Below the pieces are notes generated by a model. It made no database searches. It was not told the origin of the DNA and was given only the letters and a program-made list of their open reading frames with translations. Shown here piece after piece: positions 1 through 64,000 of a stretch of 64,000 nt of DNA. The first letter of the stretch is position 1. Each line of letters opens with the position of its first letter. This DNA comes from Spirulina sp. CS-785/01 (GTDB lineage Bacteria; Cyanobacteriota; Cyanobacteriia; Cyanobacteriales; Spirulinaceae), in NCBI RefSeq assembly GCF_028330525.1, contig NZ_JAQMSD010000148.1, forward strand, positions 1-64,000, read 5' to 3'. The position numbers were made by a program, and so were the translations under genes.

Positions 1-92
1 GTGTTGTATTAAACAATTAAAAATTAGCAATCAGCAATCAGCAATTCGCAATTAATCATTTTTGGGGCAATCCCTCAAATAAGGAGTCCGTT
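1..92. repeat. Simple-repeat leader upstream of first gene
   Basis: AT-rich intergenic stretch with short iterations of a CAATCAG-like heptamer. The last bases carry an AAGGAG ribosome-binding site a few bases before the ATG at 93. Similar CAGTAAT/ATTATCC-type heptamer repeats recur between genes elsewhere in the window. Confidence 0.5.
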
Positions 93-1517
93 ATGTTAGG
101 TAAAAAGAGAAAAAGAATCATTCTCCATTCTCCATTCTCCATTCTCCATTATTTTTTAATATCATTGTCTGTTTGTCTGCTTCTTTCTCTGCCCGTTTTG
201 GCTTATAATGGCGCACATTTAGAGCAGTTTATTGATACAAAAGCCTGTATTGGGTGTGACTTGGTAAATGCACCATTAGGGGGGCGAGATTTGCGGGGGG
301 GAGATGCGGAAAATGCGGATTTACGCAATGCTGATTTTAAAGGGGCTAAGTTAGAGGGAATTAATTTACTGGGGGCAGATTTACAACGGGCTGATTTTCG
401 TAATTCTAATTTAGGCGGCGCAAATTTAGAAGGGGCGGATTTACGAGAAGCGCAGTTGCCTGGGGTTTATATGTTTCGGGCAGTTTTAGAGAATGCCAAT
501 TTAGGAAAAGCCAATTTAGAACGAGCGAATATAGGGGGAGGAGAGTTACAATTTGCGGATTTAACCGAGGCTATTTTAGAAGATGCGAGTTTAAAAAATG
601 CGGATTTAACCTCGGCAAATTTGCCATTAGCAAATTTAGTTGAAGCGAATTTAGAAGGGGCGGATTTAACGAGGGCGAATTTAGTTGAAGCAGATTTATC
701 TAATACAACTTTAAAAAATGCAACGTTAGTGGGGACTAATTTCGGGGCGGCAACGTTATTTCGCACTAATTTAAAAGGGACACAAATTAGTAGTAATACG
801 GTATTTGATCCAAAATGGACGTTAATTTGGGAGTTAGTGAATACTAGAGTATTGGGACGGGATTTAGAGGGATTTGATCTCAGTGGCGCAAATTTAGAAG
901 GGGTTAATTTAGAAGGAAGTAATTTAGCGGCAGTGGATTTAAGTCAAGCCTATTTATTTATTGTAAATTTGAATGGTGCAGACTTACCCCAAAGTAATTT
1001 TGAAGAAGCGGCTTTACGATATGTGGATTTCAGAAATACAGATTTAACTGAGACTAATTTTTTAGGGGCAGATATTGAACATTCGGAGTTTAAAGGGGCG
1101 GATTTAACTAAAGCTAATTTAAGGAATGCTAGGTTAAGTGATGTGGATTTAAGGGGGGCGAAATTAGATTTTGTTAATTTTCAGGATGTTTTACTCAATC
1201 CGGGGACATTATTGGGGGAGAAATGGCAAGTTGTTGCCGATATTATCAGTCGAGGGGCGGAGGGAAGGAGTTTACAAGATGTTGATTTATCTAATAGTTA
1301 TTTAGTGGGGGTGAATTTTCGCAATGCGATATTAAGAAATGCAGATTTAAGAGGGGCGAATTTGGAGGGGGCTGATTTTACGGGGGCGAGGTTAATTGAT
1401 GGGAATTTAGAGGGGGCGAATTTAGAAAATACGATTTTAGAAAAGGTCTTCTATTGTCGTACTATTTTACAGGATGGGACTGAGAGTGCTTGTGAAATTG
1501 ATTTGGGTGATGGGTGA
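93..1517 (+). CDS. Exported pentapeptide-repeat protein
   Basis: 474 residues. An N-terminal hydrophobic stretch ending near a VLA/Y site (about residue 37) looks like a signal peptide, so the protein is probably periplasmic or exported. The mature part opens with a Cys-x-x-Cys (ACIGCDL) and is then almost wholly A(D/N)LxX pentapeptide repeats, which fold as a right-handed quadrilateral beta-helix. Two non-repeat breaks, near residues 233-255 and 367-393, each with a Trp-containing segment, divide it into three helical blocks. The start has a good AAGGAG site. The signal-peptide coding region contains a tandem TTCTCCA-like heptamer (about 119-151), so the N terminus is built on a simple repeat. 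The TPR gene follows 38 bases later on the same strand. Function unknown; the family is abundant in cyanobacteria. Confidence 0.85.
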   Translation: MLGKKRKRIILHSPFSILHYFLISLSVCLLLSLPVLAYNGAHLEQFIDTKACIGCDLVNAPLGGRDLRGGDAENADLRNADFKGAKLEGINLLGADLQRADFRNSNLGGANLEGADLREAQLPGVYMFRAVLENANLGKANLERANIGGGELQFADLTEAILEDASLKNADLTSANLPLANLVEANLEGADLTRANLVEADLSNTTLKNATLVGTNFGAATLFRTNLKGTQISSNTVFDPKWTLIWELVNTRVLGRDLEGFDLSGANLEGVNLEGSNLAAVDLSQAYLFIVNLNGADLPQSNFEEAALRYVDFRNTDLTETNFLGADIEHSEFKGADLTKANLRNARLSDVDLRGAKLDFVNFQDVLLNPGTLLGEKWQVVADIISRGAEGRSLQDVDLSNSYLVGVNFRNAILRNADLRGANLEGADFTGARLIDGNLEGANLENTILEKVFYCRTILQDGTESACEIDLGDG

Positions 1518-1555
1518 TGGGGGTTGTAAATTATTCATTATGAATTAAAAGGGGG

Positions 1556-3220
1556 ATGATGAGAGGTTATTTACAGCAGATTGGCTTTTTATTGTTGAAT
1601 TCTACACTATGGTTTTTGCCAATGGTGGGGAGTCCGGTGGTGGCCCAAGAGGACTTAGTGGATTTTGATTACTGGGCGAGTTTGTGTAATACCCTTGGAG
1701 AGACGGAACAGTTGGAGGAGGCCATGAAAGCCTGTGATAAGGCGGTGGGGCTATTTCCGGGGGATGCGGAGGCGTGGAACGATCGCGGGGATATTTTATT
1801 TAAGTTAGAACGGTTTGCAGAGGCGTTAGTCTCCTATGAACAGGCATTACGACAAGACCCCACCAATTCCTTTATTCAGGCCAAACGGTGTTCGACGTTA
1901 GTAGAATTGGGACAAACGGAGAATGCTGTCACCTCCTGTGAGGAGAGTATCGAGATTGATGGAGACTGGGGAGAAGATACCCCTGCGATCGCATGGTACA
2001 ATCGCGGAGAAGCCCTAGAACAAATGGGCAACATTTCCGAAGCCCTAGACTCCTACGACTGGGCCACCCGCATCAACCCCAGTTATTCCCCCGGATGGGC
2101 GGGCCGGTGTTCCGCTTTATGGGCATTAAGTCGCTACGAGGAGGCGTTAGTCGCCTGTGATAAAGCCATTCAAGCAGGCAATTGGGGGTTAGAAAGTCCC
2201 GCCTTAGCTTGGTTAAATCGAGGCCGGGTGTTAGTCAGTTTAGCCCAATTTAACGAAGCCCTAGACTCCTATAACCAGTCTCTAGCCATTAATCCCGAAA
2301 ATGCCGTTGCTTGGTCAGAACAAGGAGATTTGTTAGGCTTATTGGGCCGCAATACCGAGTCCTTAAATTCCCAAGAATGGGCCTTAACCCTACGTCCCAA
2401 TTATGCCCTAGCCTTAGCCCATCAATGCGCCGCCTTAAACCGTATTGGCCAATACGAAGAAGCCGCAAAAGCCTGTAATAAAGCCATTCAAGAGGGCGAT
2501 GGCCGTTGGGGATCATTTGGGGCGGCCTATGCTTGGAATCAACGGGGCAATGCCTTTATTGGGCAATTGCGCTATGAGGAGGGGTTAGCGTCTATTAATC
2601 GGGCGATTTCCCTTAAACCCGACTATGCAGAAGCCTGGATTAATCAATCCGTGGCATTATGGCTATTAGAACGCAATGCCGAGGCATTGGCCGCCACTCG
2701 CAATGCCCTTGATCTCAATCCCCAGTCCTCTCGCGCTTGGTTTAACCAAGGCCGCATTTTAGTCACCCTACAATCCTATGAGGAGGCCGCCGAAGCCTAC
2801 CGTCAGGCATTAGCGGGGGATGCCTATGTGGGGGGAGTACCGAAAATTGAAGATATTTGGGTGAATTTGAGTGCAACCTTGTGGCGGTTGGGCCGCTATG
2901 GGGAGGCCATTGGGGCCGCAGAGGAAGCCATTGATCTTGATCCAGAGTTAGCCTTAGCATGGTATAACAAGGGACTCAGTTTAATGTCTTCTGGCCAATC
3001 CAGTGCCGCTATTTCTGCCTATGAAACGGCTTTAGAGTTAAATCCCAATGATGCCAATACTTGGCTAGGGTTAGGCATCGCGTTACGGAGAATTGAAGAC
3101 TATGCTCAAGCCATTGCTGCTTTACAGAAAGCCTTAGAATTCAATCCCGATTTAGAAATAGCGCAAACGAATTTAGAAGCGGTAATGGCAGCTATGCAAG
3201 GGCAGCAAATGGAGGAGTAA
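1556..3220 (+). CDS. Exported tetratricopeptide-repeat protein
   Basis: 554 residues. A hydrophobic N-terminal segment ending at about VVAQ (residues 1-31) looks like a signal peptide. The rest is a run of TPR units of about 34 residues with typical W-x-x-x-G, Y-x-x-A and N/D-P signatures (YNKGLSL, AISAYETALELNPN). Such arrays form superhelical protein-binding scaffolds. Two ATGs are adjacent (1556 and 1559); the GGGGG just upstream sits better for the second. It lies 38 bases after the pentapeptide gene, so the two are probably cotranscribed and both act outside the cytoplasm. No catalytic domain is visible. Confidence 0.85.
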   Translation: MMRGYLQQIGFLLLNSTLWFLPMVGSPVVAQEDLVDFDYWASLCNTLGETEQLEEAMKACDKAVGLFPGDAEAWNDRGDILFKLERFAEALVSYEQALRQDPTNSFIQAKRCSTLVELGQTENAVTSCEESIEIDGDWGEDTPAIAWYNRGEALEQMGNISEALDSYDWATRINPSYSPGWAGRCSALWALSRYEEALVACDKAIQAGNWGLESPALAWLNRGRVLVSLAQFNEALDSYNQSLAINPENAVAWSEQGDLLGLLGRNTESLNSQEWALTLRPNYALALAHQCAALNRIGQYEEAAKACNKAIQEGDGRWGSFGAAYAWNQRGNAFIGQLRYEEGLASINRAISLKPDYAEAWINQSVALWLLERNAEALAATRNALDLNPQSSRAWFNQGRILVTLQSYEEAAEAYRQALAGDAYVGGVPKIEDIWVNLSATLWRLGRYGEAIGAAEEAIDLDPELALAWYNKGLSLMSSGQSSAAISAYETALELNPNDANTWLGLGIALRRIEDYAQAIAALQKALEFNPDLEIAQTNLEAVMAAMQGQQMEE

Positions 3221-3389
3221 AATTCAAGAAAAATACTCTTACAGAATGGGGATTCAGGTAAGCTGTTGTGCATTTAAATGGGTATAGCAGTCCTAAATAA
3301 GTTGTGTCAAAAACTTGGGATCAAAAGGGGACAGGGATCGGAATTTTTAAGTTTTTTCTGACTTTTTGATTGATTACAAATCCTTTGAA

Positions 3390-4208
3390 TTAACTCATTT
3401 TGGCTAATAATTGCCGAATAGCGGGGACATCTTGGGCGTGGGGGGCTTTTTCGAGGTAAGATTCTAGATCGGGGATCGCCCGTGTCCATTCGTCGAGTTG
3501 GTAGAGGAGAAGGCCGCGATCGCGCAATTCCATGGCATTATCTGGAAATAACATTAAAATCCGATCAATCGCCCCAATGGCCTTTTTAAAATCTTGTTTA
3601 TTTAAATAAATTGCCTTTAAATTACTCAACATCCGCGCCAAAAAACGGGATTTACTCACAGCTTCTAAAAAGCGTGGATCGAGTTGGGCCGAAGGATGAT
3701 AAATTTTTTGTAAAAGTTCCTCACAATCCTGTTCAAACAGCGTTTCTCCCTGATTAAACGCATCCACAAAAATCCCCACTCCTTCAAACTCTGGACGAAT
3801 GAGAAAATGACCAGGCATTCCAATTCCCACCATAGGAAAATCAAGACGTTTCGCCACTTCTAGGTAAACTAGGGATAATGTAATCGGAATTCCTGTGCGA
3901 CGCTCTAGCACATCATTTAAAAAGCTATTACGAGGGTTATAATAGTCTTTCTGGTTGCCATAAAATCCTAACTCCTCGTAGAGATATTGATTAATGGTTT
4001 GTACAATTTTCAAAGGATACCGCGACTCCGGAAGTTGTTCAGCCACTTCTGCGGCCATGGTATCTAGGATATTAAGATAATAGTCGATTTCGAGGGTAGG
4101 ATACTCCTCTTGGGCAAGATACAGGGCAGCCTTGCCTAAGTCAAGTTGATCTTGGGGTTGTTGAATTTCCTGATAAAAGCGTTGTCTTGCAAGGGGAAAG
4201 TCGATCAT
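3390..4208 (-). CDS. SirB1 family protein (transglutaminase-like fold plus TPR)
   Basis: 272 residues, the usual size for the SirB1/transglutaminase-like plus TPR family. The N-terminal two thirds carry the conserved RTGIPITLSLVYLEVAKRL block, then GMPGHFLIR and FVDAFNQG, which match the papain-like fold of this family. The canonical Cys is replaced by Thr/Gly near the helix start, as is common in SirB1 proteins. The C-terminal part (FKKAIGAIDRILMLFPDNA) is TPR-like. The biochemical role of the family is unknown. It is convergent with the preceding TPR gene; a 170-base gap with no recognised gene separates them. Confidence 0.85.
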   Translation of the reverse strand: MIDFPLARQRFYQEIQQPQDQLDLGKAALYLAQEEYPTLEIDYYLNILDTMAAEVAEQLPESRYPLKIVQTINQYLYEELGFYGNQKDYYNPRNSFLNDVLERRTGIPITLSLVYLEVAKRLDFPMVGIGMPGHFLIRPEFEGVGIFVDAFNQGETLFEQDCEELLQKIYHPSAQLDPRFLEAVSKSRFLARMLSNLKAIYLNKQDFKKAIGAIDRILMLFPDNAMELRDRGLLLYQLDEWTRAIPDLESYLEKAPHAQDVPAIRQLLAKMS

Positions 4209-4306
4209 AAGTTGGGTAATGGGTAATGGGTAATGGGTGATTGGTTGTTTGTTGTTTGTTCAACCTGTTAACGAAACGATCACCTGTCACCGTCAACTAT
4301 TAACTA

Positions 4307-6355
4307 TCAATGATCCATTATCCCACGACGCAGTTGAGTGGCAACCGTCTCCGAGATTGCCCCTTCTTGCGTGAGGGACCGGGTAGCCTCTAAACTAGCA
4401 ATATGGGCAACACGCTGCGCGATCGCAGTTTGCCATTGTTGACTGTTTTCCGGGTGTTGTTCCCGCATCGCCTCTAGATTCCGTAACGCTTCCTCGGTAT
4501 AATTGGCATAGGATTGGGAACAACTCTCTGCAATTGCACTAGAAATCCCGTAATTCTCCACCAGATGTTCCACCTCCTTGGCCACCACCTCCCCCACTGC
4601 GGCCACCGTTAACGCATATTCGTAGCGACTTTGTAAGAGATAGAGTTGTTGTTGCTTGAAATTAAACCCCGGAATCAAGCGTAACATACGCCACACCCGA
4701 AACTCCCAAGGCCGACATTGTTCAACTTTGGGGGGGATAAACCCATCTAACACCTCATCTCGCTTAATGGTAATGGTTAAATTTAATTGTTCTAGGGTTA
4801 ATTCAGCCAACAATCCCTTATCGTAGAGACGACGATAATGTTTATTTTCAATGGCAATGGCCTGTAACCATAATACCTGACGCATTTGGCCTTCACTTGC
4901 CTGCAATTCCCCTTTAAGCTGGTTTAATGCTTCCTGAGACTCCTTAAACTGTTGTTCTAATGCCCTTTGGGGGTATTGTATTGCTTGGGGGGTAAACATG
5001 GGATTTTCTGCTAATGCGGCCACCTCCTCCAATGCTTGTCGAGATGCAGACACCTTCCCCTCGGCCAACTCCAACCGTTCTAAAATCGAAGGTCGGTCTA
5101 ATTTTAACCGACGAATCACCCATTTAATCGTTGTTCCAGGAATTAACAAGGTAAACAACGTCACCCCAAAGGTAAGAAACACCAATAAATTGCGATCTTC
5201 CATTGCAGGGTTTATCCCCAACACCAACGCAAGGGAAACGGCCCCCCGTAGTCCTCCCCACATACTGATGATTTGTTCTCGAAAGGAGATAGACTGACTA
5301 GGGGAGAAATAATTAACAAGATTGAGTATCCCCAACACAACCAAGACTCGTGTTAGCGTGATTAAGAGAATTATCAGTCCCAATACCTCTAACAAGGGTG
5401 TACTCTGACTGAGAGAGGGGATAAACTGAATGGTCGTTAAACCAATCAGTAGGAAAATTAAACTATTGGCCAGAAACGAGGTATATTGCCAAAACTCGTG
5501 GAGAAATTCCCTTGTATCTGGGTTTAACCCCCGTGACACCGACACCGAGGAGACTATCCCGGCCATTAATACTGCAATAACTCCAGAAACCCCTAATCCC
5601 CCTTCGGCCACCATAAAGGCACTATAGGCCAAAATCGCGGAAACTGTCCCTTGAATAAGAGGGCGATCGCCCGCCCATTTTATAAAATAATTCATAACAT
5701 AGCCTAAAATTACCCCCACTATCCCCCCACCGAGAAACGACTGGAGAAACAACCAGAGGCCATGAGTAAAGACACCTATTCCCACTGCATCGGTGGGGAG
5801 GGTGTGACGGATGGTTTCAAAAAGGACAATAGCGGCTGCATCATTTAATAAACTCTCCCCTTCCACTAAAATTAAGAGACGCTGAGAGACTCCCAACTCT
5901 TTAAACAAGGCAATAACCGCCACGGGATCGGTTGCAGAAATGAGCGTCCCGAATAATAATGCTTGTAGAAGGGGGAGAGAGTCACTTAACAGGACTTTCC
6001 CCACTCCCCACAGTCCCCCACCTATAATAAATGCAGATAAGAGTAATCCCACGGTTGCAAGGGTAAAGACGGGGGTAAAATTGCGTCGGAGTAAGCGACT
6101 ATTCAGGTTTAATGCAGACTCAAAGACGAGGGGAGGGAGAAATAAATAGAGAATGAGGTCATGGGAGAGGGTAAGCTGTTTGAGGGGGTTAAGCAGGGGA
6201 ATAAATTCAGCCAACCCACCTAATATTAAGCCAATAATAGCCAGTCCGACGGAATAAGGAAATTGTAACCGTTTAAAGGCGATCGCACTTAAACAGGCCA
6301 CCAGTAATAATAGTAATAGAGTGGTTTGTAAGGTAAGGAGAAGGTCTCCAGACAT
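4307..6355 (-). CDS. Na+/H+ antiporter, CPA1 family
   Basis: 682 residues. Residues 1-420 contain about twelve membrane segments with the CPA1 signatures SATDPVAVIALFKELG and GESLLNDAAAIVLFE (ion-binding Asp residues), and a WGGLRGAVSLAL motif in a late helix. A hydrophilic tail of about 260 residues, with coiled-coil character, follows and probably regulates transport from the cytoplasm. The protein should exchange Na+ (or K+) for H+ across the plasma or thylakoid membrane for pH and salt homeostasis, which fits the salt-related stpA gene elsewhere in the window. The 100-base gap to the SirB1 gene contains GGGTAAT-type short repeats. Confidence 0.9.
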   Translation of the reverse strand: MSGDLLLTLQTTLLLLLLVACLSAIAFKRLQFPYSVGLAIIGLILGGLAEFIPLLNPLKQLTLSHDLILYLFLPPLVFESALNLNSRLLRRNFTPVFTLATVGLLLSAFIIGGGLWGVGKVLLSDSLPLLQALLFGTLISATDPVAVIALFKELGVSQRLLILVEGESLLNDAAAIVLFETIRHTLPTDAVGIGVFTHGLWLFLQSFLGGGIVGVILGYVMNYFIKWAGDRPLIQGTVSAILAYSAFMVAEGGLGVSGVIAVLMAGIVSSVSVSRGLNPDTREFLHEFWQYTSFLANSLIFLLIGLTTIQFIPSLSQSTPLLEVLGLIILLITLTRVLVVLGILNLVNYFSPSQSISFREQIISMWGGLRGAVSLALVLGINPAMEDRNLLVFLTFGVTLFTLLIPGTTIKWVIRRLKLDRPSILERLELAEGKVSASRQALEEVAALAENPMFTPQAIQYPQRALEQQFKESQEALNQLKGELQASEGQMRQVLWLQAIAIENKHYRRLYDKGLLAELTLEQLNLTITIKRDEVLDGFIPPKVEQCRPWEFRVWRMLRLIPGFNFKQQQLYLLQSRYEYALTVAAVGEVVAKEVEHLVENYGISSAIAESCSQSYANYTEEALRNLEAMREQHPENSQQWQTAIAQRVAHIASLEATRSLTQEGAISETVATQLRRGIMDH

Positions 6356-6648
6356 GGTATTAGGTGATGGGGGGTAGATTAAGTGGCTTTATTTATCTAG
6401 CACTGTACCATGAACTGTATGGCGCAACCTTTCCCTCTAGCCTTTATAATATATTGATCATTATTTAAAACAAGGAGATTTAATTTTTAAACAGCAAAGA
6501 GACACAAGTTTAGAAACAAATTAAGACCTAATTAGTAAGATCAAAAAAGCTCGTCAAATAACTGTATAAACCTAAAATTGCCAGTTAATATTAAGGCATT
6601 TGGAAGGGATTGATAATCTGTAACCCATCAATAATTAAAATATTAGTA
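6356..6648. other. Intergenic stretch without recognised gene
   Basis: AT-rich, with stops in all frames. It separates the antiporter start from the DUF104-like gene. Nothing beyond scattered A/T runs was recognised. Confidence 0.4.
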
Positions 6649-6891
6649 TCAACGGCGTTCATGTAGCATATCTCGTGTTACTGGTGGTGCATTAGAAGGA
6701 ATGGGATTTTGTTGCATTCGTTCCACCAGTTGCTTGAGAAAAGTTTCCCTATCTGTCAGATCAGATATCTTAGGAGGAACAAGCTGAGGGGATTGTACCA
6801 CAAGCTCAACTTCAACCCCTTCAGGCAAATCATAAGGGGTTTTCAGGATAAATGTACCATTATGGTAAATGGCTTTTAAAGTATCAGTCAT
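6649..6891 (-). CDS. DUF104-type antitoxin-like protein
   Basis: 80 residues. The N terminus (LKAIYHNGTFILKTPYDLPEG, then VELVVQ) matches the short beta-rich DUF104 domain, often annotated as an antitoxin in archaea and cyanobacteria. The C-terminal half is charged and helical. No PIN or other toxin gene is adjacent, so this is an orphan or its partner has been lost. Upstream (6892-6930) the sequence A7-CTCTAT is repeated about three times and may contain the promoter of this gene. Confidence 0.65.
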   Translation of the reverse strand: MTDTLKAIYHNGTFILKTPYDLPEGVEVELVVQSPQLVPPKISDLTDRETFLKQLVERMQQNPIPSNAPPVTRDMLHERR

Positions 6892-6930
6892 AAAAAAACT
6901 CTATAAAAAAACTCTATAAAAAAACTCCAT
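6892..6930. repeat. 13-bp tandem repeat, three copies
   Basis: A unit close to AAAAAAACTCTAT is repeated three times directly upstream of the DUF104-like start codon. Read on the minus strand it gives TATAGAG boxes, which could serve as iterated -10 elements. Confidence 0.6.
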
Positions 6931-6953
6931 TGTGAGAGTAAGTTGTCACTGAA

Positions 6954-7331
6954 TTACTGATTACTGTTGACGGTTTTCTTATCAGCATATTCTCGCCACC
7001 GCGCGATCGCACCTGCTTTAAAATCCACTACAATAGCATTCTCAGCGTAAGTGTGTTTCCCCGTCTCCTTCTCCACACTCGACCAAACCCACTCCACAAC
7101 AGCCTGATTCCCCTCCACTATAATACGCTTAATTTGAATAGTAACCGACTCACACGCCCCCAAATAGGCTTCAGTCACCCGTTCTATCTCCTCCTTCCCC
7201 CCAAACCGATATCCCGGAATAACTAACTCTCCCGTCGCAGTAAACAGCGACGCAAACGCTTTTGCGTTCTTCGTGTGACACGCATCTGCCGCTATTTTAA
7301 TTAAAGTACGCAATTCAGTTGCAGGAAGCAT
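6954..7331 (-). CDS. NTF2-like (SnoaL/DUF4440-type) small protein
   Basis: 125 residues. The pattern of an N-terminal helix (DACHTKNAKAFASLF), a G-x-L/V-x-x-P-G turn, a helix ending in Y-L-G-A, and then long beta strands ending in ARWREYADK is that of the NTF2-like/SnoaL cone fold. Members are small enzymes or ligand-binding proteins, and the substrate cannot be told from sequence. It lies 62 bases upstream of the DUF104-like gene on the same strand. The 3' end abuts short repeats. Confidence 0.7.
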   Translation of the reverse strand: MLPATELRTLIKIAADACHTKNAKAFASLFTATGELVIPGYRFGGKEEIERVTEAYLGACESVTIQIKRIIVEGNQAVVEWVWSSVEKETGKHTYAENAIVVDFKAGAIARWREYADKKTVNSNQ

Positions 7332-7334
7332 AGC

Positions 7335-7390
7335 AGTGAACAGTAATCAGTGAACAGTAATCAGTAATCAGTAATCAGTGAACAGTATCT
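7335..7390. repeat. CAGTAAT-type heptamer/short repeat cluster
   Basis: Iterated GTGAACAGTAATCAGTAATC-like words upstream of the NTF2-like gene. Related clusters are at 19375-19402, 20540-20565 and 31608-31640, the short tandemly repeated sequences typical of filamentous cyanobacteria. Confidence 0.6.
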
Positions 7391-7461
7391 CGGTCAGGTT
7401 ATAGAAGGTGCGAGGTTAGCTGAATTGTAGCGAAAAATCAGCACTCTGAAAGCAAGTTCAT

Positions 7462-7520
7462 TCTCCCCTATCTCCCCTATCTCCCCTATCTCCCCTATCT
7501 CCCCTATCTCCCCTATCTCC
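7462..7520. repeat. 9-bp tandem repeat (TCTCCCCTA), about six copies
   Basis: A perfect 9-bp unit repeats about six times in the gap between the NTF2-like gene and uvrC. A related GATGGGGAA nonamer array occurs at 13857-13900. There are no spacers, so it is not CRISPR. Confidence 0.85.
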
Positions 7521-7604
7521 TCCATCTCCCTGTCCTCTGTGCCTGGAGTGGTTCATAAAACTAAGTTAAACTAAAAAAACACCCCCATCCCTTGAAAAGA
7601 AAGG

Positions 7605-9527
7605 ATGACGCAACCCTTACTCCAAGATAGCGAACGCTTAGAAACCCGACTCCAAGAACTCCCCCCCGAACCTGGAGTTTACTTAATGCGGGATGGCCAG
7701 GATAATATCCTCTACATCGGCAAATCGAAAAAACTGCGATCGCGGGTTCGCTCCTACTTCCGCAACTCCCAACCATTAAGTGATAGAATCGCCATGATGG
7801 TGCGGCAAGTCTGCGACATAGAATTTATCGTCACCGACAACGAAGCAGAAGCCCTCGCACTCGAAGCAAACCTCGTCAAACAACACCAACCCTACTACAA
7901 CGTCCTCCTCAAAGACGATAAAAAATACCCCTATGTCTGCATCACCTGGTCAGAAGACTATCCCCGCATCTTCATCACCCGCAAACGACGGAAAAAACAA
8001 GCCAAAGACCGCTATTATGGCCCCTACGTGGATGTCCGACTCCTCCGCAGTACCCTCCACCTCGTTAAACGTATTTTCCCCCTCCGTCAACGGCCCAAAC
8101 CCCTCTTTAAAGACCGTCCCTGCTTAAACTATGATATCGGTCGCTGTCCAGGAGTCTGTCAGAGTCTCATCACCCCCGAAGACTATCGCAAAACTGTCCA
8201 AAAAGTCGCTATGGTCTTTCAGGGACGCACCAAGGAACTGATCGACAATCTTACCGCACAAATGGAACAGGCCGCCGAAGCGTTACACTTTGAACAAGCG
8301 GCACGACTGCGAGATCAAATCCAAGGACTGCAAACCCTCCACAGTGACCAAAAAGTCGCGCTTCCTGATGATACTGTATCACGGGATGCGATCGCCTTAG
8401 CCGCAGACCCCCAATATTGTTGTATCCAACTCTTTCAAGTCCGCGCAGGTCAGTTAGTGGGACGGTTAGGCTTTTTCGCAGAAACCCAGTCAGGGAGTTA
8501 TGGGGCAATTTTACAACGAGTTCTCGAAGAACATTACAATAATGTCGATCCCATTGAAATCCCCAGTGAAATTTTAGTCCAATATGACCTCCCCCAAACC
8601 GACCTCCTCAGCGACTGGTTGAGTCAACGGAGAGGCCGCAAAGTGCAACTGTTGACCCCCCAACGACAGACCAAAGCAGACCTGGTAGAAATGGTGGAAC
8701 GGAACGCACAGTACGAGTTAGAACGGACTCAGCGTAAGCGCGATCGTACCACACAAGCCTTACAAGACCTCACCAACCTTCTCGACCTCCCCGACCTCCC
8801 CCACCGCATCGAAGGATACGACATCTCCCACATCCAAGGGTCCAATGCAGTGGCCTCCCAAGTGGTATTTATTGATGGAGTCCCCGCAAAACAGCATTAT
8901 CGTCACTATAAAATCAAAAACCCCGATGTTCGTATCGGTCGTTCCGATGACTTCGCCAGTTTAGCAGAAGTTTTAGGTCGTCGCTTTCGCAAATATCTCG
9001 AAAACCCGACTCATCCCCGACAGGATGACCCCGACTTCCCCGACTTAGTAATGATAGACGGAGGGAAAGGCCAACTCTCTGCGGTGGTGACAGCATTACA
9101 AACCCATAGTGAGTCTCCCTTGTTAGAAGACCTGAATATTGTCAGTTTGGCGAAAAAACGGGAAGAAATCTTTTTACCCGGTGAGTCTGTCCCCTTAGAG
9201 ACCGACCCCGACCAACCTAGCGTACAATTATTACGGAGAGTCCGCGATGAAGCGCACCGTTTTGCGGTCAGTTTCCACCGTCAACAGCGTTTAAAACAAG
9301 GTCGCAGGTCAAGACTAGAGGAAATTCCGGGGTTAGGGTTTACGCGACAAAAGGAACTGTTAGCGCATTTTCGCTCCATCGATTATATCCGCGAAGCGAG
9401 TCCGCAGCAATTACAAGCTGTTCCAGGAATTGGCCCGCGACTGGCCCAAGAAATTTATGATTATTTCCATCCTAATGCAGTTTTAGCAGCGCGTGCGGCT
9501 GAGGAAACGGGGTCTTATCGGGTTTGA
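7605..9527 (+). CDS. uvrC: UvrABC system protein C (excinuclease subunit)
   Basis: 640 residues, normal for UvrC. It makes the dual incisions flanking a lesion in nucleotide-excision repair after UvrA/UvrB loading. Visible domains in order are the GIY-YIG nuclease (PGVYLMRDG, then [15 protein letters not shown], residues about 17-48) for the 3' cut; a UVR motif ([16 protein letters not shown], about 220) that contacts UvrB; the RNase H-like nuclease domain ([11 protein letters not shown], then [10 protein letters not shown]) for the 5' cut; and two C-terminal helix-hairpin-helix motifs (IPGLG and [13 protein letters not shown]). A GAAAGG site precedes the ATG. It is monocistronic, with a repeat-rich gap upstream. 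Confidence 0.97.
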
Positions 9528-9550
9528 ATGTTGTTGGTTTAGAACTGCCG

Positions 9551-9616
9551 AGAAACCGGGTTTCTTATGGGAGTTGGGTGCGGAATATCGGGGTTGGGGA
9601 TAGAAACCCGGTTTCT
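9551..9616. repeat. AGAAACC palindrome-ended element, copy A
   Basis: A 15-bp near-palindrome AGAAACCGGGTTTCT is followed 36 bases later by its reverse complement. The interior is G-rich with a GGAATATCGGGG core. It lies immediately downstream of uvrC and is one of three close copies in 1.3 kb, with a diverged copy at 58104. Confidence 0.8.
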
Positions 9617-9665
9617 TTCTCCGAACAACAAGCTAGCATGAGTCAAAAGCAGAGGTGATTGTGGA

Positions 9666-9835
9666 ATGGAAAGAGTAGAACAGTATCGGCAATGGGTTCA
9701 ACAGTGGTTACTCGACTTTATGTTGACCGTTCCAAAGCGACAGGCCGTATGATTACCATTGACCCAAGTAATGCTCAATGGGAGGATCATTTAGAACAAC
9801 AGCTTCAGCAGCGCAATTCAGAGGCAACCGACTAG
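9666..9835 (+). pseudogene. Gene debris: XisI-like N terminus fused out of frame to an unknown tail
   Basis: From the ATG at 9666 the reading MERVEQYRQWVQQWLLDF is strongly reminiscent of the start of XisI-type proteins (fdxN element excision controlling factor I). It changes character after about 18 residues and stops. In another frame, from 9692 to a TAG at 9833, a 47-codon stretch containing VTRLYVDRSKATGRMITIDP reads like the end of a different gene. I read this as two truncated genes joined by deletion. It lies between copies A and B of the palindrome-ended element. Confidence in the XisI assignment is moderate; it rests on recalled family sequence. Confidence 0.5.
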
Positions 9836-9853
9836 GGTTAACTTCATATTCTT

Positions 9854-9917
9854 AGAAACCGGGTTTCTGATGAAATTTGGATGCAGAATATCGGGGTTTG
9901 GGAGAAACCTAGTTTCT
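9854..9917. repeat. AGAAACC palindrome-ended element, copy B
   Basis: The left end AGAAACCGGGTTTCT is intact; the right end is changed in the centre (AGAAACCTAGTTTCT). The interior keeps the GCAGAATATCGGGG-like core. It lies downstream of the gene debris and upstream (in map order) of hepT. Confidence 0.75.
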
Positions 9918-9965
9918 TAAAACAATCTCTCGTGTGATGGGCGTTTACAGAGTGTATAGTGTGCT

Positions 9966-10307
9966 TTATTGTTCTGGAGGAATCAAAGGTTCTAAAATAG
10001 TAATGAGTTGAGGAAGACTATTTTGGGTCACGTCCCAAATAATTTCTAAACTGATGCGATTATATTCATGTACGATGCGGTTTCGCATTCCAATAATATT
10101 ACGCCAAGGAATACTGGGTAATTCGGCTTGAGACTCCTCTGAAATTCTACCAGCCGCTTCACCAATAATTTCAATTTGACGAGTGACTGCGGCTTGACGC
10201 ATCAAGTCGGTTTGAAACCCTTCCCACTTGACTTCTGCGACAAACTCTTGAGCGAGTTTGGCCCCATTGAGCATATCTAGGAGATAGTGGAGTTCACGAG
10301 GCTGCAT
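9966..10307 (-). CDS. hepT: HepT-like (DUF86) toxin
   Basis: 113 residues. The protein is a HEPN-domain RNase-like toxin of the HepT/MntA class. The diagnostic R-x4-H-x-Y motif is present as RNRIVHEY near residue 78. The helical pattern (RQIEIIGEAAGRI) is typical of DUF86. It overlaps the upstream mntA gene by 14 bases, so the pair is translationally coupled. In characterised systems MntA inactivates HepT by AMPylating the tyrosine of this motif; the Tyr is present here, so the same control is likely. Confidence 0.88.
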   Translation of the reverse strand: MQPRELHYLLDMLNGAKLAQEFVAEVKWEGFQTDLMRQAAVTRQIEIIGEAAGRISEESQAELPSIPWRNIIGMRNRIVHEYNRISLEIIWDVTQNSLPQLITILEPLIPPEQ

Positions 10308-10338
10308 AGATCACTTGTGCTGATTCTAAGATGGCTTG
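10266..10338. repeat. Direct repeat R1 across mntA/hepT junction
   Basis: 73 bases spanning the 3' end of mntA and the start of hepT recur with a few substitutions at 10644-10716, 378 bases away. The second copy is not part of an intact gene and is probably the scar of a partly deleted tandem copy of the toxin-antitoxin operon. Confidence 0.85.
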
Positions 10339-10611
10339 ACGACGTAGATAATTTTGGCTTTGTTCAATGCTTCGACGTTCCACTAAATCTACGTTTCTTT
10401 GAAAAATGGCTTGTAATTCTTCTTCCATATCTAGTAAGTCTCCAATGGTGTTTTTCACATCATCAGAGAACGCAACCAGTACATCAATATCGCTGCGGTC
10501 TGGATGAAAATCCTGTCTCAACACAGAGCCAAATAACGCCAACTCTTGGATGTTCCACTGTTGACAAAATTGGGCTATTTTTTCATAACTGATAGGGATT
10601 TGAAGTGTCAT
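10294..10611 (-). CDS. mntA: MntA-like minimal nucleotidyltransferase antitoxin
   Basis: 105 residues. The nucleotidyltransferase core reads LFGSVLRQDFHPDRSDIDV: the Gly-Ser is followed by Asp-x-Asp metal ligands with 11 rather than the usual 10 intervening residues. This is the antitoxin of the HepT/MntA pair and would transfer AMP to the HepT tyrosine. It is first in the operon and its 3' end overlaps hepT. A 73-bp copy of the mntA/hepT junction lies upstream at 10644-10716. Confidence 0.85.
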   Translation of the reverse strand: MTLQIPISYEKIAQFCQQWNIQELALFGSVLRQDFHPDRSDIDVLVAFSDDVKNTIGDLLDMEEELQAIFQRNVDLVERRSIEQSQNYLRRQAILESAQVIYAAS

Positions 10612-10643
10612 AAAGGGCGAGGGGGAGCAAGTTTTCTCTCACT

Positions 10644-10716
10644 ATTGAGCATATCTAGGAGAGAGTGAAGTTCACGAGGCTGTATAGATCACTTGTGCTG
10701 ATTCTAAGATGGCTTG
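10644..10716. pseudogene. Remnant of a second mntA/hepT junction
   Basis: On the minus strand this copy still encodes the last residues of MntA (AILESAQVIY) and the first bases of hepT, where the original ATG context has changed. Nothing of the remaining genes is left. Directly beside it lies copy C of the palindrome-ended element. Confidence 0.75.
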
Positions 10717-10737
10717 TAGATCATTGCGGAAGTGTCG

Positions 10738-10802
10738 AGAAACCGGGTTTCTTATCAAGGGTGAGTACGGAATATGGGGTTTGGGAGAGAAACCCGGTTT
10801 CT
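10738..10802. repeat. AGAAACC palindrome-ended element, copy C
   Basis: Both 15-bp ends are perfect (AGAAACCGGGTTTCT and its reverse complement), and the interior carries the TACGGAATATGGGGTTTGGG core. It lies just downstream of sdhB (minus strand) and beside the mntA/hepT remnant. Confidence 0.85.
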
Positions 10803-10842
10803 TGGCTCAAATGCACATTTTCTCTTTTTTGTCAAGACTCTT

Positions 10843-11832
10843 TTACATTTTTTTCCGTTCCGCTTCTTGGACTCGTTCAATTAAAGAGCGCACTTCCTCC
10901 GTTCCCTCCGAGGGGTGAAATTTAAGGGGGAATTTGCCATTGGCTACCATCCGTAATCCCAAGGGGGTAATGCTCAATAAGCCGCGAATGTCTTGGAAAT
11001 AATTGCCGACTACATATAAACCAAATTTCCGTTCATCAATCCATCCCCCTTCTTTCACCAGTTCGATGAGGACTTTGCGGTGACGAATGGGGCGATTGGT
11101 GGTTTTATCGTGGCGATCGAGCAGTTCTCCTTTTATTTTACCGATCTGATCCATGGGGGCAACGTCCATGGGACAGACATAGTTACATTGATAACACCGG
11201 GTACATCCCCACGCCCCATCAAGACTGTTATATTCTTCTAACCGTTGCTCGGTTTGGGTGTCGCGGGAGTCGGTGGCCATGCGGTAGGCTTTGGCTAAGG
11301 CATGGGGCCCGACAAAATCGGGGTTGACTTCTCTGGCGTTACATTCGGAGTAGCAGGCCCCACACATGATACAGTTTCCGGTTTGCTCAAGGCGCGATCG
11401 CTCCTCTGGAGTTTGCAGAAATTCCCGTTCCGGGATTGCTCTCCCCTGGGTACTCACATAGGGATCAATCTCTTCTAAGTGATCCCAAAAACTGCGCATA
11501 TCCACCACCAAATCCTTAATTACCGGGAAATTGCCGAGGGGAGCAATGGTGATTTCGGGAGTCTGGCCATTTTCTTGAGGGGAAAAACGCTCAATTTCTT
11601 GGCGGACATTTTCTTTACAGGCTAAGGCTGAACGTCCGTTGATCCCCATGGCACAACTGCCGCAGATGGTGTTCCGGCAATTTTTCCGATAGGCTAACGT
11701 GCCGTCGAGTTCCCATTTAATCCGGTTCAAACATTCTAGAATCGTGTTTCCGGGGGTAACATCTAGCGTATAATCCTGAATCTTGGCGGGACGATTGGAC
11801 GCTTGGCGGAAAATTTTAAAGGTGACTTGCAT
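10843..11832 (-). CDS. sdhB: Succinate dehydrogenase/fumarate reductase iron-sulfur subunit
   Basis: 329 residues from the ATG at 11832 (reading MQVTFKIFRQ), which suits the family better than the longer open frame starting at 11958. The protein passes electrons from succinate oxidation to plastoquinone in the membrane. It has the [2Fe-2S] cluster ligands CRNTICGSCAMG followed by ALACK, then CIMCGACYSECNA for [4Fe-4S] and CTRCYQCNYVCPMD for [3Fe-4S]/[4Fe-4S]. A C-terminal extension of about 90 residues after the last cluster is usual in cyanobacteria. No sdhA is adjacent, which is also usual in cyanobacteria. Confidence 0.93.
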   Translation of the reverse strand: MQVTFKIFRQASNRPAKIQDYTLDVTPGNTILECLNRIKWELDGTLAYRKNCRNTICGSCAMGINGRSALACKENVRQEIERFSPQENGQTPEITIAPLGNFPVIKDLVVDMRSFWDHLEEIDPYVSTQGRAIPEREFLQTPEERSRLEQTGNCIMCGACYSECNAREVNPDFVGPHALAKAYRMATDSRDTQTEQRLEEYNSLDGAWGCTRCYQCNYVCPMDVAPMDQIGKIKGELLDRHDKTTNRPIRHRKVLIELVKEGGWIDERKFGLYVVGNYFQDIRGLLSITPLGLRMVANGKFPLKFHPSEGTEEVRSLIERVQEAERKKM

Positions 11833-12408
11833 ATAAAAAAAAGATAAATTTTTTGCCGAGGGGAGAGGGGTGATAGGCCAATCCAGAGGCGTAAGGCAAA
11901 ATAGGGGCTTGGCAGAAGTCCAGATGGAGGAAACTCCCTTCACCGACGCTCCAGCCATCCCGAATCTCTCCTCTGTTCTAGTTTAAAACATCTTTTCCGA
12001 CCGGGGAAGATTCAGTAAAATTGCCGACGCGATCGCGCCTTTCCCACTATTAGCTAAAATTCTCTGAGCGAGATCAGGTAGTGATTTAGGGAAAATCAAT
12101 GCTTTTTTCCCCCAGGCCAGCATCTTTCCCCGTTCCTCCCATTAGCGAGAACCCAGAAGTGGGATTTTTTTTTCAGCGACTTCCTCTCTGCCTTGGTTCT
12201 GAGAATCCTGCCATTTTTTAAGGTAGGTAAAGTGATCCCCCTCTCATCACCCCTTTTTATAAAATTAGTAAGAAAAAAACTTTTCAATTGACTCCCTTTA
12301 ACGATATATTTCAGATAGGATGATAAAACAGTAGAGACTCCCTTGGGAGAATCTAGGATTTTATCTCAGAGTTCGGAACAATTTTCGTAAGACAAATTTT
12401 GTAAGGCT
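11833..12408. promoter_or_regulatory. Intergenic region between divergent sdhB and cyAbrB genes
   Basis: 575 bases between divergent genes must hold both promoters. On the plus strand, TTGACT at 12288-12293 is a possible -35 box for the AbrB gene, with AT-rich sequence (GATATATT, then TAGGAT) downstream, but the spacing to a clear -10 is not ideal. A HIP1-type GCGATCGC occurs near 12029. An open frame of 63 codons at 12096-12287 on the minus strand has no coding character and is not called. Confidence 0.4.
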
Positions 12409-12804
12409 ATGTCGGAAACTCCTCTAACTGGAAAAGCATTGCTTCAAAAAGTCAAAGAGCTTGCTAACTTGCCTCGTCGAGAAACCGCCAAAAAATGTGG
12501 TTATTACAGCACGACGAAAAGCGGTCAAGTGCGGGTCAATTTGACGGATTTCTATGATGCAGTTTTGGCTGCTCGTGGGGTCGCCCTCGACCCAGATGGT
12601 GCGAAAGATGGACGTGGCCGCGAACCGACCTATCGGGTGAGCGTCCATAAAAATGGCCAAATTGTCATCGGTTCAACCTACACCCAAGAGATGGGATTGA
12701 AGCCTGGAGATGAATTTGAAATTAAACTGGGTTATAAGCATATTCACCTCAAACAGCTGGATGGGAGTGGGGAAGTCGTCAGCGAGGAAGCGGATGTCGC
12801 CTAG
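12409..12804 (+). CDS. Cyanobacterial AbrB-type transcriptional regulator (cyAbrB)
   Basis: 131 residues. It matches the cyanobacteria-specific AbrB family (relatives of Synechocystis Sll0359 and Sll0822), which are abundant DNA-binding proteins that tune carbon/nitrogen, hydrogenase and redox genes. The N-terminal half (LTGKALLQKVKELANLPRRE, then GRGREPTYRVSVHKNGQIVI) is the family-specific module. The C-terminal half (YTQEMGLKPGDEFEIKLGYKH) is the swapped-hairpin AbrB fold, placed at the C terminus as usual for cyAbrB. The gene stands alone, with a small A/T hairpin (12817-12833) after the stop. I cannot say which paralogue it is. Confidence 0.92.
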   Translation: MSETPLTGKALLQKVKELANLPRRETAKKCGYYSTTKSGQVRVNLTDFYDAVLAARGVALDPDGAKDGRGREPTYRVSVHKNGQIVIGSTYTQEMGLKPGDEFEIKLGYKHIHLKQLDGSGEVVSEEADVA

Positions 12805-12816
12805 TCCGTAAGCTCC

Positions 12817-12833
12817 AAGAAAATGCTTTTCTT
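12817..12833 (+). terminator. Weak hairpin after cyAbrB gene
   Basis: AAGAAAA-TGC-TTTTCTT, a 7-bp A/T-rich stem with a 3-base loop, follows the stop codon by a dozen bases. The U-tract is poor, so its role as a terminator is uncertain. Confidence 0.35.
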
Positions 12834-12918
12834 GCGGTGTCTTATTGGGGGGGATATCCAGTCGTCTCACGGGAGATAAACAGAGGTTAAACCCCCAAAG
12901 ACACCCGGATTAGTCATC

Positions 12919-13791
12919 TTGAGCGACAACGCATTCCCAGCATTAAGAATGGTCTTCTCTAGCATGATTTTTGAGTTACTCGAAGGGGTGACAACGGCAC
13001 AATCGTGGCTGAAAGTTGTGACCTTTTTTTGCGCTTGGGGGCTGATTTGGTTGCCGATTGCGGTGGGAGTGTCATTAGCCATCCGTTGGCATCCAGGTCA
13101 ACCCTTAACCTCTGAAAAAAAATTCCCCTTACTGGCCTCTCTTTATCTGATTGTACCGCTAATTGTGTGGGGAACAATGGGAGTGGAGGGGACTTCTTTG
13201 GCCGATTATGGACTGAGTTGGAATTTTTCCTTGCTGCTCTCCCTGGTGGGGGGATTGGGGATGGCAATATTTGGCTTACTCCTCGTTTTTGGCCTGGAAT
13301 CGGGGATCGGTTGGGTGGAATGGCAATGGGAAAATGTCGGGAAATTGCGATCGCAAGTGCTGCCAATTTTAACACTCGGACTGCTTATTGGCCTCATTGA
13401 AGAACTAATTTTTCGAGGGATTTTATACAACATTTTTCAGAGTGATTTAGGACTCACCCTGGCCGCCATCCTTTCCAGTCTCATCTTTGCCCTCACCCAC
13501 CTCCTCTGGGACCAACAAGACACCCTCCCCCAATTCCCCGGCCTCTGGTTGATGGGCATGATCTTAGTCCTTGCACGTCTCGTGGACAATGGCCAACTAG
13601 GACTCGCGTGGGGACTCCATGCAGGTTGGGTGTGGGGGTTAACCTGCTTAGATACCGCAGAATTGATCACCTATACCCCCCAAGCATCCCCTTGGTTTAT
13701 CGGGTTTAACCAAAACCCCCTCGCAGGAATCGCAGGGATCAGTTGTCTATTACTGACAGGTGTGTTATTAGTCACCTTGGGGGGGTTGTAG
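12919..13791 (+). CDS. CPBP-family intramembrane metalloprotease
   Basis: 290 residues if a TTG at 12919 is used; ATGs at 12949 and 12964 give 280 and 275 residues, and I favour 12949 or the TTG. About seven or eight membrane segments are visible. The CPBP/Abi signature is present: EELIFRGILYN (Glu-Glu-x3-Arg, about residue 160), then LTHLLWD and a C-terminal HAGWVWG supplying the metal-binding His residues. The family includes CAAX-type prenyl-protein proteases and bacteriocin-immunity proteins; the substrate here is unknown. It follows cyAbrB by 114 bases on the same strand. Confidence 0.88.
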   Translation: MSDNAFPALRMVFSSMIFELLEGVTTAQSWLKVVTFFCAWGLIWLPIAVGVSLAIRWHPGQPLTSEKKFPLLASLYLIVPLIVWGTMGVEGTSLADYGLSWNFSLLLSLVGGLGMAIFGLLLVFGLESGIGWVEWQWENVGKLRSQVLPILTLGLLIGLIEELIFRGILYNIFQSDLGLTLAAILSSLIFALTHLLWDQQDTLPQFPGLWLMGMILVLARLVDNGQLGLAWGLHAGWVWGLTCLDTAELITYTPQASPWFIGFNQNPLAGIAGISCLLLTGVLLVTLGGL

Positions 13792-14010
13792 CGGGTTGAT
13801 AGTTGAGAGTTGATGGTTAGGGAATTAAACCACAAAGACACAAAGGACACAAAGGGAAGATGGGGAAGATGGGGAAGATGGGGAAGATGGGGGAGATGGG
13901 GGAGAACAAAGAACTAACTATTCCCTGTTTCCTGTTACCTGTTCCCTATTCCACAAACAACAAATAACAAAGAACACAGAACCAACAACAAAGAACAAAA
14001 AATAATTGTT
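13792..14010. repeat. Simple-repeat intergenic region before pcrA
   Basis: It contains a GATGGGGAA nonamer array (about 13857-13900, five units) and several short imperfect repeats (CCTGTTTCCTGTTACC-like and AACAACAAA-like words). No gene was recognised. Confidence 0.6.
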
Positions 14011-16320
14011 ATGACCGATCTACTCTCCCACCTTAACCCCTCTCAGCGACAAGCAGTCCAGCATTTTTGCGGGCCCCTGCTAGTGGTTGCGGGGGCCGGT
14101 TCAGGAAAAACCCGGGCCCTCACCTATCGGATTTTTCATCTGATTAACGAATATAAAATTAATCCTGAGCAAATTTTAGCCGTTACCTTTACTAATAAAG
14201 CGGCACGGGAGATGAAAGAACGTATTGAGCGACTTTTTGCCGAAAAACGCGCTCTACAGCAATATAATAAACCTCTCGATGCTCTCCCCCCGGAAGAACA
14301 AACCGACCTCCGTTCTCAAATTTATAGAAAAATTACCAAACCCCTCTGGATTGGCACGTTTCACAGCCTATTTGCGCGAATTCTCCGCTACGATGTCAAT
14401 AAATATCAAGATGAAAAAGGACGGACTTGGGAGCGCAATTTTACTATTTTTGATGAATCTGATGCGCAAAGCGTCGTTAAAAATATTGTCACCAAACAAT
14501 TTGACCTAGACGACAAAAAATTTAATCCCCGTCGTGTGCGTTATGCCATCAGTAACGCCAAAAATTTAGGCTTAACTCCCAACGACTATTTACAAGAGAA
14601 TCCCAACTATAAAGGCCGTGTTATTGCTGAGGTTTATGATGCGTACCAAAACCAACTTGCGGCTAATAATGCCTTGGATTTTGATGACCTCATTTTAGTC
14701 CCCGTTCGTCTCTTTCAGCAAAGAGAAGATATCCTCGATTATTGGCACAGACAATTTTATCATATCTTGGTGGATGAATACCAAGATACCAACCGCATTC
14801 AATACGACTTAATTCGCCTGCTGACCACCAATGGAGAACCGGATAAAAAGGCTTGGAGTTGGGATAATCGCTCGGTTTTTGTGGTGGGGGATGCCGACCA
14901 GTCAATTTATTCCTTTAGAATGGCGGATTTTCGCATTCTGCTAGGGTTTCAGGAAGATTTTGGGGATGGTTTGCCCGATGAAGATACGCGCACAATGGTT
15001 AAATTGGAGGAAAATTATCGCTCGCGCAAGAATATTTTACAAGCGGCTAATTTTATTATTGAAAATAATACCCAGCGCATTGATAAAATTCTTCGGCCTA
15101 CGCGAGAGGAAGGGGAAGATATTTATATTCATAAAGCGGATAGTGACCAAGCGGAAGCTAAGTTTGTGGTTGACCGCATTGAGTATTTAATGGAAGAAAA
15201 TCCGGAACTCGATGCGGGACAATTTGCGATTTTATACCGTACTAATGCTCAATCTCGCGTCTTTGAGGATGTCTTGCGACAACGGAATCTCCTCTATTTA
15301 ATTGTGGGGGGACTCAAGTTTTATGACCGTAAGGAAATTAAAGACGCTTTAGCATATTTACGAGTATTAGTCAACCCTGCGGATACGGTTAGTTTGTTAA
15401 GAATTATCAACACTCCGCGACGGGGAATTGGGGCAACGACAGTTGATAATTTAATCAATGCTGCTCAAGAGTTGGGTGTTCCTTTGTGGGAAATTCTCAG
15501 TGATGAAACCTCGGTGACGACGCTTGCGGGACGCTCTGCGAAAGCGGTGAACCGTTTTGCAGGGATGATTCAGGAGTATCAGGAGAAGGTTCAAGAGATT
15601 GACGGGGCGGCGATTTTGCGGGATATTATGGAGGATTCTGGTTATTTGCCTGATTTGAAGGAGAAGGGGACGGAGGAAGCGGATAACCGGATTGAGAATA
15701 TTTTTGAGTTGTATAACGCGGTGGTGGAGTATCAGGAGGATAATGAGGATGTCCGCTTACAAGCGTTTTTAGAAAATGCGTCTTTGGCCTCGGATATGGA
15801 TAATTTACAGGAGGATCAGGGGGCTATTTCGTTGATGACGTTACATTCTGCGAAGGGGTTAGAGTTTCCTGTGGTGTTTATGGTGGGGATGGAACAGGGG
15901 TTATTTCCCAATTCTCGTAGTTTAAATGATCCGGCCTCGTTGGAGGAGGAACGACGGTTATGTTATGTGGGGATTACCCGGGCCCAGGAACAGTTATTTT
16001 TAACTCATGCGAGGGAACGGTATTTCTGGGGATCACGGGAGACTTGTATTCCTTCGCAGTTTTTGCAGGAGTTACCGGAGGAGTTAATTGCGCGAAATGT
16101 GAAGCAGATGCGGGTTCGCAAGTCTCGGCCTCAGTCTAAGGTAGTTGAGGGGGATATTGATTGGCAAGTTGGCGATCGCGTGTTTCACAATACTTTTGGA
16201 GAGGGAGAAGTTACGCATATTTTCGGGAAGGGTAAAAAGGTGAGTGTTGCGGTGAAGTTTGCGGAGTTAGGACAAAAGATTCTTGATCCGAAAGTGGCCC
16301 CGATGGAGAAGGTGGGATGA
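14011..16320 (+). CDS. pcrA: ATP-dependent DNA helicase PcrA/UvrD (SF1A)
   Basis: 769 residues, typical for PcrA/UvrD. This 3'-5' helicase works in nucleotide-excision and mismatch repair and removes RecA from DNA. Motifs in order are Q motif LNPSQRQAV (residues 8-16), Walker A GAGSGKTRALTYR (about 27), VTFTNKAAREM, motif II VDEYQDTN, motif III GDADQSIYSFRMAD, motif V MTLHSAKGLEFPVVF, and motif VI CYVGITRAQEQLFLTHA. The C terminus carries the short Tudor-like PcrA tail (GDRVFHNTFGEGEVTHIFG) that contacts RNA polymerase in relatives. It has its own intergenic regions on both sides. Confidence 0.96.
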   Translation: MTDLLSHLNPSQRQAVQHFCGPLLVVAGAGSGKTRALTYRIFHLINEYKINPEQILAVTFTNKAAREMKERIERLFAEKRALQQYNKPLDALPPEEQTDLRSQIYRKITKPLWIGTFHSLFARILRYDVNKYQDEKGRTWERNFTIFDESDAQSVVKNIVTKQFDLDDKKFNPRRVRYAISNAKNLGLTPNDYLQENPNYKGRVIAEVYDAYQNQLAANNALDFDDLILVPVRLFQQREDILDYWHRQFYHILVDEYQDTNRIQYDLIRLLTTNGEPDKKAWSWDNRSVFVVGDADQSIYSFRMADFRILLGFQEDFGDGLPDEDTRTMVKLEENYRSRKNILQAANFIIENNTQRIDKILRPTREEGEDIYIHKADSDQAEAKFVVDRIEYLMEENPELDAGQFAILYRTNAQSRVFEDVLRQRNLLYLIVGGLKFYDRKEIKDALAYLRVLVNPADTVSLLRIINTPRRGIGATTVDNLINAAQELGVPLWEILSDETSVTTLAGRSAKAVNRFAGMIQEYQEKVQEIDGAAILRDIMEDSGYLPDLKEKGTEEADNRIENIFELYNAVVEYQEDNEDVRLQAFLENASLASDMDNLQEDQGAISLMTLHSAKGLEFPVVFMVGMEQGLFPNSRSLNDPASLEEERRLCYVGITRAQEQLFLTHARERYFWGSRETCIPSQFLQELPEELIARNVKQMRVRKSRPQSKVVEGDIDWQVGDRVFHNTFGEGEVTHIFGKGKKVSVAVKFAELGQKILDPKVAPMEKVG

Positions 16321-16806
16321 TGGGGAATTGGGGATTGGGAATAGGGAATAGGGAACAGGGAATAGGAATTAGAGTATTTTTTGTTCACTTGATGAAACCA
16401 CTTGACGAAACCCAGTGTAAAAGTGTTTTACCTTAATTGGGGATTTGTGAGAAGAATTGTTAGGCTGAGAAGGGGTCTATAGGTGCGCGTCTATTTCCCA
16501 TTATCAATATACACCCTTGTCAAGTCAAAGTCAAGCCTTTTTTGAGTTTAAATTTGCCTGAAAATACGTTTTTTTTGGTATTCTAAGGACTGAATAGTTA
16601 CGGTCACTCAACCCGTTTTTAAAGGGTTTTAGCTATTAGACAACTTGGCACATTAACCGTTAATTCTAGCTCATTGTAGGTTGGGTGAAGCGTAGCGTAA
16701 CCCAACATCCCCAAGTTAAAAACGTTGGGTTTCACTCCGTTACACCCAACCTTATATCTTGACAGGTTTAACCCTAAAAAACTTACTACAAACATTGTAT
16801 TTATTG
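16321..16806. repeat. Repeat-rich intergenic region after pcrA
   Basis: 486 bases with no gene recognised. It holds a run of GGGAATAGGGAACAGGG-like short repeats just after pcrA, a CCCGTTTTTAAAGGG-type hairpin near 16613-16630, and a long inverted repeat at 16678-16753 (GGTTGGGTG against CACCCAACC) with the cyanobacterial GGTTGGGTGAAGCGTAGCG sequence. The plus-strand pcrA and minus-strand photolyase genes converge here, so the hairpins may terminate both. Confidence 0.6.
16678..16753. repeat. Inverted repeat AGGTTGGGTG...CACCCAACCT
   Basis: Ten-base outer arms enclose an interior that itself contains GTTGGG/CCCAAC arms and the word GAAGCGTAGCGTAACCC. It resembles the GGTGCGTTAGCGGAGCGTAACGCACC hairpins at 57459-57720, which share the GCG-AGCGTAAC loop logic. 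It lies in the convergent gap between pcrA and the cryptochrome gene. Confidence 0.75.
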
Positions 16807-18270
16807 TTAATTGCTAACAGCCTCTTTATATACTTTTTCATTTGTTTTCACCGACTTAAAAAAGTCCACCACAGGACGGGGATAGTCCACCCCTAACTGG
16901 ACTCCATATTGCTTCTGTTCCCCTTGGGATAGCTTCCAGGGTTCATGAATTAAATGAGGGGGTAACGGTTCTAATTCCGGCAACCAATGTTTGATATACT
17001 TCCCTTGGGGGTCATAGTCCTTAGACTGTTTGGGGATATTGAAATAACGAAACCCTCGCGCATCATTCCCTACCCCGGCCACATAATTCCAATTCCCATA
17101 ATTACTACACACATCATAATCAATTAATAACGACTCAAACCATTCCGCCCCCATTAACCAATGAATCCCTAAATTTTTAGTTAAAAAACTAGCAACATTT
17201 TGGCGGCCTCGGTTGGACATGAACCCAGTGGCGGCAATTTCGCGCATATTGGCATCTACAAGAGGATATCCGGTTTTACCCTCCCGCCATAAATCAAAGC
17301 GTTTCCAGTCCTCTTTCCACGGGAGTTCAATGCCTTGGAGTCCAGAGGAGTAAAACAGTGCGTTGCCGTGTTTCACGCAAATATAGCGGAAATAGTCTCG
17401 CCAGAGTAACTCAAAAATTAACCAATAGGTGGATTGATTTTGGACTCGTTCTTGTTCGTATTGTTGCACTTGGGTATAAATAAACCGGGGAGAGAGACAA
17501 CCCAACGCTAACCACGGGGAAAATTTCGAGGAATAGTCTGGCCCTAACATCCCGTTGCGGGTTTTTTTATACTGTTGTAAACGGTCTTGGGTCCAAAAAT
17601 AATCCTCCACACGCTGCATCCCGGCCCGTTCTCCCCCTTGAAAGGGTAAAACCCCTCGGTCATCAGGGTTAACGGGTTCAACGTCTAAGTCGGCAAGGGT
17701 GGGAATTGTGCCTAAGTCCACTTCCGGAAGGGGGGGGAGGGTGTCTGGGGTGGGGAAGGGGGAACGGATGGTGAAATTTTGTTCAAGTTTTTTGCGAAAT
17801 TGGGTAAAGACTTCTGGGGTGTCTTCGGGGGGGAAGGGGAGGTCATCTCGATGAGAAAGGGTTGACCCCCAAAAGCGGGTTAAGGAGAGATGGAGGGGGT
17901 GGAGTTGGTTCTCGATCTGTTGTTCAACGTAGGTTTCTTCTGCGGTGACTTCTTGATAACAGTACACTGCATCAATGGCTAGGTCTTGACAGAGTTGGGG
18001 GATAATGTCTTCGGGTTTTCCGTGACGAATGAGGAGGTTAGACCCGATGGACTGGAGGGAGTAGCGGAGGTTGGCGATACTTTCAAGGAGAAATTGACTG
18101 CGAAATGATCCGGTTTTGGGAAACCCGTAGGAGGTGCGCGAAAATTGCCGGGGGTCGAAACAGTAGAGGGGGATAATTTGTGCGTTTTGTTGCTGGGCCT
18201 GGTGTAGGGGTTCGTGGTCGTGGAGTCTGAGGTGGTGGCGATACCAGAGGAGGATACGTTGCACAGACAT
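16807..18270 (-). CDS. DASH-type cryptochrome/photolyase
   Basis: 487 residues. Photolyase N-terminal alpha/beta domain from residue 1 (ILLWYRHHLRLHDHEPL) and a FAD-binding helical domain to the end. The pattern RTSYGFPKTGSFRSQFLLES and the C-terminal DVCSNYGNWNYVAGVGNDAR followed by RYFNIPKQSKDYDP are characteristic of the DASH subfamily, which repairs cyclobutane dimers in single-stranded DNA with FAD and an antenna folate. The third residue of the usual W-F-R-N-D-L-R motif region is altered (WYRHHLR). It starts at the ATG at 18270 and faces the small gene at 18312-18542 on the same strand. Confidence 0.93.
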   Translation of the reverse strand: MSVQRILLWYRHHLRLHDHEPLHQAQQQNAQIIPLYCFDPRQFSRTSYGFPKTGSFRSQFLLESIANLRYSLQSIGSNLLIRHGKPEDIIPQLCQDLAIDAVYCYQEVTAEETYVEQQIENQLHPLHLSLTRFWGSTLSHRDDLPFPPEDTPEVFTQFRKKLEQNFTIRSPFPTPDTLPPLPEVDLGTIPTLADLDVEPVNPDDRGVLPFQGGERAGMQRVEDYFWTQDRLQQYKKTRNGMLGPDYSSKFSPWLALGCLSPRFIYTQVQQYEQERVQNQSTYWLIFELLWRDYFRYICVKHGNALFYSSGLQGIELPWKEDWKRFDLWREGKTGYPLVDANMREIAATGFMSNRGRQNVASFLTKNLGIHWLMGAEWFESLLIDYDVCSNYGNWNYVAGVGNDARGFRYFNIPKQSKDYDPQGKYIKHWLPELEPLPPHLIHEPWKLSQGEQKQYGVQLGVDYPRPVVDFFKSVKTNEKVYKEAVSN

Positions 18271-18311
18271 AATTCGCTACTGTAGGAATGACATCGACTT
18301 CCCTGAAGGGT

Positions 18312-18542
18312 CTAAGACTCCGAGGCTGGGGAATGGCCTAATTTTAACCAAACTTTGGCTTCTGGGTCAGGTTGCCTGTTTTCGAGGAGTTGGACTCCGG
18401 TTTCGGTGGAAAAATGCCAGATACATGGGACTCCTCCTAGGGTGAGGGTGACGGTGGTTTGGTGTGCATCTCTGGAGAGGACTCGCGCTTCTCGTTCTTC
18501 TCCGAGTTTCCAACAAATTCTAGCGATCGCAATTTGATTCAT
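18312..18542 (-). CDS. Conserved-looking hypothetical protein, 76 residues
   Basis: Small soluble protein, rich in beta-prone stretches (TTVTLTLGGVPCIWHFSTETG). It ends 41 bases upstream of the cryptochrome start on the same strand, so both could share a promoter. No family recognised. It is preferred over the plus-strand frames in the same place because of its normal amino-acid balance and its position in the minus-strand gene series. Confidence 0.55.
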   Translation of the reverse strand: MNQIAIARICWKLGEEREARVLSRDAHQTTVTLTLGGVPCIWHFSTETGVQLLENRQPDPEAKVWLKLGHSPASES

Positions 18543-18708
18543 CAGTCTAGGCTCACTTTTTTTTACTTAATCGTGAGCGATCGCACTTTTTCCGGAACAA
18601 TCTTGACAATTACTGAAGAATCCATTAAAGCCCCTTGCGGACTTCGCCAATTCGTAATATTATGTAATACAATTGACAGTTTACAAATTAAGCAGGAGGT
18701 GATGGCGT

Positions 18709-19185
18709 GTGTTCAGACTCTTCAATCGACCCGAATACAACAACCCAGCCCGCAAATCTCAAGCTCATCGCATTATTGAACTGTCCGACAACGTTAAAGT
18801 CCAAACTGAAATAAAAACTGAAAACGTGCCAGCCCTCCGTGCTGGTTTTGCCGGATATCCTCGTAACCCTCGCTGGAATGCCACCAAGTTTTATGCTTGG
18901 AAAACCGGGTGTCAATGGCGTAATGCCTTAGATACCGGAGAAATGACCATTTGCAGCGATAATGCGGTACTAACTACCGTAACTCCTCCGAGTGAGGTCA
19001 AAAACCATGACAAGGTAGCTGAGGAGAATGTGATCAGTCCCACATTCTCCTCAGACAATGACGAGTTTCAGCAACGCAACGATCAAACGTGGTTCTCTCA
19101 ACTCAGCAAAGTCCCCTGGACCAAGATTTCCTGGAAGCAGATCGTCTCCCTAACCTTAAAACCTGTCAGTTTTGTCAAGTCTTGA
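18709..19185 (+). CDS. Hypothetical protein with internal hairpin, 158 residues
   Basis: A GTG start at 18709 is chosen because an AGGAGG site lies nine bases upstream (18694-18699); the ATG at 18702 opens a frame of only 25 codons. The N-terminal half (about 25-85) is basic with aromatic motifs (AGFAGYPRNPRWNATKFYAWKT), suggesting a small nucleic-acid or membrane-surface binding fold, but no family was recognised. The middle of the gene contains a 14-bp-stem inverted repeat (19019-19054), and a clear terminator follows at 19213. There are no neighbours on the same strand close enough for an operon. Confidence 0.6.
   Translation: MFRLFNRPEYNNPARKSQAHRIIELSDNVKVQTEIKTENVPALRAGFAGYPRNPRWNATKFYAWKTGCQWRNALDTGEMTICSDNAVLTTVTPPSEVKNHDKVAEENVISPTFSSDNDEFQQRNDQTWFSQLSKVPWTKISWKQIVSLTLKPVSFVKS
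19019..19054 (+). repeat. Perfect 14-bp-stem hairpin inside a coding region
   Basis: CTGAGGAGAATGTG and its exact complement CACATTCTCCTCAG flank an 8-base loop. It lies inside the 158-residue hypothetical gene, upstream of its last 43 codons, so it could cause early termination or protect the 5' part of the message. Confidence 0.8.
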
Positions 19186-19212
19186 AAGTTAGGGCAAATA
19201 TCACAAAAACGG

Positions 19213-19245
19213 CAAAGTGGGAGATCTCCCACTTTGTCTTTTATT
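19213..19245 (+). terminator. Rho-independent terminator
   Basis: A perfect 22-base palindrome AAAGTGGGAGATCTCCCACTTT is followed by GTCTTTTATTTT. It lies 28 bases after the stop of the 158-residue gene and ends its transcript. Confidence 0.85.
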
Positions 19246-19284
19246 TTGGGGAATTGGTGATTGGTAACGGGTAATGGGTAATTG

Positions 19285-19368
19285 TAGCAGATACAGAAGG
19301 CTAAAGCCTTGAAGTGTCATTCATCCTTCGATTTAAAATCGAAGGCTTTCTGACTGATTTTTCTGTAA
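19285..19368. repeat. Dispersed hairpin element, variable arms
   Basis: Two adjacent hairpins (AAGGCTAAAGCCTT and CCTTCGATTTAAAATCGAAGG) lie within a constant frame: the outer words AGCAGAT-ACAG and CTGACTGATTTTTCTGTAA match, in the opposite orientation, the flank of the hairpin at 30619-30675. The arms differ between copies while complementarity is kept. Confidence 0.65.
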
Positions 19369-19421
19369 ATTGTTTACTGATTACTGATTACTGATTACTG
19401 TAGAATAATGGAGGGGAGAAA

Positions 19422-20123
19422 ATGACAATTACAATCTTAGTAGTAGAAGATGACCCAGAAATCGGGCAACTCCTCCAAACCACCCTCAACCGAGAAGGCT
19501 TTAACTGTCACCTCGCCCAAGACGGGTTACAAGCCCTCAATGCCTTTTGGGACTATCAACCCGACCTCATCATTCTAGACCTCATGTTACCCAAACTAGA
19601 CGGCCTAGAAGTGTGTACTCGCATTCGCCAACAAACCACCCCCAAAGACCCCTACATCCTCATGTTAACCGCCAAAGGAGAAGAAATTGACCGAGTGATC
19701 GGACTCTCCACTGGGGCCGATGACTACCTAGTAAAACCCTTCAGCCCTAGAGAACTGGTTGCTAGAGTCCGCGCCCTCCTCCGTCGCAGCTTACGCGGCG
19801 AACCCCAACGCACCTATACCACCCAACATTTTACCCTAGACCTAGACCGCCACATCGCCCTACAAACCAAAGACACCGGAGAACGCGAACCCCTAGACCT
19901 CACCCCCATCGAGTTTAAACTATTATCCACCTTTATGAGTTATCCGGGTCGCGTCTGGAACCGCCCCCAACTCATTGATAAACTCTGGGGAGATGACTTT
20001 TTCGGAGATGAACGAGTCGTCGATACCCACGTAGGCCGCTTACGCAAAAAAATAGAACCCGACCCCTCCCACCCCACCTTCATTAAAACCGAGACAGGCG
20101 TTGGCTATAAATTTGAAGACTAA
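19422..20123 (+). CDS. OmpR/PhoB-family response regulator
   Basis: 233 residues. The receiver domain (1-120) has the acidic pair E9-D10-D11, phospho-acceptor D53 in IILDLMLPKLDG and the conserved Lys in DDYLVKPFSPREL. The C-terminal winged helix (about 130-230) has LTPIEFKLLSTFMSYPGRVWNRPQL, the DERVVDTHVGRLRKKIE recognition region and TETGVGYKFED. It should bind direct-repeat DNA after phosphorylation. No histidine kinase is adjacent, so the partner is elsewhere. A TTACTGA-type repeat cluster lies directly upstream (19375-19402), with GGAGGGG before the ATG. The exact paralogue is not assignable. Confidence 0.92.
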   Translation: MTITILVVEDDPEIGQLLQTTLNREGFNCHLAQDGLQALNAFWDYQPDLIILDLMLPKLDGLEVCTRIRQQTTPKDPYILMLTAKGEEIDRVIGLSTGADDYLVKPFSPRELVARVRALLRRSLRGEPQRTYTTQHFTLDLDRHIALQTKDTGEREPLDLTPIEFKLLSTFMSYPGRVWNRPQLIDKLWGDDFFGDERVVDTHVGRLRKKIEPDPSHPTFIKTETGVGYKFED

Positions 20124-20341
20124 AAAAATCCCAATTCCTGCCAAATTATCTAAAAAAAAGCAAAATGTTAAATAATCTTCTTTTCCCCTTTTATTAAGGG
20201 GGGCTGGGGGAGATTTTATAGAACTTAGACTCAAAAAAACCGCCTCTCCCCGTCCTCTGTGTCTCTGTGGTGCAACCCCAACAACTTGACGCAAAAATCA
20301 AAATACAATACACTTATTCTAAAGTACATTTGTATAAAACC

Positions 20342-20560
20342 ATGCGTCGCTGCTTCAGCCAAAGCCAAAAACTGCACCTACTGAGGCTTGCGGGGTATCG
20401 CTGCCAAAACTGCGGCATCCCCCTCACCCCAAACAACACCGCCGCCGACCACCGTATCCCCTACAGCAAACAAGGGGCAACGCAAGTATGGAATGGACAA
20501 GCCTTATGTATGCAATGTAATGCAAAAAAAGGAGATCAAATAGTAATCAGTAATCAGTAA
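20342..20560 (+). CDS. Small HNH endonuclease
   Basis: 72 residues from the ATG at 20342; the open frame extends upstream, but that part has no coding character. It is essentially a bare HNH domain: the zinc knuckle C-x-x-C (RCQNCGIPL), the D-H pair (AADHRIPYSKQG), an Asn (WNGQALC), and a second C-x-x-C followed by N (CMQCNAKKGD). It is a metal-dependent DNA nuclease fold with no targeting domain of its own. It lies 49 bases upstream of the SF2 helicase gene on the same strand, so the helicase may supply the specificity. Confidence 0.85.
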   Translation: MRRCFSQSQKLHLLRLAGYRCQNCGIPLTPNNTAADHRIPYSKQGATQVWNGQALCMQCNAKKGDQIVISNQ

Positions 20561-20609
20561 TCAGTAGGGAGAGAATAAACAACCCATTACCCATTCCCAA
20601 AACCCAAAA

Positions 20610-23060
20610 ATGTCCTACTTCACCACCCACCACGACCTCATCCTATCCCGCATTGTCAGCCCAGAAACAGGACTCTACGCCCATCAACGGGACGCATTAC
20701 TCGCCCTGTATCAAAAAGCCCTACGAGGCGAAATGACCCAAACGCCTAGACAGGCCGCCCTCATCCTCGCTGGAGTGGGGACAGGGAAAACCCTCATACA
20801 AACCCTAACCCCCTTCATCCTGGCACCTTGGATGTCGGGACAACAAGTTTTATTCTTGTCTGATAATTGTACCTTGCGCGATCGCACCCTCCGCGAATTC
20901 CCCACCACCCCCCAAGGCCACCCCCAATACAACGACTGGCTACTCTACCAACTCAACCTCCTCCCCATCGGACTCCCTCCCCCCACCATAGTCGCCCTCG
21001 ATGCCAGCAACTTCAACAGCTACGCCTACACCATGCACAGTGCAGACATCCTCATCGGCAATCGGCAATTTGTCCTCAACCTCGTCAACCGAGGCGACCT
21101 CAACCCCCAAACCCTCGGCCTCCTCATCATCGACGAAGCCCACTACTCCGCCGCCGCCTCCTACCGCACCATCACCCAATACTTCCCCAACGCCCTCCTC
21201 ACCTACTTCACCGGATCAAAATTTCGCTCCGACAGTCAACCCCTCCCCCACATCCAATACCAACAAATCCCCGACCAAGACCCCCAAGGCAACCCCCTCC
21301 TCCGCTACACCCCCCTCGCCGACCACGAATTCTCCCTGCAACAAGCCTGGCAACTCCACCCCACCCCCATCAAAAAACTCACCCTCCAAGAAGCCACCAG
21401 CCAAGCCTTCCTCATCGAAGAAGACGGTCAAGAAATCGCCTACACCCCCGCAGAATTCTTCCAAAAAGCCGAACTCGACCGCCTCTGGTTTCGCAAAATC
21501 CTCTTTGCCGACACCTTCTCCCTCCCCGTCCTCCAAAAAGCCGTAGAAATACTCCTGAAAAAACGGGACACCACCCAACAACCCCACAGTATGCTAGTCC
21601 GCGCCCTCAACATTGCCCACACCCACCGAGTCGCCAAACTCCTAGAAGACAACTTCCCCCTCCTGAAAAACCGCATCGGCATCATCCACTCCGACCACGA
21701 CAGTTACGACCTCGCCGGACGACCCAGCGACATCCTACAACGCTTCTACAACGGCGACCTCTGGGTCTTAGTCCATTGTGGCATGGTCGGCGTTGGCTTT
21801 GACCACCGTTACGCCTCCGTCAGTTGTTGTCTTTGCATCCTCAAAAGCCTCTCCCCCGCCGAACAAGAATGGGGCCGCATCATTCGCCGCGTCCCCGGAG
21901 AGTCCCCCGGCCACTTCCCCAACCTCCACCATCCCAACTGGGGAGTCGTCGTCACCCACGAAAGTCTGCAAATACGTCCCCTCTTTGAACAATTTTTACA
22001 AGGCGTGGACAGCGACACCTTACAAGACCTCCCTCCCTCCCGTCCAACCCCCGTCTTGGCACAAGAATACGAAGCCGGAGAAACCGTCTTAACCCTCACC
22101 GACACCACCGCCTTAAAAGCGGGGGATACCTTACAACTCTCGGCCTCTGTAGAATCTGTTAAAACAGAAGTAGCGCAACAAGTCAATTTTGCAAAAGAAA
22201 AGAGTCCAGAAACCGACGTAGAAAGTGTAAAGCCTCCCCTCCTCTTAAAAGAACCCGAACCCTCCTATAACCAAGAAAAAATCGTCAATCAAATCACCCA
22301 ACACCTAGAAACCCTACGCCAACAGCAAACCTATCATATCCAAATCGAAGCCATCCTAGACGAAAAACGAATCCAAATCACCCCCACTTGGACAGACATA
22401 CCCAGAGGTGCAAAAGTGAAACGAGAACGAACCCCCCAACCCCTCCCCGATGCCCAATTTCTCAGCCACGTCAACCTAGACTGGCAAGTAATGGTGGGCA
22501 ATGAATTACTTTCCTATCAAGAGTACAAAAAGCGAGAAATTCTACAACAAAAAGGACTCTCCTTAGACGAAGACGGAGATATTCTCGCCAACGGAGTCAA
22601 ACTCCGAGACACCCTTCCCCCTGCCGCCTACGAAGTCTTTTTAAAAGGACTAGAAACCGAAATCAACCAAACCGAAATCACCCCACCTCCAGATAATATT
22701 GTCGCCCGTCCCGACAAAGCAAAACTCGAAACCCAGTCCCGCTACGGCGCACAAGTCCGCAGTTTAATCTACGAACTCTTCCGCCAACGCCATTTAATCC
22801 CCGACGGAGTAAATGGCACATCATTATTATCCTCTCCCATAAGTTTATTAGAGAAAGAACGGCAACGAATTAAAGCCAAGGGAGAAGAAGTAAAATTTAA
22901 AAACAATCAACAGTTCCTCCATTCAGCAGTTTTCGCCCATATCAAAGAGAAAACAGGCCGCAGTTGGTCGGAACACACCGAGGAACAGTATCGAGAAGCC
23001 TATCGGTTAGCGAGAGTATATGTAATGCAGTTACAGGAGGCGTTAAAGTGGGGGAGTTGA
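20610..23060 (+). CDS. DEAD/DEAH-box SF2 helicase, probable partner of the HNH nuclease
   Basis: 816 residues. Q-like YAHQRDALLAL precedes Walker A (AGVGTGKT, residues 54-61); DEAH appears in LLIIDEAHYSAAASY (about 171-178); motif VI is QEWGRIIRR (about 420). The first 450 residues are therefore the helicase/translocase core, closest in style to restriction and defence SF2 enzymes. The C-terminal 350 residues form an unrecognised charged region (residues 560-800 are helical, rich in Lys/Glu). The coding sequence is notably GC- and C-rich compared with the AT-rich genes that follow. The 3' end is duplicated beyond the brnTA genes (23700-23725). Antiviral or restriction function is inferred from the gene pair, not shown. 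Confidence 0.8.
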   Translation: MSYFTTHHDLILSRIVSPETGLYAHQRDALLALYQKALRGEMTQTPRQAALILAGVGTGKTLIQTLTPFILAPWMSGQQVLFLSDNCTLRDRTLREFPTTPQGHPQYNDWLLYQLNLLPIGLPPPTIVALDASNFNSYAYTMHSADILIGNRQFVLNLVNRGDLNPQTLGLLIIDEAHYSAAASYRTITQYFPNALLTYFTGSKFRSDSQPLPHIQYQQIPDQDPQGNPLLRYTPLADHEFSLQQAWQLHPTPIKKLTLQEATSQAFLIEEDGQEIAYTPAEFFQKAELDRLWFRKILFADTFSLPVLQKAVEILLKKRDTTQQPHSMLVRALNIAHTHRVAKLLEDNFPLLKNRIGIIHSDHDSYDLAGRPSDILQRFYNGDLWVLVHCGMVGVGFDHRYASVSCCLCILKSLSPAEQEWGRIIRRVPGESPGHFPNLHHPNWGVVVTHESLQIRPLFEQFLQGVDSDTLQDLPPSRPTPVLAQEYEAGETVLTLTDTTALKAGDTLQLSASVESVKTEVAQQVNFAKEKSPETDVESVKPPLLLKEPEPSYNQEKIVNQITQHLETLRQQQTYHIQIEAILDEKRIQITPTWTDIPRGAKVKRERTPQPLPDAQFLSHVNLDWQVMVGNELLSYQEYKKREILQQKGLSLDEDGDILANGVKLRDTLPPAAYEVFLKGLETEINQTEITPPPDNIVARPDKAKLETQSRYGAQVRSLIYELFRQRHLIPDGVNGTSLLSSPISLLEKERQRIKAKGEEVKFKNNQQFLHSAVFAHIKEKTGRSWSEHTEEQYREAYRLARVYVMQLQEALKWGS

Positions 23061-23061
23061 G
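23035..23061. repeat. Direct repeat flanking brnTA, left copy
   Basis: The last codons of the helicase gene (AGGAGGCGTTAAAGTGGGGG and beyond) recur with two changes at 23700-23725. The two copies bracket the BrnT/BrnA module exactly. Confidence 0.8.
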
Positions 23062-23120
23062 TCCCACGCCCAAGAAAAACATTTTTATTTTATGATCAAA
23101 AATATTGTATTGTTTAAAAA

Positions 23121-23399
23121 ATGATGCGATTTGACTGGGATGACTCCAAAAGCCAGCTTCTTCAACATCAAAGAGGCTACTCTTTATCAGAGGTAGCTTT
23201 CGTTTTTACAGGACATTATGTGGAGCGAATGAAAAATGATGAGCCTGAACAATTCATTGCGATTGGTTATCTTGAGAATACATTGTTTTCGATAATTTAT
23301 GAAATTCGCTATGATGAAGAAGGAGAATATATTTGGCTCATCACTTATTGGAAAAGTACCAAACGGGAGCGACAAATTTATGAGCAACATTTCTATTGA
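23121..23399 (+). CDS. brnT: BrnT-family ribonuclease toxin
   Basis: 92 residues. The start FDWDDSKSQLLQHQRGYSLSEVAFVF is the BrnT signature (F-x-W-D-x-x-K, then a helix with A-x-x-V-F), and the C-terminal strand TYWKSTKRERQIYEQ supplies the conserved Arg/basic residues of the RelE-like RNase fold. It would cleave RNA and stop growth when not bound by its antitoxin. It precedes and overlaps the antitoxin gene, the usual order for brnTA. ATGs at 23121 and 23124 are both possible. Confidence 0.88.
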   Translation: MMRFDWDDSKSQLLQHQRGYSLSEVAFVFTGHYVERMKNDEPEQFIAIGYLENTLFSIIYEIRYDEEGEYIWLITYWKSTKRERQIYEQHFY

Positions 23400-23661
23400 A
23401 GAATTAGAAGCAAAAATTGCAGCCGGAGAAGAGATAGTTGATCAATATTTTGATCCTGCAACCACGCGAGTTGGACAACCTCACTCCGCAATCTCTCGTC
23501 GGAGAGCAGAAATGGTGACAACTGAATTAGAACTTCCAGCAATAATGTTAACTGAGTTAGATGGGATAGCCAATGCACTAAATATCAGTCGAGAAGCGGT
23601 GATTAAAATGATTTTGAGGCGTTCTTTAGATGAACATTATTTAGCGAAACAAAAACTTTAG
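23380..23661 (+). CDS. brnA: BrnA-family antitoxin
   Basis: 93 residues from the ATG at 23380, which overlaps brnT by 20 bases. The N-terminal half is acidic (ELEAKIAAGEEIVDQYFD) and would neutralise BrnT. The C-terminal half (LPAIMLTELDGIANALNISREAVIKMIL) is a ribbon-helix-helix DNA-binding domain that should autorepress the operon. A longer frame opening at 23299 overlaps brnT too deeply to be credible. Confidence 0.85.
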   Translation: MSNISIEELEAKIAAGEEIVDQYFDPATTRVGQPHSAISRRRAEMVTTELELPAIMLTELDGIANALNISREAVIKMILRRSLDEHYLAKQKL

Positions 23662-23699
23662 GTCATTTTTAATAATAATGTGTAAACGTTACATCTTAT

Positions 23700-23725
23700 A
23701 GGAGGCGTTAAATTGGGGGAGTTAG
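23700..23725. repeat. Direct repeat flanking brnTA, right copy
   Basis: Matches the end of the helicase gene (23035-23061) but is non-coding here. It marks the right border of the brnTA insertion or duplication. Confidence 0.8.
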
Positions 23726-23772
23726 GTGGTAGGTTAGGCAAGACACAGTGTAACCAATACAGCAATTGGCGT

Positions 23773-24966
23773 TCATAAAGATTCAGGAAAAGAAGAGCTA
23801 GATGATAGATTGGGAGATATGAAGGAAAGTATGGTCAACACTATCGCTACTGTTATAGATGCTAACAAAAAACGTAAACCTATACACCACCTTTCTTTAA
23901 TAACAAGATTATTATCTAATGATTCATCAAAAACTGTACCTTCTGGATATATCATAATTGCTAAGAATCTCAATATAGAGCCGCATATTATAGCAATTGA
24001 AATGCTATTAAGTCCTGTGATTCCACTCGATACAGCACAAACTGCTCCAAACCATATAGAAGCCAATGTAATATAAATTTTACTCACATTAACTCGCTCA
24101 GGATATCGATTGAAGCTAATTACAAGTCTTGGAGATATCAAACTAACTACCCACAATAATACTAAGAAGAGAAATAAAGTCCATTCTTCAAATAAAGAAC
24201 CTGTTCCATAAAAATAGTCTGGATAATCCCTCAAAAAATCAAACAGTAATGCGTAACAAAACAGCCAGAATATTAATTTTATAATTAAGAAAACTATACT
24301 TTTAAGTATCTCTAAAAAACTTCTTTTGCTATTTTGTTTTGATTGTGTTCGTATCCCTCTTGTTTGACTTTTTTTTACAGGTTTTCCTGCTTTTAAAATT
24401 TTGATTGCTTGCGAAGTTAATTCTTTGGTCTTTTGCAACTGTGATTTGAGTGTCTTTATATCTATCTTAATCTTGTCATTAGTTTCTGATTCTTTATTTT
24501 CTTGATCTGAAACTTCTGATTCTGGAAACTCTAGTTGATAATTATAATTGACAACTATAATATTTATAATATTTATTTCTTTCTTTTGAGCAACTGTGAC
24601 TTCTTTGAAAAAAGAACGAAGAGCCTTATCATAAGCTTTGGAAACCCAATCCCCAAACGCTCTTGCTGCCTTACTTTGTTGATTGAAAAACTCTATTAAT
24701 TGATCCTTAACACTTTCTGTATAAGCAGGAAAACTTTCACCCACTTTGTCTATTTTTTGCATTACTGTATCCGTACAAATGGGAGTATCTGCCGAAATCA
24801 AAATAATATCTTTCTCATAAGCATAAATTTTGTCTTTCCCCGTATTAACTTTATATCCATTTCCTCTACGCCTTTCATCAACATAGACGATTTTACCACA
24901 CCGTTTAAATTTATGAATGAAGCCAACAGTTTCATCTACTTTGTATCTAGGTTGCTCTTTAGCCAT
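23773..24966 (-). CDS. Multi-pass membrane protein with N-terminal SH3-like segment
   Basis: 397 residues from the ATG at 24966, which has a GAGGT site at good spacing; an in-frame ATG at 24984 is six codons longer and less likely. Residues 1-60 (YKVDETVGFIHKFKRCGKIV, then YKVNTGKDKIYAYEKDIIL) look like a small beta-barrel that reads as a tudor/KOW-like module. Residues 60-200 are helical and charged, and four to five membrane segments fill 215-395. No family was recognised. The gene is markedly AT-rich relative to the helicase beside it, and stands alone. Confidence 0.7.
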   Translation of the reverse strand: MAKEQPRYKVDETVGFIHKFKRCGKIVYVDERRRGNGYKVNTGKDKIYAYEKDIILISADTPICTDTVMQKIDKVGESFPAYTESVKDQLIEFFNQQSKAARAFGDWVSKAYDKALRSFFKEVTVAQKKEINIINIIVVNYNYQLEFPESEVSDQENKESETNDKIKIDIKTLKSQLQKTKELTSQAIKILKAGKPVKKSQTRGIRTQSKQNSKRSFLEILKSIVFLIIKLIFWLFCYALLFDFLRDYPDYFYGTGSLFEEWTLFLFLVLLWVVSLISPRLVISFNRYPERVNVSKIYITLASIWFGAVCAVSSGITGLNSISIAIICGSILRFLAIMIYPEGTVFDESLDNNLVIKERWCIGLRFLLASITVAIVLTILSFISPNLSSSSSFPESL

Positions 24967-24984
24967 ATTTTTTACCTCACACAA

Positions 24985-25336
24985 GATTTATTTACCTAGT
25001 TTTACGGTTTGATATTTGATATCTCTTTGTTTTTAATTTTATTCTGAATTTATTTATTGACTCAGAGTAATCATACTGAATTATTGACTCAAACCATCAC
25101 TTTTTCCTTAGAGTGTAGCAGAGAAATATGTAATCGGCAAGGTAACTTCTTTAACAAAATATATAATTTTTGAAGTTGTAGGGTGCATTAAACGGATGTT
25201 CAGTTGTTCAGTTGTTCAGTTGAACGCACCACACCCTTTGGCCTTGGGTGGATATCATGTTGGATGAGTGGTTCGACATTTTCCACCCAACACACATTAT
25301 ACTGGATTTAAGTAAACCCACACCCCATTCTAATCC
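24985..25336. repeat. Non-coding gap with GTTCAGTT triplets and a hairpin
   Basis: AT-rich, no gene recognised. It contains three to four tandem GTTCAGTT units (about 25199-25223) and an inverted repeat built on TTGGGTGGA and CCACCCAAC (about 25244-25296), similar in sequence to the hairpin at 16678. Confidence 0.5.
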
Positions 25337-25588
25337 ATGTATCAAGTTACTTTAGAATACGCCAAACAACACTTAGAAGAAATTTTAGAACGCGCTAAAA
25401 CGGAACCCGGTGGAGTTGTCATTGTGCAGAATGACCAGAATTTTGTCTTGATGAGTCAAGACGAACTAGAGTGTTGGACAGAAACCCAAGAATTACTCCA
25501 AGACCCTCATTTATTATCAGACATAGAACAAGCACACAAGGACTATGAAGCAGGAGATATTTTCACAATGGAACAAGCGTTGAGATAA
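25337..25588 (+). CDS. Phd/YefM-type antitoxin, no toxin adjacent
   Basis: 83 residues. The N-terminal YAKQHLEEILERAKTEPGGVV, then VLMSQDELECW, is the Phd/YefM fold (dimerising, DNA-binding), and the tail (LLSDIEQAHKDYEAGDIF) would wrap the toxin. No RelE/Doc/PIN toxin follows; the next gene is a broken methyltransferase 33 bases downstream. It may be an orphan antitoxin, or may now serve as a regulator of the neighbouring locus. Confidence 0.8.
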   Translation: MYQVTLEYAKQHLEEILERAKTEPGGVVIVQNDQNFVLMSQDELECWTETQELLQDPHLLSDIEQAHKDYEAGDIFTMEQALR

Positions 25589-25621
25589 AATTTAAGATGG
25601 TTTCCGTGAATAGACAGAATA

Positions 25622-26470
25622 ATGAAAAAATTTGGACAAGATCACATTGTATTCTTAGGAGATACCTTAAAAATACTGGAACAAGAAATAGAAAACCAAA
25701 GCATTCATTTAATTTTTGCTGATCCTCCCTATAATATCGGCAAAAAATATGTCAATACAACTGATAAATGGTCAGATAAAGATATCTTTTTAAATTAGTG
25801 CTATCAATGGCTTGAGTTATGTCTCAAAAAACTACGCCCCAATGGGACAATATATTTAATGTGTAGTACCCAATTTATACCATACTTGGATATTTACTTA
25901 CAAGATAAAATTCAAATATTATCGAGAATTATTTGGCATTATGATAGCTCAGGAGTGCAGGCTAAAAACTATTTTGGCTCTTTATATGAACCAATTTTAT
26001 ATGCCGTAAACAACCCAAATTGCTACACCTTCAACGCTGAAGCAATTAAAGTAGAAGCTAAAACTGGAGCAAAACGGAAATTAATTGATTATCGTCAACC
26101 AACCCCCACCGTTTATAACTCCAAAAAAGTCCCTGGTAATGTGTGGTATTTTCCCAGAGTGCGCTACCGTATGGCAAAATACGAAGACCACCCCACTCAA
26201 AAACCAGAAGCTTTGTTAGAACGAATTATTTTAGCCAGTAGTAATGTAGGAGATACAATTCTCGATCCCTTTGCAGGGACATTTACAACATCCGCAGTGG
26301 CTCAGAAACTGAGTAGAAAATCTATTGGTATTGAAATTGAAGAAGACTATATCAAAATTGGACTCAGACGTTTAGGGATTATGACCCATTATCAGGGTGA
26401 GTTATTACAACCTCCGCAAAAAAGTTATAAAAAGCCAGAACATAAAACAGGTCAACTGAAACTTTTTTAA
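25622..26470 (+). pseudogene. DNA methyltransferase (beta-class order) broken by an internal stop
   Basis: The frame from the ATG at 25622 carries the catalytic motif ADPPYNIGKKY (about residue 32) and is interrupted at codon 59 by a TAG at 25796-25798. It resumes in the same frame as CYQWLELCLKKLRPNGT and runs to 26470. The rest contains YDSSGVQAKNYFGS, HPTQKPEALLERII and the SAM-binding DPFAGTFTTSAVAQKL, then IGIEIEEDYIKIGLRRL. DPPY before the SAM motif is the beta-class order. By analogy with relatives the lost residue was probably Trp (TGG to TAG). Translation could restart at 25859, but that piece lacks DPPY and cannot methylate. Total 282 codons. Confidence 0.88.
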
Positions 26471-26472
26471 AA

Positions 26473-26779
26473 ATGTCTAACGATCACCCTTTTACCCAAG
26501 TTATTCTGGAAATTCTACACGAACAATTTGGAGAAGTAGCCAATGATATTTTTAACCAGAGTCCCTTAATTCAATATCTCAACATCAAAACAAAATCTGC
26601 TAATCGAGGTTCAAAATCAAGACCTGCTCTGGGAAATCATTATGCAATTTATGTCTTAAGTGATCAATTTACCTGACTTGCGACAAAAATTAGCATCTCT
26701 TGTTTCAAATTATAAAATACAAAATGTAATTAATGAAATTATTATTCAGAGTAAGTTAGAGTTTAATATTAATGAGTAG
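26473..26779 (+). pseudogene. Remnant of the probable cognate restriction endonuclease
   Basis: The frame opening at 26473 starts two bases after the methyltransferase stop and ends after 67 residues (to 26676). It reads like the N terminus of a nuclease (EILHEQFGEVANDIFNQSPL, then KSRPALGNHYAIYVL). Directly after a junction near 26660 a different frame opens (INLPDLRQKLASLVSNYKIQ) and runs to a TAG at 26777-26779, looking like the C terminus of the same or a similar protein. I infer an internal deletion with frame change. The nuclease assignment rests on position behind the methyltransferase. Confidence 0.6.
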
Positions 26780-26803
26780 AACCGTGTTTTTTTTCATAAC
26801 GGT

Positions 26804-27250
26804 TTACTCTTTTAAAATAGAACCGTCAAAAGCCACAAAATTCTTATAAACCTCCGGCACATCATTTAAAGGGATGCCTTGGTATTCCACCCAAGCATGG
26901 GCGGTGAATTGCTCTTGTTGACGGACTCCGATGCGGAAGTCGGCTTCGATGCCTTGGCGGTGTAATAAAGCCCAGAGAACAAGCGATCGCGCTAAACAAT
27001 TCACCTCCCCCGGCCAATATCCTACCGCCACCTGCACCATCTCCCTCGTCCGTTGCACAGCCCCCCCCTCCGAAGAAAACCTAACCCCCCACAACCGTCT
27101 ATACACCCCCAATAATCGCCCCTGAGTCCCCTTCAACCCCCGGCGAGGCAACAACACCCACACCACCCCAAACCCTAGCCAAGCAAGGCACAAAACCCCC
27201 CAATCTTGCCCAGAAAAAGACAGCGCAGTTTTCAACTTACTCCACAACAA
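26804..27250 (-). CDS. Lasso-peptide B2-type leader peptidase (transglutaminase-like)
   Basis: 148 residues. N-terminal membrane-proximal helix (LCLAWLGFGVVWVLLP), then the papain-like catalytic region: the Cys in WPGEVNCLARSLVLWALL, followed by a small domain with FRIGVRQ, the His in FTAHAWVEYQG, and the Asp in PLNDVPEVY. This is the Cys-His-Asp set of McjB-C-type B2 proteins, which cleave the leader of a ribosomally made peptide. Its start overlaps the end of the PqqD-like gene by 14 bases. No lasso cyclase (asparagine-synthase-like) gene and no precursor gene are visible nearby. Confidence 0.85.
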   Translation of the reverse strand: MLWSKLKTALSFSGQDWGVLCLAWLGFGVVWVLLPRRGLKGTQGRLLGVYRRLWGVRFSSEGGAVQRTREMVQVAVGYWPGEVNCLARSLVLWALLHRQGIEADFRIGVRQQEQFTAHAWVEYQGIPLNDVPEVYKNFVAFDGSILKE

Positions 27251-27518
27251 CTAACCCATGCTCCCGTAACATCTCTATAAACGATAATAAATCCTCCTTC
27301 AACGGTTCAGCCTCCACCTCATACTCCATCAACAACTGCTCATAGGCCCCCTGAATCGACTCCGACGCTTGCAACACCGTGAGCATCCGCGTCCCCACAT
27401 CATCCAAGCCAAAATACGACTCACTAGCCAAATTCAATAAAACCGACTCCCCCGCTAACTCCTGAAGCAAAACCTCCTCCGCGAGAGAAACCTTATCTGT
27501 TAACTCAAATGGTTGCAT
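27237..27518 (-). CDS. PqqD-like RiPP recognition element (B1-type)
   Basis: 93 residues from the ATG at 27518; the frame opens 12 codons earlier at 27554 but the internal ATG fits the family better. It has the winged-helix PqqD layout: VLLQELAGESVLLNLASESY, then FGLDDVGTRMLTVLQ and a C-terminal helix LLSFIEMLREHGLV. Such proteins bind the leader peptide and hand it to the modifying enzyme, here the B2 peptidase encoded by the overlapping downstream gene. The pair is a minimal RiPP maturation unit. Confidence 0.85.
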   Translation of the reverse strand: MQPFELTDKVSLAEEVLLQELAGESVLLNLASESYFGLDDVGTRMLTVLQASESIQGAYEQLLMEYEVEAEPLKEDLLSFIEMLREHGLVVVE

Positions 27519-27594
27519 ACCCTTAAAACCCGTGATCAAGGCGCAAGACCTCAAAAACCCTGCGCCCTGTTTTCCCTGTTATCCCCGAAACCGT

Positions 27595-28308
27595 TTAACT
27601 CACCACTAATTGTCCCTCCGTGGTTAAACCAATCGACCCCTCTAACTTGGCATTATCCAACTGAGTGCCAATTAAATTCGCCCCCACTAAATAAGCTCCC
27701 ACCAGTAACGCACTGGCCAAATTCGTATTGAGTAAATTGGCATTAGACAAATTTGCATCCGTCAAATTCGCCCCAATTAAATTGGCATCACTGAGATCAG
27801 AGCGCACCAACTTGGCCTCACTCATATCCGTACTTAACAACTTAGCCGAAACCAAATTGGCGGTACTCAGGTTCGCCCCCCCCAGATCAGCACTACTGAG
27901 GTTTGCACTATTTAACTTTGCACCAATTAAATTCGCCCCAACCAACTTAACCGCCCGCAAATTGGCCTCACTCAAACTAGAGTGAACCAACGTGGCAAAG
28001 GTTAAATCCGTTCCGCTTAAATTTGTGCCATTCAACGTCGCATCAAAGAGATTAATCCCTTTCGCATCCGCCCCTCTAACATTTGCTCTCGTTAAGTCGG
28101 TATTGACTAAATTGGCAAAACTGAGATCAGCCCCACTGAGGTTGGCCCCACTGAGGTTAGCCCCACTGAGGTTTGTACAATAGAGGTTAGCCCCACTCAG
28201 GTCCGCCCCACTCAGGTCAAAATTGCTTAAATTGGCGTGACTCAGGTCGCCGCCTTGGCATTTTTTGGTTTCTAGTAATCTTTCGATATCTCCGGTGTTA
28301 TCAACCAT
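27595..28308 (-). CDS. Cytoplasmic pentapeptide-repeat protein
   Basis: 237 residues with no signal peptide. A short cap (IERLLETKKCQGGDLSHANL) is followed by about 38 uninterrupted A(D/N)LxX repeats, long enough for a rod of nine or ten coils. It lies 76 bases upstream of the RiPP recognition gene on the same strand. Pentapeptide proteins can protect DNA gyrase from toxins (McbG, AlbG, Qnr), so it could be an immunity factor, but the family is very common in cyanobacteria and most members have no known job. Confidence 0.85.
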   Translation of the reverse strand: MVDNTGDIERLLETKKCQGGDLSHANLSNFDLSGADLSGANLYCTNLSGANLSGANLSGADLSFANLVNTDLTRANVRGADAKGINLFDATLNGTNLSGTDLTFATLVHSSLSEANLRAVKLVGANLIGAKLNSANLSSADLGGANLSTANLVSAKLLSTDMSEAKLVRSDLSDANLIGANLTDANLSNANLLNTNLASALLVGAYLVGANLIGTQLDNAKLEGSIGLTTEGQLVVS

Positions 28309-28374
28309 ATTGCTTGGAATAGATGGGGTGCTAGATCAAACTGAATTTTATCTCAAAATGTGAGGAGAACTTGT

Positions 28375-28410
28375 GCGAATCGTTAGCCCGTTCGGGCTTA
28401 CCATCGGTTT
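28375..28410. repeat. Dispersed AGCCCGTTCGGGCTTA hairpin
   Basis: Between the pentapeptide gene and the lipoprotein gene, AGCCCG-TT-CGGGCT forms a hairpin in the same flanking context (constant left word before, TTACC after) as those at 35421, 49202, 49823 and 50692. The arms are different but still complementary. Confidence 0.55.
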
Positions 28411-28498
28411 CGGGAGAACCCAACCGAAGCCAACGGCAGCGATTATCTAGGGTATTCAGTGGAATCTTAACAGAAACCGGGAAAACCCTAGTTAATTT

Positions 28499-28990
28499 TT
28501 AATTGGCTGCTCGCCAATGAACATAGGGACGGTTGGCGGAGATATCCGCGTAACGAATGTTCCGGTAGCCTTGCCCTTGGGTTAAATCGACTGTAAATTG
28601 CAGGTTTCCTTCTCTGAAGCGAAAAGCATACATGGTCAACGCTTCGGACTGGGCAATCCCTGTACAACTGCTGTATTCTTCCTGTAATGGGGCTTGATAC
28701 ATCACCAGACGGTCTTGAGATTGGACAATTTTTACAGGGAGTTTCGCAATGGGGCTAAAATCGGCGATAACGGTATGATCTGCCCCCCCTTCAAACCCTA
28801 GCATCAATTCCCATAAGCCAATGGCCTCTGGACAGTTCCCTCCTTCGGCCTCCACGGTAAAGGAGACATTGGGAACGTCTAACGTGGTGGAGGGGGAAAC
28901 GGGAGAGGCAACAGGTTCAGAGGGGGGTTGAGAGGTACAACTGACTAATAAGACTCCTAAGAAGGGGATCAGACGGGTTAAATATTTCAT
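28499..28990 (-). CDS. Putative lipoprotein, 163 residues
   Basis: A type-II signal peptide with a lipobox (LGVLLVSC, Cys at about 18) is followed by a Pro/Ser-rich linker to about residue 40 and a small beta-rich domain with two further Cys (GNCPEAIGLWELMLG and EEYSSCTGIAQ) that could form a disulfide. It should be attached to a membrane, facing the periplasm. Family not recognised. The gap upstream of 29099 contains TATTATCC-type repeats. Confidence 0.7.
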   Translation of the reverse strand: MKYLTRLIPFLGVLLVSCTSQPPSEPVASPVSPSTTLDVPNVSFTVEAEGGNCPEAIGLWELMLGFEGGADHTVIADFSPIAKLPVKIVQSQDRLVMYQAPLQEEYSSCTGIAQSEALTMYAFRFREGNLQFTVDLTQGQGYRNIRYADISANRPYVHWRAAN

Positions 28991-29098
28991 AAAATCTATT
29001 GTGATACTGTCAGTCGCTCAAGGACGTTCACTTAGGGCGTACTACGAACAAATTAACAATATCTGAATACTTACTAATTATCTATTATCCATTATCTA

Positions 29099-29839
29099 TT
29101 ATCCACTCAGCCAGATGGCGAGATGATAGAGGAAAGGGGCCAGGAGAATGGCAGGTAAAAAGGAGGCAACTCGAATTTTGGCCACATCAAGTAAATTCAG
29201 CCCTAACCCAATAATCATTAATCCCCCAACTCCAGTAATTAATGCAAGACGGGGATCAGTTTCGGGGTTGGGGATGAGGGTGGCAAAGACTCCGGCGGTG
29301 AGGGAGAGTCCGCCTTGATAGAGTAAGATGGATAAGGTGGAGAAGCCTACGCCGATGCCATAACTACTGGTTAGCGCGATCGCAGCAAAACCATCCATGG
29401 ACGCTTTCAACACTAATAACGTATTATCCCCCGTCAAACCATTATTAAGACTGCCCAGAAAGGCCAGGGGCCCAATACAGAATAATAAACTACTGGCCAT
29501 AAACCCTTCTGTAAACTGTCCTTTACCGCGAAAACGGTGTTTTAGCCCATCTCCCAGTTGCGTTAATCGGTCTTCAAGTTGGGCCCATTCGCCGATTATA
29601 CCGCCTAATGTAATTGCCCCTAATCCTAAAATCGCCCCATCCACGGCCCCACCCTGAGACTCTGACAAACTCCCGGCCATAGAAACCCCTAACCACAAGG
29701 TTAATAACCCTACTCCTTGAGTAATAATGCGTCGCATTTTCTCCGGCAGTCGATGCTGTAATAATACCCCCACCATTGTCCCGAAAAGGACTGTTGCAAT
29801 ATTAATCCAAGTCCCACTGGTTTTCAGAAAAAATGACAT
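29099..29839 (-). CDS. DUF554 family membrane protein
   Basis: 246 residues with six or seven membrane segments. Family marks are GTWINIATVLFGTMVGVLL at the N terminus, GLGAITLGGIIGEW in the second third, and SSLLFCIGPLAFLGSLNNGL, then LKASMDGFAAIALTSSYGIG. The fold is a possible transporter or channel of unknown substrate. The start at 29839 is preceded by AT-rich sequence. Confidence 0.9.
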   Translation of the reverse strand: MSFFLKTSGTWINIATVLFGTMVGVLLQHRLPEKMRRIITQGVGLLTLWLGVSMAGSLSESQGGAVDGAILGLGAITLGGIIGEWAQLEDRLTQLGDGLKHRFRGKGQFTEGFMASSLLFCIGPLAFLGSLNNGLTGDNTLLVLKASMDGFAAIALTSSYGIGVGFSTLSILLYQGGLSLTAGVFATLIPNPETDPRLALITGVGGLMIIGLGLNLLDVAKIRVASFLPAILLAPFLYHLAIWLSG

Positions 29840-29889
29840 TTTAGTTTAATTAATATTTGGAGGAATAGGGAATACAAATAACAAAAAAC

Positions 29890-30501
29890 CTAATTATTAA
29901 TCAAAATAAAATGTTGAATAACATTTAAAGCGGGGGAAATGACCTCATGGCCCATATCTAACTCATGATAGTCCACCTTGACCCCAGACTCTAATAACTG
30001 TTCCTTGGTTTTATAGGCTTCTTGGAGGGGGACAACCATATCTTGACGGCCATGGACTAATAACACGGGGGGAAAAGGGGTAGATTGGGGTTGGGGAGGG
30101 TGGTGGAGATAGCCGCTTAAACTACAGACTCCGGCTAAGGGTAATTGTAACCCGGCATCGAGAGCCATTGCCCCCCCTTGGGAAATGCCAATTAACACCG
30201 TTTGCGGGAGAGGAATGTCTGTAGTGGCTTCTAGCGATCGCAACCAATGCAACAACAAAAAACGACTTTTCTCTAATCCCGTATAATCCCCACTCTCTAG
30301 AGCATACCACGCTCGCCCCCCTGGAACGTGAGGATGGGCGAACGGGGCGTTCGGAAAGACGAACTGATAGTCCGGCAAATTGAACATGGGGGCCAAGGCC
30401 ACAAAGTCATGGAGGTTTGCCCCCCACCCGTGAAGGGCCACTAAGAGTTTTTTGGCAGGTTTCCCACTGGATGGGGGAATCGAGATTGCATCAAGAGACA
30501 T
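29890..30501 (-). CDS. Alpha/beta hydrolase (carboxylesterase/YpfH type)
   Basis: 203 residues, the size of small cytosolic carboxylesterases. It has the oxyanion loop LLVALHGWGAN, the nucleophile elbow GISQGGAMALDAG (Ser), Asp in VHGRQDMVVPL and His in LDMGHEVISP, a complete catalytic triad. The likely role is hydrolysis of a short-chain ester or thioester (S-depalmitoylase-like family); the physiological substrate is unknown. The gap to NAD kinase contains a strong hairpin (30637-30675). Confidence 0.88.
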   Translation of the reverse strand: MSLDAISIPPSSGKPAKKLLVALHGWGANLHDFVALAPMFNLPDYQFVFPNAPFAHPHVPGGRAWYALESGDYTGLEKSRFLLLHWLRSLEATTDIPLPQTVLIGISQGGAMALDAGLQLPLAGVCSLSGYLHHPPQPQSTPFPPVLLVHGRQDMVVPLQEAYKTKEQLLESGVKVDYHELDMGHEVISPALNVIQHFILINN

Positions 30502-30618
30502 AGGCCAACTCTCCCCAACGTTACATAAGCAAAAAACCGCAAATGAATTGCGATTCCTGTCTTTCTATCATCTTGACACAATCCTTCGGAAAGATTGGCA
30601 GTTAGGGAAATGTTCTAG

Positions 30619-30675
30619 CAGATTACAGAAAAATCAGTCATTCATCCATCCGTTTCAAACGGATGGATGAATGAC
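30619..30675. terminator. Long perfect hairpin downstream of NAD kinase
   Basis: A 39-base inverted repeat with two 19-base arms (5' arm GTCATTCATCCATCCGTTT) around one base begins at 30637 and ends three bases before the nadK stop codon region. It would end minus-strand transcripts of nadK. Its left flank (AGATTACAGAAAAATCAGTC, 30619-30638) also occurs, inverted, at 19345-19368, so it belongs to a dispersed element. Confidence 0.75.
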
Positions 30676-30677
30676 TC

Positions 30678-31601
30678 TTAACCTTGATGGTTATTGTTAT
30701 TGTATTGAACCCGAGTCCCCGCCCAGTGGAGTTTTTCCCGTAAGGTGTGATAAAACGAATGTTTCTCTCGCAGGATGATAAAGGTGGCTTGGCATTCCGC
30801 TTTACGGACGCAAATGCGTTGCCCTGGCCAGATTTGTGTGGCTAATACCCCATCCATCCAGAGACGAGTGTTTAATTGAGGGTCACATAACGGCCAAATA
30901 TTCACCACGGACCCCGGTGGTAACAAAATGGGGCGAATGGATAAACTCAAGGGACAAATGGGGGTAACGGCCATCGCTTCCATTCCTGCATGGATAATTG
31001 GTCCGTTGGCGGAGGCATTATAACAGGTTGATCCGGTGGGGGTGGAGACAATTAAACCGTCGCCGTGATACTGATCCACCACTTCCCCGTCCACTTCCAT
31101 TTCCAGAATCGAACTGGGCATCCGGTCGATACTGGCCGGTTTAATACACATTTCGTTTAAGGCTAAATAGCGATCGCTGGCCCGTTCAATATTGCCATGA
31201 TTCCCTTCTAACAAATAGGCTTGAACCATCATCCGCCGTTGGACTGCATAATGATCGCTGGTTAAACGATCCCACACCTCCTCTAAATTGCCAAAAGTAT
31301 CCATGGGTTCAGTTAAAAACCCTAAATGGCCGCCCACATTCACCGCCAAAATAGGAATCCCTTCTGGGGCCAAATGTCGGGCCGCGGCCAAGGCCGTCCC
31401 ATCTCCCCCCAACACAATGGCTAAATCAATTTTTTGGGAGAGGGAAGCCAAAAACACCGGATAGGGGTTATCACTCACCCCACTGGGGCCCATCAACACA
31501 TTAACGCCCATTTTCTCAAAATAACGAGCGCATTTTTCGGCGGCGGCTTCACTTTGGGAATCTTTCGCTTTATGAATGATAATGACTTGTTTAAGCTGCA
31601 T
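30678..31601 (-). CDS. nadK: NAD(+) kinase
   Basis: 307 residues. It phosphorylates NAD+ to NADP+ with ATP. The catalytic GGDG motif (VLGGDGTALAAARHL) and the NAD-binding LAVNVGGHLGFLTE lie in the N-terminal half; YHGDGLIVSTPTGSTCYNASA and the GPIIHAGMEAMAVTPICP region follow in the beta-domain. The length and the acidic start fit cyanobacterial NadK, of which two paralogues are usual. The start at 31601 is preceded by a CAGTAAT repeat cluster (31608-31640). Confidence 0.95.
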   Translation of the reverse strand: MQLKQVIIIHKAKDSQSEAAAEKCARYFEKMGVNVLMGPSGVSDNPYPVFLASLSQKIDLAIVLGGDGTALAAARHLAPEGIPILAVNVGGHLGFLTEPMDTFGNLEEVWDRLTSDHYAVQRRMMVQAYLLEGNHGNIERASDRYLALNEMCIKPASIDRMPSSILEMEVDGEVVDQYHGDGLIVSTPTGSTCYNASANGPIIHAGMEAMAVTPICPLSLSIRPILLPPGSVVNIWPLCDPQLNTRLWMDGVLATQIWPGQRICVRKAECQATFIILREKHSFYHTLREKLHWAGTRVQYNNNNHQG

Positions 31602-31828
31602 TGGGTCTAAACAGTAAACAGTAACCAGTAATCAGTAATCAGTATCCGAAGGCAGAGGGCAGAGGGCAGATGTTGAAGCCAGGAGGAAGTTTGCCGGAAA
31701 AAGTGGTCAGAAACTAATCACTGTAAGGCTTTTAGCCAATTTTCAGCGATTTTTAGTTTCACCGAGAGTCATCAATCTTCGGGTTGATAGCAGATTACTC
31801 CTCAATCGTCTTTTGCATCCTCTCTGGG
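31602..31828. repeat. Simple-repeat gap between nadK and lipoprotein gene
   Basis: It contains AAACAGT and AATCAGT heptamers (31608-31640) and a GGCAGAG trio (about 31651-31670). No gene recognised. Confidence 0.5.
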
Positions 31829-32551
31829 TTAACTGGGCGTTTCTGGGTCGATTTGTACCGTTTGGATACTTTGTTCAAATTCCGGTAAACGGTCGGTAAA
31901 TTGGTCCGCAGAGGTAGCATAGGTGACGATCCAGAATCGTTCTCCTTGTTGGATCATATAGAAAAGTTGTTTCATGGTTGTATTATTGGCTTCAACTTCG
32001 CCAAGAATTTTTCCCGCTTGATAGTCTCCCACGGGGACCACTTCTTGTTGTTCGATAGTGTACAGTTGCGACAAGGTTTGACCTACCGCCTCTAAATAAT
32101 TTTCGAGGGTAATGTCCTCTGGGACCGCTTCCGAGGCCGCATTAACATGGGTGAATTGTTCGGGGGTGTCTCCCTTAAAGTCAAAGGCCACGAGGGCTAA
32201 GGCGTTGGGATTATTTTTTAAGGCTTGCAAGCGATCGACATATTCTGGGGCCGCTTCTTTTAATTTTGTTTCAATGGACTCCAAATCAGTGCGAGGATTG
32301 CCACCTGCATAATGATTGGGTAAGTTAATCGAGATGCCTTCCCCCTGAATCGCTTGCCAGTCGGCCTCTGTAGCGGTTTCACCGGGATTTTCCTGGTCTG
32401 CAACTGGGGTTTGGGGTTCAGGGTCTGGACTGGGGCTAGCGGTGCTGGTATTCTCTGGACTGGTGGAGGTGTCGTTAGGCTGTTCACTACAAGCCACTAA
32501 ACTCCCCACCAGTAGAAGACTAATGACCAATCCCCGTAACAGGTGTGCCAT
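31829..32551 (-). CDS. Lipoprotein, first of a paralogous pair
   Basis: 240 residues from the ATG at 32551; the frame opens further upstream, but the signal peptide starts there. Lipobox LVGSLVAC, then a Thr/Ser/Pro linker, then an alpha/beta domain that closely parallels the gene at 32647-33333: both have GxGI-x-L-x-L-P (GISINLPNHYAGGNP here), a central VALVAFD/LIAFD strand, and a C-terminal FWIVTYATSADQF helix-strand. The fold suggests a PsbP/DcrB-like domain, by inference only. Minus-strand order: the paralogue lies upstream. Confidence 0.8.
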   Translation of the reverse strand: MAHLLRGLVISLLLVGSLVACSEQPNDTSTSPENTSTASPSPDPEPQTPVADQENPGETATEADWQAIQGEGISINLPNHYAGGNPRTDLESIETKLKEAAPEYVDRLQALKNNPNALALVAFDFKGDTPEQFTHVNAASEAVPEDITLENYLEAVGQTLSQLYTIEQQEVVPVGDYQAGKILGEVEANNTTMKQLFYMIQQGERFWIVTYATSADQFTDRLPEFEQSIQTVQIDPETPS

Positions 32552-32646
32552 GGATTTTGTGTTCCTTATGATGTGATCCTCATCTTTCAGCTTAACTTGG
32601 ATACCCGCTTCTGTTGGAGCAATGTGACATTCTCTCACACCAAAAA

Positions 32647-33333
32647 CTAAGGCTCAAGGGGACTAAAGGTGACGATACTTTGCTCAAAGTCTTCCCGTCG
32701 CTGCTCAAATTCATTGCTGGGGGTGGAGTAGGTGACCAGCCAAAATTCGTCTTGGTTGGGAATGGCGTACACTAATTGACTGATTTGGGTTTCTCCGGCT
32801 TGGATGTTGACGACGAGTTGGCCGGTGGTTTGATCGTGAATGGCGATCGCATTTTGTTCCTCGATCTCATACCCCAACTCCTGTAAATGACTCACCACCC
32901 CATCCATCAGTTGATCAAACTCCACATCTTCAGGTAACGGTTGTTGAGTTACATTCACATTCGTTACAAACCCCGATTGGGAGTTTTCTGTATCAAAGGC
33001 GATCAATTGCACCGATTTTTGACTGGCCCGTAATGCTTCACTTAAATTTTGATATTTTTCCCCTGCTCCTTCGAGGTTTTGGGCAATATCTTCAATATCG
33101 TCACGGGGATCACCCCCCTCAAACCCTTTGGGTAGATCAAGGGTAATGCCTTTGCCTTCTAGGGAGGCAAAATTCGGATTCGGTTCAACCTCTAAAGTGG
33201 ACTGAACTTCATTTTCTGTGGCGGTGGTTGAGCTTGCTGTCGCTTGATTTTGGGGTTTAGTTTCAGCGTTACATCCCCACACACTGATAAGGCAAAAACT
33301 CAATAACAACAGTCCTTGGAAGGTTCGGATCAT
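32647..33333 (-). CDS. Lipoprotein, second of the paralogous pair
   Basis: 228 residues. Signal peptide with Cys in ISVWGC, acidic/Ser-Thr linker, then the domain GITLDLPKGFEGGDPRDDI through LIAFDTENSQSGFVTNVNVT to QDEFWLVTYSTPSNEFEQ. It is a tandem paralogue of the gene at 31829-32551, 95 bases apart on the same strand. It is probably a membrane-anchored periplasmic or lumenal protein. No characterised homologue is recognised with certainty. Confidence 0.8.
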   Translation of the reverse strand: MIRTFQGLLLLSFCLISVWGCNAETKPQNQATASSTTATENEVQSTLEVEPNPNFASLEGKGITLDLPKGFEGGDPRDDIEDIAQNLEGAGEKYQNLSEALRASQKSVQLIAFDTENSQSGFVTNVNVTQQPLPEDVEFDQLMDGVVSHLQELGYEIEEQNAIAIHDQTTGQLVVNIQAGETQISQLVYAIPNQDEFWLVTYSTPSNEFEQRREDFEQSIVTFSPLEP

Positions 33334-33518
33334 AGAAACTAAGAGAGTATTCTAAAGCAGTAAAGAGCAATAAGTTAATGGGTTTGGGTTGATCCCCGAA
33401 TAATACTAGCATTTCTATCTTCACTTATGCTTGCTGGATCAGGAGGGTCGGGAGCGTCGGGAGGTGGGGGAGATGGGGGAGATCAAGGATTAATGAATTA
33501 TCAATTATCCATTATCAA
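33334..33518. repeat. Repeat gap with ATTATCCATT units
   Basis: A GGGGGAGAT doublet (about 33466-33483) and ATTATCA/ATTATCC heptamers (33497-33535). No gene recognised. Confidence 0.5.
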
Positions 33519-34262
33519 TTATCCATTATCCACAACAAATTCCGCTAACCCCAAAAACTTAATCCCGTTGGGGGTAATCTCAAAGCGGTAGGGGAGGACT
33601 TCTACGCCTTCGTGATAGGCTTGGCGGAGGAGTTGGCCATAGGTGGCATCGGCGCGATCGCCTGGGGCAAAGGTGGGACAATCCCCTCGATTGATAAAAT
33701 ATAAAATCACCGCCTTTGCGTCCGGTTGTACGGCCATTAAGTCCTTGAGATGCTTTTGGCCTCTCGTAGTGACCGTATCAGGAAATAATGCCATTCTTCC
33801 CTCAACTAAAGTGGCACTTTTCACTTCCACATAAATCGGAGGATGCTCTGGGTTGTCTGACGTGAGCAAAAAATCAACCCGACTTTTCTGGTCTTGACCA
33901 TATTTCACCTCACGCTGCACTCTATCATAACGATGAGCGAGTTCGGGGAGTTGGTGGGTTTCGAGTAAATGACGAATCACCCGGTTGGGGAGTCCGGTAT
34001 TAACCCCCACCCAAGTAGGTTGGGTGTCGTTGACTTGGATCATTTCCCAAGTATATTTTAATTTACGTTTCGGGTTGTCGTGAGAGGACACCTGCACCGG
34101 GTTTCCAGGTAAATACAGTCCCGTCATGGGCCCTGTGTTGGGACAATGGGCGGTGATGGTTTCTCCAGAGTCTAGCTGAATATCTGCAAAGAAGCGTTTA
34201 TAGCGTTTCTGGAGAATTCCCGCTTGTAAGGGAGGGTATTGGTAAATTAAAGAATTGGACAT
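33519..34262 (-). CDS. sfsA: SfsA family protein (DNA/RNA nuclease-like)
   Basis: 247 residues, the full SfsA length. The N-terminal OB-like part (LQAGILQKRYKRFFADIQLD, then HCPNTGPMTGL) precedes a PD-(D/E)xK-like core (SRVDFLLTSDN, IYVEVKSATLVEGRMALFPD), which gives a nuclease fold; the conserved TRGQKHLKDLM and FINRGDCPTFAPGDRADATYG follow. It was first named for sugar fermentation stimulation in E. coli, and its cellular role is unclear. It is divergent from ccaA with an 89-base gap that must hold both promoters. Confidence 0.92.
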   Translation of the reverse strand: MSNSLIYQYPPLQAGILQKRYKRFFADIQLDSGETITAHCPNTGPMTGLYLPGNPVQVSSHDNPKRKLKYTWEMIQVNDTQPTWVGVNTGLPNRVIRHLLETHQLPELAHRYDRVQREVKYGQDQKSRVDFLLTSDNPEHPPIYVEVKSATLVEGRMALFPDTVTTRGQKHLKDLMAVQPDAKAVILYFINRGDCPTFAPGDRADATYGQLLRQAYHEGVEVLPYRFEITPNGIKFLGLAEFVVDNG

Positions 34263-34351
34263 TGTGTTAAGTAATTTATCGGGGGATAGGGGGAGACAAT
34301 CTGGTTTAATAGGGATGGGACAAATATTAGGTTTAGGTTGGCCTTTTCAAC

Positions 34352-35083
34352 GTGGAAAAACTGATTAAGGGTCTGCGACATTTTCAGACCGATTATTTTA
34401 GCAAACATCAAGAACTTTTTGAGCAACTCGCTCACGGACAGCATCCTAGGGCTTTGTTTATTACTTGTTCGGATTCTCGGGTTGATCCCAATTTAATCAC
34501 CAATGCCCAAGTGGGAGAGTTGTTTGTCATTCGCAATGCGGGTAATATGATCCCTCCCTATGGGGCGACAAATGGAGGTGAAGGGGGGGCAATGGAGTAT
34601 GCGATCGCTGCTTTAGGGATTGAGGATATTATTGTTTGTGGCCATTCCTACTGTGGGGCCATGAAAGGGTTACTCAAACTGGATGAGCTAGAGGAAAAAA
34701 TGCCTCTAGTGTATGACTGGTTAAAACAGGGAGAAGCCACCCGGCGGTTAGTCAAGGAAAATTATTCCACTTTACAAGGGGATGATTTACTAGATATTAC
34801 GGTAGCAGAAAACGTCCTCTCACAAATTGAGAATTTACGCACCTATCCCATTGTTCATTCCCGCTTACGACAGGGGAAATTAAATCTCCATGCCTGGGTC
34901 TATCACATTGAGAATGGGGCAGTGTACGCTTATGATGCCGTGCGTCATGCCTATGTCGCCCCGTCGAGCGCTCTCCAACCCATGAAACCGGAAGATTTGA
35001 TTGAACATGAACCGGATGACCACCCAACCCCCAATTGGTTATCCCCAGAGCAGGCAAACCGTATTTATCGGGGAACTTATTAA
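34352..35083 (+). CDS. ccaA: Beta-class carbonic anhydrase, carboxysomal CcaA type
   Basis: 243 residues from a GTG at 34352. It interconverts CO2 and bicarbonate inside the carboxysome and feeds Rubisco. Zinc ligands are the Cys of ITCSDSRVDPNLIT and the His and Cys of VCGHSYCGAM. The whole chain matches cyanobacterial CcaA/IcfA (MEYAIAALGIEDIIVCGH, LPLVYDWLKQ-like PLVYDWLKQGEATRRL) and ends with the conserved SPEQANRIYRGTY. It is shorter than the Synechocystis protein because the variable linker before that C-terminal motif is only about 20 residues. Confidence 0.93.
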   Translation: MEKLIKGLRHFQTDYFSKHQELFEQLAHGQHPRALFITCSDSRVDPNLITNAQVGELFVIRNAGNMIPPYGATNGGEGGAMEYAIAALGIEDIIVCGHSYCGAMKGLLKLDELEEKMPLVYDWLKQGEATRRLVKENYSTLQGDDLLDITVAENVLSQIENLRTYPIVHSRLRQGKLNLHAWVYHIENGAVYAYDAVRHAYVAPSSALQPMKPEDLIEHEPDDHPTPNWLSPEQANRIYRGTY

Positions 35084-35148
35084 GGAAGTCTTATTTCTCT
35101 ATCACGGTTTTGTTACAATTTGTAAAGAGAGTTATAGCCCGTACAATT

Positions 35149-35349
35149 ATGGAAACTCAAATTAACTGTGCAGAAGCCTGTGTCAATGGTTGCGTATTGG
35201 GGGATAAATGCCCCAATAAGGAATACGGAAAACAGGCTTCTCAATTTATTCACAGTACCTCAATGGATAAAATTCACGAAATTGCCGAAGAAGCCCGTCG
35301 GAAAAAAATGCTAGAACCTCCCAAATGGGTGATTCCCGATGAAATCTAA
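35149..35349 (+). CDS. Small Cys-rich protein, 66 residues
   Basis: The ATG at 35149 is chosen; an upstream frame overlaps ccaA. Four Cys in the first third (CAEACVNGCVLGDKC) could bind a metal or cluster, followed by a helical tail (MDKIHEIAEEARRKKMLEPP). It looks like a conserved small cyanobacterial protein, but I cannot name it. It follows ccaA by 65 bases and ends at a good terminator (35358-35390), so cotranscription with ccaA is likely. Confidence 0.75.
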   Translation: METQINCAEACVNGCVLGDKCPNKEYGKQASQFIHSTSMDKIHEIAEEARRKKMLEPPKWVIPDEI

Positions 35350-35357
35350 ATAGTGAG

Positions 35358-35390
35358 GAGGGATATTCTTGGCAATGTCCCTCTTTTTTA
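35358..35390 (+). terminator. Rho-independent terminator after ccaA unit
   Basis: GAGGGA and TCCCTC arms separated by about 14 bases are followed directly by TTTTTTA. It lies nine bases after the stop of the 66-residue gene. Confidence 0.75.
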
Positions 35391-35417
35391 ATTAATAATG
35401 GGTTTAATTCGTATCCG

Positions 35418-35445
35418 TTCGTAGTAAGCTCTTTAGAGCTTAAAA
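35418..35445. repeat. GTTCGTAGTAAG hairpin element
   Basis: GTTCGTAGTAAG is followed by an AGCTCTTTAGAGCT hairpin. It belongs to the dispersed family with constant left word and varying, still complementary arms (49200, 49823, 50687 reversed). Confidence 0.7.
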
Positions 35446-35604
35446 AATAGTGAAATTAACCCGTTATTTTAGCCCTTTGATGGATGAGTCAGGGGAATTG
35501 ATGAACTCCCCTGAGAAAAGACTCATTTCACCCATTGTAACGGGGTTTCCCTTTTAGTCGTGGGGGTTACTCCTAGGCTTTTGGGTGGATTGAATTGGGT
35601 TTCT

Positions 35605-36861
35605 TTACCGATTAGCTGCTGCTTTACAGAATACCTCAATATACTGACGATGGCCTTGGGGAAAAACCACATTTAAGGTTAAAGGATCATCAGTGTCTCT
35701 GGAATCACCTGGGCCTTCTACTGCTTGGGTTGTGCCGTTTTGTTCGACTAATTTAATGGGTTTCCGGTTTTTGACTTCGCCACCAGAACTATCAATATAA
35801 ACCACTAAATTGCCTGTATTGAAGGTGTTGCCGATATCTTGAATGAGTTGGAGAAAATTGCGATCGCTGCCTCCCCGACGCACATCGAATTGGCCATTAT
35901 TATCAATCACGGTACTATTCACCGTATCCCCCACCCCCACCATTAACGGCATTTCTGCGGGATCAAAATTCTTCTTAACCATCTCTAACAATGCTTCATG
36001 ATCCTTCGGCGTTTCTCGCACACTAAACTGTTCTCCCAAGGGATATGTTCCAGTGCGTTGGCCATAGTAACGATTGAGAATTGCTAACACTCCCGCTTCT
36101 TTAATCGCCCCCCGTAACATAAACTGAAAATCCGTTGTGCCGGAGTCCGTTGGGGTAGCAGGCCGCAGAATTTCTAACCCTTGGTCATCTCGCCCTAAAT
36201 TGGGAGCATAATGGACAAAGAAAGAGTCTGCGAGTCCTTGTTGGGCCGCATCAGTGAGAAGTTGCTGCATGAGTTGGTGCATGGCTTGTTGTAAGTCCAT
36301 ATACACCTGGGGACGATGACTCAAATGTTCATAAAAAATGTTTAAATTGGCCGTCGGTGAGACTTTATTATCTAACACCGAGGCATCTATACAAGTTTGT
36401 AAAACTGAAGGGTCTAAAACCTCAGATTGTTGGGTAAAAAACTGTTGCAAGCACTGTTCAATTTGTTGGGGAACGGCTTCTAAAAACTGCATTTCTGCAT
36501 CCGTCACACCGGGGTGAGAGACATTCCCCTGACGGTCTTGCCATTGAACTCCCCCAGCCGCTAAACCCGGTAAATATAAGCCTTGTTGTTGGAGGGTTTG
36601 GGGGTCGGCATTTTTCTCGATAATGCGGTTAACCCCTCTCGTCCCAATATGTTCCCCATTGGTGAGGACGTAAAAATGACCATCAAAGGAACGGGTGGCT
36701 TTAACATAATTGAGATCAATTTCCCGGGTTAGCGGGTTTTTGACCAACCCCATACACACCCCATCGAGGTCTTGAATGATTAACAGGTTTTCGGTTTCAG
36801 TCCAGAGTTGTTGTAGGGTGTCGTGGTCGAGGGAGAGGGCGGTTTGATGTAAAGCGGTCAC
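35605..36861 (-). CDS. stpA: Glucosylglycerol-phosphate phosphatase
   Basis: 418 residues, close to the 422 of Synechocystis StpA (GgpP). It dephosphorylates glucosylglycerol-phosphate to the osmolyte glucosylglycerol, the second step after GgpS. Recognisable stretches are LLIIQDLDGVCMGLVKNPL (an HAD-type DxD), HFYVLTNGEHIGTRGVNRI, GLYLPGLAAGGVQWQDR, SVLDNKVSPTANL, SFFVHYAPNLGRD, FQFMLRGAIKEAGVLAILN, VGVGDTVNS and VVYIDSSGGEVKNRKP. No ggpS is in view. The gene implies salt acclimation through glucosylglycerol. The 200-base gap at 36862-37061 contains nothing recognised. Confidence 0.95.
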   Translation of the reverse strand: MTALHQTALSLDHDTLQQLWTETENLLIIQDLDGVCMGLVKNPLTREIDLNYVKATRSFDGHFYVLTNGEHIGTRGVNRIIEKNADPQTLQQQGLYLPGLAAGGVQWQDRQGNVSHPGVTDAEMQFLEAVPQQIEQCLQQFFTQQSEVLDPSVLQTCIDASVLDNKVSPTANLNIFYEHLSHRPQVYMDLQQAMHQLMQQLLTDAAQQGLADSFFVHYAPNLGRDDQGLEILRPATPTDSGTTDFQFMLRGAIKEAGVLAILNRYYGQRTGTYPLGEQFSVRETPKDHEALLEMVKKNFDPAEMPLMVGVGDTVNSTVIDNNGQFDVRRGGSDRNFLQLIQDIGNTFNTGNLVVYIDSSGGEVKNRKPIKLVEQNGTTQAVEGPGDSRDTDDPLTLNVVFPQGHRQYIEVFCKAAANR

Positions 36862-37061
36862 GGTTGTTTTCGGTGAGTTAAGCTACAGTTTGCACTGTAG
36901 CACTTTCTGGGGTAATCTGTTCATCCTTAAAATCTAAATAGAAGTAATGGCAAAAACCTTGTAGTGCAACCATCTTGGTCGCTCAGATATCCCCACTTAA
37001 ATGCGTGACCGATTAATCTTCGATTCTCTTTTGAAATTGCTTTACCTTTTCTACTTTAATT

Positions 37062-39701
37062 TTACCGTTGTACAGCTAGTTTGGGTTCAGTTCGCAGTAA
37101 AGTACAGTAAGCAATTTGATCTTTAATGAATCGAGAATTTTGTTTATAAATCGAGGTATTTTTGGGAATCCCATTGAGTGCCTGTTGTAGTTGTTGACAT
37201 TGATTTTGCAAGGTGATGGAATCTGCTGCCAGTTCCCCAAAGGTATCAACTTGATTTTCAATATCGGCAAATAAGGTTTGGGTATTTTGAAAAGCGTTGG
37301 CGGCGTTTTGTTCCCTCTTGATCTGGTTTTGAACCGTTGCAAGTTGCTTTTCGGACTGGTTGATTTGTTGGGAAATGGTGGTCAGACTAAAGGTATCAGA
37401 AGGGATATGTTTCAGAAGTTGTAGGGCTTCTGTGAGTTGCTTTTCTGCTTCTTGCCAAACGTCTAAAGGATAGGGAGGGTTAGGGGTGCGCTGGGTTGCG
37501 TCTTGGATGAGTTTTTGGGCTTTTTCGACCTGTTGGAGTTGGTTGTTGAGGGTTTGTAATTGATGTTGGGTGGTGGTAATGGTTTGTTGGGCTTGACTAT
37601 AAGCAGAACCGGGGAGGTTGGGGATTTGTTTTAACTCTTGAATGGCGGTTTGGCGTTGGGTTTGAGCGGATTGTAAGGCTTCGAGGGTTTCGAGTTGATC
37701 GAGGGGAGGAAGGGTGGAGAGGGTGGCTTGAATTTCTGTGTAGGTTTCGTGGGTTTGCAGACTCCGCTCTACGGTTATTCCGGTGTAGCTGAGGGTGATT
37801 AAGATTCCGGCTGCGATCGCGCCTTGTTTGAGGCGTTTTTTCTGTTGTTGTTGACGAATTTGTTCCCGTCGAAATTGACTGTCGTTTAAGCAGCGTGTTC
37901 CAAAGGCTAATTTTTGTTGTCCGGTTGTTAAATAGGGGGCTAGGTCTTGGGTCAAGCGATCGCATTGGTCTAAGCATTCTTTTCCCACCCATTTCTTTCC
38001 CCCTTGCACAAGGATTAGATTTCCTTCTAGATCATAGCCAAGAGCAGTGACACGACCAAAGATCGACATAAAGAGTTTGAGAGTGGGTATGTCTAAAATA
38101 AATCCCGTTTGACTATCTTTTCGTTGCGTTAATTGTTGGAGTTTTTGTTGGGACTGTTGAAGCTGTTCTACGGTTTCTTTTAAGTGCGAAACTTGCACTC
38201 TCAGGGGTTTTAATTGAAAGTCTTTAAATTTACAAGTGGCGATGCGATCGGTTAACTGTTCACACTGTTCTTGATATTCTGGAAACGAGAGAGGAGCAGG
38301 AGATTTTTTATAAATTTGTAAAAATTTTGTATTCGTCAAGCAAGACTCACCCAGTTGAATCAGTGAATTAGCTTGAACCAGAGCCTTATGGAGTTGATTC
38401 TGAAACTCTTTTAAAATTGTTAGCAGTTGTTCGAGTTCTAAAGTTTCTGTTTGATAGTAAATTGTTAACTTTCCCTCTGAATTGAGTCCGACTTGAGTAA
38501 TAGATTGTCCGAGAAGAAATAGTAGGGAGGCTAAGGACTCAAGAGAAAGTGGGAATTGATTGCAGTTTTTATACCGTTTAATCGAAGATTGTAAATGAGT
38601 TTGAATTTTTTGGGCTTGTTTTTTTAGCGTTTTAAGTTTTTTGATTTTCTGTAAGCTGGCTTCAGGTTTACTTAACTCTAAATGATGGGTTGTTTGAGTG
38701 ACTCGTTTAATAACTTTCTCATTAATTGCTTCGATATTTCGTGCGGGTAAATTCGCTCGCAAAAGTTTTTTAATTTTAGTATCTTGAGGAAAATTTTGGA
38801 ATAAAGTTTGGAGTTTTTGGGCTTGTGCCAAACAGAAAGAATATTGATCAATTAATTTTTTTACTTGCGTCTTGATGTCGGGGAAAGATTGACTGGTATC
38901 ATCAATATATACCAAGATCATCCCTGATGGTTCGTATTGCAGTTTTTTAAATCGTTTTGAGAATAGAGTAAACAGCATCTCAATAGATGACCCTGTGATT
39001 TTATTATCATCGCTTTGCTCTAATTCTTTTATTGTTTTTTGAAAAAATATTTTTATTTTTTCGATTTCTTTAATACTTTGTTCGTTTTTGGACAACTGAT
39101 TTGCGAGCGAGGGGGACTGATGGAAAGGGAAAATTAATTGAATTTGACTAACTAAGTAGGTGAGTTTTTCTGAATACTGGATTTCTGATGTATCTTGAAT
39201 TTCAATACAGTGACAGATCGTTTCATTCTGCAAGCAAAAGTTAGCTAAATCAATTAATTCTTGGATTTTAGGGATGGATGACTCAATTTGCTGCTCAATT
39301 GTCTGATAACTTTGTAATAAGGTCTGAATTCCACTAGCATCTTTTAAAGTTTCTTGAAAAAATTCAGCTAATGCCTGATCGAATAATTCTTCACCTATTT
39401 CATTAATCATTTCCTCAATAATACCACTGAACCATCCCCCATCATCTCCATCTCCATCAAATAACAACATTGTTGCGAGGCCAACCACAGCTTTTGTTCC
39501 TTGGGCAAGCATCATTTTGTTATGGGCTGCTTGCAGTTGTTGAAGAATGAGTTGAGTTTCTTGTGTTTTCTCTAATAATATTTGATAAGATTGTTCTAGG
39601 GTCTGTTTCTGTTGTTGTAATGCTGGCAGACTTTCAAAGTTTAATTGCAGTTGCTTATTAACTTGGTTAATTTCTAGAGAGAGTTGTTCTAAGGGGTTCA
39701 T
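37062..39701 (-). CDS. Large coiled-coil protein with one membrane segment and three internal repeats
   Basis: 879 residues, Gln-rich. Long coiled coils (residues 1-60, 340-380, 500-530, 690-830) surround three copies of a unit of about 65 residues (about 238-302, 386-450, 537-601) with the pattern L-x-x-L-F-S/G-x-x-x-x-x-x-x-Y/L-x-x-x-G-x-L-x-x-x (SGMILVYID, EGKLTIYYQ, EGNLILVQG). A single membrane helix lies near 627-645 (GAIAAGILITLSYTG) after a basic stretch. A Gly/Asp-rich loop (FDGDGDDGGWFSG) sits near 81-93. I recognise no family. It shares the region and strand with the SNF2/Hsp70-like operon but is separated by the toxin-antitoxin pair. Confidence 0.75.
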   Translation of the reverse strand: MNPLEQLSLEINQVNKQLQLNFESLPALQQQKQTLEQSYQILLEKTQETQLILQQLQAAHNKMMLAQGTKAVVGLATMLLFDGDGDDGGWFSGIIEEMINEIGEELFDQALAEFFQETLKDASGIQTLLQSYQTIEQQIESSIPKIQELIDLANFCLQNETICHCIEIQDTSEIQYSEKLTYLVSQIQLIFPFHQSPSLANQLSKNEQSIKEIEKIKIFFQKTIKELEQSDDNKITGSSIEMLFTLFSKRFKKLQYEPSGMILVYIDDTSQSFPDIKTQVKKLIDQYSFCLAQAQKLQTLFQNFPQDTKIKKLLRANLPARNIEAINEKVIKRVTQTTHHLELSKPEASLQKIKKLKTLKKQAQKIQTHLQSSIKRYKNCNQFPLSLESLASLLFLLGQSITQVGLNSEGKLTIYYQTETLELEQLLTILKEFQNQLHKALVQANSLIQLGESCLTNTKFLQIYKKSPAPLSFPEYQEQCEQLTDRIATCKFKDFQLKPLRVQVSHLKETVEQLQQSQQKLQQLTQRKDSQTGFILDIPTLKLFMSIFGRVTALGYDLEGNLILVQGGKKWVGKECLDQCDRLTQDLAPYLTTGQQKLAFGTRCLNDSQFRREQIRQQQQKKRLKQGAIAAGILITLSYTGITVERSLQTHETYTEIQATLSTLPPLDQLETLEALQSAQTQRQTAIQELKQIPNLPGSAYSQAQQTITTTQHQLQTLNNQLQQVEKAQKLIQDATQRTPNPPYPLDVWQEAEKQLTEALQLLKHIPSDTFSLTTISQQINQSEKQLATVQNQIKREQNAANAFQNTQTLFADIENQVDTFGELAADSITLQNQCQQLQQALNGIPKNTSIYKQNSRFIKDQIAYCTLLRTEPKLAVQR

Positions 39702-39985
39702 GGTTCGCTCCTCTCGCTCTTGAGGTTAATGATATAATTATTGGTTTAGATGCACTCTGTTTTTCAAGATTAATTTAGGATTACGTTTAGGCTGCTTTAA
39801 TTGTTTATTCACGCTTCTATTCACGCTCTCTAGAGTTAACATGATTTGCTCTTTTTATGGAGTGTGTTTTTTTTATAATTATAGCACATTCAACAAATAT
39901 AAATATTTTGATTGGAGTATCGAGTTTTGAGGAAATTTGTGATAAAGTTAGATATACTAATTCATTATGGTACAACGTTTTAAAC
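39702..39985. other. Intergenic stretch before the VapBC-like pair
   Basis: AT-rich, 284 bases between divergent genes; it must carry both promoters. No gene or clear repeat seen. Confidence 0.4.
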
Positions 39986-40219
39986 ATGATTGAAATCGAA
40001 ACTCTCAAAACCGAAATTCAAAACCTATCCCCAGAAGCGCAGCAAAAAGTAGCCGAATTTGTCCAATCCCTCAAAGCAAATGCTGAAAAAAATCAAGCTC
40101 AGTCAGTCCCATTAAAATTAGAAAATCACCACTTTGTCGGAATGTGGAGTGATAGACCCGAAACCCAAGACAGTCAACAATGGGTGCGAAACCTTCGTCA
40201 GAATCAATGGACTCGTTAA
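39986..40219 (+). CDS. DUF2281-like antitoxin of a VapBC-type pair
   Basis: 77 residues from the ATG at 39986; a frame opening at 39857 has a non-coding-looking start. IETLKTEIQNLSPEAQQKVAEF is a typical N terminus of the short helical DUF2281 antitoxins. The tail (VGMWSDRPETQDSQQWV) would bind the PIN toxin. It ends one base before the toxin start, so the two are coupled. Confidence 0.8.
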   Translation: MIEIETLKTEIQNLSPEAQQKVAEFVQSLKANAEKNQAQSVPLKLENHHFVGMWSDRPETQDSQQWVRNLRQNQWTR

Positions 40220-40220
40220 T

Positions 40221-40607
40221 ATGCAGAAATTACTCATCGATACCGATATTCTAATCGACATTGCCAACGATGACAATACTGCCAAAAAACGCCTTATCCA
40301 AGAATCTCAACAATATCAGCTAAATATTTCCAGCATCACAGAAATGGAATTAATTGTCGGTTGTCGTAACAAAGCAGAATTACAACATCTCAATCAATTT
40401 CTTAACCAATTCTATCGATTAAACCTAAACGAAGTAATCTCCAAAACTGCTATCCAACTCATACAAACCTATAACCTAAGCCATAACCTACTGATTCCCG
40501 ATGCCCTTATTGCTGCAACAGTCATTTCAGAAAATATTGCTCTACTCAGCAAAAATCAAAAAGACTACCGTTTTATTCCTAATCTTAATTTGTTGAACTA
40601 TCCATAA
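40221..40607 (+). CDS. VapC-like PIN-domain toxin
   Basis: 128 residues from the ATG at 40221. The PIN acidic residues are present: D7/D9 in LLIDTDILIDI, Glu in SSITEMELIVG and Asp in LIPDALIAATVI. It is an RNase that would cleave tRNA or rRNA when free of its antitoxin. The pair is inserted, on the opposite strand, between the coiled-coil gene and the SNF2/Hsp70-like operon. Confidence 0.88.
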   Translation: MQKLLIDTDILIDIANDDNTAKKRLIQESQQYQLNISSITEMELIVGCRNKAELQHLNQFLNQFYRLNLNEVISKTAIQLIQTYNLSHNLLIPDALIAATVISENIALLSKNQKDYRFIPNLNLLNYP

Positions 40608-40692
40608 ACTCATTTCATTCTAGTTAGTTAAATAAAATAATTTTCATGCGTCCTGAATAGATAAAGCGGGATTATCTTTCTAAAAAAAGAAA

Positions 40693-41520
40693 CTATCGCT
40701 TTTCTAAGACCCACGCTACAACACAGAGGGCGATTCCTGCTGCAATGAGTAAATATAAACCGATACCAACTTCTATAGAAGAAGAAACCATTGCTCCAAA
40801 AGGATTATCATCACTCATATCAGACACGATGCTATTCAAATCAGAAATTTTCCAGAGTCCAATAAATGCAGCGAGTCCTGCTGGAATGGTTGCCCCTAAA
40901 CGAAAATTTCCGACTAAGGGAGTTAAGCGATCGCCCCGCAAGCTCAAGACAATAGCAGGTATAAATAAAATTAGGGTGATCCATCCATCTCCCCTTGCAC
41001 CAGAAACACTGCCTACCATTGGAGCATGAAGCCAAGGGAGAAAGGTGGCCAAACACCCAAGGATAGCTATTCCTAAAATTGCCAGTCTTTGTTTGTGGAA
41101 TGCTTCTAACAGTTGAGTCAATCCAGTGTTACCTTGACTGATTTCACTGGAAGTTTTGTAATTTTTTTGTAAACGCTGACTATTGTGTGATGAGGTAGAG
41201 CGATTATTGGTTTGAGTTTTTGCTGATGGGAAATCAATTGTTTGTTGCCAGATTGTAGTAGGTTGGCCTTTCTTTTTAGCATGAAGCTGTACGGTTTGTA
41301 GTTTTGGACTATTAATTTTTGTGAGTCCTTGGCGCACCAAATTGGTCATTGCGTCTTGAGCAGGGACTTCTTCACCTTCCAGCATCAGGTTCAAACATCC
41401 CTCTTTGAAAGAGTATTTCACGACTTGAATCTTTTTTGTCTTGAGAGATTGGTTGATGAGGGTAGCGATCGCTTTTGCATTACCCTGTTTGGCCTGTTGG
41501 ATGAGTTGTGGTTGTGTCAT
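40693..41520 (-). CDS. Membrane protein with cyanobacterial N-terminal domain
   Basis: 275 residues. Residues 1-85 (IQQAKQGNAKAIATLINQSL, then KKIQVVKYSFKEGCLNLMLE, then LTKINSPKLQTVQLHAKKKG) form a small domain found at the N terminus of various cyanobacterial proteins. A Ser/Gln linker follows, and four membrane segments lie at about 150-272. The start is 51 bases after the Hsp70-like gene stop on the same strand, so it is probably the third gene of that operon. Role unknown; it would anchor or sense at the membrane. Confidence 0.75.
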   Translation of the reverse strand: MTQPQLIQQAKQGNAKAIATLINQSLKTKKIQVVKYSFKEGCLNLMLEGEEVPAQDAMTNLVRQGLTKINSPKLQTVQLHAKKKGQPTTIWQQTIDFPSAKTQTNNRSTSSHNSQRLQKNYKTSSEISQGNTGLTQLLEAFHKQRLAILGIAILGCLATFLPWLHAPMVGSVSGARGDGWITLILFIPAIVLSLRGDRLTPLVGNFRLGATIPAGLAAFIGLWKISDLNSIVSDMSDDNPFGAMVSSSIEVGIGLYLLIAAGIALCVVAWVLEKR

Positions 41521-41570
41521 GGCTAGAAGTTGATAGAGGGGTGACTATTATCTGAGCATTCCTTTGGTTT

Positions 41571-43112
41571 TTATGTATCTCGCCAATCACCTGTCACACT
41601 CAAATTTTCTTTATTTTTTCCAGAAAAATACAAATCCGCTAAAATGCCTTCAATTCCTTTTTTATATTCTGAAGAAGTGGGCTTTAGATTTAAAGAATCT
41701 TGCAATTTTGGTAACTGAAAATCAGGCATTTCATAGTTAGGTATAGATAAACCAAAGGCAATCGTGAAACGATGAGAATACTTTGGTTTTATACCATTCA
41801 TTTTGAAATTTTCAGGAGACTCTTTAAGAGTAACATCTTTAAATTTTAAAGGACAATAATCATTTGAGCGGTACTGTTTAAATGCTGTATAAGTAGACTC
41901 AATCGCATAACGGTAAAATTTAGAATCACATCCTCCTCCACCTAGCAAAATTTCTCCGTTAGTATTTTTGGAAATCAATGCAGTTACTAAATGAATTGCT
42001 CGCTCCCATAACATCAACTCTAATAACATTCTTGTATTATTACTAGAGATTTTAATTTTTTCTTGATCAATGGCTTTTTGGGTAATATAACGACTAGGAA
42101 CATAACTAAGCTCATAATTCTGTAATATTGCTTGATCTGCACTTGCGATAAATTCTTTTTGTTTAGGCTGAATGTCAAACGTTTTAATTAAAGCACTTAT
42201 TTGATCCGCTAAATCTTCATAATCGCCATTTAGCAAATTTTGTACCTTTTCAAAAGGGATTTTAGATTCTGAAGCAATACCATAAGCTATAGCATCTATA
42301 CCAATTGGAGGAGTATAGGCTTTGATTGCAGAAATATTAGGTAATCCTCCTTCAATACCAAGATGAAACGAACAAAATTCAGTTGTTCCACTTCCAATAT
42401 CAACGTATAGAAATTGTCCTTCTTTTCGTTCCCGTGATGTTGCATAAAAGTAAGTACCTGCTGCTACTTCTGGTACAGCAAAACAAGGGATTTGGTCATC
42501 AATCTTAGATGTAAGGGTTTGAGTAACTGCTTTTAAGTCAGAAAAAGTTAATGAATCTAAATCCAATTCCTCAGTAAGCAACCATGCTATACGCAATACC
42601 CGTTCAAAACAAGTTAGGCTAGGAGAATTGCAATATTGTACAGGTACGCCTACGTTAGCGCTCCATTCTAATTCTCGATTTTTAATTCGTTGAGGATATT
42701 TTTGGCAAAACCAATTTTTAACCTTTTTTATCACTTGAGCTAAATAGTAAGCTCCTAAGTTTTCTAAATTTTTAGGCAAATTTAGATTATCACCTTTGTA
42801 TTGAGGGAGTGGACTAAACTCAAATAAGTGGTTTTGTTGGGGTAGATCAATATTTGCTAAACGCATTTTTAGAAAATTTACCTCAAACATATTAGGAGAT
42901 TTACACTTATCCCATTCTGGTTTAGTTAACCCTGCTAATAGTCGTCCATTACTTAAAATTCCAATCTTAGATAATAAAAATGTACCATCTAACGATAAAT
43001 CTTTAAAAACAACTATTTCAGATTGCTCTGTGTCATTGGCTTGAACACAAATTTTGCTAAAACTTGTTCCCCAGTCAATCCCAATATTGATACTTAATGT
43101 TGAATTAGACAT
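41571..43112 (-). CDS. Hsp70/actin-like ATPase encoded with a SNF2 helicase
   Basis: 513 residues. The actin-like ATPase fold is shown by phosphate-1 INIGIDWGTSFSKICVQ (residues 8-24), phosphate-2 LYVDIGSGTTEFCSFH (about 240) and the adenosine motif ILLGGGGCDSKFYRYA (about 395). There is no separate substrate-binding domain of DnaK type after it; the C terminus is short. Its ATG lies inside the end of the upstream helicase gene (8-base overlap), so both are made from one message in linked amounts. An Hsp70-like partner could gate or switch the helicase. AT-rich like the helicase gene. Confidence 0.85.
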   Translation of the reverse strand: MSNSTLSINIGIDWGTSFSKICVQANDTEQSEIVVFKDLSLDGTFLLSKIGILSNGRLLAGLTKPEWDKCKSPNMFEVNFLKMRLANIDLPQQNHLFEFSPLPQYKGDNLNLPKNLENLGAYYLAQVIKKVKNWFCQKYPQRIKNRELEWSANVGVPVQYCNSPSLTCFERVLRIAWLLTEELDLDSLTFSDLKAVTQTLTSKIDDQIPCFAVPEVAAGTYFYATSRERKEGQFLYVDIGSGTTEFCSFHLGIEGGLPNISAIKAYTPPIGIDAIAYGIASESKIPFEKVQNLLNGDYEDLADQISALIKTFDIQPKQKEFIASADQAILQNYELSYVPSRYITQKAIDQEKIKISSNNTRMLLELMLWERAIHLVTALISKNTNGEILLGGGGCDSKFYRYAIESTYTAFKQYRSNDYCPLKFKDVTLKESPENFKMNGIKPKYSHRFTIAFGLSIPNYEMPDFQLPKLQDSLNLKPTSSEYKKGIEGILADLYFSGKNKENLSVTGDWRDT

Positions 43113-46100
43113 GATTTTTCTCCTCGATAAAGATTAATCCTGCTGCTAATGTAGGATTTTTTTCTGTAATTGTACGTTTTTGATCGATTTTGTCTAGAGT
43201 TAGTTGCAAATTTTGCTGTAACTTAGAGATTTGACCTTCAAAGGCAGGAATCACTTTAGTTTTATTTTCTGCCTTTAAAGTTTTGATTCTTTCCTGTATT
43301 TCATATATTTTGCGTTCATGAAAGCTCTTAGCTTTATTTTCTTGAACATTGCACCAATCCTCATTTTCTTTTTTAAAGTCTTCAGATGCTTCAAAAAATT
43401 CATCTTGTAAAAGCTCATCACAATGATCATAGAGTTGTAGTATTTTTTCAAAATCTTCAATTAAGTTCTTGGCATTTGTGCGTTGTTTCCCTTGTACTGA
43501 AATAACAGAGATTAATTCTTCAGCTAAACTATTAGATAAACATTCTTGATCCTCCAAACGCATAATTTTCTGAACTAACTTATTTTCTTGACGTAACCCA
43601 TCAAACTGCCAAATTTGTATAATATAAACATAAATTCCAATAATAAGTTCACTATCAATTATTTTTGCTTGTTTATCAGTCAGTCTTAGAGCAGAAACCG
43701 GATAAAATGTTTGTTGGTTAGACTGATATTGATTTGCTATCCATTTAATTAAAGGATGACTTGGATCGAGTAACTCCCAATTTTTGCGCCCTACTGTATC
43801 AGAAATTTTCGGATCAAAAAAGCAAGTTACTGTACGATTAGGTATATGAAGTGATGTTTGTACTGGTAGCTTCTTGTCTTGGCAAAATAATTTTAAGCTA
43901 TTTTTTGCTTCATCAGCTAGTTGTATATCAAAAACATGATTTTGATCACTTTTAGGTTTTATAATTGTTCCAGGATATTGAATTTGAAAGTAATCATTAA
44001 CAAAGCTTTCTAACTCTTCTGGTTTTAACCATCGTCCTTTGCTACGACTTTTATTGATATAGTCAAATATATAATCAGAAAAAGCGACTAAATTAATTGC
44101 TTCATTCTCTAACTGTCTTTGCTGTGAAATTTGATAAGTAATTGCCCGAATTTTTTGTTCTTCTAATTTTTGTCGATCTGATTTATTGAGATTAGGATTA
44201 AGAAGCTCAAGGAGTAGTTGTTCTGTGAGATCTCCTAAAATTTCTTCAACATCACCAATACTTTCTTTAAAAATATTTATCCTTTCGTATAATCTTTCTA
44301 AAATACGTTCTTCAATAGTATCAACCAAACTAAAATTAATGATTGAAATATTTTTTGCTGTCTGTCCAATACGATCTAACCTTCCAATCCTTTGCTCAAC
44401 ACGCATGGGATTCCAAGGTAAGTCATAATTAATTAAGACTCGACAAAATTGTAAATCAATCCCTTCACTTCCTACTTCGGAAGATAAGAGAATTGGAATT
44501 TGAGAGTTATTCTTAAATTCAGCAAGAATAGTTTGTTTTTCTTCTCTTTTCATACCACCTTGAATAAGGCAGCTTGTTATTTGATCTTCATTTAATCTTT
44601 TTTTAAGATAGTGTAATGTACCTTTAAAATAAGCAAATAAAACAAACTTTTCTTTTGGATGCTTTGAGAGTTGATCTTTTAAAAACTCAATAAGTTTCTT
44701 GTATTTAGTGTCATTATAAATTAATTCATTAATATCTACATCGTAATCGAAAGAAAAGTTAGAATCATATTGTCTTGATTGGTTAGGCAATCTGCCAAGG
44801 TCTTCCCAGAAAAATTCACCACTTTCATCATATTCTGATTCATTATCTAAAAAATCATTAAGTTTATCTTGTTTTTTCCAAGACTTCAATGCAGCAACCA
44901 TACAACTAGCCATCTGTCGCTGTCGTGCAATTAAACTAAATACAGCTACCCCTCTTTGTCCATAAGCTTTTTTGCGAATACTTTGAGTAACTTTAGTATA
45001 AATTTGTTTTTCTAATTCTGAAAAGTGGACACTAAGAACCTGTGGTGAACGTTTAGCTCTTTCCATTACATCACGTTTGCGAGTTCGGGTCATGTATTGA
45101 CCAAATAGAGAAGAACTTTCTAAAATTTGAGCATATTTAACTTTAGTTTCCTCTGAAAGGAAACCATTTTTTAATTGCTCAAGTTCTGAAGCAACTTGTT
45201 TTAACCTAGAGTTATTAGAAAAGTATTGTGATTGTAGGGCTTCTTCAATTGCTTGTTTGGCTTGATTGATTTTCTCATCTGACTCACTATCTAACGCACT
45301 AGATATATTCCAAATTAAACTTAAAGCCTGAATAATAGGTCTATTTGCGTCTAACATAGATTGAAAATTAAATGAGTCATAAAAATCTTCAGGACTAATC
45401 AAACGTAAAAGTTGATATAAGTTATCACTACGAATTTGAATGGGAGTAGCTGTTAACAAAATCAAATGTTCTGAAGCTTCACGGAAAAGACGAGCGAGCT
45501 TATTATTAGCTGTTTCTGGATTTCGTAAATAGTGCGCTTCATCAAAAATGACCAAATCAAATAACTTTGTTTCTTGCGTGCTGTATTGATTTAATAAGCG
45601 AGCTAATTCTGCTCTTGTTCCTTTTGTTTCTTGATCATCCCAATTTTTGGGAGGTCTTGTTCCCTCTAAACTAGCTACATATATGAATGAATGAGGTTGA
45701 CCAGTTTTAGAAAAATTTTGTAATTTATTGAATAATTCCTTAGCTTTTAAAACTTCGGCATAAAGATTAAATCTATTTTTTAAGTCATTAACCCATTTAT
45801 CTCTAAGCATAGATGGACAAATAATTATTAATCGCCTTGCATCTTCTCTAGCTTGTATTTCTTTCCATATATACATTGATTCGATTGTTTTACCCAAACC
45901 GACTTCATCTGCAATTAGTATGCGCCCAATGGGGGAATCTAAAAATTTCATTACAGGTTTAAACTGATAAGCATAAAAGTCTGTATTACTAGACTCCATG
46001 CTATAAAAGACATTAGTAAGATGTCCTTTAACTTTTTCAAAGGTTAAAATTTGTCTTAAATTACTAGGTTTACCGTAAATTCCTTTTTTAAATAAATCTC

Positions 46101-46302
46101 TAAGACTTTCTTGATCTAGACAAAGCTCTAGGTCTTTGTATTTTTTGCGAGCAACTTCATTAGGACCAAAACGAATTTCTACAATTAGCCCTTGTGGATG
46201 CTTTCTGGTTTTACCTGTAGTGACTCCTTCACGGCCACTATTTGTTAGGCGAACTCGTTGATTAGGGACTTCCGGATTCCAAGATAATTCTTGATTAGAC
46301 AT
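43105..46302 (-). CDS. SNF2/RapA-type helicase, accessory
   Basis: 1065 residues. The SNF2 core: Walker A ADEVGLGKT (131-139), CPSMLRDKW, DEAH in VIFDEAHYLRN (254-257), LTATPIQ (about 282), then GSEGIDLQFCRVLINYDLPW and QRIGRLDRIGQ (about 635-645). A long helical C-terminal region (700-1065) ends in coiled coil. The layout is that of the long SNF2 helicases found in prokaryotic defence loci, with no nuclease domain visible. It is AT-rich relative to flanking core genes, consistent with transfer. First gene of the operon helicase-Hsp70-like-membrane protein; the start is 18 codons into a normal upstream region. Confidence 0.88.
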   Translation of the reverse strand: MSNQELSWNPEVPNQRVRLTNSGREGVTTGKTRKHPQGLIVEIRFGPNEVARKKYKDLELCLDQESLRDLFKKGIYGKPSNLRQILTFEKVKGHLTNVFYSMESSNTDFYAYQFKPVMKFLDSPIGRILIADEVGLGKTIESMYIWKEIQAREDARRLIIICPSMLRDKWVNDLKNRFNLYAEVLKAKELFNKLQNFSKTGQPHSFIYVASLEGTRPPKNWDDQETKGTRAELARLLNQYSTQETKLFDLVIFDEAHYLRNPETANNKLARLFREASEHLILLTATPIQIRSDNLYQLLRLISPEDFYDSFNFQSMLDANRPIIQALSLIWNISSALDSESDEKINQAKQAIEEALQSQYFSNNSRLKQVASELEQLKNGFLSEETKVKYAQILESSSLFGQYMTRTRKRDVMERAKRSPQVLSVHFSELEKQIYTKVTQSIRKKAYGQRGVAVFSLIARQRQMASCMVAALKSWKKQDKLNDFLDNESEYDESGEFFWEDLGRLPNQSRQYDSNFSFDYDVDINELIYNDTKYKKLIEFLKDQLSKHPKEKFVLFAYFKGTLHYLKKRLNEDQITSCLIQGGMKREEKQTILAEFKNNSQIPILLSSEVGSEGIDLQFCRVLINYDLPWNPMRVEQRIGRLDRIGQTAKNISIINFSLVDTIEERILERLYERINIFKESIGDVEEILGDLTEQLLLELLNPNLNKSDRQKLEEQKIRAITYQISQQRQLENEAINLVAFSDYIFDYINKSRSKGRWLKPEELESFVNDYFQIQYPGTIIKPKSDQNHVFDIQLADEAKNSLKLFCQDKKLPVQTSLHIPNRTVTCFFDPKISDTVGRKNWELLDPSHPLIKWIANQYQSNQQTFYPVSALRLTDKQAKIIDSELIIGIYVYIIQIWQFDGLRQENKLVQKIMRLEDQECLSNSLAEELISVISVQGKQRTNAKNLIEDFEKILQLYDHCDELLQDEFFEASEDFKKENEDWCNVQENKAKSFHERKIYEIQERIKTLKAENKTKVIPAFEGQISKLQQNLQLTLDKIDQKRTITEKNPTLAAGLIFIEEKNHV

Positions 46303-46416
46303 AAAAAATGATTTAATTGACTTTGTGTCTTGTAATTAGAACAGAGGCAGACAACCCTCCTAAAGACCTCTCAAAAAAAATGGGTCAAAATTACGCAAAG
46401 TGTTACAAAACGTAAC

Positions 46417-46641
46417 CTAATCTCTAGACTTTGCCCACTTTACCCCCGTGTAAACGCCATACCCCACCGCAGCAGAAGCCGCCACAACCCCTGCAATGGG
46501 AAGCGTAACCGCCGTTGTGGTCGTAAAACCAATTACCCCTAAAATCCCAGGTGCAGGGGCCGTCACCGTCGCTACAGTCACAGAACCCGGAATCGCAGCA
46601 GCCGCACTCGCTAACCCGGCAATCGTTGTTTCTTCTAACAT
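46417..46641 (-). CDS. Tiny Gly/Ala/Thr-rich membrane protein
   Basis: 74 residues, two hydrophobic segments (about 8-30 and 36-64) rich in small residues (TIAGLASAAAAIPGSVTVAT, then LPIAGVVAASAAVGYGVYTG) and a basic tail KWAKSRD. It could be a small pore-forming or membrane-anchoring peptide. A 19-codon copy of its beginning lies 100 bases upstream (46742-46801). The next genes upstream are another small hydrophobic protein and a divergent STAND protein. Function unknown. Confidence 0.6.
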   Translation of the reverse strand: MLEETTIAGLASAAAAIPGSVTVATVTAPAPGILGVIGFTTTTAVTLPIAGVVAASAAVGYGVYTGVKWAKSRD

Positions 46642-46741
46642 CGTAATAATACTCCTTAAATAAACTTAACCTTGAACGTCCGTCTTTAACTTCTGCTTCA
46701 ACCTGCCAAATTACGTAAGTCGTTACAAAAGTTAATCAAAG

Positions 46742-46801
46742 CTATTCCGGAATCCCAGTGGCGGCACTCGCTAACCCCGCAATCGCCTTTTCTTCCAACA
46801 T
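46742..46801 (-). pseudogene. Truncated duplicate of the 74-residue gene
   Basis: On the minus strand the ATG at 46801 reads MLEEKAIAGLASAATGIPE and stops at a TAG. The 74-residue gene begins MLEETTIAGLASAAAAIPG. The upstream bases around the start are also alike. This is a decayed tandem copy. Confidence 0.85.
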
Positions 46802-46829
46802 GGTTGCAATACTCCTTCACGAAAGAAAA

Positions 46830-47165
46830 TTAACGCCGAACTTCCGTCTTTAACTTCTGCTTCAACTCCCCAGAAGTCGGGAGACGGTCGATCTCATTTA
46901 ACAAACGGGACAGAGACTCAGAATTCTTGCGATCGCGGTATATCTCCAACAACAAAGTCTCCAACCCCACCTTCGCCAACGCATCGGCAATTAACCCCGT
47001 AATCCCCAACATCGCCAGACCACCGAGCATCCCCGCCGGCCCGCCTAAAAACGCCAGAGCAGAGGTAATCGCCGCCGCCCCCGTTAACCCCGTAGCCGCC
47101 ATCGTAATTACCAAAATGACCCCCGGTAATCCCAAGGCCGCCACCTTCTTGACAACTTCATCCAT
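46830..47165 (-). CDS. Small hydrophobic membrane protein with charged tail, 111 residues
   Basis: Residues 1-72 hold two Gly/Ala-rich hydrophobic segments (GLPGVILVITMAATGLTGAA and LGGPAGMLGGLAMLGITGLI); residues 75-111 are a charged amphipathic tail (LLNEIDRLPTSGELKQKLK). The Gly-zipper look suggests membrane oligomerisation. It starts 172 bases from the divergent STAND gene at 47338, so the two probably share a control region. No family name is certain. Confidence 0.65.
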   Translation of the reverse strand: MDEVVKKVAALGLPGVILVITMAATGLTGAAAITSALAFLGGPAGMLGGLAMLGITGLIADALAKVGLETLLLEIYRDRKNSESLSRLLNEIDRLPTSGELKQKLKTEVRR

Positions 47166-47337
47166 AATTAAATCTGAAAAGAGAAAGAAAGAGGGAGTTA
47201 GGCAAGCATTCAGCAGACTTCGTGGAACTCACCTAACCTCACTTAGATTAACCCTAATCGTAGATGACTGTCAACCCAAATCTCATTTAAATATAAAAAT
47301 AAGATACAATTAACCCACACAGCCACCCAAAACACCC

Positions 47338-49068
47338 ATGCTCCCCAAAACCTTCATCCTCCAAGCCGCCAAAAAATTCAACCTCTCAGATCGAGAATTG
47401 GAAGTCCTCACCCGCGCCTTAGAAGGAGAGTCCGTCCAAGACTTAGCCCAAGAATTGGGAGTCACCAAAGCCGCCCTCCAGAAGCGTTTAGGCGAAGTAT
47501 ATAACAAATTCGACATCGGCGGAGGCCGCGGCCCAGGCAAACTCGCCCGGTTACAACAGCTATTAATGGAAGAATACCAAAAACACACCAGCCAACAGTC
47601 CACCCCCTCAACCCGCCCCTCCACCATCGACTGGGGCAACACCCCCCACCCTCAGCCCATCTATGGCCGCCAAAGCGAATTACAACAACTCCAAGAAATC
47701 ATCCTCACCAAAACCCCCTCTGTCGTCGGCATTTGGGGAATGCCCGGCATCGGTAAAACCGCCCTAGGGGTGCGCCTCCTACAACACCTCGCCCCCGAAT
47801 TCGAGCAGGGGATATGGCGTGATTTTTCTCATTTAAATGAGATAATTCCCACCCTCACCCCCCAAACCTTACTCATCATCGACAACTGGAAAGGGGATAA
47901 AACCGCCCTAAAGCCCCTAAAAGCAGGTTGTGTCGTCTTATTGAGTCGCACCCCCTTGGGAGAAGAAGTAAAAGAAACCCTCCATCTCGAAGGGTTAAGT
48001 GATGACGCAGTGCGTCTGTGGGTAGAGCAACAGGGGTTATCCCCCAACGACTCCCAGTTACAAGAGTTAAGTCACCCCTACGGCAACCACCCCTTAGCCT
48101 TAAACCTCCTCCTCCAAACCATCCAAGACGACTGGGAGGGGAATATTACCGCCTTTTTAAAACAAAATACCCTCGCCTTAGCCAACTTAATCGAATCCTA
48201 CCTCAAAAAACACCACAGCAATCTATCAGAAACAGGCCGCAAAATTCTCACCGCCTTAGCTGTGCAAACCCAACCCCTCACCCTCACAGATATTCAACGT
48301 TATTTCACCAGTTTAGATGAATTACAAGAATTACCCGAAATTGTCCAAGAATTAGCCGCCCAAACCCTACTCAAAAAAGACCCTTCCGAAACCTACACCC
48401 TCCACCCCAACCTCCGTAACCCCATCACCCAAATCTTCATCGCCAAACAACTCAACCAACGAGGCTATAAACACTATTGTCAAGGCAACTTACACACCGC
48501 CAAACAGTCTCTCCTACAAAGTTTAGACTATCAAAACGACTTCCCCCACGCCCATTATAACTTAGGCTCAACCTACGAACAGTTAGGGGAAATCAACGCA
48601 GCGAGAGAGCAGTATCAATTGGCAGCCAATTCCCATAGTAAAGCTACCCATGCAGCTATTAGTAACTTATCCCGTTTAGAGATATTAGAAGGAAATATAC
48701 AAGCAGCCATTGAACAAATTTTAGCCATCCTCCCCCAAGTCACCAAAACCGGAATCCAAGCCTCCTTATACAAAAATATCGGTTGGGCGTATTTAACCCA
48801 AAATGACTATAAAACAGCCCTAGCTTATTTACAAACTGCCTTAGAATTAGACGAAAAAAAAGCTACAACGCATTTTCTCTATGCCCAAACCCTAGAAGCC
48901 CTCAATCAGTTTACCGAAGCCCAAACCTACTGGCAAAACGGCTTAAACCATCTCCCCACCCAATCCCAATTCGGCATTACCTGGCAGCCTCCAGAGTTAA
49001 TGGCTTGGCGAGTTTTAGCATATCAACGGTTGCAAACTGTCTCCCCTTCAAAGAGTAAGAAAAGTTAA
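47338..49068 (+). CDS. STAND NTPase with N-terminal HTH and C-terminal TPR
   Basis: 576 residues. Residues 17-55 (LSDRELEVLTRALEGESVQD, then GVTKAALQKRLGEVYNKFDI) are a LuxR-like helix-turn-helix. P-loop GMPGIGKT (134-141), Walker B LLIIDN (178-183), and a NB-ARC/winged-helix region reach about 360, followed by TPR repeats (about 375-560). Such signal-transducing ATPases oligomerise on a trigger and act as regulators or immune sensors. No toxic effector domain is fused, so it may act on the small membrane proteins encoded divergently. The protein is GC-richer than the SNF2 operon. Confidence 0.85.
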   Translation: MLPKTFILQAAKKFNLSDRELEVLTRALEGESVQDLAQELGVTKAALQKRLGEVYNKFDIGGGRGPGKLARLQQLLMEEYQKHTSQQSTPSTRPSTIDWGNTPHPQPIYGRQSELQQLQEIILTKTPSVVGIWGMPGIGKTALGVRLLQHLAPEFEQGIWRDFSHLNEIIPTLTPQTLLIIDNWKGDKTALKPLKAGCVVLLSRTPLGEEVKETLHLEGLSDDAVRLWVEQQGLSPNDSQLQELSHPYGNHPLALNLLLQTIQDDWEGNITAFLKQNTLALANLIESYLKKHHSNLSETGRKILTALAVQTQPLTLTDIQRYFTSLDELQELPEIVQELAAQTLLKKDPSETYTLHPNLRNPITQIFIAKQLNQRGYKHYCQGNLHTAKQSLLQSLDYQNDFPHAHYNLGSTYEQLGEINAAREQYQLAANSHSKATHAAISNLSRLEILEGNIQAAIEQILAILPQVTKTGIQASLYKNIGWAYLTQNDYKTALAYLQTALELDEKKATTHFLYAQTLEALNQFTEAQTYWQNGLNHLPTQSQFGITWQPPELMAWRVLAYQRLQTVSPSKSKKS

Positions 49069-49169
49069 GGGGTTTGGATTAGAAATTCCTTGACTTTTTT
49101 CTAAAAAAGGGGTATTCTAGATAATGAGAAATAGTGCCTGTCCTGCAACCTCCCTTTTCTACATCAAAA

Positions 49170-49329
49170 AACTGTAAACATTCAGATATTGCTGATCGGT
49201 TCGTAGTAAGCCCTAAAGGGCTTACCCCTTAGACTTGTAACAGCTAGATGTTGAATTATCTTATTAATCACCCAACCTGTTTTCAACAGGTTTAAGCTCT
49301 TAGCCTTGGGTTTCAACCCAAGGCGCATT
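49170..49329. repeat. Long direct repeat, left copy
   Basis: Contains CATTCAGATAT, the GTTCGTAGTAAG-AGCCCTAAAGGGCT hairpin, CCCCTTAGACTTGTAAC, then AACCTGTTTTCAACAGGTTT and the CCTTGGG/CCCAAGG hairpin. About 160 bases recur at 49795-49955 with scattered changes. The two copies flank the coiled-coil membrane gene. Confidence 0.85.
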
Positions 49330-49381
49330 AAGGTAACATTACCTTAATACTTACGAAAAATTTATTGTCTAGGAATTAAAT

Positions 49382-49780
49382 ATGGCTAAAACCAATACAG
49401 ACTTAACCAAAATTGAAACCTTCATGGCCCGTCTTGACAATAAAATGGATCACCTCGATCAAAAGATGGATAACCTAGAGAAAAACATGGAGGTACAATT
49501 CACAGAAGTAAAGGGAGAGATCAAGCGACTCGATCAACGCATTGATGACACTCGTATTAGCCTCGAAAAACGAATTGAAGACACTCGTGTTAGCCTCGAA
49601 AAACGCATTGAAGACACCAATACTCGCATTGATGACAGTAACTCTCGACTCAATACCTTTACCATCGGCTTTTTTGGTATATTAGGAATTTTGGTCACAG
49701 GAATTTTAACCGTATTGGGGAAATTAGTCTTCTTTTCCGATCCCCCTTTAGCTGTAATTGAGATAATGCTAAATTATTAA
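49382..49780 (+). CDS. Coiled-coil protein with C-terminal membrane anchor
   Basis: 132 residues. Residues 5-95 are an uninterrupted coiled coil built on heptad/11-residue repeats (MDHLDQKMDNLEKNMEVQFT, then three near-identical I/V-SLEKRIEDT units at about 55-85), followed by a hydrophobic anchor (IGFFGILGILVTGILTVLG, about 97-117). The internal repeat is almost exact at the DNA level too. It resembles phage-type or DUF1640-like coiled-coil membrane proteins only in shape. The gene is enclosed by ~160-bp direct repeats. Confidence 0.75.
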   Translation: MAKTNTDLTKIETFMARLDNKMDHLDQKMDNLEKNMEVQFTEVKGEIKRLDQRIDDTRISLEKRIEDTRVSLEKRIEDTNTRIDDSNSRLNTFTIGFFGILGILVTGILTVLGKLVFFSDPPLAVIEIMLNY

Positions 49781-49794
49781 TTCAATGAGCTTAT

Positions 49795-49955
49795 AACTGT
49801 AAGCATTCAGATATATTTATACGTTCGTAGTAAGCCCTTTAGGGCTTCTTTACCCCTTAGACTTGTAACCACTAAATTTTGAATTATCTTATTAATCACC
49901 CAACCTGTTTTCAACAGGTTTAAGCTCTTAGCCTTGGGTTTAAACCCAAGGCATA
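49795..49955. repeat. Long direct repeat, right copy
   Basis: Second copy of the 49170-49329 block. The first hairpin has AGCCCTTTAGGGCT instead of AGCCCTAAAGGGCT, and the last has TTTAAACCC instead of TTTCAACCC in the loop region, so pairing is kept in both. Confidence 0.85.
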
Positions 49956-49968
49956 TTTATCCCATTAT

Positions 49969-50133
49969 TTAATAAGTGGGAACAATGGGATCATCATCGT
50001 CATCATCCGTTCCATTTTGATAAATGACCGAATTGTCTAAACCGAAACCCTCCGTATTCTCCGGTAAACGAGCAGCTTGTACCGTTCCCCCGCAACCCAA
50101 AACCAGCAGGGTGAGTAAGACCAAATATTTCAT
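49969..50133 (-). CDS. Very small secreted or lipoprotein-like peptide, 54 residues
   Basis: The ATG at 50133 has a GGAG site about nine bases upstream. The peptide begins KYLVLLTLLVLGCGGTVQAA, a signal-peptide with a lipobox-like LGCG and also an AxA-like site, and ends in a highly acidic run of six Asp (TDDDDDDPIVPTY). The mature part would be only about 35 residues. It is too short to appear in usual gene calls. It could be a small periplasmic peptide; no family recognised. Confidence 0.6.
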   Translation of the reverse strand: MKYLVLLTLLVLGCGGTVQAARLPENTEGFGLDNSVIYQNGTDDDDDDPIVPTY

Positions 50134-50256
50134 TTCTAGATTCTCCAATTCAAAACGAGTGAATCGGGAAAAGCAAGCAGGCCCGCAATACTTTTTGTTC
50201 CCTTACTAACTAACCGGGGGGTAGCGGAAAAATTATGCAAAAATTGGGCAATTTTT

Positions 50257-50631
50257 TTGAGACTCTCCTATCCCAACCCCCCTAAAAGCCCCTCCCTGCT
50301 TGAGTTACACCCCTTCAAAAAAAATTTTGACTCCCCACTTCAGACCCATTTACCCCCGGCCCCGCTTCAACGGGATATCATAGATTTAATTGAAACCATT
50401 GTCATTTATAAGTTACCCCAAGCCAGTCGGGAGGAGATTGCAGCCATGTTAGGATTAACCGATTTAAAACAAACCCGCTTTTATCAAGATGCTTTTGAAG
50501 AAGGACGTGAAGAAGAAAGAAAAAATGTTCTTCAAAACTTGCTGAACCGAGGCAATAGTCCTGAAGAAATTGCTGAATTGGTTAATCTTCCGTTAGAGAC
50601 GGTGCAACAAATTGTCAATGAATTAATATGA
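50257..50631 (+). pseudogene. C-terminal remnant of an Rpn/DUF2887-type protein
   Basis: The frame is open for 124 codons, but only the second half is protein-like: RDIIDLIETIVIYKLPQASR, then AAMLGLTDLKQTRFYQDAFE and an EEGREEERKNVLQNLL tail typical of the C terminus of cyanobacterial DUF2887/Rpn-family PD-(D/E)xK proteins. The N-terminal nuclease domain is absent, so this is a truncated relic. Confidence in the family is moderate. Confidence 0.65.
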
Positions 50632-50681
50632 AATCCGCTTGATTTGTATTAAATCAAGTTATTCTAAATTTATTCTAAGCC

Positions 50682-50712
50682 TTATTGCAAGCCCTAAAGG
50701 GCTTACTACGAA
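50682..50712. repeat. Reversed GTTCGTAGTAAG hairpin element
   Basis: AGCCCTAAAGGGCTTACTACGAAC, the family seen at 49202 in the opposite orientation, between the DUF2887-like relic and the CHAT gene stop. Confidence 0.7.
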
Positions 50713-50760
50713 CTTATAAGGATTAACCGGATGTCATATAAGGTGATTTTTCTGACTGTC

Positions 50761-53700
50761 TTAACGCAACCCCGCACAAGTAAACCCAGCCCAATAGTAA
50801 GGATGAGCAAAGGGGAATTCCTCTTGCACTAAGCGTCTCAGACTTTTTCGCACTTGGCGGTTACTGAGACTGACTGACCGTTTGCGGGTTTCCTCGGCTT
50901 GGCGAAACCGTTGCTCTAAAAATGCCTCTAGGGTGGGCTGATACTCCTGTGCAAGGGTGTCTCCTGTGAGGGTGCGGAGGGTGCTTTGGGCGTGTTGGAG
51001 TGCTGCCGGACGACAAGCCCCTTGATGACGGTAGCGGTGGTAGAAGATGGAAAAGAGGGCGGTGGCGATGTCGTCAACGGCCCATAAACTGCTGATCACG
51101 CTTCTGGCCCCAGCACAGAGAAACCCTGTGGATAAGGTGAGGAGATCATCGCTAATTTCTGCGACTCCTAACCCGGTTTCACAGCAGGAGAGGAAGACTT
51201 CGGCGAGGTGGGGGAGTCGCCAAGCGGGGGTCATGAGTTGCCCCAAGGTAATGGTCCCATCGCCGAGGTGTAGGGTAGATTCTAGGGGTTGATCTAGGCG
51301 GGTTTGGGCGTGGTGACTGGCGAGGAGGACGTTGATCTGTTGTTGTTGGAGGAGGTGGCGATAGTTGTGGACGGTGGCTTGGCTGCGGCCTGTGAGTCGG
51401 TGGGTGGGGGGGATGTTGTAGAGGGTGGCGACTTGTTGCCCTTCAAATTGGGCGCAGGGGAGGTCTTCGGTGGCATCTTCGATGATGGCGTAGTTTTGGG
51501 CGGTGAGGGGGGGCCGTTGGTGGCAAAAGTCGAGGACTTGGCAACTGGGGAGGATGCGGAGGAGGAATTTGTCGCTGAGGTGGTAGTTGGGACGCAGGGG
51601 TAAGGCGGCCCAGGGAATTTGATGGAGGTAGAGGTGGGGGATGATGATGAGTTCTTCGATGGTTTGCAGATATTGTTCAATGAGGGGGTTGAGTTGTAGT
51701 CGTTGGGCGAGTTGGTGGAGGAAGGGGGGGATTTGTTGTTGCCATTGTAGCTTGGTTTGGGGGGCGGCTTGGGGTTGACAGGCTTCGGCATAGGGGGTTA
51801 ACCATTGGTTTTCAATCCATGTTTGCAAGGTTTGGTAGTTTTGGTCGGGGAGGGGGTAGTGGTGAATTTGGGTTTGGGTGACGATGAAGATATAGGTGGT
51901 GTCGAGGGTGGTGTAAAAGCTGAGGATGGCGGTGGTGCGGTGGTCGATGAGGGTTTGTAGGTGGTCTAGGGTGGGGGTGTGGTTGTGTAGTTGTCCGGCG
52001 AGTACGGGGTCGAGGTGGCGTATTTCTTGCCAGAGGTCTTGTTTTTCGACTTCTAGGTTGTTGATGCTATGGTTGAAGGCGGCGAGGGCGGCACGGTTGG
52101 CGGTTTGGGGGGTTTGCTGGTGGGGGTGGAGTTTTTTGCGGAGGTTTTGGGCCCGGAGACGGACGCGATCAATTTGGCGTTGCAGTTGGTCGAAGCGGTG
52201 TAGGGTGTTTTGGAGATGGGGGGGGAGGTTGTCTTGGGGGGAGAGGGTTTGACTGGCCATGAGTTCGACGAGGTAGCGGGATCGGGATTTTTCGCTGTAG
52301 AGGAAGGCTTGCTGGGGTTGGCCGTTGCGGATGAGGGCTTCGATGAGGCTATCGTAAAGGGGGGTGGTTTGTTCTCGGAGAATTTGCCGGAGGTCGTCGG
52401 TGAGGGTTTGGCTGTAGATGTGGTCTGCGGCTTCTAGGGCGAGTTTATAGCCTTGGATGGCTTTTGACCAGTTTTGGGCTTCGAGGGCGGCTTCTCCGAG
52501 GTTACGGGCGGTTCTGAGGCAGTCTTGGGGGTGGGTTTGGGGTTGGGTGATGGTGAGGGCGGCTTGAAAGGCTGCGATCGCGCTTTCAATTTTACCATCA
52601 CTCTGATAGCTATTCCCTAGATTATTCTGCACCATGGCCCATTCTTGGGGATAGTCTTCGGGGTTATAAATTTCTAGGGCCGCTTGATAGTGGTGAATGG
52701 CAAGGATGAGTTTTTCGGGTTGCTCTTCGTATAGGCTGGAACTATAGACCTTGCCTAAGTGGTTTTGCAGAGATGCCCAGTCTTCGGGATATTGGTCACG
52801 AGTTCGCACACTTAACGCATCGTGGTAGTAAACGAGGGCTGTTTCAAGGTTTTTGGCTTCATCTCCGGTAAGGCGATCGCAATACACACTCCCCAAGTTT
52901 AATTTAACATTAGACCAGTCTTCTAATGATTCTAACTGGGCGTAAATCTGGAGGGCGTTCTGATAATATGCGATCGCTTGTTCTTGATTTTCTGCACTAT
53001 CCCCATATTGGCGATCGACATAAATCATTCCTAACAAATTTTGGAGTTTTGCCCACTGCGCTGGATAGTCTTCTTGGGTATGCACTTCTAAGGCATTTTG
53101 ACAACATTCAATGGCCATTTCTTGATTGTCCCACCAATCCTCTTGTAGTCTATCCTTATAGACAAAGGCGAGTTGATATTGTGTGTCTGCCCAGTCATAG
53201 GGAAAATACTCTCGTTGGCGTACTTCTAAAGCAATATTAAGCTCTTGTAGAGCTAATTCTAGATTATCACTTCGTTGGCCAATTTGACGAGAATAATACG
53301 CATAACCTAAGTTATGATGAATCATTGCCCAATTCAACGGATCAAACTGTTTTGAATAAGTTTGTAACGCGCTTTGGTAATGATGAATTGTTTTCTCTAT
53401 GGTTTCTTTTTTCGTCCCTTGATTAGACTGTAAATATAACGTCCCTAAATTATTATGAACTAATGCCCAAATCTCCGGATAGTTTTCAGGGGTACACCAT
53501 TCTAGAATGTCTTGATAGTGTTGTAAAGCAATTTGTTTATTTTTCTCAATTCTACCTCGTTTTCGCCATTGAAACGCATAGGCTAAGTTTAGTTTTATTT
53601 TACCAAAAATCTCTAAATCGTCGTTTGGTTGAAGCACTTTTAAAACTGACTCACAAGCATTTATGGCTTTTTGTCGATTCTTTTCTATATTGCCCTTATA

Positions 53701-54876
53701 GCTTTTTAAATAAGCAACAGATAAATTTATTTGAAGTTTAATCCAAATTCCTATAAATTCGTTTTCACTACATCCCTGTAATCCTAAATTATAAGATTCA
53801 ATTGCTTTTTCAATATTGTCTATCCTTTCTCCTTTTAATCGGTTATAATATGCCCATCCTAAATTATTATAACTCAGTGAATAATTTTCAGGGTAGTCTT
53901 CTAGGGTAAAGACTTTTAGAGTTGCTTGAAAAGCTGCGATCGCATTTTCTAAATTATCAAAACGTTCCCCTTTCAACCTCGCCATATAAGCAATCCCTAA
54001 ATCATTTTGAATTTCTCCCCAAGTCTCTTGATTTAACTCAGACAATTGATTAAAATCACAAAACTGCAACGCTCTTTGATAACATTGAATGCCTGCTTCT
54101 AAATCTTCACTACTATAATTTAATTGAAACTTTTCATAATAGCGAGACGCTAAAGCGTATTGATTCCTAAACCAATCATCCCAAAATTCTATGGGAGTAT
54201 AAACTCGTAAAGCATTCTGAAAAAGTTGAATTGCTTTTTCGATATTCTCTAACCGATCTCCAAAATTAGCATCAGTATAAAGAAATGCTTTTTCACTCTG
54301 TAACTCGACCCAATTTTCTGGATACTTGTCATAAGTAAAAAAATGTTCTAAAACCTTATATCCAGCTAAAGCAACCTCTAAATTAATATCTTCATCTCCT
54401 TGAGTAAAAAGCTGCATCACCCAACAAAAATAACTAATACACAGTGCATTTTGATAGGCTGTTTTACCGTCTTCTTCTTTTAAAACTGCTTGCACCCCAT
54501 AATGATAAAAGAAATCTCGAAACTCTAAGGTTATTTTATCCAAATTTTCTGCTAAAACTTCTTTCACCAATTGAATATAATCATTTTCTTGTTCAATAAT
54601 ACCTAAAGCAATAAAGAAAAACTCATAATAGTCTATTTTTTTGTTCAAATCTTGGTCTAAATACTCAATTACCCAATCAATCTGTTGATCAATCCATTGA
54701 TAGGATAACTGATCCTCTGCTTCTTGGTACTCTTGGGCAATATTTTGTAATAACTCTAACAGCGTATCGTCAATTAAATGACTATTATTTTGTAAAACTT
54801 GTGCCTCCTCCCCATCGGCACAACTAAATAGTTTATCAATTAACTCATTGTAGGATTCTATACTGTTAGCTTCCAT
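50761..54876 (-). CDS. Giant TPR-CHAT protease
   Basis: 1371 residues. About residues 150-860 are a long series of TPR-like repeats of the kinesin-light-chain type (ALQxY/CLGxxY pattern, unit about 50 residues: YPENWAxxQxNLGxxY). Residues about 1000-1371 form a CHAT domain, a caspase-like protease fold: the catalytic His in LLASHHAQTRL (about 1188) and Cys in VFLSCCETGLGVAE (about 1231), then SVISSLWAVDD and the C-terminal HPYYWAGFTCAG. CHAT proteases are activated through their TPRs and cleave partner proteins, as in some antiviral systems. Base composition changes within the gene: C-terminal half GC-rich, N-terminal half AT-rich. Third gene of the sigma-DUF1822-CHAT operon, 64 bases behind DUF1822. 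Confidence 0.9.
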   Translation of the reverse strand: MEANSIESYNELIDKLFSCADGEEAQVLQNNSHLIDDTLLELLQNIAQEYQEAEDQLSYQWIDQQIDWVIEYLDQDLNKKIDYYEFFFIALGIIEQENDYIQLVKEVLAENLDKITLEFRDFFYHYGVQAVLKEEDGKTAYQNALCISYFCWVMQLFTQGDEDINLEVALAGYKVLEHFFTYDKYPENWVELQSEKAFLYTDANFGDRLENIEKAIQLFQNALRVYTPIEFWDDWFRNQYALASRYYEKFQLNYSSEDLEAGIQCYQRALQFCDFNQLSELNQETWGEIQNDLGIAYMARLKGERFDNLENAIAAFQATLKVFTLEDYPENYSLSYNNLGWAYYNRLKGERIDNIEKAIESYNLGLQGCSENEFIGIWIKLQINLSVAYLKSYKGNIEKNRQKAINACESVLKVLQPNDDLEIFGKIKLNLAYAFQWRKRGRIEKNKQIALQHYQDILEWCTPENYPEIWALVHNNLGTLYLQSNQGTKKETIEKTIHHYQSALQTYSKQFDPLNWAMIHHNLGYAYYSRQIGQRSDNLELALQELNIALEVRQREYFPYDWADTQYQLAFVYKDRLQEDWWDNQEMAIECCQNALEVHTQEDYPAQWAKLQNLLGMIYVDRQYGDSAENQEQAIAYYQNALQIYAQLESLEDWSNVKLNLGSVYCDRLTGDEAKNLETALVYYHDALSVRTRDQYPEDWASLQNHLGKVYSSSLYEEQPEKLILAIHHYQAALEIYNPEDYPQEWAMVQNNLGNSYQSDGKIESAIAAFQAALTITQPQTHPQDCLRTARNLGEAALEAQNWSKAIQGYKLALEAADHIYSQTLTDDLRQILREQTTPLYDSLIEALIRNGQPQQAFLYSEKSRSRYLVELMASQTLSPQDNLPPHLQNTLHRFDQLQRQIDRVRLRAQNLRKKLHPHQQTPQTANRAALAAFNHSINNLEVEKQDLWQEIRHLDPVLAGQLHNHTPTLDHLQTLIDHRTTAILSFYTTLDTTYIFIVTQTQIHHYPLPDQNYQTLQTWIENQWLTPYAEACQPQAAPQTKLQWQQQIPPFLHQLAQRLQLNPLIEQYLQTIEELIIIPHLYLHQIPWAALPLRPNYHLSDKFLLRILPSCQVLDFCHQRPPLTAQNYAIIEDATEDLPCAQFEGQQVATLYNIPPTHRLTGRSQATVHNYRHLLQQQQINVLLASHHAQTRLDQPLESTLHLGDGTITLGQLMTPAWRLPHLAEVFLSCCETGLGVAEISDDLLTLSTGFLCAGARSVISSLWAVDDIATALFSIFYHRYRHQGACRPAALQHAQSTLRTLTGDTLAQEYQPTLEAFLEQRFRQAEETRKRSVSLSNRQVRKSLRRLVQEEFPFAHPYYWAGFTCAGLR

Positions 54877-54940
54877 ACTTCTCTAATCCTAGAAAACTCA
54901 TCTAAATTTTACCATATTTGCACCTTAAAAAAATCACCCA

Positions 54941-55723
54941 CTACTCCTGAGACCAAAGATTTTTCAATTGATGCCAAAATTGTTCAATAACCTCGATATT
55001 AAGAGAAACAACCGACTCCTCAACCTGAGTTTCCCGTTGTATCCCCATCTCTAAAACTTGTCCTTGGCCGGATAACACATCTTGCACTAAATACGGTTGC
55101 TCTGGGGGTGGGTCTTGGCGGTAAATTTGCTCTAATTGGGTTATAATTTCCGTGAGGGAAAATTGACTTAACTGTTCTCTCACTTGTTGTATAATGGGAT
55201 CAGTCCCTTGAGTTAAAAGATTAGTCGCAGTTTCTAAGCGAAATAGATAGTCTATAAACTCATCCAGAGATTGTAATTGGTTGCGGTAAATAGTGGGAGA
55301 AGATACTGTAATATCTAACCTTGGCATAAACCCTAATAACTCCCCTTCCGTCAAAGACTCCGAAAACTGAACAAATAAATATCCTAGCCGATCTTCTGTT
55401 GCTTCGGGAGGGAAAGAAAATAGCTCCGGGTTTTGCACAGGCCGACATTCGATTGTACCAATATGAGTTAGTGTAAGGGGGGCAATATCTTGATACGCAA
55501 ATAACCCCCCATGGGGATGAAATTCACATTCAATGAATTGCCACTTACAATAACTTTGCACCGCATAAACCGCTAAACTATTCAAATAAACTCGTTTCCC
55601 CACCGCTTGTTTTTGGGGAGTTTCAGCAAACTGCATGGCCTCACTTATCACCTGACGGGCAAACTCGTGGGCTTCACGACCTAAAGGAATAGTTATACTA
55701 GGAAATGTCGGATTAGTCATCAT
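54941..55723 (-). CDS. DUF1822 family protein
   Basis: 260 residues. The pattern ITIPLGREAHEFARQVISEAMQ, then KRVYLNSLAVYAVQSYCKWQ and the E/D-rich GGLFAYQDIAPLTLTHIG is the cyanobacteria-specific DUF1822 family, of unknown function. It overlaps the sigma factor gene by 11 bases and precedes the CHAT gene. The same three-gene order occurs, to my knowledge, in other filamentous cyanobacteria, so DUF1822 may connect the sigma factor to the CHAT protease, for example as its target or an anti-sigma-like regulator; this is inference. Confidence 0.88.
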   Translation of the reverse strand: MMTNPTFPSITIPLGREAHEFARQVISEAMQFAETPQKQAVGKRVYLNSLAVYAVQSYCKWQFIECEFHPHGGLFAYQDIAPLTLTHIGTIECRPVQNPELFSFPPEATEDRLGYLFVQFSESLTEGELLGFMPRLDITVSSPTIYRNQLQSLDEFIDYLFRLETATNLLTQGTDPIIQQVREQLSQFSLTEIITQLEQIYRQDPPPEQPYLVQDVLSGQGQVLEMGIQRETQVEESVVSLNIEVIEQFWHQLKNLWSQE

Positions 55724-56384
55724 GCTCTAAAATATCGTTAGCCAGGGTGCGGAGTAAAGGGAGACAGTTACGTTTCCAGTGGGAATTGAGGGTTTGATAG
55801 TTAATTTCTAAATCCCGCGCAATGGTGCTTATTTTATCCGGTGGTTGTTTTAACAAATGTCGCTGTAGCAAAACTTGACAATTGGCCTGAGAATATTGCT
55901 TGGGATGACAAGATTGTAACTTGCCTTCTGGATCAGTTGTGATATAGTTGCGTAACTGTATCCCATAATCTTCTTGCTGTTGTTGCTCTAACTGCTCAAT
56001 ATACCGATCTAACCCCGTCAAACTGGGACTTTTAAACCCCGTCTCCGGTAACAAGTCCAGCCATTCCTGTTCCCCCCTGGCTTCATTTAAACTCACCTCC
56101 TTTCCCCTTTGTCCATATAAGTCCTTAATGCGCCAAAATAAATAAGCATTAATCCATTGAGCTAACCGAGTGGGTACATCCGGTAAACTCGCATCAAATT
56201 GCTCGCAGAGATAGGTATTCACCCAAACCCAAGTTTGATTTAAGGCCGCTAAATAATCGGGATGGGTAGATTTTCGTAACTGGGGGAGGTGTTGCAACTC
56301 CCCCAACAGACGATTCATTAACTTGCGTCGTTTTGGACTCCTGAGAGACAACTGACAAATCTCTCCGATTAATTGCGTTAACAT
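55713..56384 (-). CDS. ECF-like sigma-70 family sigma factor
   Basis: 223 residues. Region 2 is visible at about 45-95 (YLAALNQTWVWVNTYLCEQF, then RLAQWINAYLFWRIKDLYGQR) and region 4 at about 175-215 (KISTIARDLEINYQTLNSHW, then KRNCLPLLRTLAND). The region between is Gln/Glu-rich. It should direct RNA polymerase to a small regulon. It is first of the operon with DUF1822 and CHAT. Its 5' end and upstream region are duplicated at 59230-59538, where the start codon is lost. Confidence 0.85.
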   Translation of the reverse strand: MLTQLIGEICQLSLRSPKRRKLMNRLLGELQHLPQLRKSTHPDYLAALNQTWVWVNTYLCEQFDASLPDVPTRLAQWINAYLFWRIKDLYGQRGKEVSLNEARGEQEWLDLLPETGFKSPSLTGLDRYIEQLEQQQQEDYGIQLRNYITTDPEGKLQSCHPKQYSQANCQVLLQRHLLKQPPDKISTIARDLEINYQTLNSHWKRNCLPLLRTLANDILEHDD

Positions 56385-56594
56385 ATCAAGTTATCTGGCC
56401 ACCCTTTCCGGTACTCTCTATCCCTTGGTTATCATAGTCTTTTATGCTCGCATACTTTTGAGCCAAGACTATCCCTTAACCGCACATAAAACCATCTGGG
56501 ACTTCCTCCAAGCCATTTTTGCACCGGATCAGTATATGCTTGGTGGGAATTGCTACCTGTGGCAAAGGCCCTTAGTCGGGTTGCACGTCATTAG
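56278..56594. repeat. Long direct repeat across sigma-factor start, left copy
   Basis: This block holds the first ~35 codons of the sigma gene, the intergenic region, and the first codons of a kinase-like gene (IWDFLQAIFAPDQY, about 56493 on). It recurs at 59230-59538 with about 10 percent changes. Here the sigma part is intact and the kinase part is a relic. Confidence 0.9.
56493..56594 (+). pseudogene. Relic of the hybrid-kinase 5' end
   Basis: Reads IWDFLQAIFAPDQYMLGGNC, then YLWQRPLVGLHVI, corresponding to residues 1-33 of the kinase at 59438; the start ATG is ATC here. The similarity stops near 56594. It is part of the left copy of the duplicated block. Confidence 0.88.
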
Positions 56595-56639
56595 GGCCTC
56601 AGATCAAAGCAGGAATGCGATCGCAGCATAACTCAACAT

Positions 56640-57336
56640 TCAAAACGACAACGTAGTCCGCAATCCTACCATCAAAATTGGCTCGCTCCCGGCATTATGA
56701 CCCGGATTGAGCAACAAAACTACCCCAGGAGTCAGGGTGATATTGGGAGATAACCGCGATCGATAAAAGGCTTCCAAATGATAGGTGCTGTCTCGCCGTC
56801 CCCCATTGGTATTGGTGACTAAATTCCCCTCAAAAATGCTCGGTAAATTGCCCGCTAAAACCCCATTAGACGACTTGACCGTAGAGTTTGGTGGTAGTGG
56901 AAAATTGATTATCGCTGAGGAAATCAATGCGGCTTTCTAGGTTATTGATTTGGCTGTCGAGGGTGGCGATTTCGGCTTCAAACTCTTGGGTTAGACGGCG
57001 CAGGATTTCTAAGTCGGCACGGGTGACAATATCGGCGTTGTCTGTGAGCAGGGTTTCGAGGGTGTTGGCGCAGGCGTTGAGTCCGGCAGCGAATTCGTAA
57101 CGGGTGAGGGGGCGTTGGCCGTCGAATGTGCTGTCGGGGTAGCCTTGGAGACAGTCATAGCGTTGTATGAGGTCGTTGAGGGCGGTATAGGCCCAGTCGC
57201 TGGGAGCAACATCCCTCAGTTGATTGACGCTGGTTATTTGGCCCATGCTGTCGGGGCTGAGGAGGTCGGCGGCTTGGGCGGTGGCAGAGGTTGTTAGGGC
57301 AAGGGTGATGATAGCAGTTAACGGAATTGAGTTCAT
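56640..57336 (-). pseudogene. Iron-uptake-type porin with internal deletion
   Basis: From the ATG at 57336 the product starts with a signal peptide (residues about 1-23), then an S-layer homology domain (SDWAYTALNDLIQRYDCLQG, then RYEFAAGLNACANTLE) and a short coiled coil, and ends after 156 residues in LYGQVV-stop. The typical porin C-terminal beta-strands (HLEAFYRSRLSPNITLTPGV, then LRTTLSF) are present in another frame up to 56640. A normal protein of this type has about 500-600 residues, so about 300 residues of the barrel are deleted and the ends joined out of frame. The promoter-proximal part may still make a soluble SLH fragment. Confidence 0.85.
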
Positions 57337-57851
57337 CGACGGGTTCACGGTGACAATGGGTTTTTTGAATTTTGGACTATGCGGGATATTGGGTATCGCG
57401 TGGCTGCGATTGATCCCCCCCCAGCCCCCCTTAAAAAGGGGGGAGCCGAGCAAAGTGCTAATAGTAGGGTGCGTTAGCGGAGCGTAACGCACCGTTCGGA
57501 CAGTGGGATGGTGCGTTACGGCTAATAGTAGGGTGCGTTAGCGGAGCGTAACGCACCTAATAGTAGGGTGCGTTAGCGGAGCGTAACGCACCTAATAGTA
57601 GGGTGCGTTAGCGGAGCGTAACGCACCTAATAGTAGGGTGCGTTAGCGGAGCGTAACGCACCGTTCGGACAGTGGGATGGAGCGTAACGCACCGTTCTAA
57701 TAGTAGGGTGCGTTACGGCGGCATGAATATTAATGGGTGGGTTCATCAACGGGTTCACAGCTTGGCATGGTGCGTTACGGCGGCATAAACATTAATGGGT
57801 TGGAATTGACCCTTTATCGCCGCCTAACGCACCCTACATCACCTGTGCGGG
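57337..57851. repeat. Tandem and dispersed hairpin repeats (GGTGCGTTAGCGGAGCGTAACGCACC)
   Basis: Six copies of TAATAGTAGGGTGCGTTA occur at 57459, 57523, 57558, 57593, 57628 and 57698. The middle four lie at exact 35-base spacing. Each holds GGTGCGTTA and TAACGCACC arms with an 8-base loop (GCGGAGCG). Diverged GGTGCGTTACGGCGGC and GGGTTCATCAACGGGTTCAC pieces follow to 57840. A CCCCCCTTAAAAAGGGGGG hairpin precedes at about 57425-57443. No gene was recognised in the region. Confidence 0.9.
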
Positions 57852-58145
57852 TTATTGATACAAGCCCGGTGTCCAGGTGGGGATGATGCGGGTATGTACC
57901 CCGTTGGGTCGGAATTGTTGGGGTTGTTGCCCCTGGGAACGCAGCGCGGCTTGTCCTGCGCCGCCTAGTTCGGTGAGGGGTTCGGGGGTGGTGAAGTTGG
58001 TGGCGGTGAGTTCGGGAATGTCTGTGGTTGAAGAACCTGTGGTTGAAGAACCTGTGGTCGGTCTGATTCTAAGACTTAATGTTTGCATTGGATGTCGTAC
58101 ACCAGAAACCCGGTTTCTTTTTTTCAATCTTGGTTTTTGTCCCAA
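57852..58145 (-). other. Open frame of uncertain status, 97 codons
   Basis: The last 40 residues (GGAGQAALRSQGQQPQQFRP, then NGVHTRIIPTWTPGLYQ) look like a genuine protein end, whereas the first half contains a tandem SSTTGSSTT stretch and overlaps a copy of the palindrome-ended repeat, so it looks like a 3' fragment of a lost gene. Family unknown. Not called as intact CDS. Confidence 0.35.
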
Positions 58146-58169
58146 ATTGAACGCAGAAACCCGGTTTCT
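58104..58169. repeat. AGAAACC palindrome-ended element, copy D (diverged interior)
   Basis: Two 15-bp palindromes AGAAACCCGGTTTCT in the same orientation enclose a T-rich interior with CCCAAATTGAACGC. Reversed, this matches the interior of copy B. A further lone palindrome with the same left flank (GTCGTACACC) lies at 58264-58278. Confidence 0.7.
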
Positions 58170-58189
58170 ACCCCCTAAAACCCCTCACC

Positions 58190-58240
58190 TTGGGTTAAAA
58201 CCCAAGGCTGATAGCTAAAACCCGTTGAAAACGGGTTGAG
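58190..58240. repeat. CCTTGGGTT...AACCCGTTGAAAACGGGTT double hairpin
   Basis: CTTGGGTTAAAACCCAAG and AACCCGTTGAAAACGGGTT hairpins, joined by GCTGATAGCTAA. This is the reverse orientation of the double hairpin at 49290-49329 and 49906-49955, with changed but complementary arms. Confidence 0.75.
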
Positions 58241-58339
58241 GTTTCAATGGGTAGTCGTACACCAGAAACCCGGTTTCTAAACCCTGGGGGGTAGGGTGGT
58301 TACGCTTTGCTAACGTACCTTTTTATAGCGATCGCACCT

Positions 58340-58645
58340 TTAAACAAATTCTGAGAGAGAATAACTCTGAGGAAGATGAACAATGTGATCTCGATATTCG
58401 TTTCTAAATGATACAAAAGCAAGGAGAATGAGTTCATCAATATTTTGACCTACTGTTAATTTGGGATTCCAAATAAAAATTCCCGGTACATGGCGATCGC
58501 GATCAAGGTGTTCGGCTAAATGAACAGGCATTGAAGTACGATTATTTGTAACCAGAACAAAATCATATTCTTCACACCAAAGCAATATTTCTGGATCGAG
58601 AGTTCCTTTTGGAGGTACAGACAATTCACCAATTTCACAAACCAT
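58340..58645 (-). CDS. DUF5615 PIN-like protein, probably N-truncated
   Basis: 101 residues. VPPKGTLDPEILLWCEEYDF, then VTNNRTSMPVHLAEHL and HVPGIFIWNPKLTVGQNI match the second part of DUF5615 PIN-like nucleases, but the usual N terminus with the first Asp (LLDENL) is missing. Stops close the same frame three codons before the ATG at 58645; another frame upstream reads SVATAVARSNGL, which looks like the lost part, so a frameshift probably broke the gene. The DUF433 antitoxin lies 32 bases upstream on the same strand. Confidence 0.7.
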   Translation of the reverse strand: MVCEIGELSVPPKGTLDPEILLWCEEYDFVLVTNNRTSMPVHLAEHLDRDRHVPGIFIWNPKLTVGQNIDELILLAFVSFRNEYRDHIVHLPQSYSLSEFV

Positions 58646-58676
58646 TAGATCGGGCTACCGCCGTCGCAACTGATTT

Positions 58677-59051
58677 TTATAAATTGGATTCATATTCTCG
58701 TCTAGTAAATAACTCAGCATTATTTTCTTTTTTCTTTGCTTCTTGTTCTGCCCTCAATTTCCGCAAGCGCAGCATTGTTGGTGTGGGATTGAGTTCTTGG
58801 GCTTTACGCTGTTGGTGTCCCCATTCCAACCAATCAGTAATATATTTGCCTACGGTTTCTTTATTTTGCAAATAATAAAGTATTGTCGCATAAACTTGCT
58901 CTAAAGAAATCGTAGAAAAGCAATTTACGATTTCTTCAGGAGTCCGACTGCGATAGATATACTCATAAAGAACGTTTTCAATCCCTACTCTCGTTCCTTT
59001 GAGACGAATATCATCAGGACGTTGAAAATTAAAATACTCTTCTAGCTGCAT
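58677..59051 (-). CDS. DUF433-type antitoxin
   Basis: 124 residues. The N-terminal helix-turn-helix domain (RPDDIRLKGTRVGIENVLYE, then IYRSRTPEEIVNCFSTISLE and VYATILYYLQN) is DUF433, the usual antitoxin or DNA-binding partner of DUF5615 PIN-like proteins. The C-terminal 50 residues are charged (RLRKLRAEQEAKKKENNAEL). It precedes the DUF5615 gene on the same strand. The upstream region (59052-59229) has HIP1 octamers at 59097 and 59132. Confidence 0.85.
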   Translation of the reverse strand: MQLEEYFNFQRPDDIRLKGTRVGIENVLYEYIYRSRTPEEIVNCFSTISLEQVYATILYYLQNKETVGKYITDWLEWGHQQRKAQELNPTPTMLRLRKLRAEQEAKKKENNAELFTRREYESNL

Positions 59052-59437
59052 TGTCTTTCTCCAGCGATCGCCTTTTTTTAGTATAACAATGGTTTGAGCG
59101 ATCGCGTTTTACTACAATAACCCAAAACTGCGATCGCGTCTTAGCAATATTTCTATATTTTACTCTCATATAGCGTTTTCATCAGAGTTGTAAACTGACT
59201 GGTTTGGCAAAGGGACCAGGGAACTCCGGAACTGGGGGAGGTGTTGCAACTCCCCCAACAGACGATTCATTCACTTGCGTCGTTTTGGACCCCTCAGAGA
59301 CAACTAACAAAGTTCTCCGATCAATTGCGTTAACCTATCAACTTATCTAGCCACCCTTTCCGGTAATCTCTATCCCTTCGTTATCATAGTCTTTTATACT
59401 CGCCTACTTTGACTATCCCTTAACCGCACATAAAACC
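59052..59437. other. Gap with HIP1 octamers and the right copy of the duplicated block
   Basis: No intact gene. HIP1-type GCGATCGC sites occur near 59097 and 59132. From 59230 the duplicated block begins; on the minus strand it holds a broken copy of the sigma-factor start (ATG changed to AGG, then a TAG after 10 codons). Confidence 0.7.
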
Positions 59438-59538
59438 ATGTGGGACTTTCTCCAAGCCATTTTTTCCCCGGACCAGTATATGCCTCATGGGAATTGCTAC
59501 CTGTGGCAAACGCCCTTAGTCTGGTTGCACGTCATTAG
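59230..59538. repeat. Long direct repeat, right copy
   Basis: Second copy of 56278-56594. Here the kinase part is intact and the sigma part is a relic. Confidence 0.9.
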
Positions 59539-62326
59539 TGATGGACTAATTGCGATCGCCTACTTTTCCATCCCTGTCCTATTAATCTACTTCCTCCACA
59601 AACGCCGAGACATCTCCTTTCCTAAAGTATTCATACTCTTTGTCGCCTTTATTCTCTCTTGCGGCATTGGACACCTCCTAGACGTATGGACCCTCTGGCA
59701 TCCGGCCTATTGGTTATCCGGCATAGAACGAGCCGGAACCGCCCTCATTTCCTGCTACACTGCCGTAGAAATGGTCAATCTCTTTCCCCGTTTCCTCTCC
59801 CTGAAAACCCCCGAACAACTGGAAATAGTGAATAAAGTCCTGCGCCAAGAAGTAGAAAACCGCAAGGAAGCCGAACAAACCCTCCAGAATATTATTGCAG
59901 GGACAGCAGCCGTCACCGAAGAAGACTTTTTTCCCGCCCTCGTCCAACATCTAGCAGAAGCCCTCGATGTGGACTATGTGCTAGTCTCAGAAGCCATTGG
60001 CAGTCCCCCAGAAGACTTGCAAACCCTAGCTATTTCAGCCCATAAAGAACTCATCCCCAATACTAGCTATTCTCTCGCCGGGACTCCCTGTGAAGTGGTG
60101 ATCACTGAGGCTAAATACTGCCAATATCCCGAACAAGTACAAGACCTATTCCCAGAAGCACCCTTACTCAAACCCATGGAAGCGGCCAGTTATTTCGGAG
60201 TCCCCCTATTAGATAGTCAAAATCACGTCATTGGCAATCTGTGTATTGTCCATACCCAACCCCTCAGCTTAGACGAGAGAACCCAAGGTTTAATGCAAGT
60301 CTTTGCGGCCCGGGCCGCCGCCGAACTTCAGCGACAACGGGCCAAAGAAGCCCTTTCTAAGGCTTACGATGAACTAGAGATGCGCGTTGAAGAACGCACC
60401 GCCGAACTCTTGGCCACCAATGAAAGTCTCGAAACCGAAATCAAAAGTCGCATGGCCACAGAAAAAGCCCTGAAAAATAATCGCACCTTTTTAAACCAAG
60501 TGTTAAATGCCGTAGCTGATCCCATCTTCGCTAAAAACCAAGAACACCGCTTCACTATGGTCAATAATGCCTTCTGTGAAATGCTGGGGCTATCTCAAAC
60601 GGAAATTCTCTGGAAAAACGATGCAGAATTAAAAATACTTCCCGCCGAAGAAATCAAACATTTCTGGCACTGTGACGACCAAGTGTTTACCTTAGAACAA
60701 CTGCTTGAAACTGAAGAAACCTTAACTCTCGACGGTGAGGTTCATACTCTGAACACCAAAAAGATGCCCTTTACAGATGGGAGGGGAGATTTATCCTTGG
60801 TGGGAGTTATCCAAGATATCACCAGTCGCAAACAACTCGAAGAAGACTTACGACGGATGGCAGAACAAGAACGGAGTCTCAAAGAGGCCGCTAATGCTGC
60901 GAACCATGCGAAAAGCGAGTTTTTGGCTAATATGAGTCATGAGTTACGCACCCCCCTCAACGCCATTTTAGGCTTTACTCAGTTAATGCAGAGCGATAGT
61001 AGTCTCTCGGAACGACAACAGCAACATCTCGACATTATCAACCGTAGTGGGGAACATTTACTCACCCTGATCAATGATGTCTTGGAAATGTCCAAAATTG
61101 AGGCGGGACGACTGGAACTGGATGCTGAACCCTTTGATTTATCCTATCTACTGGAGAATCTCCAACAGATGTTAAACCTGAAAGCGAAACAGAAAGGCAT
61201 CTTCTTGGCCGTTGAATCGGCCTCAGATGTTCCCAACATCATCATTACGGATGAACGGAAACTGCGTCAAGTGTTGATTAATTTGCTGGGGAATGGGATT
61301 AAATTTACTGCCCAAGGGGAGGTAAAACTAACGGTTACGTCTGCGAGTCAACCGTTACAGGAACAGAAGACAGATACCCTTTATCTGAACTTTACCATTG
61401 AAGATACGGGGCCCGGTATTGCCTCGGAAGAACAAGAGCAGCTATTTGAAGCCTTTACCCAAACCCAAACGGGACTACAATCGCGGGAGGGGACTGGGTT
61501 AGGGTTGCCTATTAGTGCTAAATTTGTGCAACTGATGGGGGGAGAGATTGAAGTGGATAGTGTCTTAGGAGAGGGGACTCGCTTTTGCTTTACCATTCCG
61601 GTTCAAGTGAGTAATTTGCAACAGGTGCAACGGTCTAATTCCCCGGTGTTGGAGTTGCCGGATGATGTGGAGGATTACCGGATTTTACTGGTGGAAGATC
61701 GACCGACAAACCGCTTATTGGTGGTGAAACTGCTGCGACGAGTGGGGTTTCAAGTGAGAGAAGCGGTGAATGGGGAAGATGCGATCGCGCTTTGGCAGTC
61801 CTGGCACCCCCATCTCATCCTCATGGATATGCGGATGCCTGTAATGGACGGGTATCAGGCCACCCAGGCGATCCGTCAACAAGAACAACAACAGCAACAG
61901 ACTCCTATTCCCATTATTGCTTTGACGGCCAGTGCTTTTACTCAAGAACAAAGCAATATTTTAGAGGCTGGCTGTCATACGATTATTAGTAAGCCCTTCC
62001 GAGAAACTGAACTCTTAGAAACGGTGGCAGAATTCCTCGATTTATCCTTCACCTCAGCAGAGGAGTCTCCTGCTGCTTCTCCCCCAGACTCCCTTCCCCC
62101 CACTCCGGAGCAGTCGGAAAATACTGATCTTCAAGGGATGATCGCCAAGATGCCCTCTAACTGGCAAGAACAACTTTATTATGCAGCTGCTCAAGGGAGT
62201 GATAATATACTCTTTCAACTCATTGCTCAGATTCCGGAACAGGATGCAGAGTTAACTGAACAACTCACTCACTATACGCTCTCGTTTCAATTTGATAAAA
62301 TTATTGCTATGGTTGAAAGTCCCTAA
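59438..62326 (+). CDS. Ethylene-receptor-like hybrid histidine kinase
   Basis: 962 residues. Three membrane helices (about 25-115) carry the copper/ethylene ligands of ETR1-type receptors: Cys75 and His79 in FILSCGIGHLLDVWTLWHP. A GAF domain (about 150-300), a coiled coil, and a PAS domain (about 345-460) follow. The kinase has H501 in NMSHELRTPLNAILGF and ATPase boxes (INLLGNGIKF, DTGPGI, GTGLGL). A receiver domain with D797 (LILMDMRMPVMDG) ends it, with an unassigned tail. It should sense ethylene or redox/copper state and pass phosphate to an HPt or regulator. Only the ATG at 59438 opens the frame. The REC-GGDEF-EAL gene follows 120 bases later. Confidence 0.9.
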   Translation: MWDFLQAIFSPDQYMPHGNCYLWQTPLVWLHVISDGLIAIAYFSIPVLLIYFLHKRRDISFPKVFILFVAFILSCGIGHLLDVWTLWHPAYWLSGIERAGTALISCYTAVEMVNLFPRFLSLKTPEQLEIVNKVLRQEVENRKEAEQTLQNIIAGTAAVTEEDFFPALVQHLAEALDVDYVLVSEAIGSPPEDLQTLAISAHKELIPNTSYSLAGTPCEVVITEAKYCQYPEQVQDLFPEAPLLKPMEAASYFGVPLLDSQNHVIGNLCIVHTQPLSLDERTQGLMQVFAARAAAELQRQRAKEALSKAYDELEMRVEERTAELLATNESLETEIKSRMATEKALKNNRTFLNQVLNAVADPIFAKNQEHRFTMVNNAFCEMLGLSQTEILWKNDAELKILPAEEIKHFWHCDDQVFTLEQLLETEETLTLDGEVHTLNTKKMPFTDGRGDLSLVGVIQDITSRKQLEEDLRRMAEQERSLKEAANAANHAKSEFLANMSHELRTPLNAILGFTQLMQSDSSLSERQQQHLDIINRSGEHLLTLINDVLEMSKIEAGRLELDAEPFDLSYLLENLQQMLNLKAKQKGIFLAVESASDVPNIIITDERKLRQVLINLLGNGIKFTAQGEVKLTVTSASQPLQEQKTDTLYLNFTIEDTGPGIASEEQEQLFEAFTQTQTGLQSREGTGLGLPISAKFVQLMGGEIEVDSVLGEGTRFCFTIPVQVSNLQQVQRSNSPVLELPDDVEDYRILLVEDRPTNRLLVVKLLRRVGFQVREAVNGEDAIALWQSWHPHLILMDMRMPVMDGYQATQAIRQQEQQQQQTPIPIIALTASAFTQEQSNILEAGCHTIISKPFRETELLETVAEFLDLSFTSAEESPAASPPDSLPPTPEQSENTDLQGMIAKMPSNWQEQLYYAAAQGSDNILFQLIAQIPEQDAELTEQLTHYTLSFQFDKIIAMVESP

Positions 62327-62446
62327 ATTCGGCATTTAACACCCTGGAAAAGCCTCGGTTTTCACGAGATTTTCACGGGATTTTCACAAGTTTATCCCTA
62401 AAATGGAGTCAGTCCACGTAGTCATTTTTTCATTTTTTCAGGTTCT

Positions 62447-64000
62447 ATGGCACTAGATACCGATTTTTCTGATTCAAGCGATCGCAACCCTAATTCCCAA
62501 TCTAACCTGTTGCTAACCCCTCAACCCCAGTCCCAAGACTCCCCATGGCAAGCCGATATCCTCATTGTTGATGACACCTTGGACAATCTCCGCCTACTCT
62601 CCACCATGCTCCATCAACAAGGGTACAATGTGCGCAAAGCCGTCAATGGACAGATGGCCCTAACCGCAATCCGTACCATTCCCCCGGATTTAGTGCTGCT
62701 CGATATTATGATGCCAGACCTCAACGGCTACGAGGTGTGTGACATTCTACAAAATGACCCCAACACCGCAGACATTCCCATCATCTTTCTGACAGCCTTA
62801 AATGATGCTTTTGATAAAGTGAAAGCCTTTCAAGTAGGAGGTGTGGACTATATTACCAAACCCTTTCAACTCGAAGAAGTCTTAGTCCGAGTCCAACGGC
62901 AAATTGCCTTTAACCGGGCAAACCAGGAAATTCGTCAATGGAATAATTGTCTCGAAGAACGAGTCCAACAACGTACCCAACAACTCGAAGATGCGGTACA
63001 AGAGTTACACTTGGAAATTACAGAACGGAAACGAGTCCAACAACAGTTACTAGAGTTAGCCCACCACGACTATTTAACCGGACTGCCCAACCGGGGCCGC
63101 TTCTTAGATCAACTCCAGGAAGAACTAGAGAAAGGTCACCACACCCCTGACTATCAATTTGCCCTCTTGTTTCTTGACTGCGATCGCTTTAAAGTCATTA
63201 ATGATTCCTTGGGCCATAGCGTTGGGGATAAATTATTAATTGCGATCGCGCAACGCCTCATACACGACCTCGCCGGACCCGACGCATTAGCCCGCATGGG
63301 AGGCGATGAATTTGCCCTGCTCATCCCCGATATTAGCAAAGCCCAAGATGTTTACGCCTTAGCCGAATATCTCCTAGGATTATTTGAAACCCCCTTTTTT
63401 CTCCAAGGGCGAGAAATCTATATTAGTGCCAGCATTGGCATTGTCTTCGGGACCCACGACTACCAACAACCCGAACATCTCCTGCGCGATGCCGACAGTG
63501 CCATGTATCAAGCCAAAGCCACCGGGAAAGGGCGTTACGAAGTCTTTCACCCCACCATGCACAGTGCCGCCCTCGAAACCCTACAACTCGAAAATGACCT
63601 CAGACGGGCCATCGAACGCCAAGAATTTTTAGTCTATTATCAACCCCTCGTTGATCTCCAACAAGGTAAAATTATGGGGTTTGAAGCCCTCGTCCGGTGG
63701 CAACATCCCCAAGAAGGACTCCTCACCCCTGCCCGGTTTATCCCCGTCGCCGAAGAAACCGGACTCATTCTAGAAATTGGTCAGCAGGTATTAAAATCTG
63801 CCTGTCAGCAACTACGAGACTGGCAAAACGCAGGACAAGTTTCAGCAGATATCTGCATTAGTGTTAATTTAACCGCCCATCAATTTGTCCAAGCCAACTT
63901 AGTCCAAACCATTGATAAAATCTTAGCCGAAACCCAACTCAACCCCGCCAACTTAAAATTAGAAATCACCGAAAGTGCCATAATGGCCAACACCCAACTG
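62447..64000 (+). CDS. REC-GGDEF-EAL protein (cyclic-di-GMP turnover), runs past window end
   Basis: 518 codons visible, C terminus not included. The receiver domain (about 38-155) has phospho-acceptor D86 in LLDIMMPDLNG and TKPFQLEE. A coiled-coil linker follows, then a GGDEF domain (signature RMGGDEFALLI, about 283-291) with an intact catalytic motif; the usual R-x-x-D inhibitory site is AGPD here and probably not functional. The EAL domain starts near 390 (E413-A-L in GFEALVRWQHP) and continues past the edge. It could make or break c-di-GMP after phosphorylation. Its place behind the kinase suggests the kinase may signal through it. Confidence 0.9.
   Translation, partial: MALDTDFSDSSDRNPNSQSNLLLTPQPQSQDSPWQADILIVDDTLDNLRLLSTMLHQQGYNVRKAVNGQMALTAIRTIPPDLVLLDIMMPDLNGYEVCDILQNDPNTADIPIIFLTALNDAFDKVKAFQVGGVDYITKPFQLEEVLVRVQRQIAFNRANQEIRQWNNCLEERVQQRTQQLEDAVQELHLEITERKRVQQQLLELAHHDYLTGLPNRGRFLDQLQEELEKGHHTPDYQFALLFLDCDRFKVINDSLGHSVGDKLLIAIAQRLIHDLAGPDALARMGGDEFALLIPDISKAQDVYALAEYLLGLFETPFFLQGREIYISASIGIVFGTHDYQQPEHLLRDADSAMYQAKATGKGRYEVFHPTMHSAALETLQLENDLRRAIERQEFLVYYQPLVDLQQGKIMGFEALVRWQHPQEGLLTPARFIPVAEETGLILEIGQQVLKSACQQLRDWQNAGQVSADICISVNLTAHQFVQANLVQTIDKILAETQLNPANLKLEITESAIMANTQL

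Follow-up and report, generated by a model that had tools for sequence, protein, structure and literature searches.

Results

A helicase gene and an Hsp70-like gene overlap on the minus strand

The window, by which we mean the whole stretch of 64,000 nucleotides analysed here, carries on its minus strand an ORF for a SNF2-type helicase and one for an Hsp70-like ATPase, the start of the latter lying over the end of the former. ORF coordinates confirmed the lengths (1065 and 513 residues) and the 8-base overlap given in an earlier note on this DNA. The features of the locus are as follows.

43105..46302, minus strand: helicase of SNF2/RapA architecture, 1065 aa, first gene of the pair (best Foldseek match RapA, profile matches, tree)
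46123..46257, minus strand: N-terminal SH3/Tudor-like beta region of the helicase, residues 16-60 (predicted structure)
45880..45912, minus strand: helicase motif I, ADEVGLGKTIE (GKTIE invariant in 37 aligned helicases)
45532..45543, minus strand: helicase motif II, DEAH (helicase alignment)
44371..44394, minus strand: helicase motif VI, QRIGRLDR (helicase alignment)
43450..44058, minus strand: C-terminal alpha/beta accessory domain of the helicase, residues ~749-951 (survives loss of the helicase core)
43174..43452, minus strand: long C-terminal helices of the helicase, probable coiled coil, residues 951-1043 (predicted structure)
41571..43112, minus strand: Hsp70-like ATPase, 513 aa, nucleotide-binding domain only (fold and motifs)
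43053..43082, minus strand: phosphate-1 loop of the Hsp70-like protein, GIDWGTSFSK, with D13 and K20 (alignment)
42867..42869, minus strand: K82 of the Hsp70-like protein, in a conserved KMRLA motif (probable counterpart of the DnaK catalytic lysine)
42468..42470, minus strand: E215 of the Hsp70-like protein, aligned to the DnaK catalytic glutamate (EPTAA)
42384..42401, minus strand: phosphate-2 loop, DIGSGT, with D238 and T243 (alignment)
41931..41939, minus strand: adenosine motif GGG, residues 392-394 (invariant in 41 rows)
40693..41520, minus strand: membrane protein, 275 aa, a downstream neighbour and not a member of the module (adjacency, composition, homologues)

Motifs I, II and VI of the helicase are all intact in the alignment, and its full-length predicted structure found RapA as the best match (Foldseek, E 3e-34); as modelled, the protein is a SNF2 helicase of RapA architecture. 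The Hsp70-like protein is predicted to adopt the fold of an Hsp70 nucleotide-binding domain with the D, E and D/T catalytic residues, which bears out the actin/Hsp70-fold ATPase recognised earlier, and the best 50 PDB structural matches listed were Hsp70-family throughout. D13, G15, T16 and K20 were identical in 40 of 41 aligned rows, the remaining row lacking that part of the protein. The correspondence of K82 to the DnaK catalytic lysine is probable, the alignment to DnaK being a few residues off at this point. The modelled fold stops at the nucleotide-binding domain, with no substrate-binding domain or lid and with low confidence past about residue 470; no Pfam family, PF00012 included, matched the protein at E 0.01, and a PDB sequence search gave no match. 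Foldseek rmsd values were large (10-15 A), and the fold calls rest on E-values and conserved motifs rather than on superposition; the alignments used for structure prediction were built from the window and homologous loci, without plasmid-record sequences.

GC3 is 0.191 in the helicase gene and 0.198 in the Hsp70-like gene, against a median of 0.466 for window ORFs of at least 200 aa. The two are the most AT-rich large genes in the window, in agreement with the AT-richness reported for them before. Promoter and terminator scans gave nothing beyond what shuffled sequence gave.

The pair is a conserved and mobile module

A single Hsp70-like sequence used as query found no matches in the genome contigs, and a seven-row profile found 37 loci. 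The Hsp70-like protein was seen at 41 loci spanning Cyanobacteriota, Alpha- and Gammaproteobacteria and one spirochaete, and at every one of these (41/41) its immediate neighbour, in one order or the other, is the helicase gene or a reduced version of that gene. Conversely, five of the six cyanobacterial genomes with the helicase have the Hsp70-like partner, and the sixth carries an Hsp90-like partner. Pairwise distances of the two proteins are strongly correlated (Mantel r 0.96 for 28 pairs, a value reached by none of 2000 permutations), also among the 18 cyanobacterial pairs alone (r 0.97). The two genes make up a conserved module and are inherited together. No third gene recurs beside the pair beyond close relatives; a RecD-like PDC-S68 gene lies directly 3' of the Hsp70-like gene at four rhizobial loci only.

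Several cyanobacterial lineages keep the Hsp70-like gene at loci where the helicase core is gone, and three of four such core-less derivatives retain the N-terminal SH3/Tudor-like region. A mechanism that works through the motor only would not predict this retention. The core-less forms have very long branches in the tree of the C-terminal domain, so their placement there is unsupported. A sister helicase clade (L068, L074, L088, L089) is instead paired with an Hsp90/sacsin-like ATPase.

The pair was carried by 8 of 386 cyanobacterial genomes (~2%) and by 2 of 397 genomes of the order to which the rhizobial L036 genome belongs. Carriers of the pair include Fischerella sp. PCC 9431, which can be grown in the laboratory. 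Copies exist on plasmids, and one copy is a cassette inside a CRISPR array. With its scattered spread and the lowest GC3 of the window, the pair is horizontally mobile. No match to the module was found in the phages searched.

Defence and housekeeping settings of the pair

In one relative (L071) the pair lies within a complete DISARM operon, with the true drmD on one side and drmMI on the other. At two other loci (L032 and, with HmaB and HmaC assigned by homology, L033) it lies directly 3' of HmaB and HmaC. Pairs also adjoin the candidate PDC-S68, Hachiman, a type I-D CRISPR locus, or DrmMI-like or IIG methylases. The overlap with defence islands raised earlier thus holds for some loci, but about half have housekeeping flanks, and most flanks are without a clear defence gene. 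Few of 97 flanking proteins from 25 further loci matched defence profiles, these being family counts and not per-locus rates; matches to the DndA/SspA profiles were discounted as cysteine desulfurases. In the window itself we confirmed, of the toxin-antitoxin and STAND genes described before, a PIN-domain toxin with an upstream antitoxin-like ORF and an NB-ARC/TPR protein, and saw putative small membrane ORFs; the neighbours tested included no HmaB or HmaC.

The housekeeping flanks, together with RapA as the nearest solved structure, would fit a housekeeping role like that of RapA, in which the pair would recycle stalled RNA polymerase or repair protein-DNA blocks and the Hsp70-like protein would act as a co-chaperone. 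We consider this unlikely, given how rare and phyletically scattered the pair is, and given its copies on plasmids, at DISARM and Hma loci and within a CRISPR array. Some of the plasmid copies adjoin parA or toxin-antitoxin genes, as would be expected of a selfish module serving plasmid stabilisation or addiction rather than antiviral defence. However, most copies in the genome search were on chromosomal or unassigned contigs, and neither protein resembled a toxin or antitoxin in profile searches, which leaves this explanation a rather small chance.

The helicase is distinct from DISARM DrmD

The window helicase matches the PADLOC DrmD model PDLC02623 at 995 bits, a match that the earlier note had missed. 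The same model matches the Hsp90-partnered sister clade at 407-440 bits and so describes this wider clade rather than DISARM DrmD. A reading of the helicase as DISARM DrmD, with the Hsp70-like protein as a DISARM accessory, could draw on the PADLOC match and on L071, where the helicase of the pair not only sits in the DISARM operon but also passes the cut-off of the NCBI DrmD equivalog NF038317 (656 vs 610 bits). Against it, the window helicase falls below that cut-off (457 bits). At L071 a separate true DrmD (1178 bits) stands beside the pair helicase, and the window's genome also encodes a true DrmD (1132 bits), which lies away from the pair, as do DrmA, DrmB and a fragment of DrmMI, all of them on two other contigs (C15 and C319). 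In the helicase tree the pair clade stands apart from the single true DrmD included, and profile searches found no DISARM genes around the window pair. We therefore rejected the identification of the window helicase as DrmD, and the reading as a whole is improbable.

The membrane gene is a neighbour

The earlier note had placed the membrane gene in a three-gene operon as the output of the system; the conserved order holds for the first two genes, but the membrane gene adjoins the pair at none of the 41 loci and, with a GC3 of 0.351, is unlike the pair in composition. Of 119 related genomes, 68 encode its N-terminal domain, which occurs in multiple copies in cyanobacteria. High-identity homologues among the matches listed were in G001 (77%, on a contig other than that of its pair) and in G009 and G011, both of which lack the Hsp70-like gene. 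A system made up of all three genes, its effector being the membrane protein, would fit the shared strand, the gap of 50 bases after the Hsp70-like gene, and the one clade of Hsp70-like proteins with its own putative N-terminal hydrophobic hairpin and coiled coil, but it is very hard to reconcile with the missing adjacency, the large paralogous family and the base composition, on which we rejected the gene as a third component.

Discussion

We favour the view, which we hold to be fairly likely, that the pair is a self-contained mobile ATPase module directed most likely against phages or other invading DNA, working by itself or as a supplement to systems of the restriction type. It is probably an antiviral device, with an ATPase of chaperone fold controlling a SNF2 motor, and the proposal that the Hsp70-like protein sets the state of the helicase is plausible. 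The two proteins may form a complex through the accessory domains of the helicase, and the motor would switch from a restrained to a licensed state and back as the Hsp70-like subunit binds and hydrolyses ATP. Once licensed, the motor could travel on double-stranded DNA and strip or remodel protein-DNA complexes of the invader; alternatively, it might feed invader DNA to nucleases of co-resident systems. Since no nuclease is encoded in the pair, the output is missing from it.

The set matched no named system, as had been supposed, and we found no description of a SNF2 helicase paired with an Hsp70-like protein in the literature searched. DrmD of class 1 DISARM (PADLOC PDLC02621 / NCBIfam NF038317) is likewise a RapA-like SNF2 helicase of similar length, and the pair can sit within a DISARM operon, but it forms a separate clade, does not need drmMI, drmA, drmB or drmC, and has a constant Hsp70-like partner. 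RapA (HepA), the RNA-polymerase-recycling SNF2 ATPase, shares the N-terminal SH3/Tudor region, the SNF2 core and the C-terminal alpha/beta domain; the pair helicase differs in its patchy, mobile distribution, its partner and its extra long C-terminal helices. Hma (HmaA-HmaB-HmaC) and BREX-related helicases are likewise of SNF2 type and carry Tudor and accessory domains (PMC12839542), but the window helicase scores only 170 bits against the HmaA profile and the rest of the HmaA-HmaB-HmaC trio was not found among the tested neighbours of the window pair; that study makes no mention of an Hsp70-like subunit in the BREX-related systems.

Chaperone-type ATPases next to SNF2 helicases are also found in restriction operons with MORC/paraMORC GHKL ATPases and SF2 (including SNF2) helicases (PMC2292703), and the sister clade has an architecture of this kind; the window partner is an Hsp70-type ASKHA ATPase of unrelated fold. 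Hsp70-like proteins, some without a peptide-binding domain, occur in CoCoNuT (CnuD) and GAP1-N2 GTPase conflict systems (PMC11090510, PMC7159879). Their partners, however, are McrBC-type GTPases and HEPN RNases, or TRAFAC GTPases and tubulins, rather than a SNF2 motor, and the ATPase motifs are degenerate in CnuD but invariant in the Hsp70-like protein of the pair. In eukaryotic SNF2-Arp modules (RSC Sth1-Arp7/9, INO80; PMC5969521) an ATP-binding member of the actin/Hsp70 superfamily attaches to the SNF2 ATPase and regulates it. The pair may be likened to these by analogy only: its partner is Hsp70-like and not Arp-like, and we do not claim common ancestry.

More tentatively, the pair may represent a conserved regulatory design of prokaryotes: a SNF2 DNA motor under the obligatory control of an ATPase with a chaperone fold, of Hsp70 type here and of Hsp90 type in the sister clade. 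Used in antiviral defence, it would be a functional counterpart of the eukaryotic SNF2-Arp modules. In lineages that have dropped the motor, what is left, the Hsp70-like protein with the accessory domains, would serve in sensing or regulation. We regard this broader idea as doubtful at present.

If the proposed function is true, a family of helicases now labelled "DrmD" in defence databases belongs to a different system with an unannotated partner, and counts of defence systems would have to be corrected. A module of two genes that can join DISARM, Hma and CRISPR loci would also be added to those known. The core-less derivatives are deletion mutants provided by nature and hint at where the presumed interaction surface lies, and it would become possible to test why a chaperone-fold or actin-fold ATPase accompanies SNF2 motors so often.

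The pair and its two proteins

The SNF2 helicase and its Hsp70-like neighbour, hereafter the pair, lie next to a membrane-protein gene in the window:
43105-46302, minus strand: SNF2 helicase, 1065 aa
41571-43112, minus strand: Hsp70-like protein, 513 aa, its start overlapping the helicase end by 8 bases
40693-41520, minus strand: membrane protein, 275 aa, 50 bases downstream of the Hsp70-like gene

Motifs I, II and VI of the helicase are intact and conserved in 37 aligned relatives, and RapA is its top structural match, covering the whole length (E 3e-34). The 513-aa protein had no match in Pfam, NCBIfam, PADLOC or, by sequence, the PDB. The best 50 PDB structural matches to its predicted model (pLDDT 84, pTM 0.85) were all Hsp70-family proteins, in agreement with the actin/Hsp70 fold proposed in the earlier note, and the model identifies the protein as an Hsp70 nucleotide-binding domain. 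Profile alignment with the genome's own DnaK proteins (95% probability) placed D13, E215, D238 and T243 on catalytic positions of DnaK. K82 and these four residues are each conserved in at least 40 of the 41 aligned sequences. Since the substrate-binding domain is absent, the Hsp70-like protein is not a complete chaperone.

The pair has by far the lowest third-position GC (GC3) among the larger genes of the window (0.191 for the helicase and 0.198 for the Hsp70-like gene, against a median of 0.466), so the AT-richness remarked on earlier is real, and the membrane gene stands at 0.351. These values suggest horizontal acquisition of the pair without the membrane gene. A second AT-rich islet (23773-26470, GC3 0.22-0.28) may be what is left of a restriction-modification unit: it encodes a 203-aa fragment of an N6_N4 DNA methylase and a 403-aa protein that matched no Pfam family. 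Elsewhere in the window are a glucosylglycerol-phosphate phosphatase (35605-36861; salt tolerance), an ordinary core gene close to the islet of the pair, and a 1371-aa TPR-CHAT protein of the caspase-like protease family (50761-54876).

Conservation and co-inheritance

A profile of the 513-aa protein retrieved 37 loci from the genome collection, and plasmid and same-family matches raised the total to 41 (one genome counted twice). A helicase homologue directly adjoins the Hsp70-like gene in all 41, so for these two genes the gene order is conserved across relatives. The helicase is full length in 34 loci, cut by contig ends in two and split in one; two others lack the helicase core, one is an N-terminal fragment and one a remnant. 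The loci come from Cyanobacteriota, Alphaproteobacteria, Gammaproteobacteria and one spirochaete. Either gene may come first, and the Hsp70-first layout forms a single clade in the Hsp70-like tree (support 91/96). Proteins of this clade share a conserved N-terminal hydrophobic hairpin (YAEYAAVSASVAGAIAA...APLSVAAALNL; L006, L014-L017, L020, L021, L023, L025-L028, L038) and a coiled-coil extension, and are possibly membrane-attached.

The pair is rare: the Hsp70-like profile matches 8 of 386 cyanobacterial genomes and the helicase 6 genomes, and 2 of 397 genomes carry the pair in the order of the rhizobial genome with locus L036. Distances among helicases and among Hsp70-like proteins are strongly correlated (r = 0.96, 28 pairs; none of 2000 permutations as high). 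Species history alone could possibly produce such a correlation, but the kin of the pairs are scattered across taxa. The window pair clusters with a Thermosynechococcaceae metagenome bin, and the pair of Spirulina subsalsa, from the window's own family, groups with L071, a locus from another family.

The membrane protein, which the earlier note had counted as a third operon member, did not hold up as part of the module: its gene adjoins the pair in none of the 41 loci checked besides the window, and its N-terminal domain, often multicopy, was found in 68 of 119 related genomes. Among the matches listed, those of high identity are in genomes G001 (77%), G009 and G011; the pair and the homologue are on different contigs in G001, and G009 and G011 have no Hsp70-like gene.

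Relation to DrmD of DISARM

The window helicase scores 995 bits against the PADLOC model PDLC02623, named DrmD, and 457 bits against the NCBI DrmD equivalog (NF038317), below its cut-off of 610. At L071 the pair is embedded in a class 1 DISARM operon that is complete: a true DrmD (1178 bits, NF038317) lies on one side of it and DrmMI, DrmA, DrmB and DrmC on the other. The pair helicase there also clears the NCBI cut-off (656 bits), so that model over-calls, with both helicases of one operon above it (L071:4217-10654). In the helicase tree the pair clade stands apart from true DrmD (one such sequence included). We therefore rejected DrmD as the identity of the helicase, which is below the NCBI cut-off and in its own clade, with a true DrmD elsewhere in the genome. 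PDLC02623 appears to describe a different helicase, named after DISARM; both 'DrmD' models also call the non-DISARM pair-helicase clade.

The DISARM system of the window's genome is broken over two contigs (C15 and C319; L096, L091), both away from the window: C15 holds the true DrmD and the 5' part of a DrmMI-like gene, and C319 the DrmMI end, DrmA and DrmB. By eye, the ORFs between drmD and drmMI resemble a ParA-type ATPase and an AlbA-2-type domain protein.

Genomic context

Defence association is strong in single loci, case by case rather than as a rate, and many other loci have ordinary flanks. At L040 the pair is a 5.5-kb cassette (L040:5286-10822) within a CRISPR array of 93 repeats (28-base repeat, 60-base period), flanked on the left by 87 exact repeats and on the right by 6 exact ones and a single near repeat, in the same orientation. 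At L006 it lies about 250 bases past the end of an array of about 90 repeats beside type I-D cas genes. It adjoins Hachiman at L073 and stands beside type IIG/DrmMI-like methylases at L042 and L045; at L005, HsdR and an MkoB-like gene lie no more than about 12 kb away. At L032 and its relative L033 it follows HmaB and HmaC and precedes the candidate defence gene PDC-S68.

This RecD-like helicase family is directly 3' of the pair in four rhizobial loci (L032:10400-14218; L033:10363-14217; L035 and L036:10404-14171), and a relative is upstream of the Hsp90-partnered helicase of L068.

Core-less derivatives and a sister clade

In four loci the partner gene encodes 457-544 aa and has lost the SNF2 core:
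L018:7605-8978, ESFC-1
L019:3362-4798, Spirulina sp.
L065:6499-8004, genome G121
L066:6642-8276, genome G197

All four keep the C-terminal alpha/beta domain, and L018, L019 and L065 the N-terminal SH3 region; in L066 the Hsp70-like gene itself is broken. Since L065 is sister to the window in the Hsp70-like tree (100/95) and L018 and L019 form another group (99/100), the core was probably lost at least twice; the accessory-domain tree, with its long branches, gives no confirmation of this. The core-less forms may be decaying or specialised. Because the accessory domains are what persists beside the Hsp70-like gene, they may form the interaction surface with its product.

Sister helicases (27-28% identity) form one clade beside the Hsp70-partnered one (91/88 and 100/99; some branches long), each followed directly by a homologous protein of 1034-1113 aa:
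L068:8369-14864, genome G028
L074:8001-14485, plasmid, Methanomethylovorans
L088:8875-15195, plasmid, Ensifer
L089:8851-15187, plasmid, Rhizobium

A sacsin/Hsp90-like domain was matched in both partner proteins scanned. Across the two clades the motor stays the same, paired with either of two unrelated chaperone-type ATPases. A 2008 paper described SNF2 helicases adjoining GHKL ATPases of the MORC type (PMC2292703), so the Hsp90-like half is less surprising; in the literature searched we found neither a counterpart of the Hsp70-like/SNF2 pairing nor a description of the module.

Proposed function

We infer complex formation, licensing, a substrate and an antiviral effect. Most likely, the Hsp70-like ATPase would bind the accessory domains of the helicase, and its nucleotide state would license or restrain the SNF2 motor. 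Once licensed, the motor would move along the invading DNA, remodelling protein-DNA complexes on its own or together with a nuclease system encoded nearby. As an analogy only, eukaryotic Sth1, an SNF2 ATPase, is licensed or restrained by an ATP-binding partner, Arp7/9 (PMC5969521). The pair, whose pairing, folds, catalytic residues, co-inheritance and mobility were observed computationally, is a real, conserved and mobile two-gene module, mis-filed as DrmD, that probably functions in defence.
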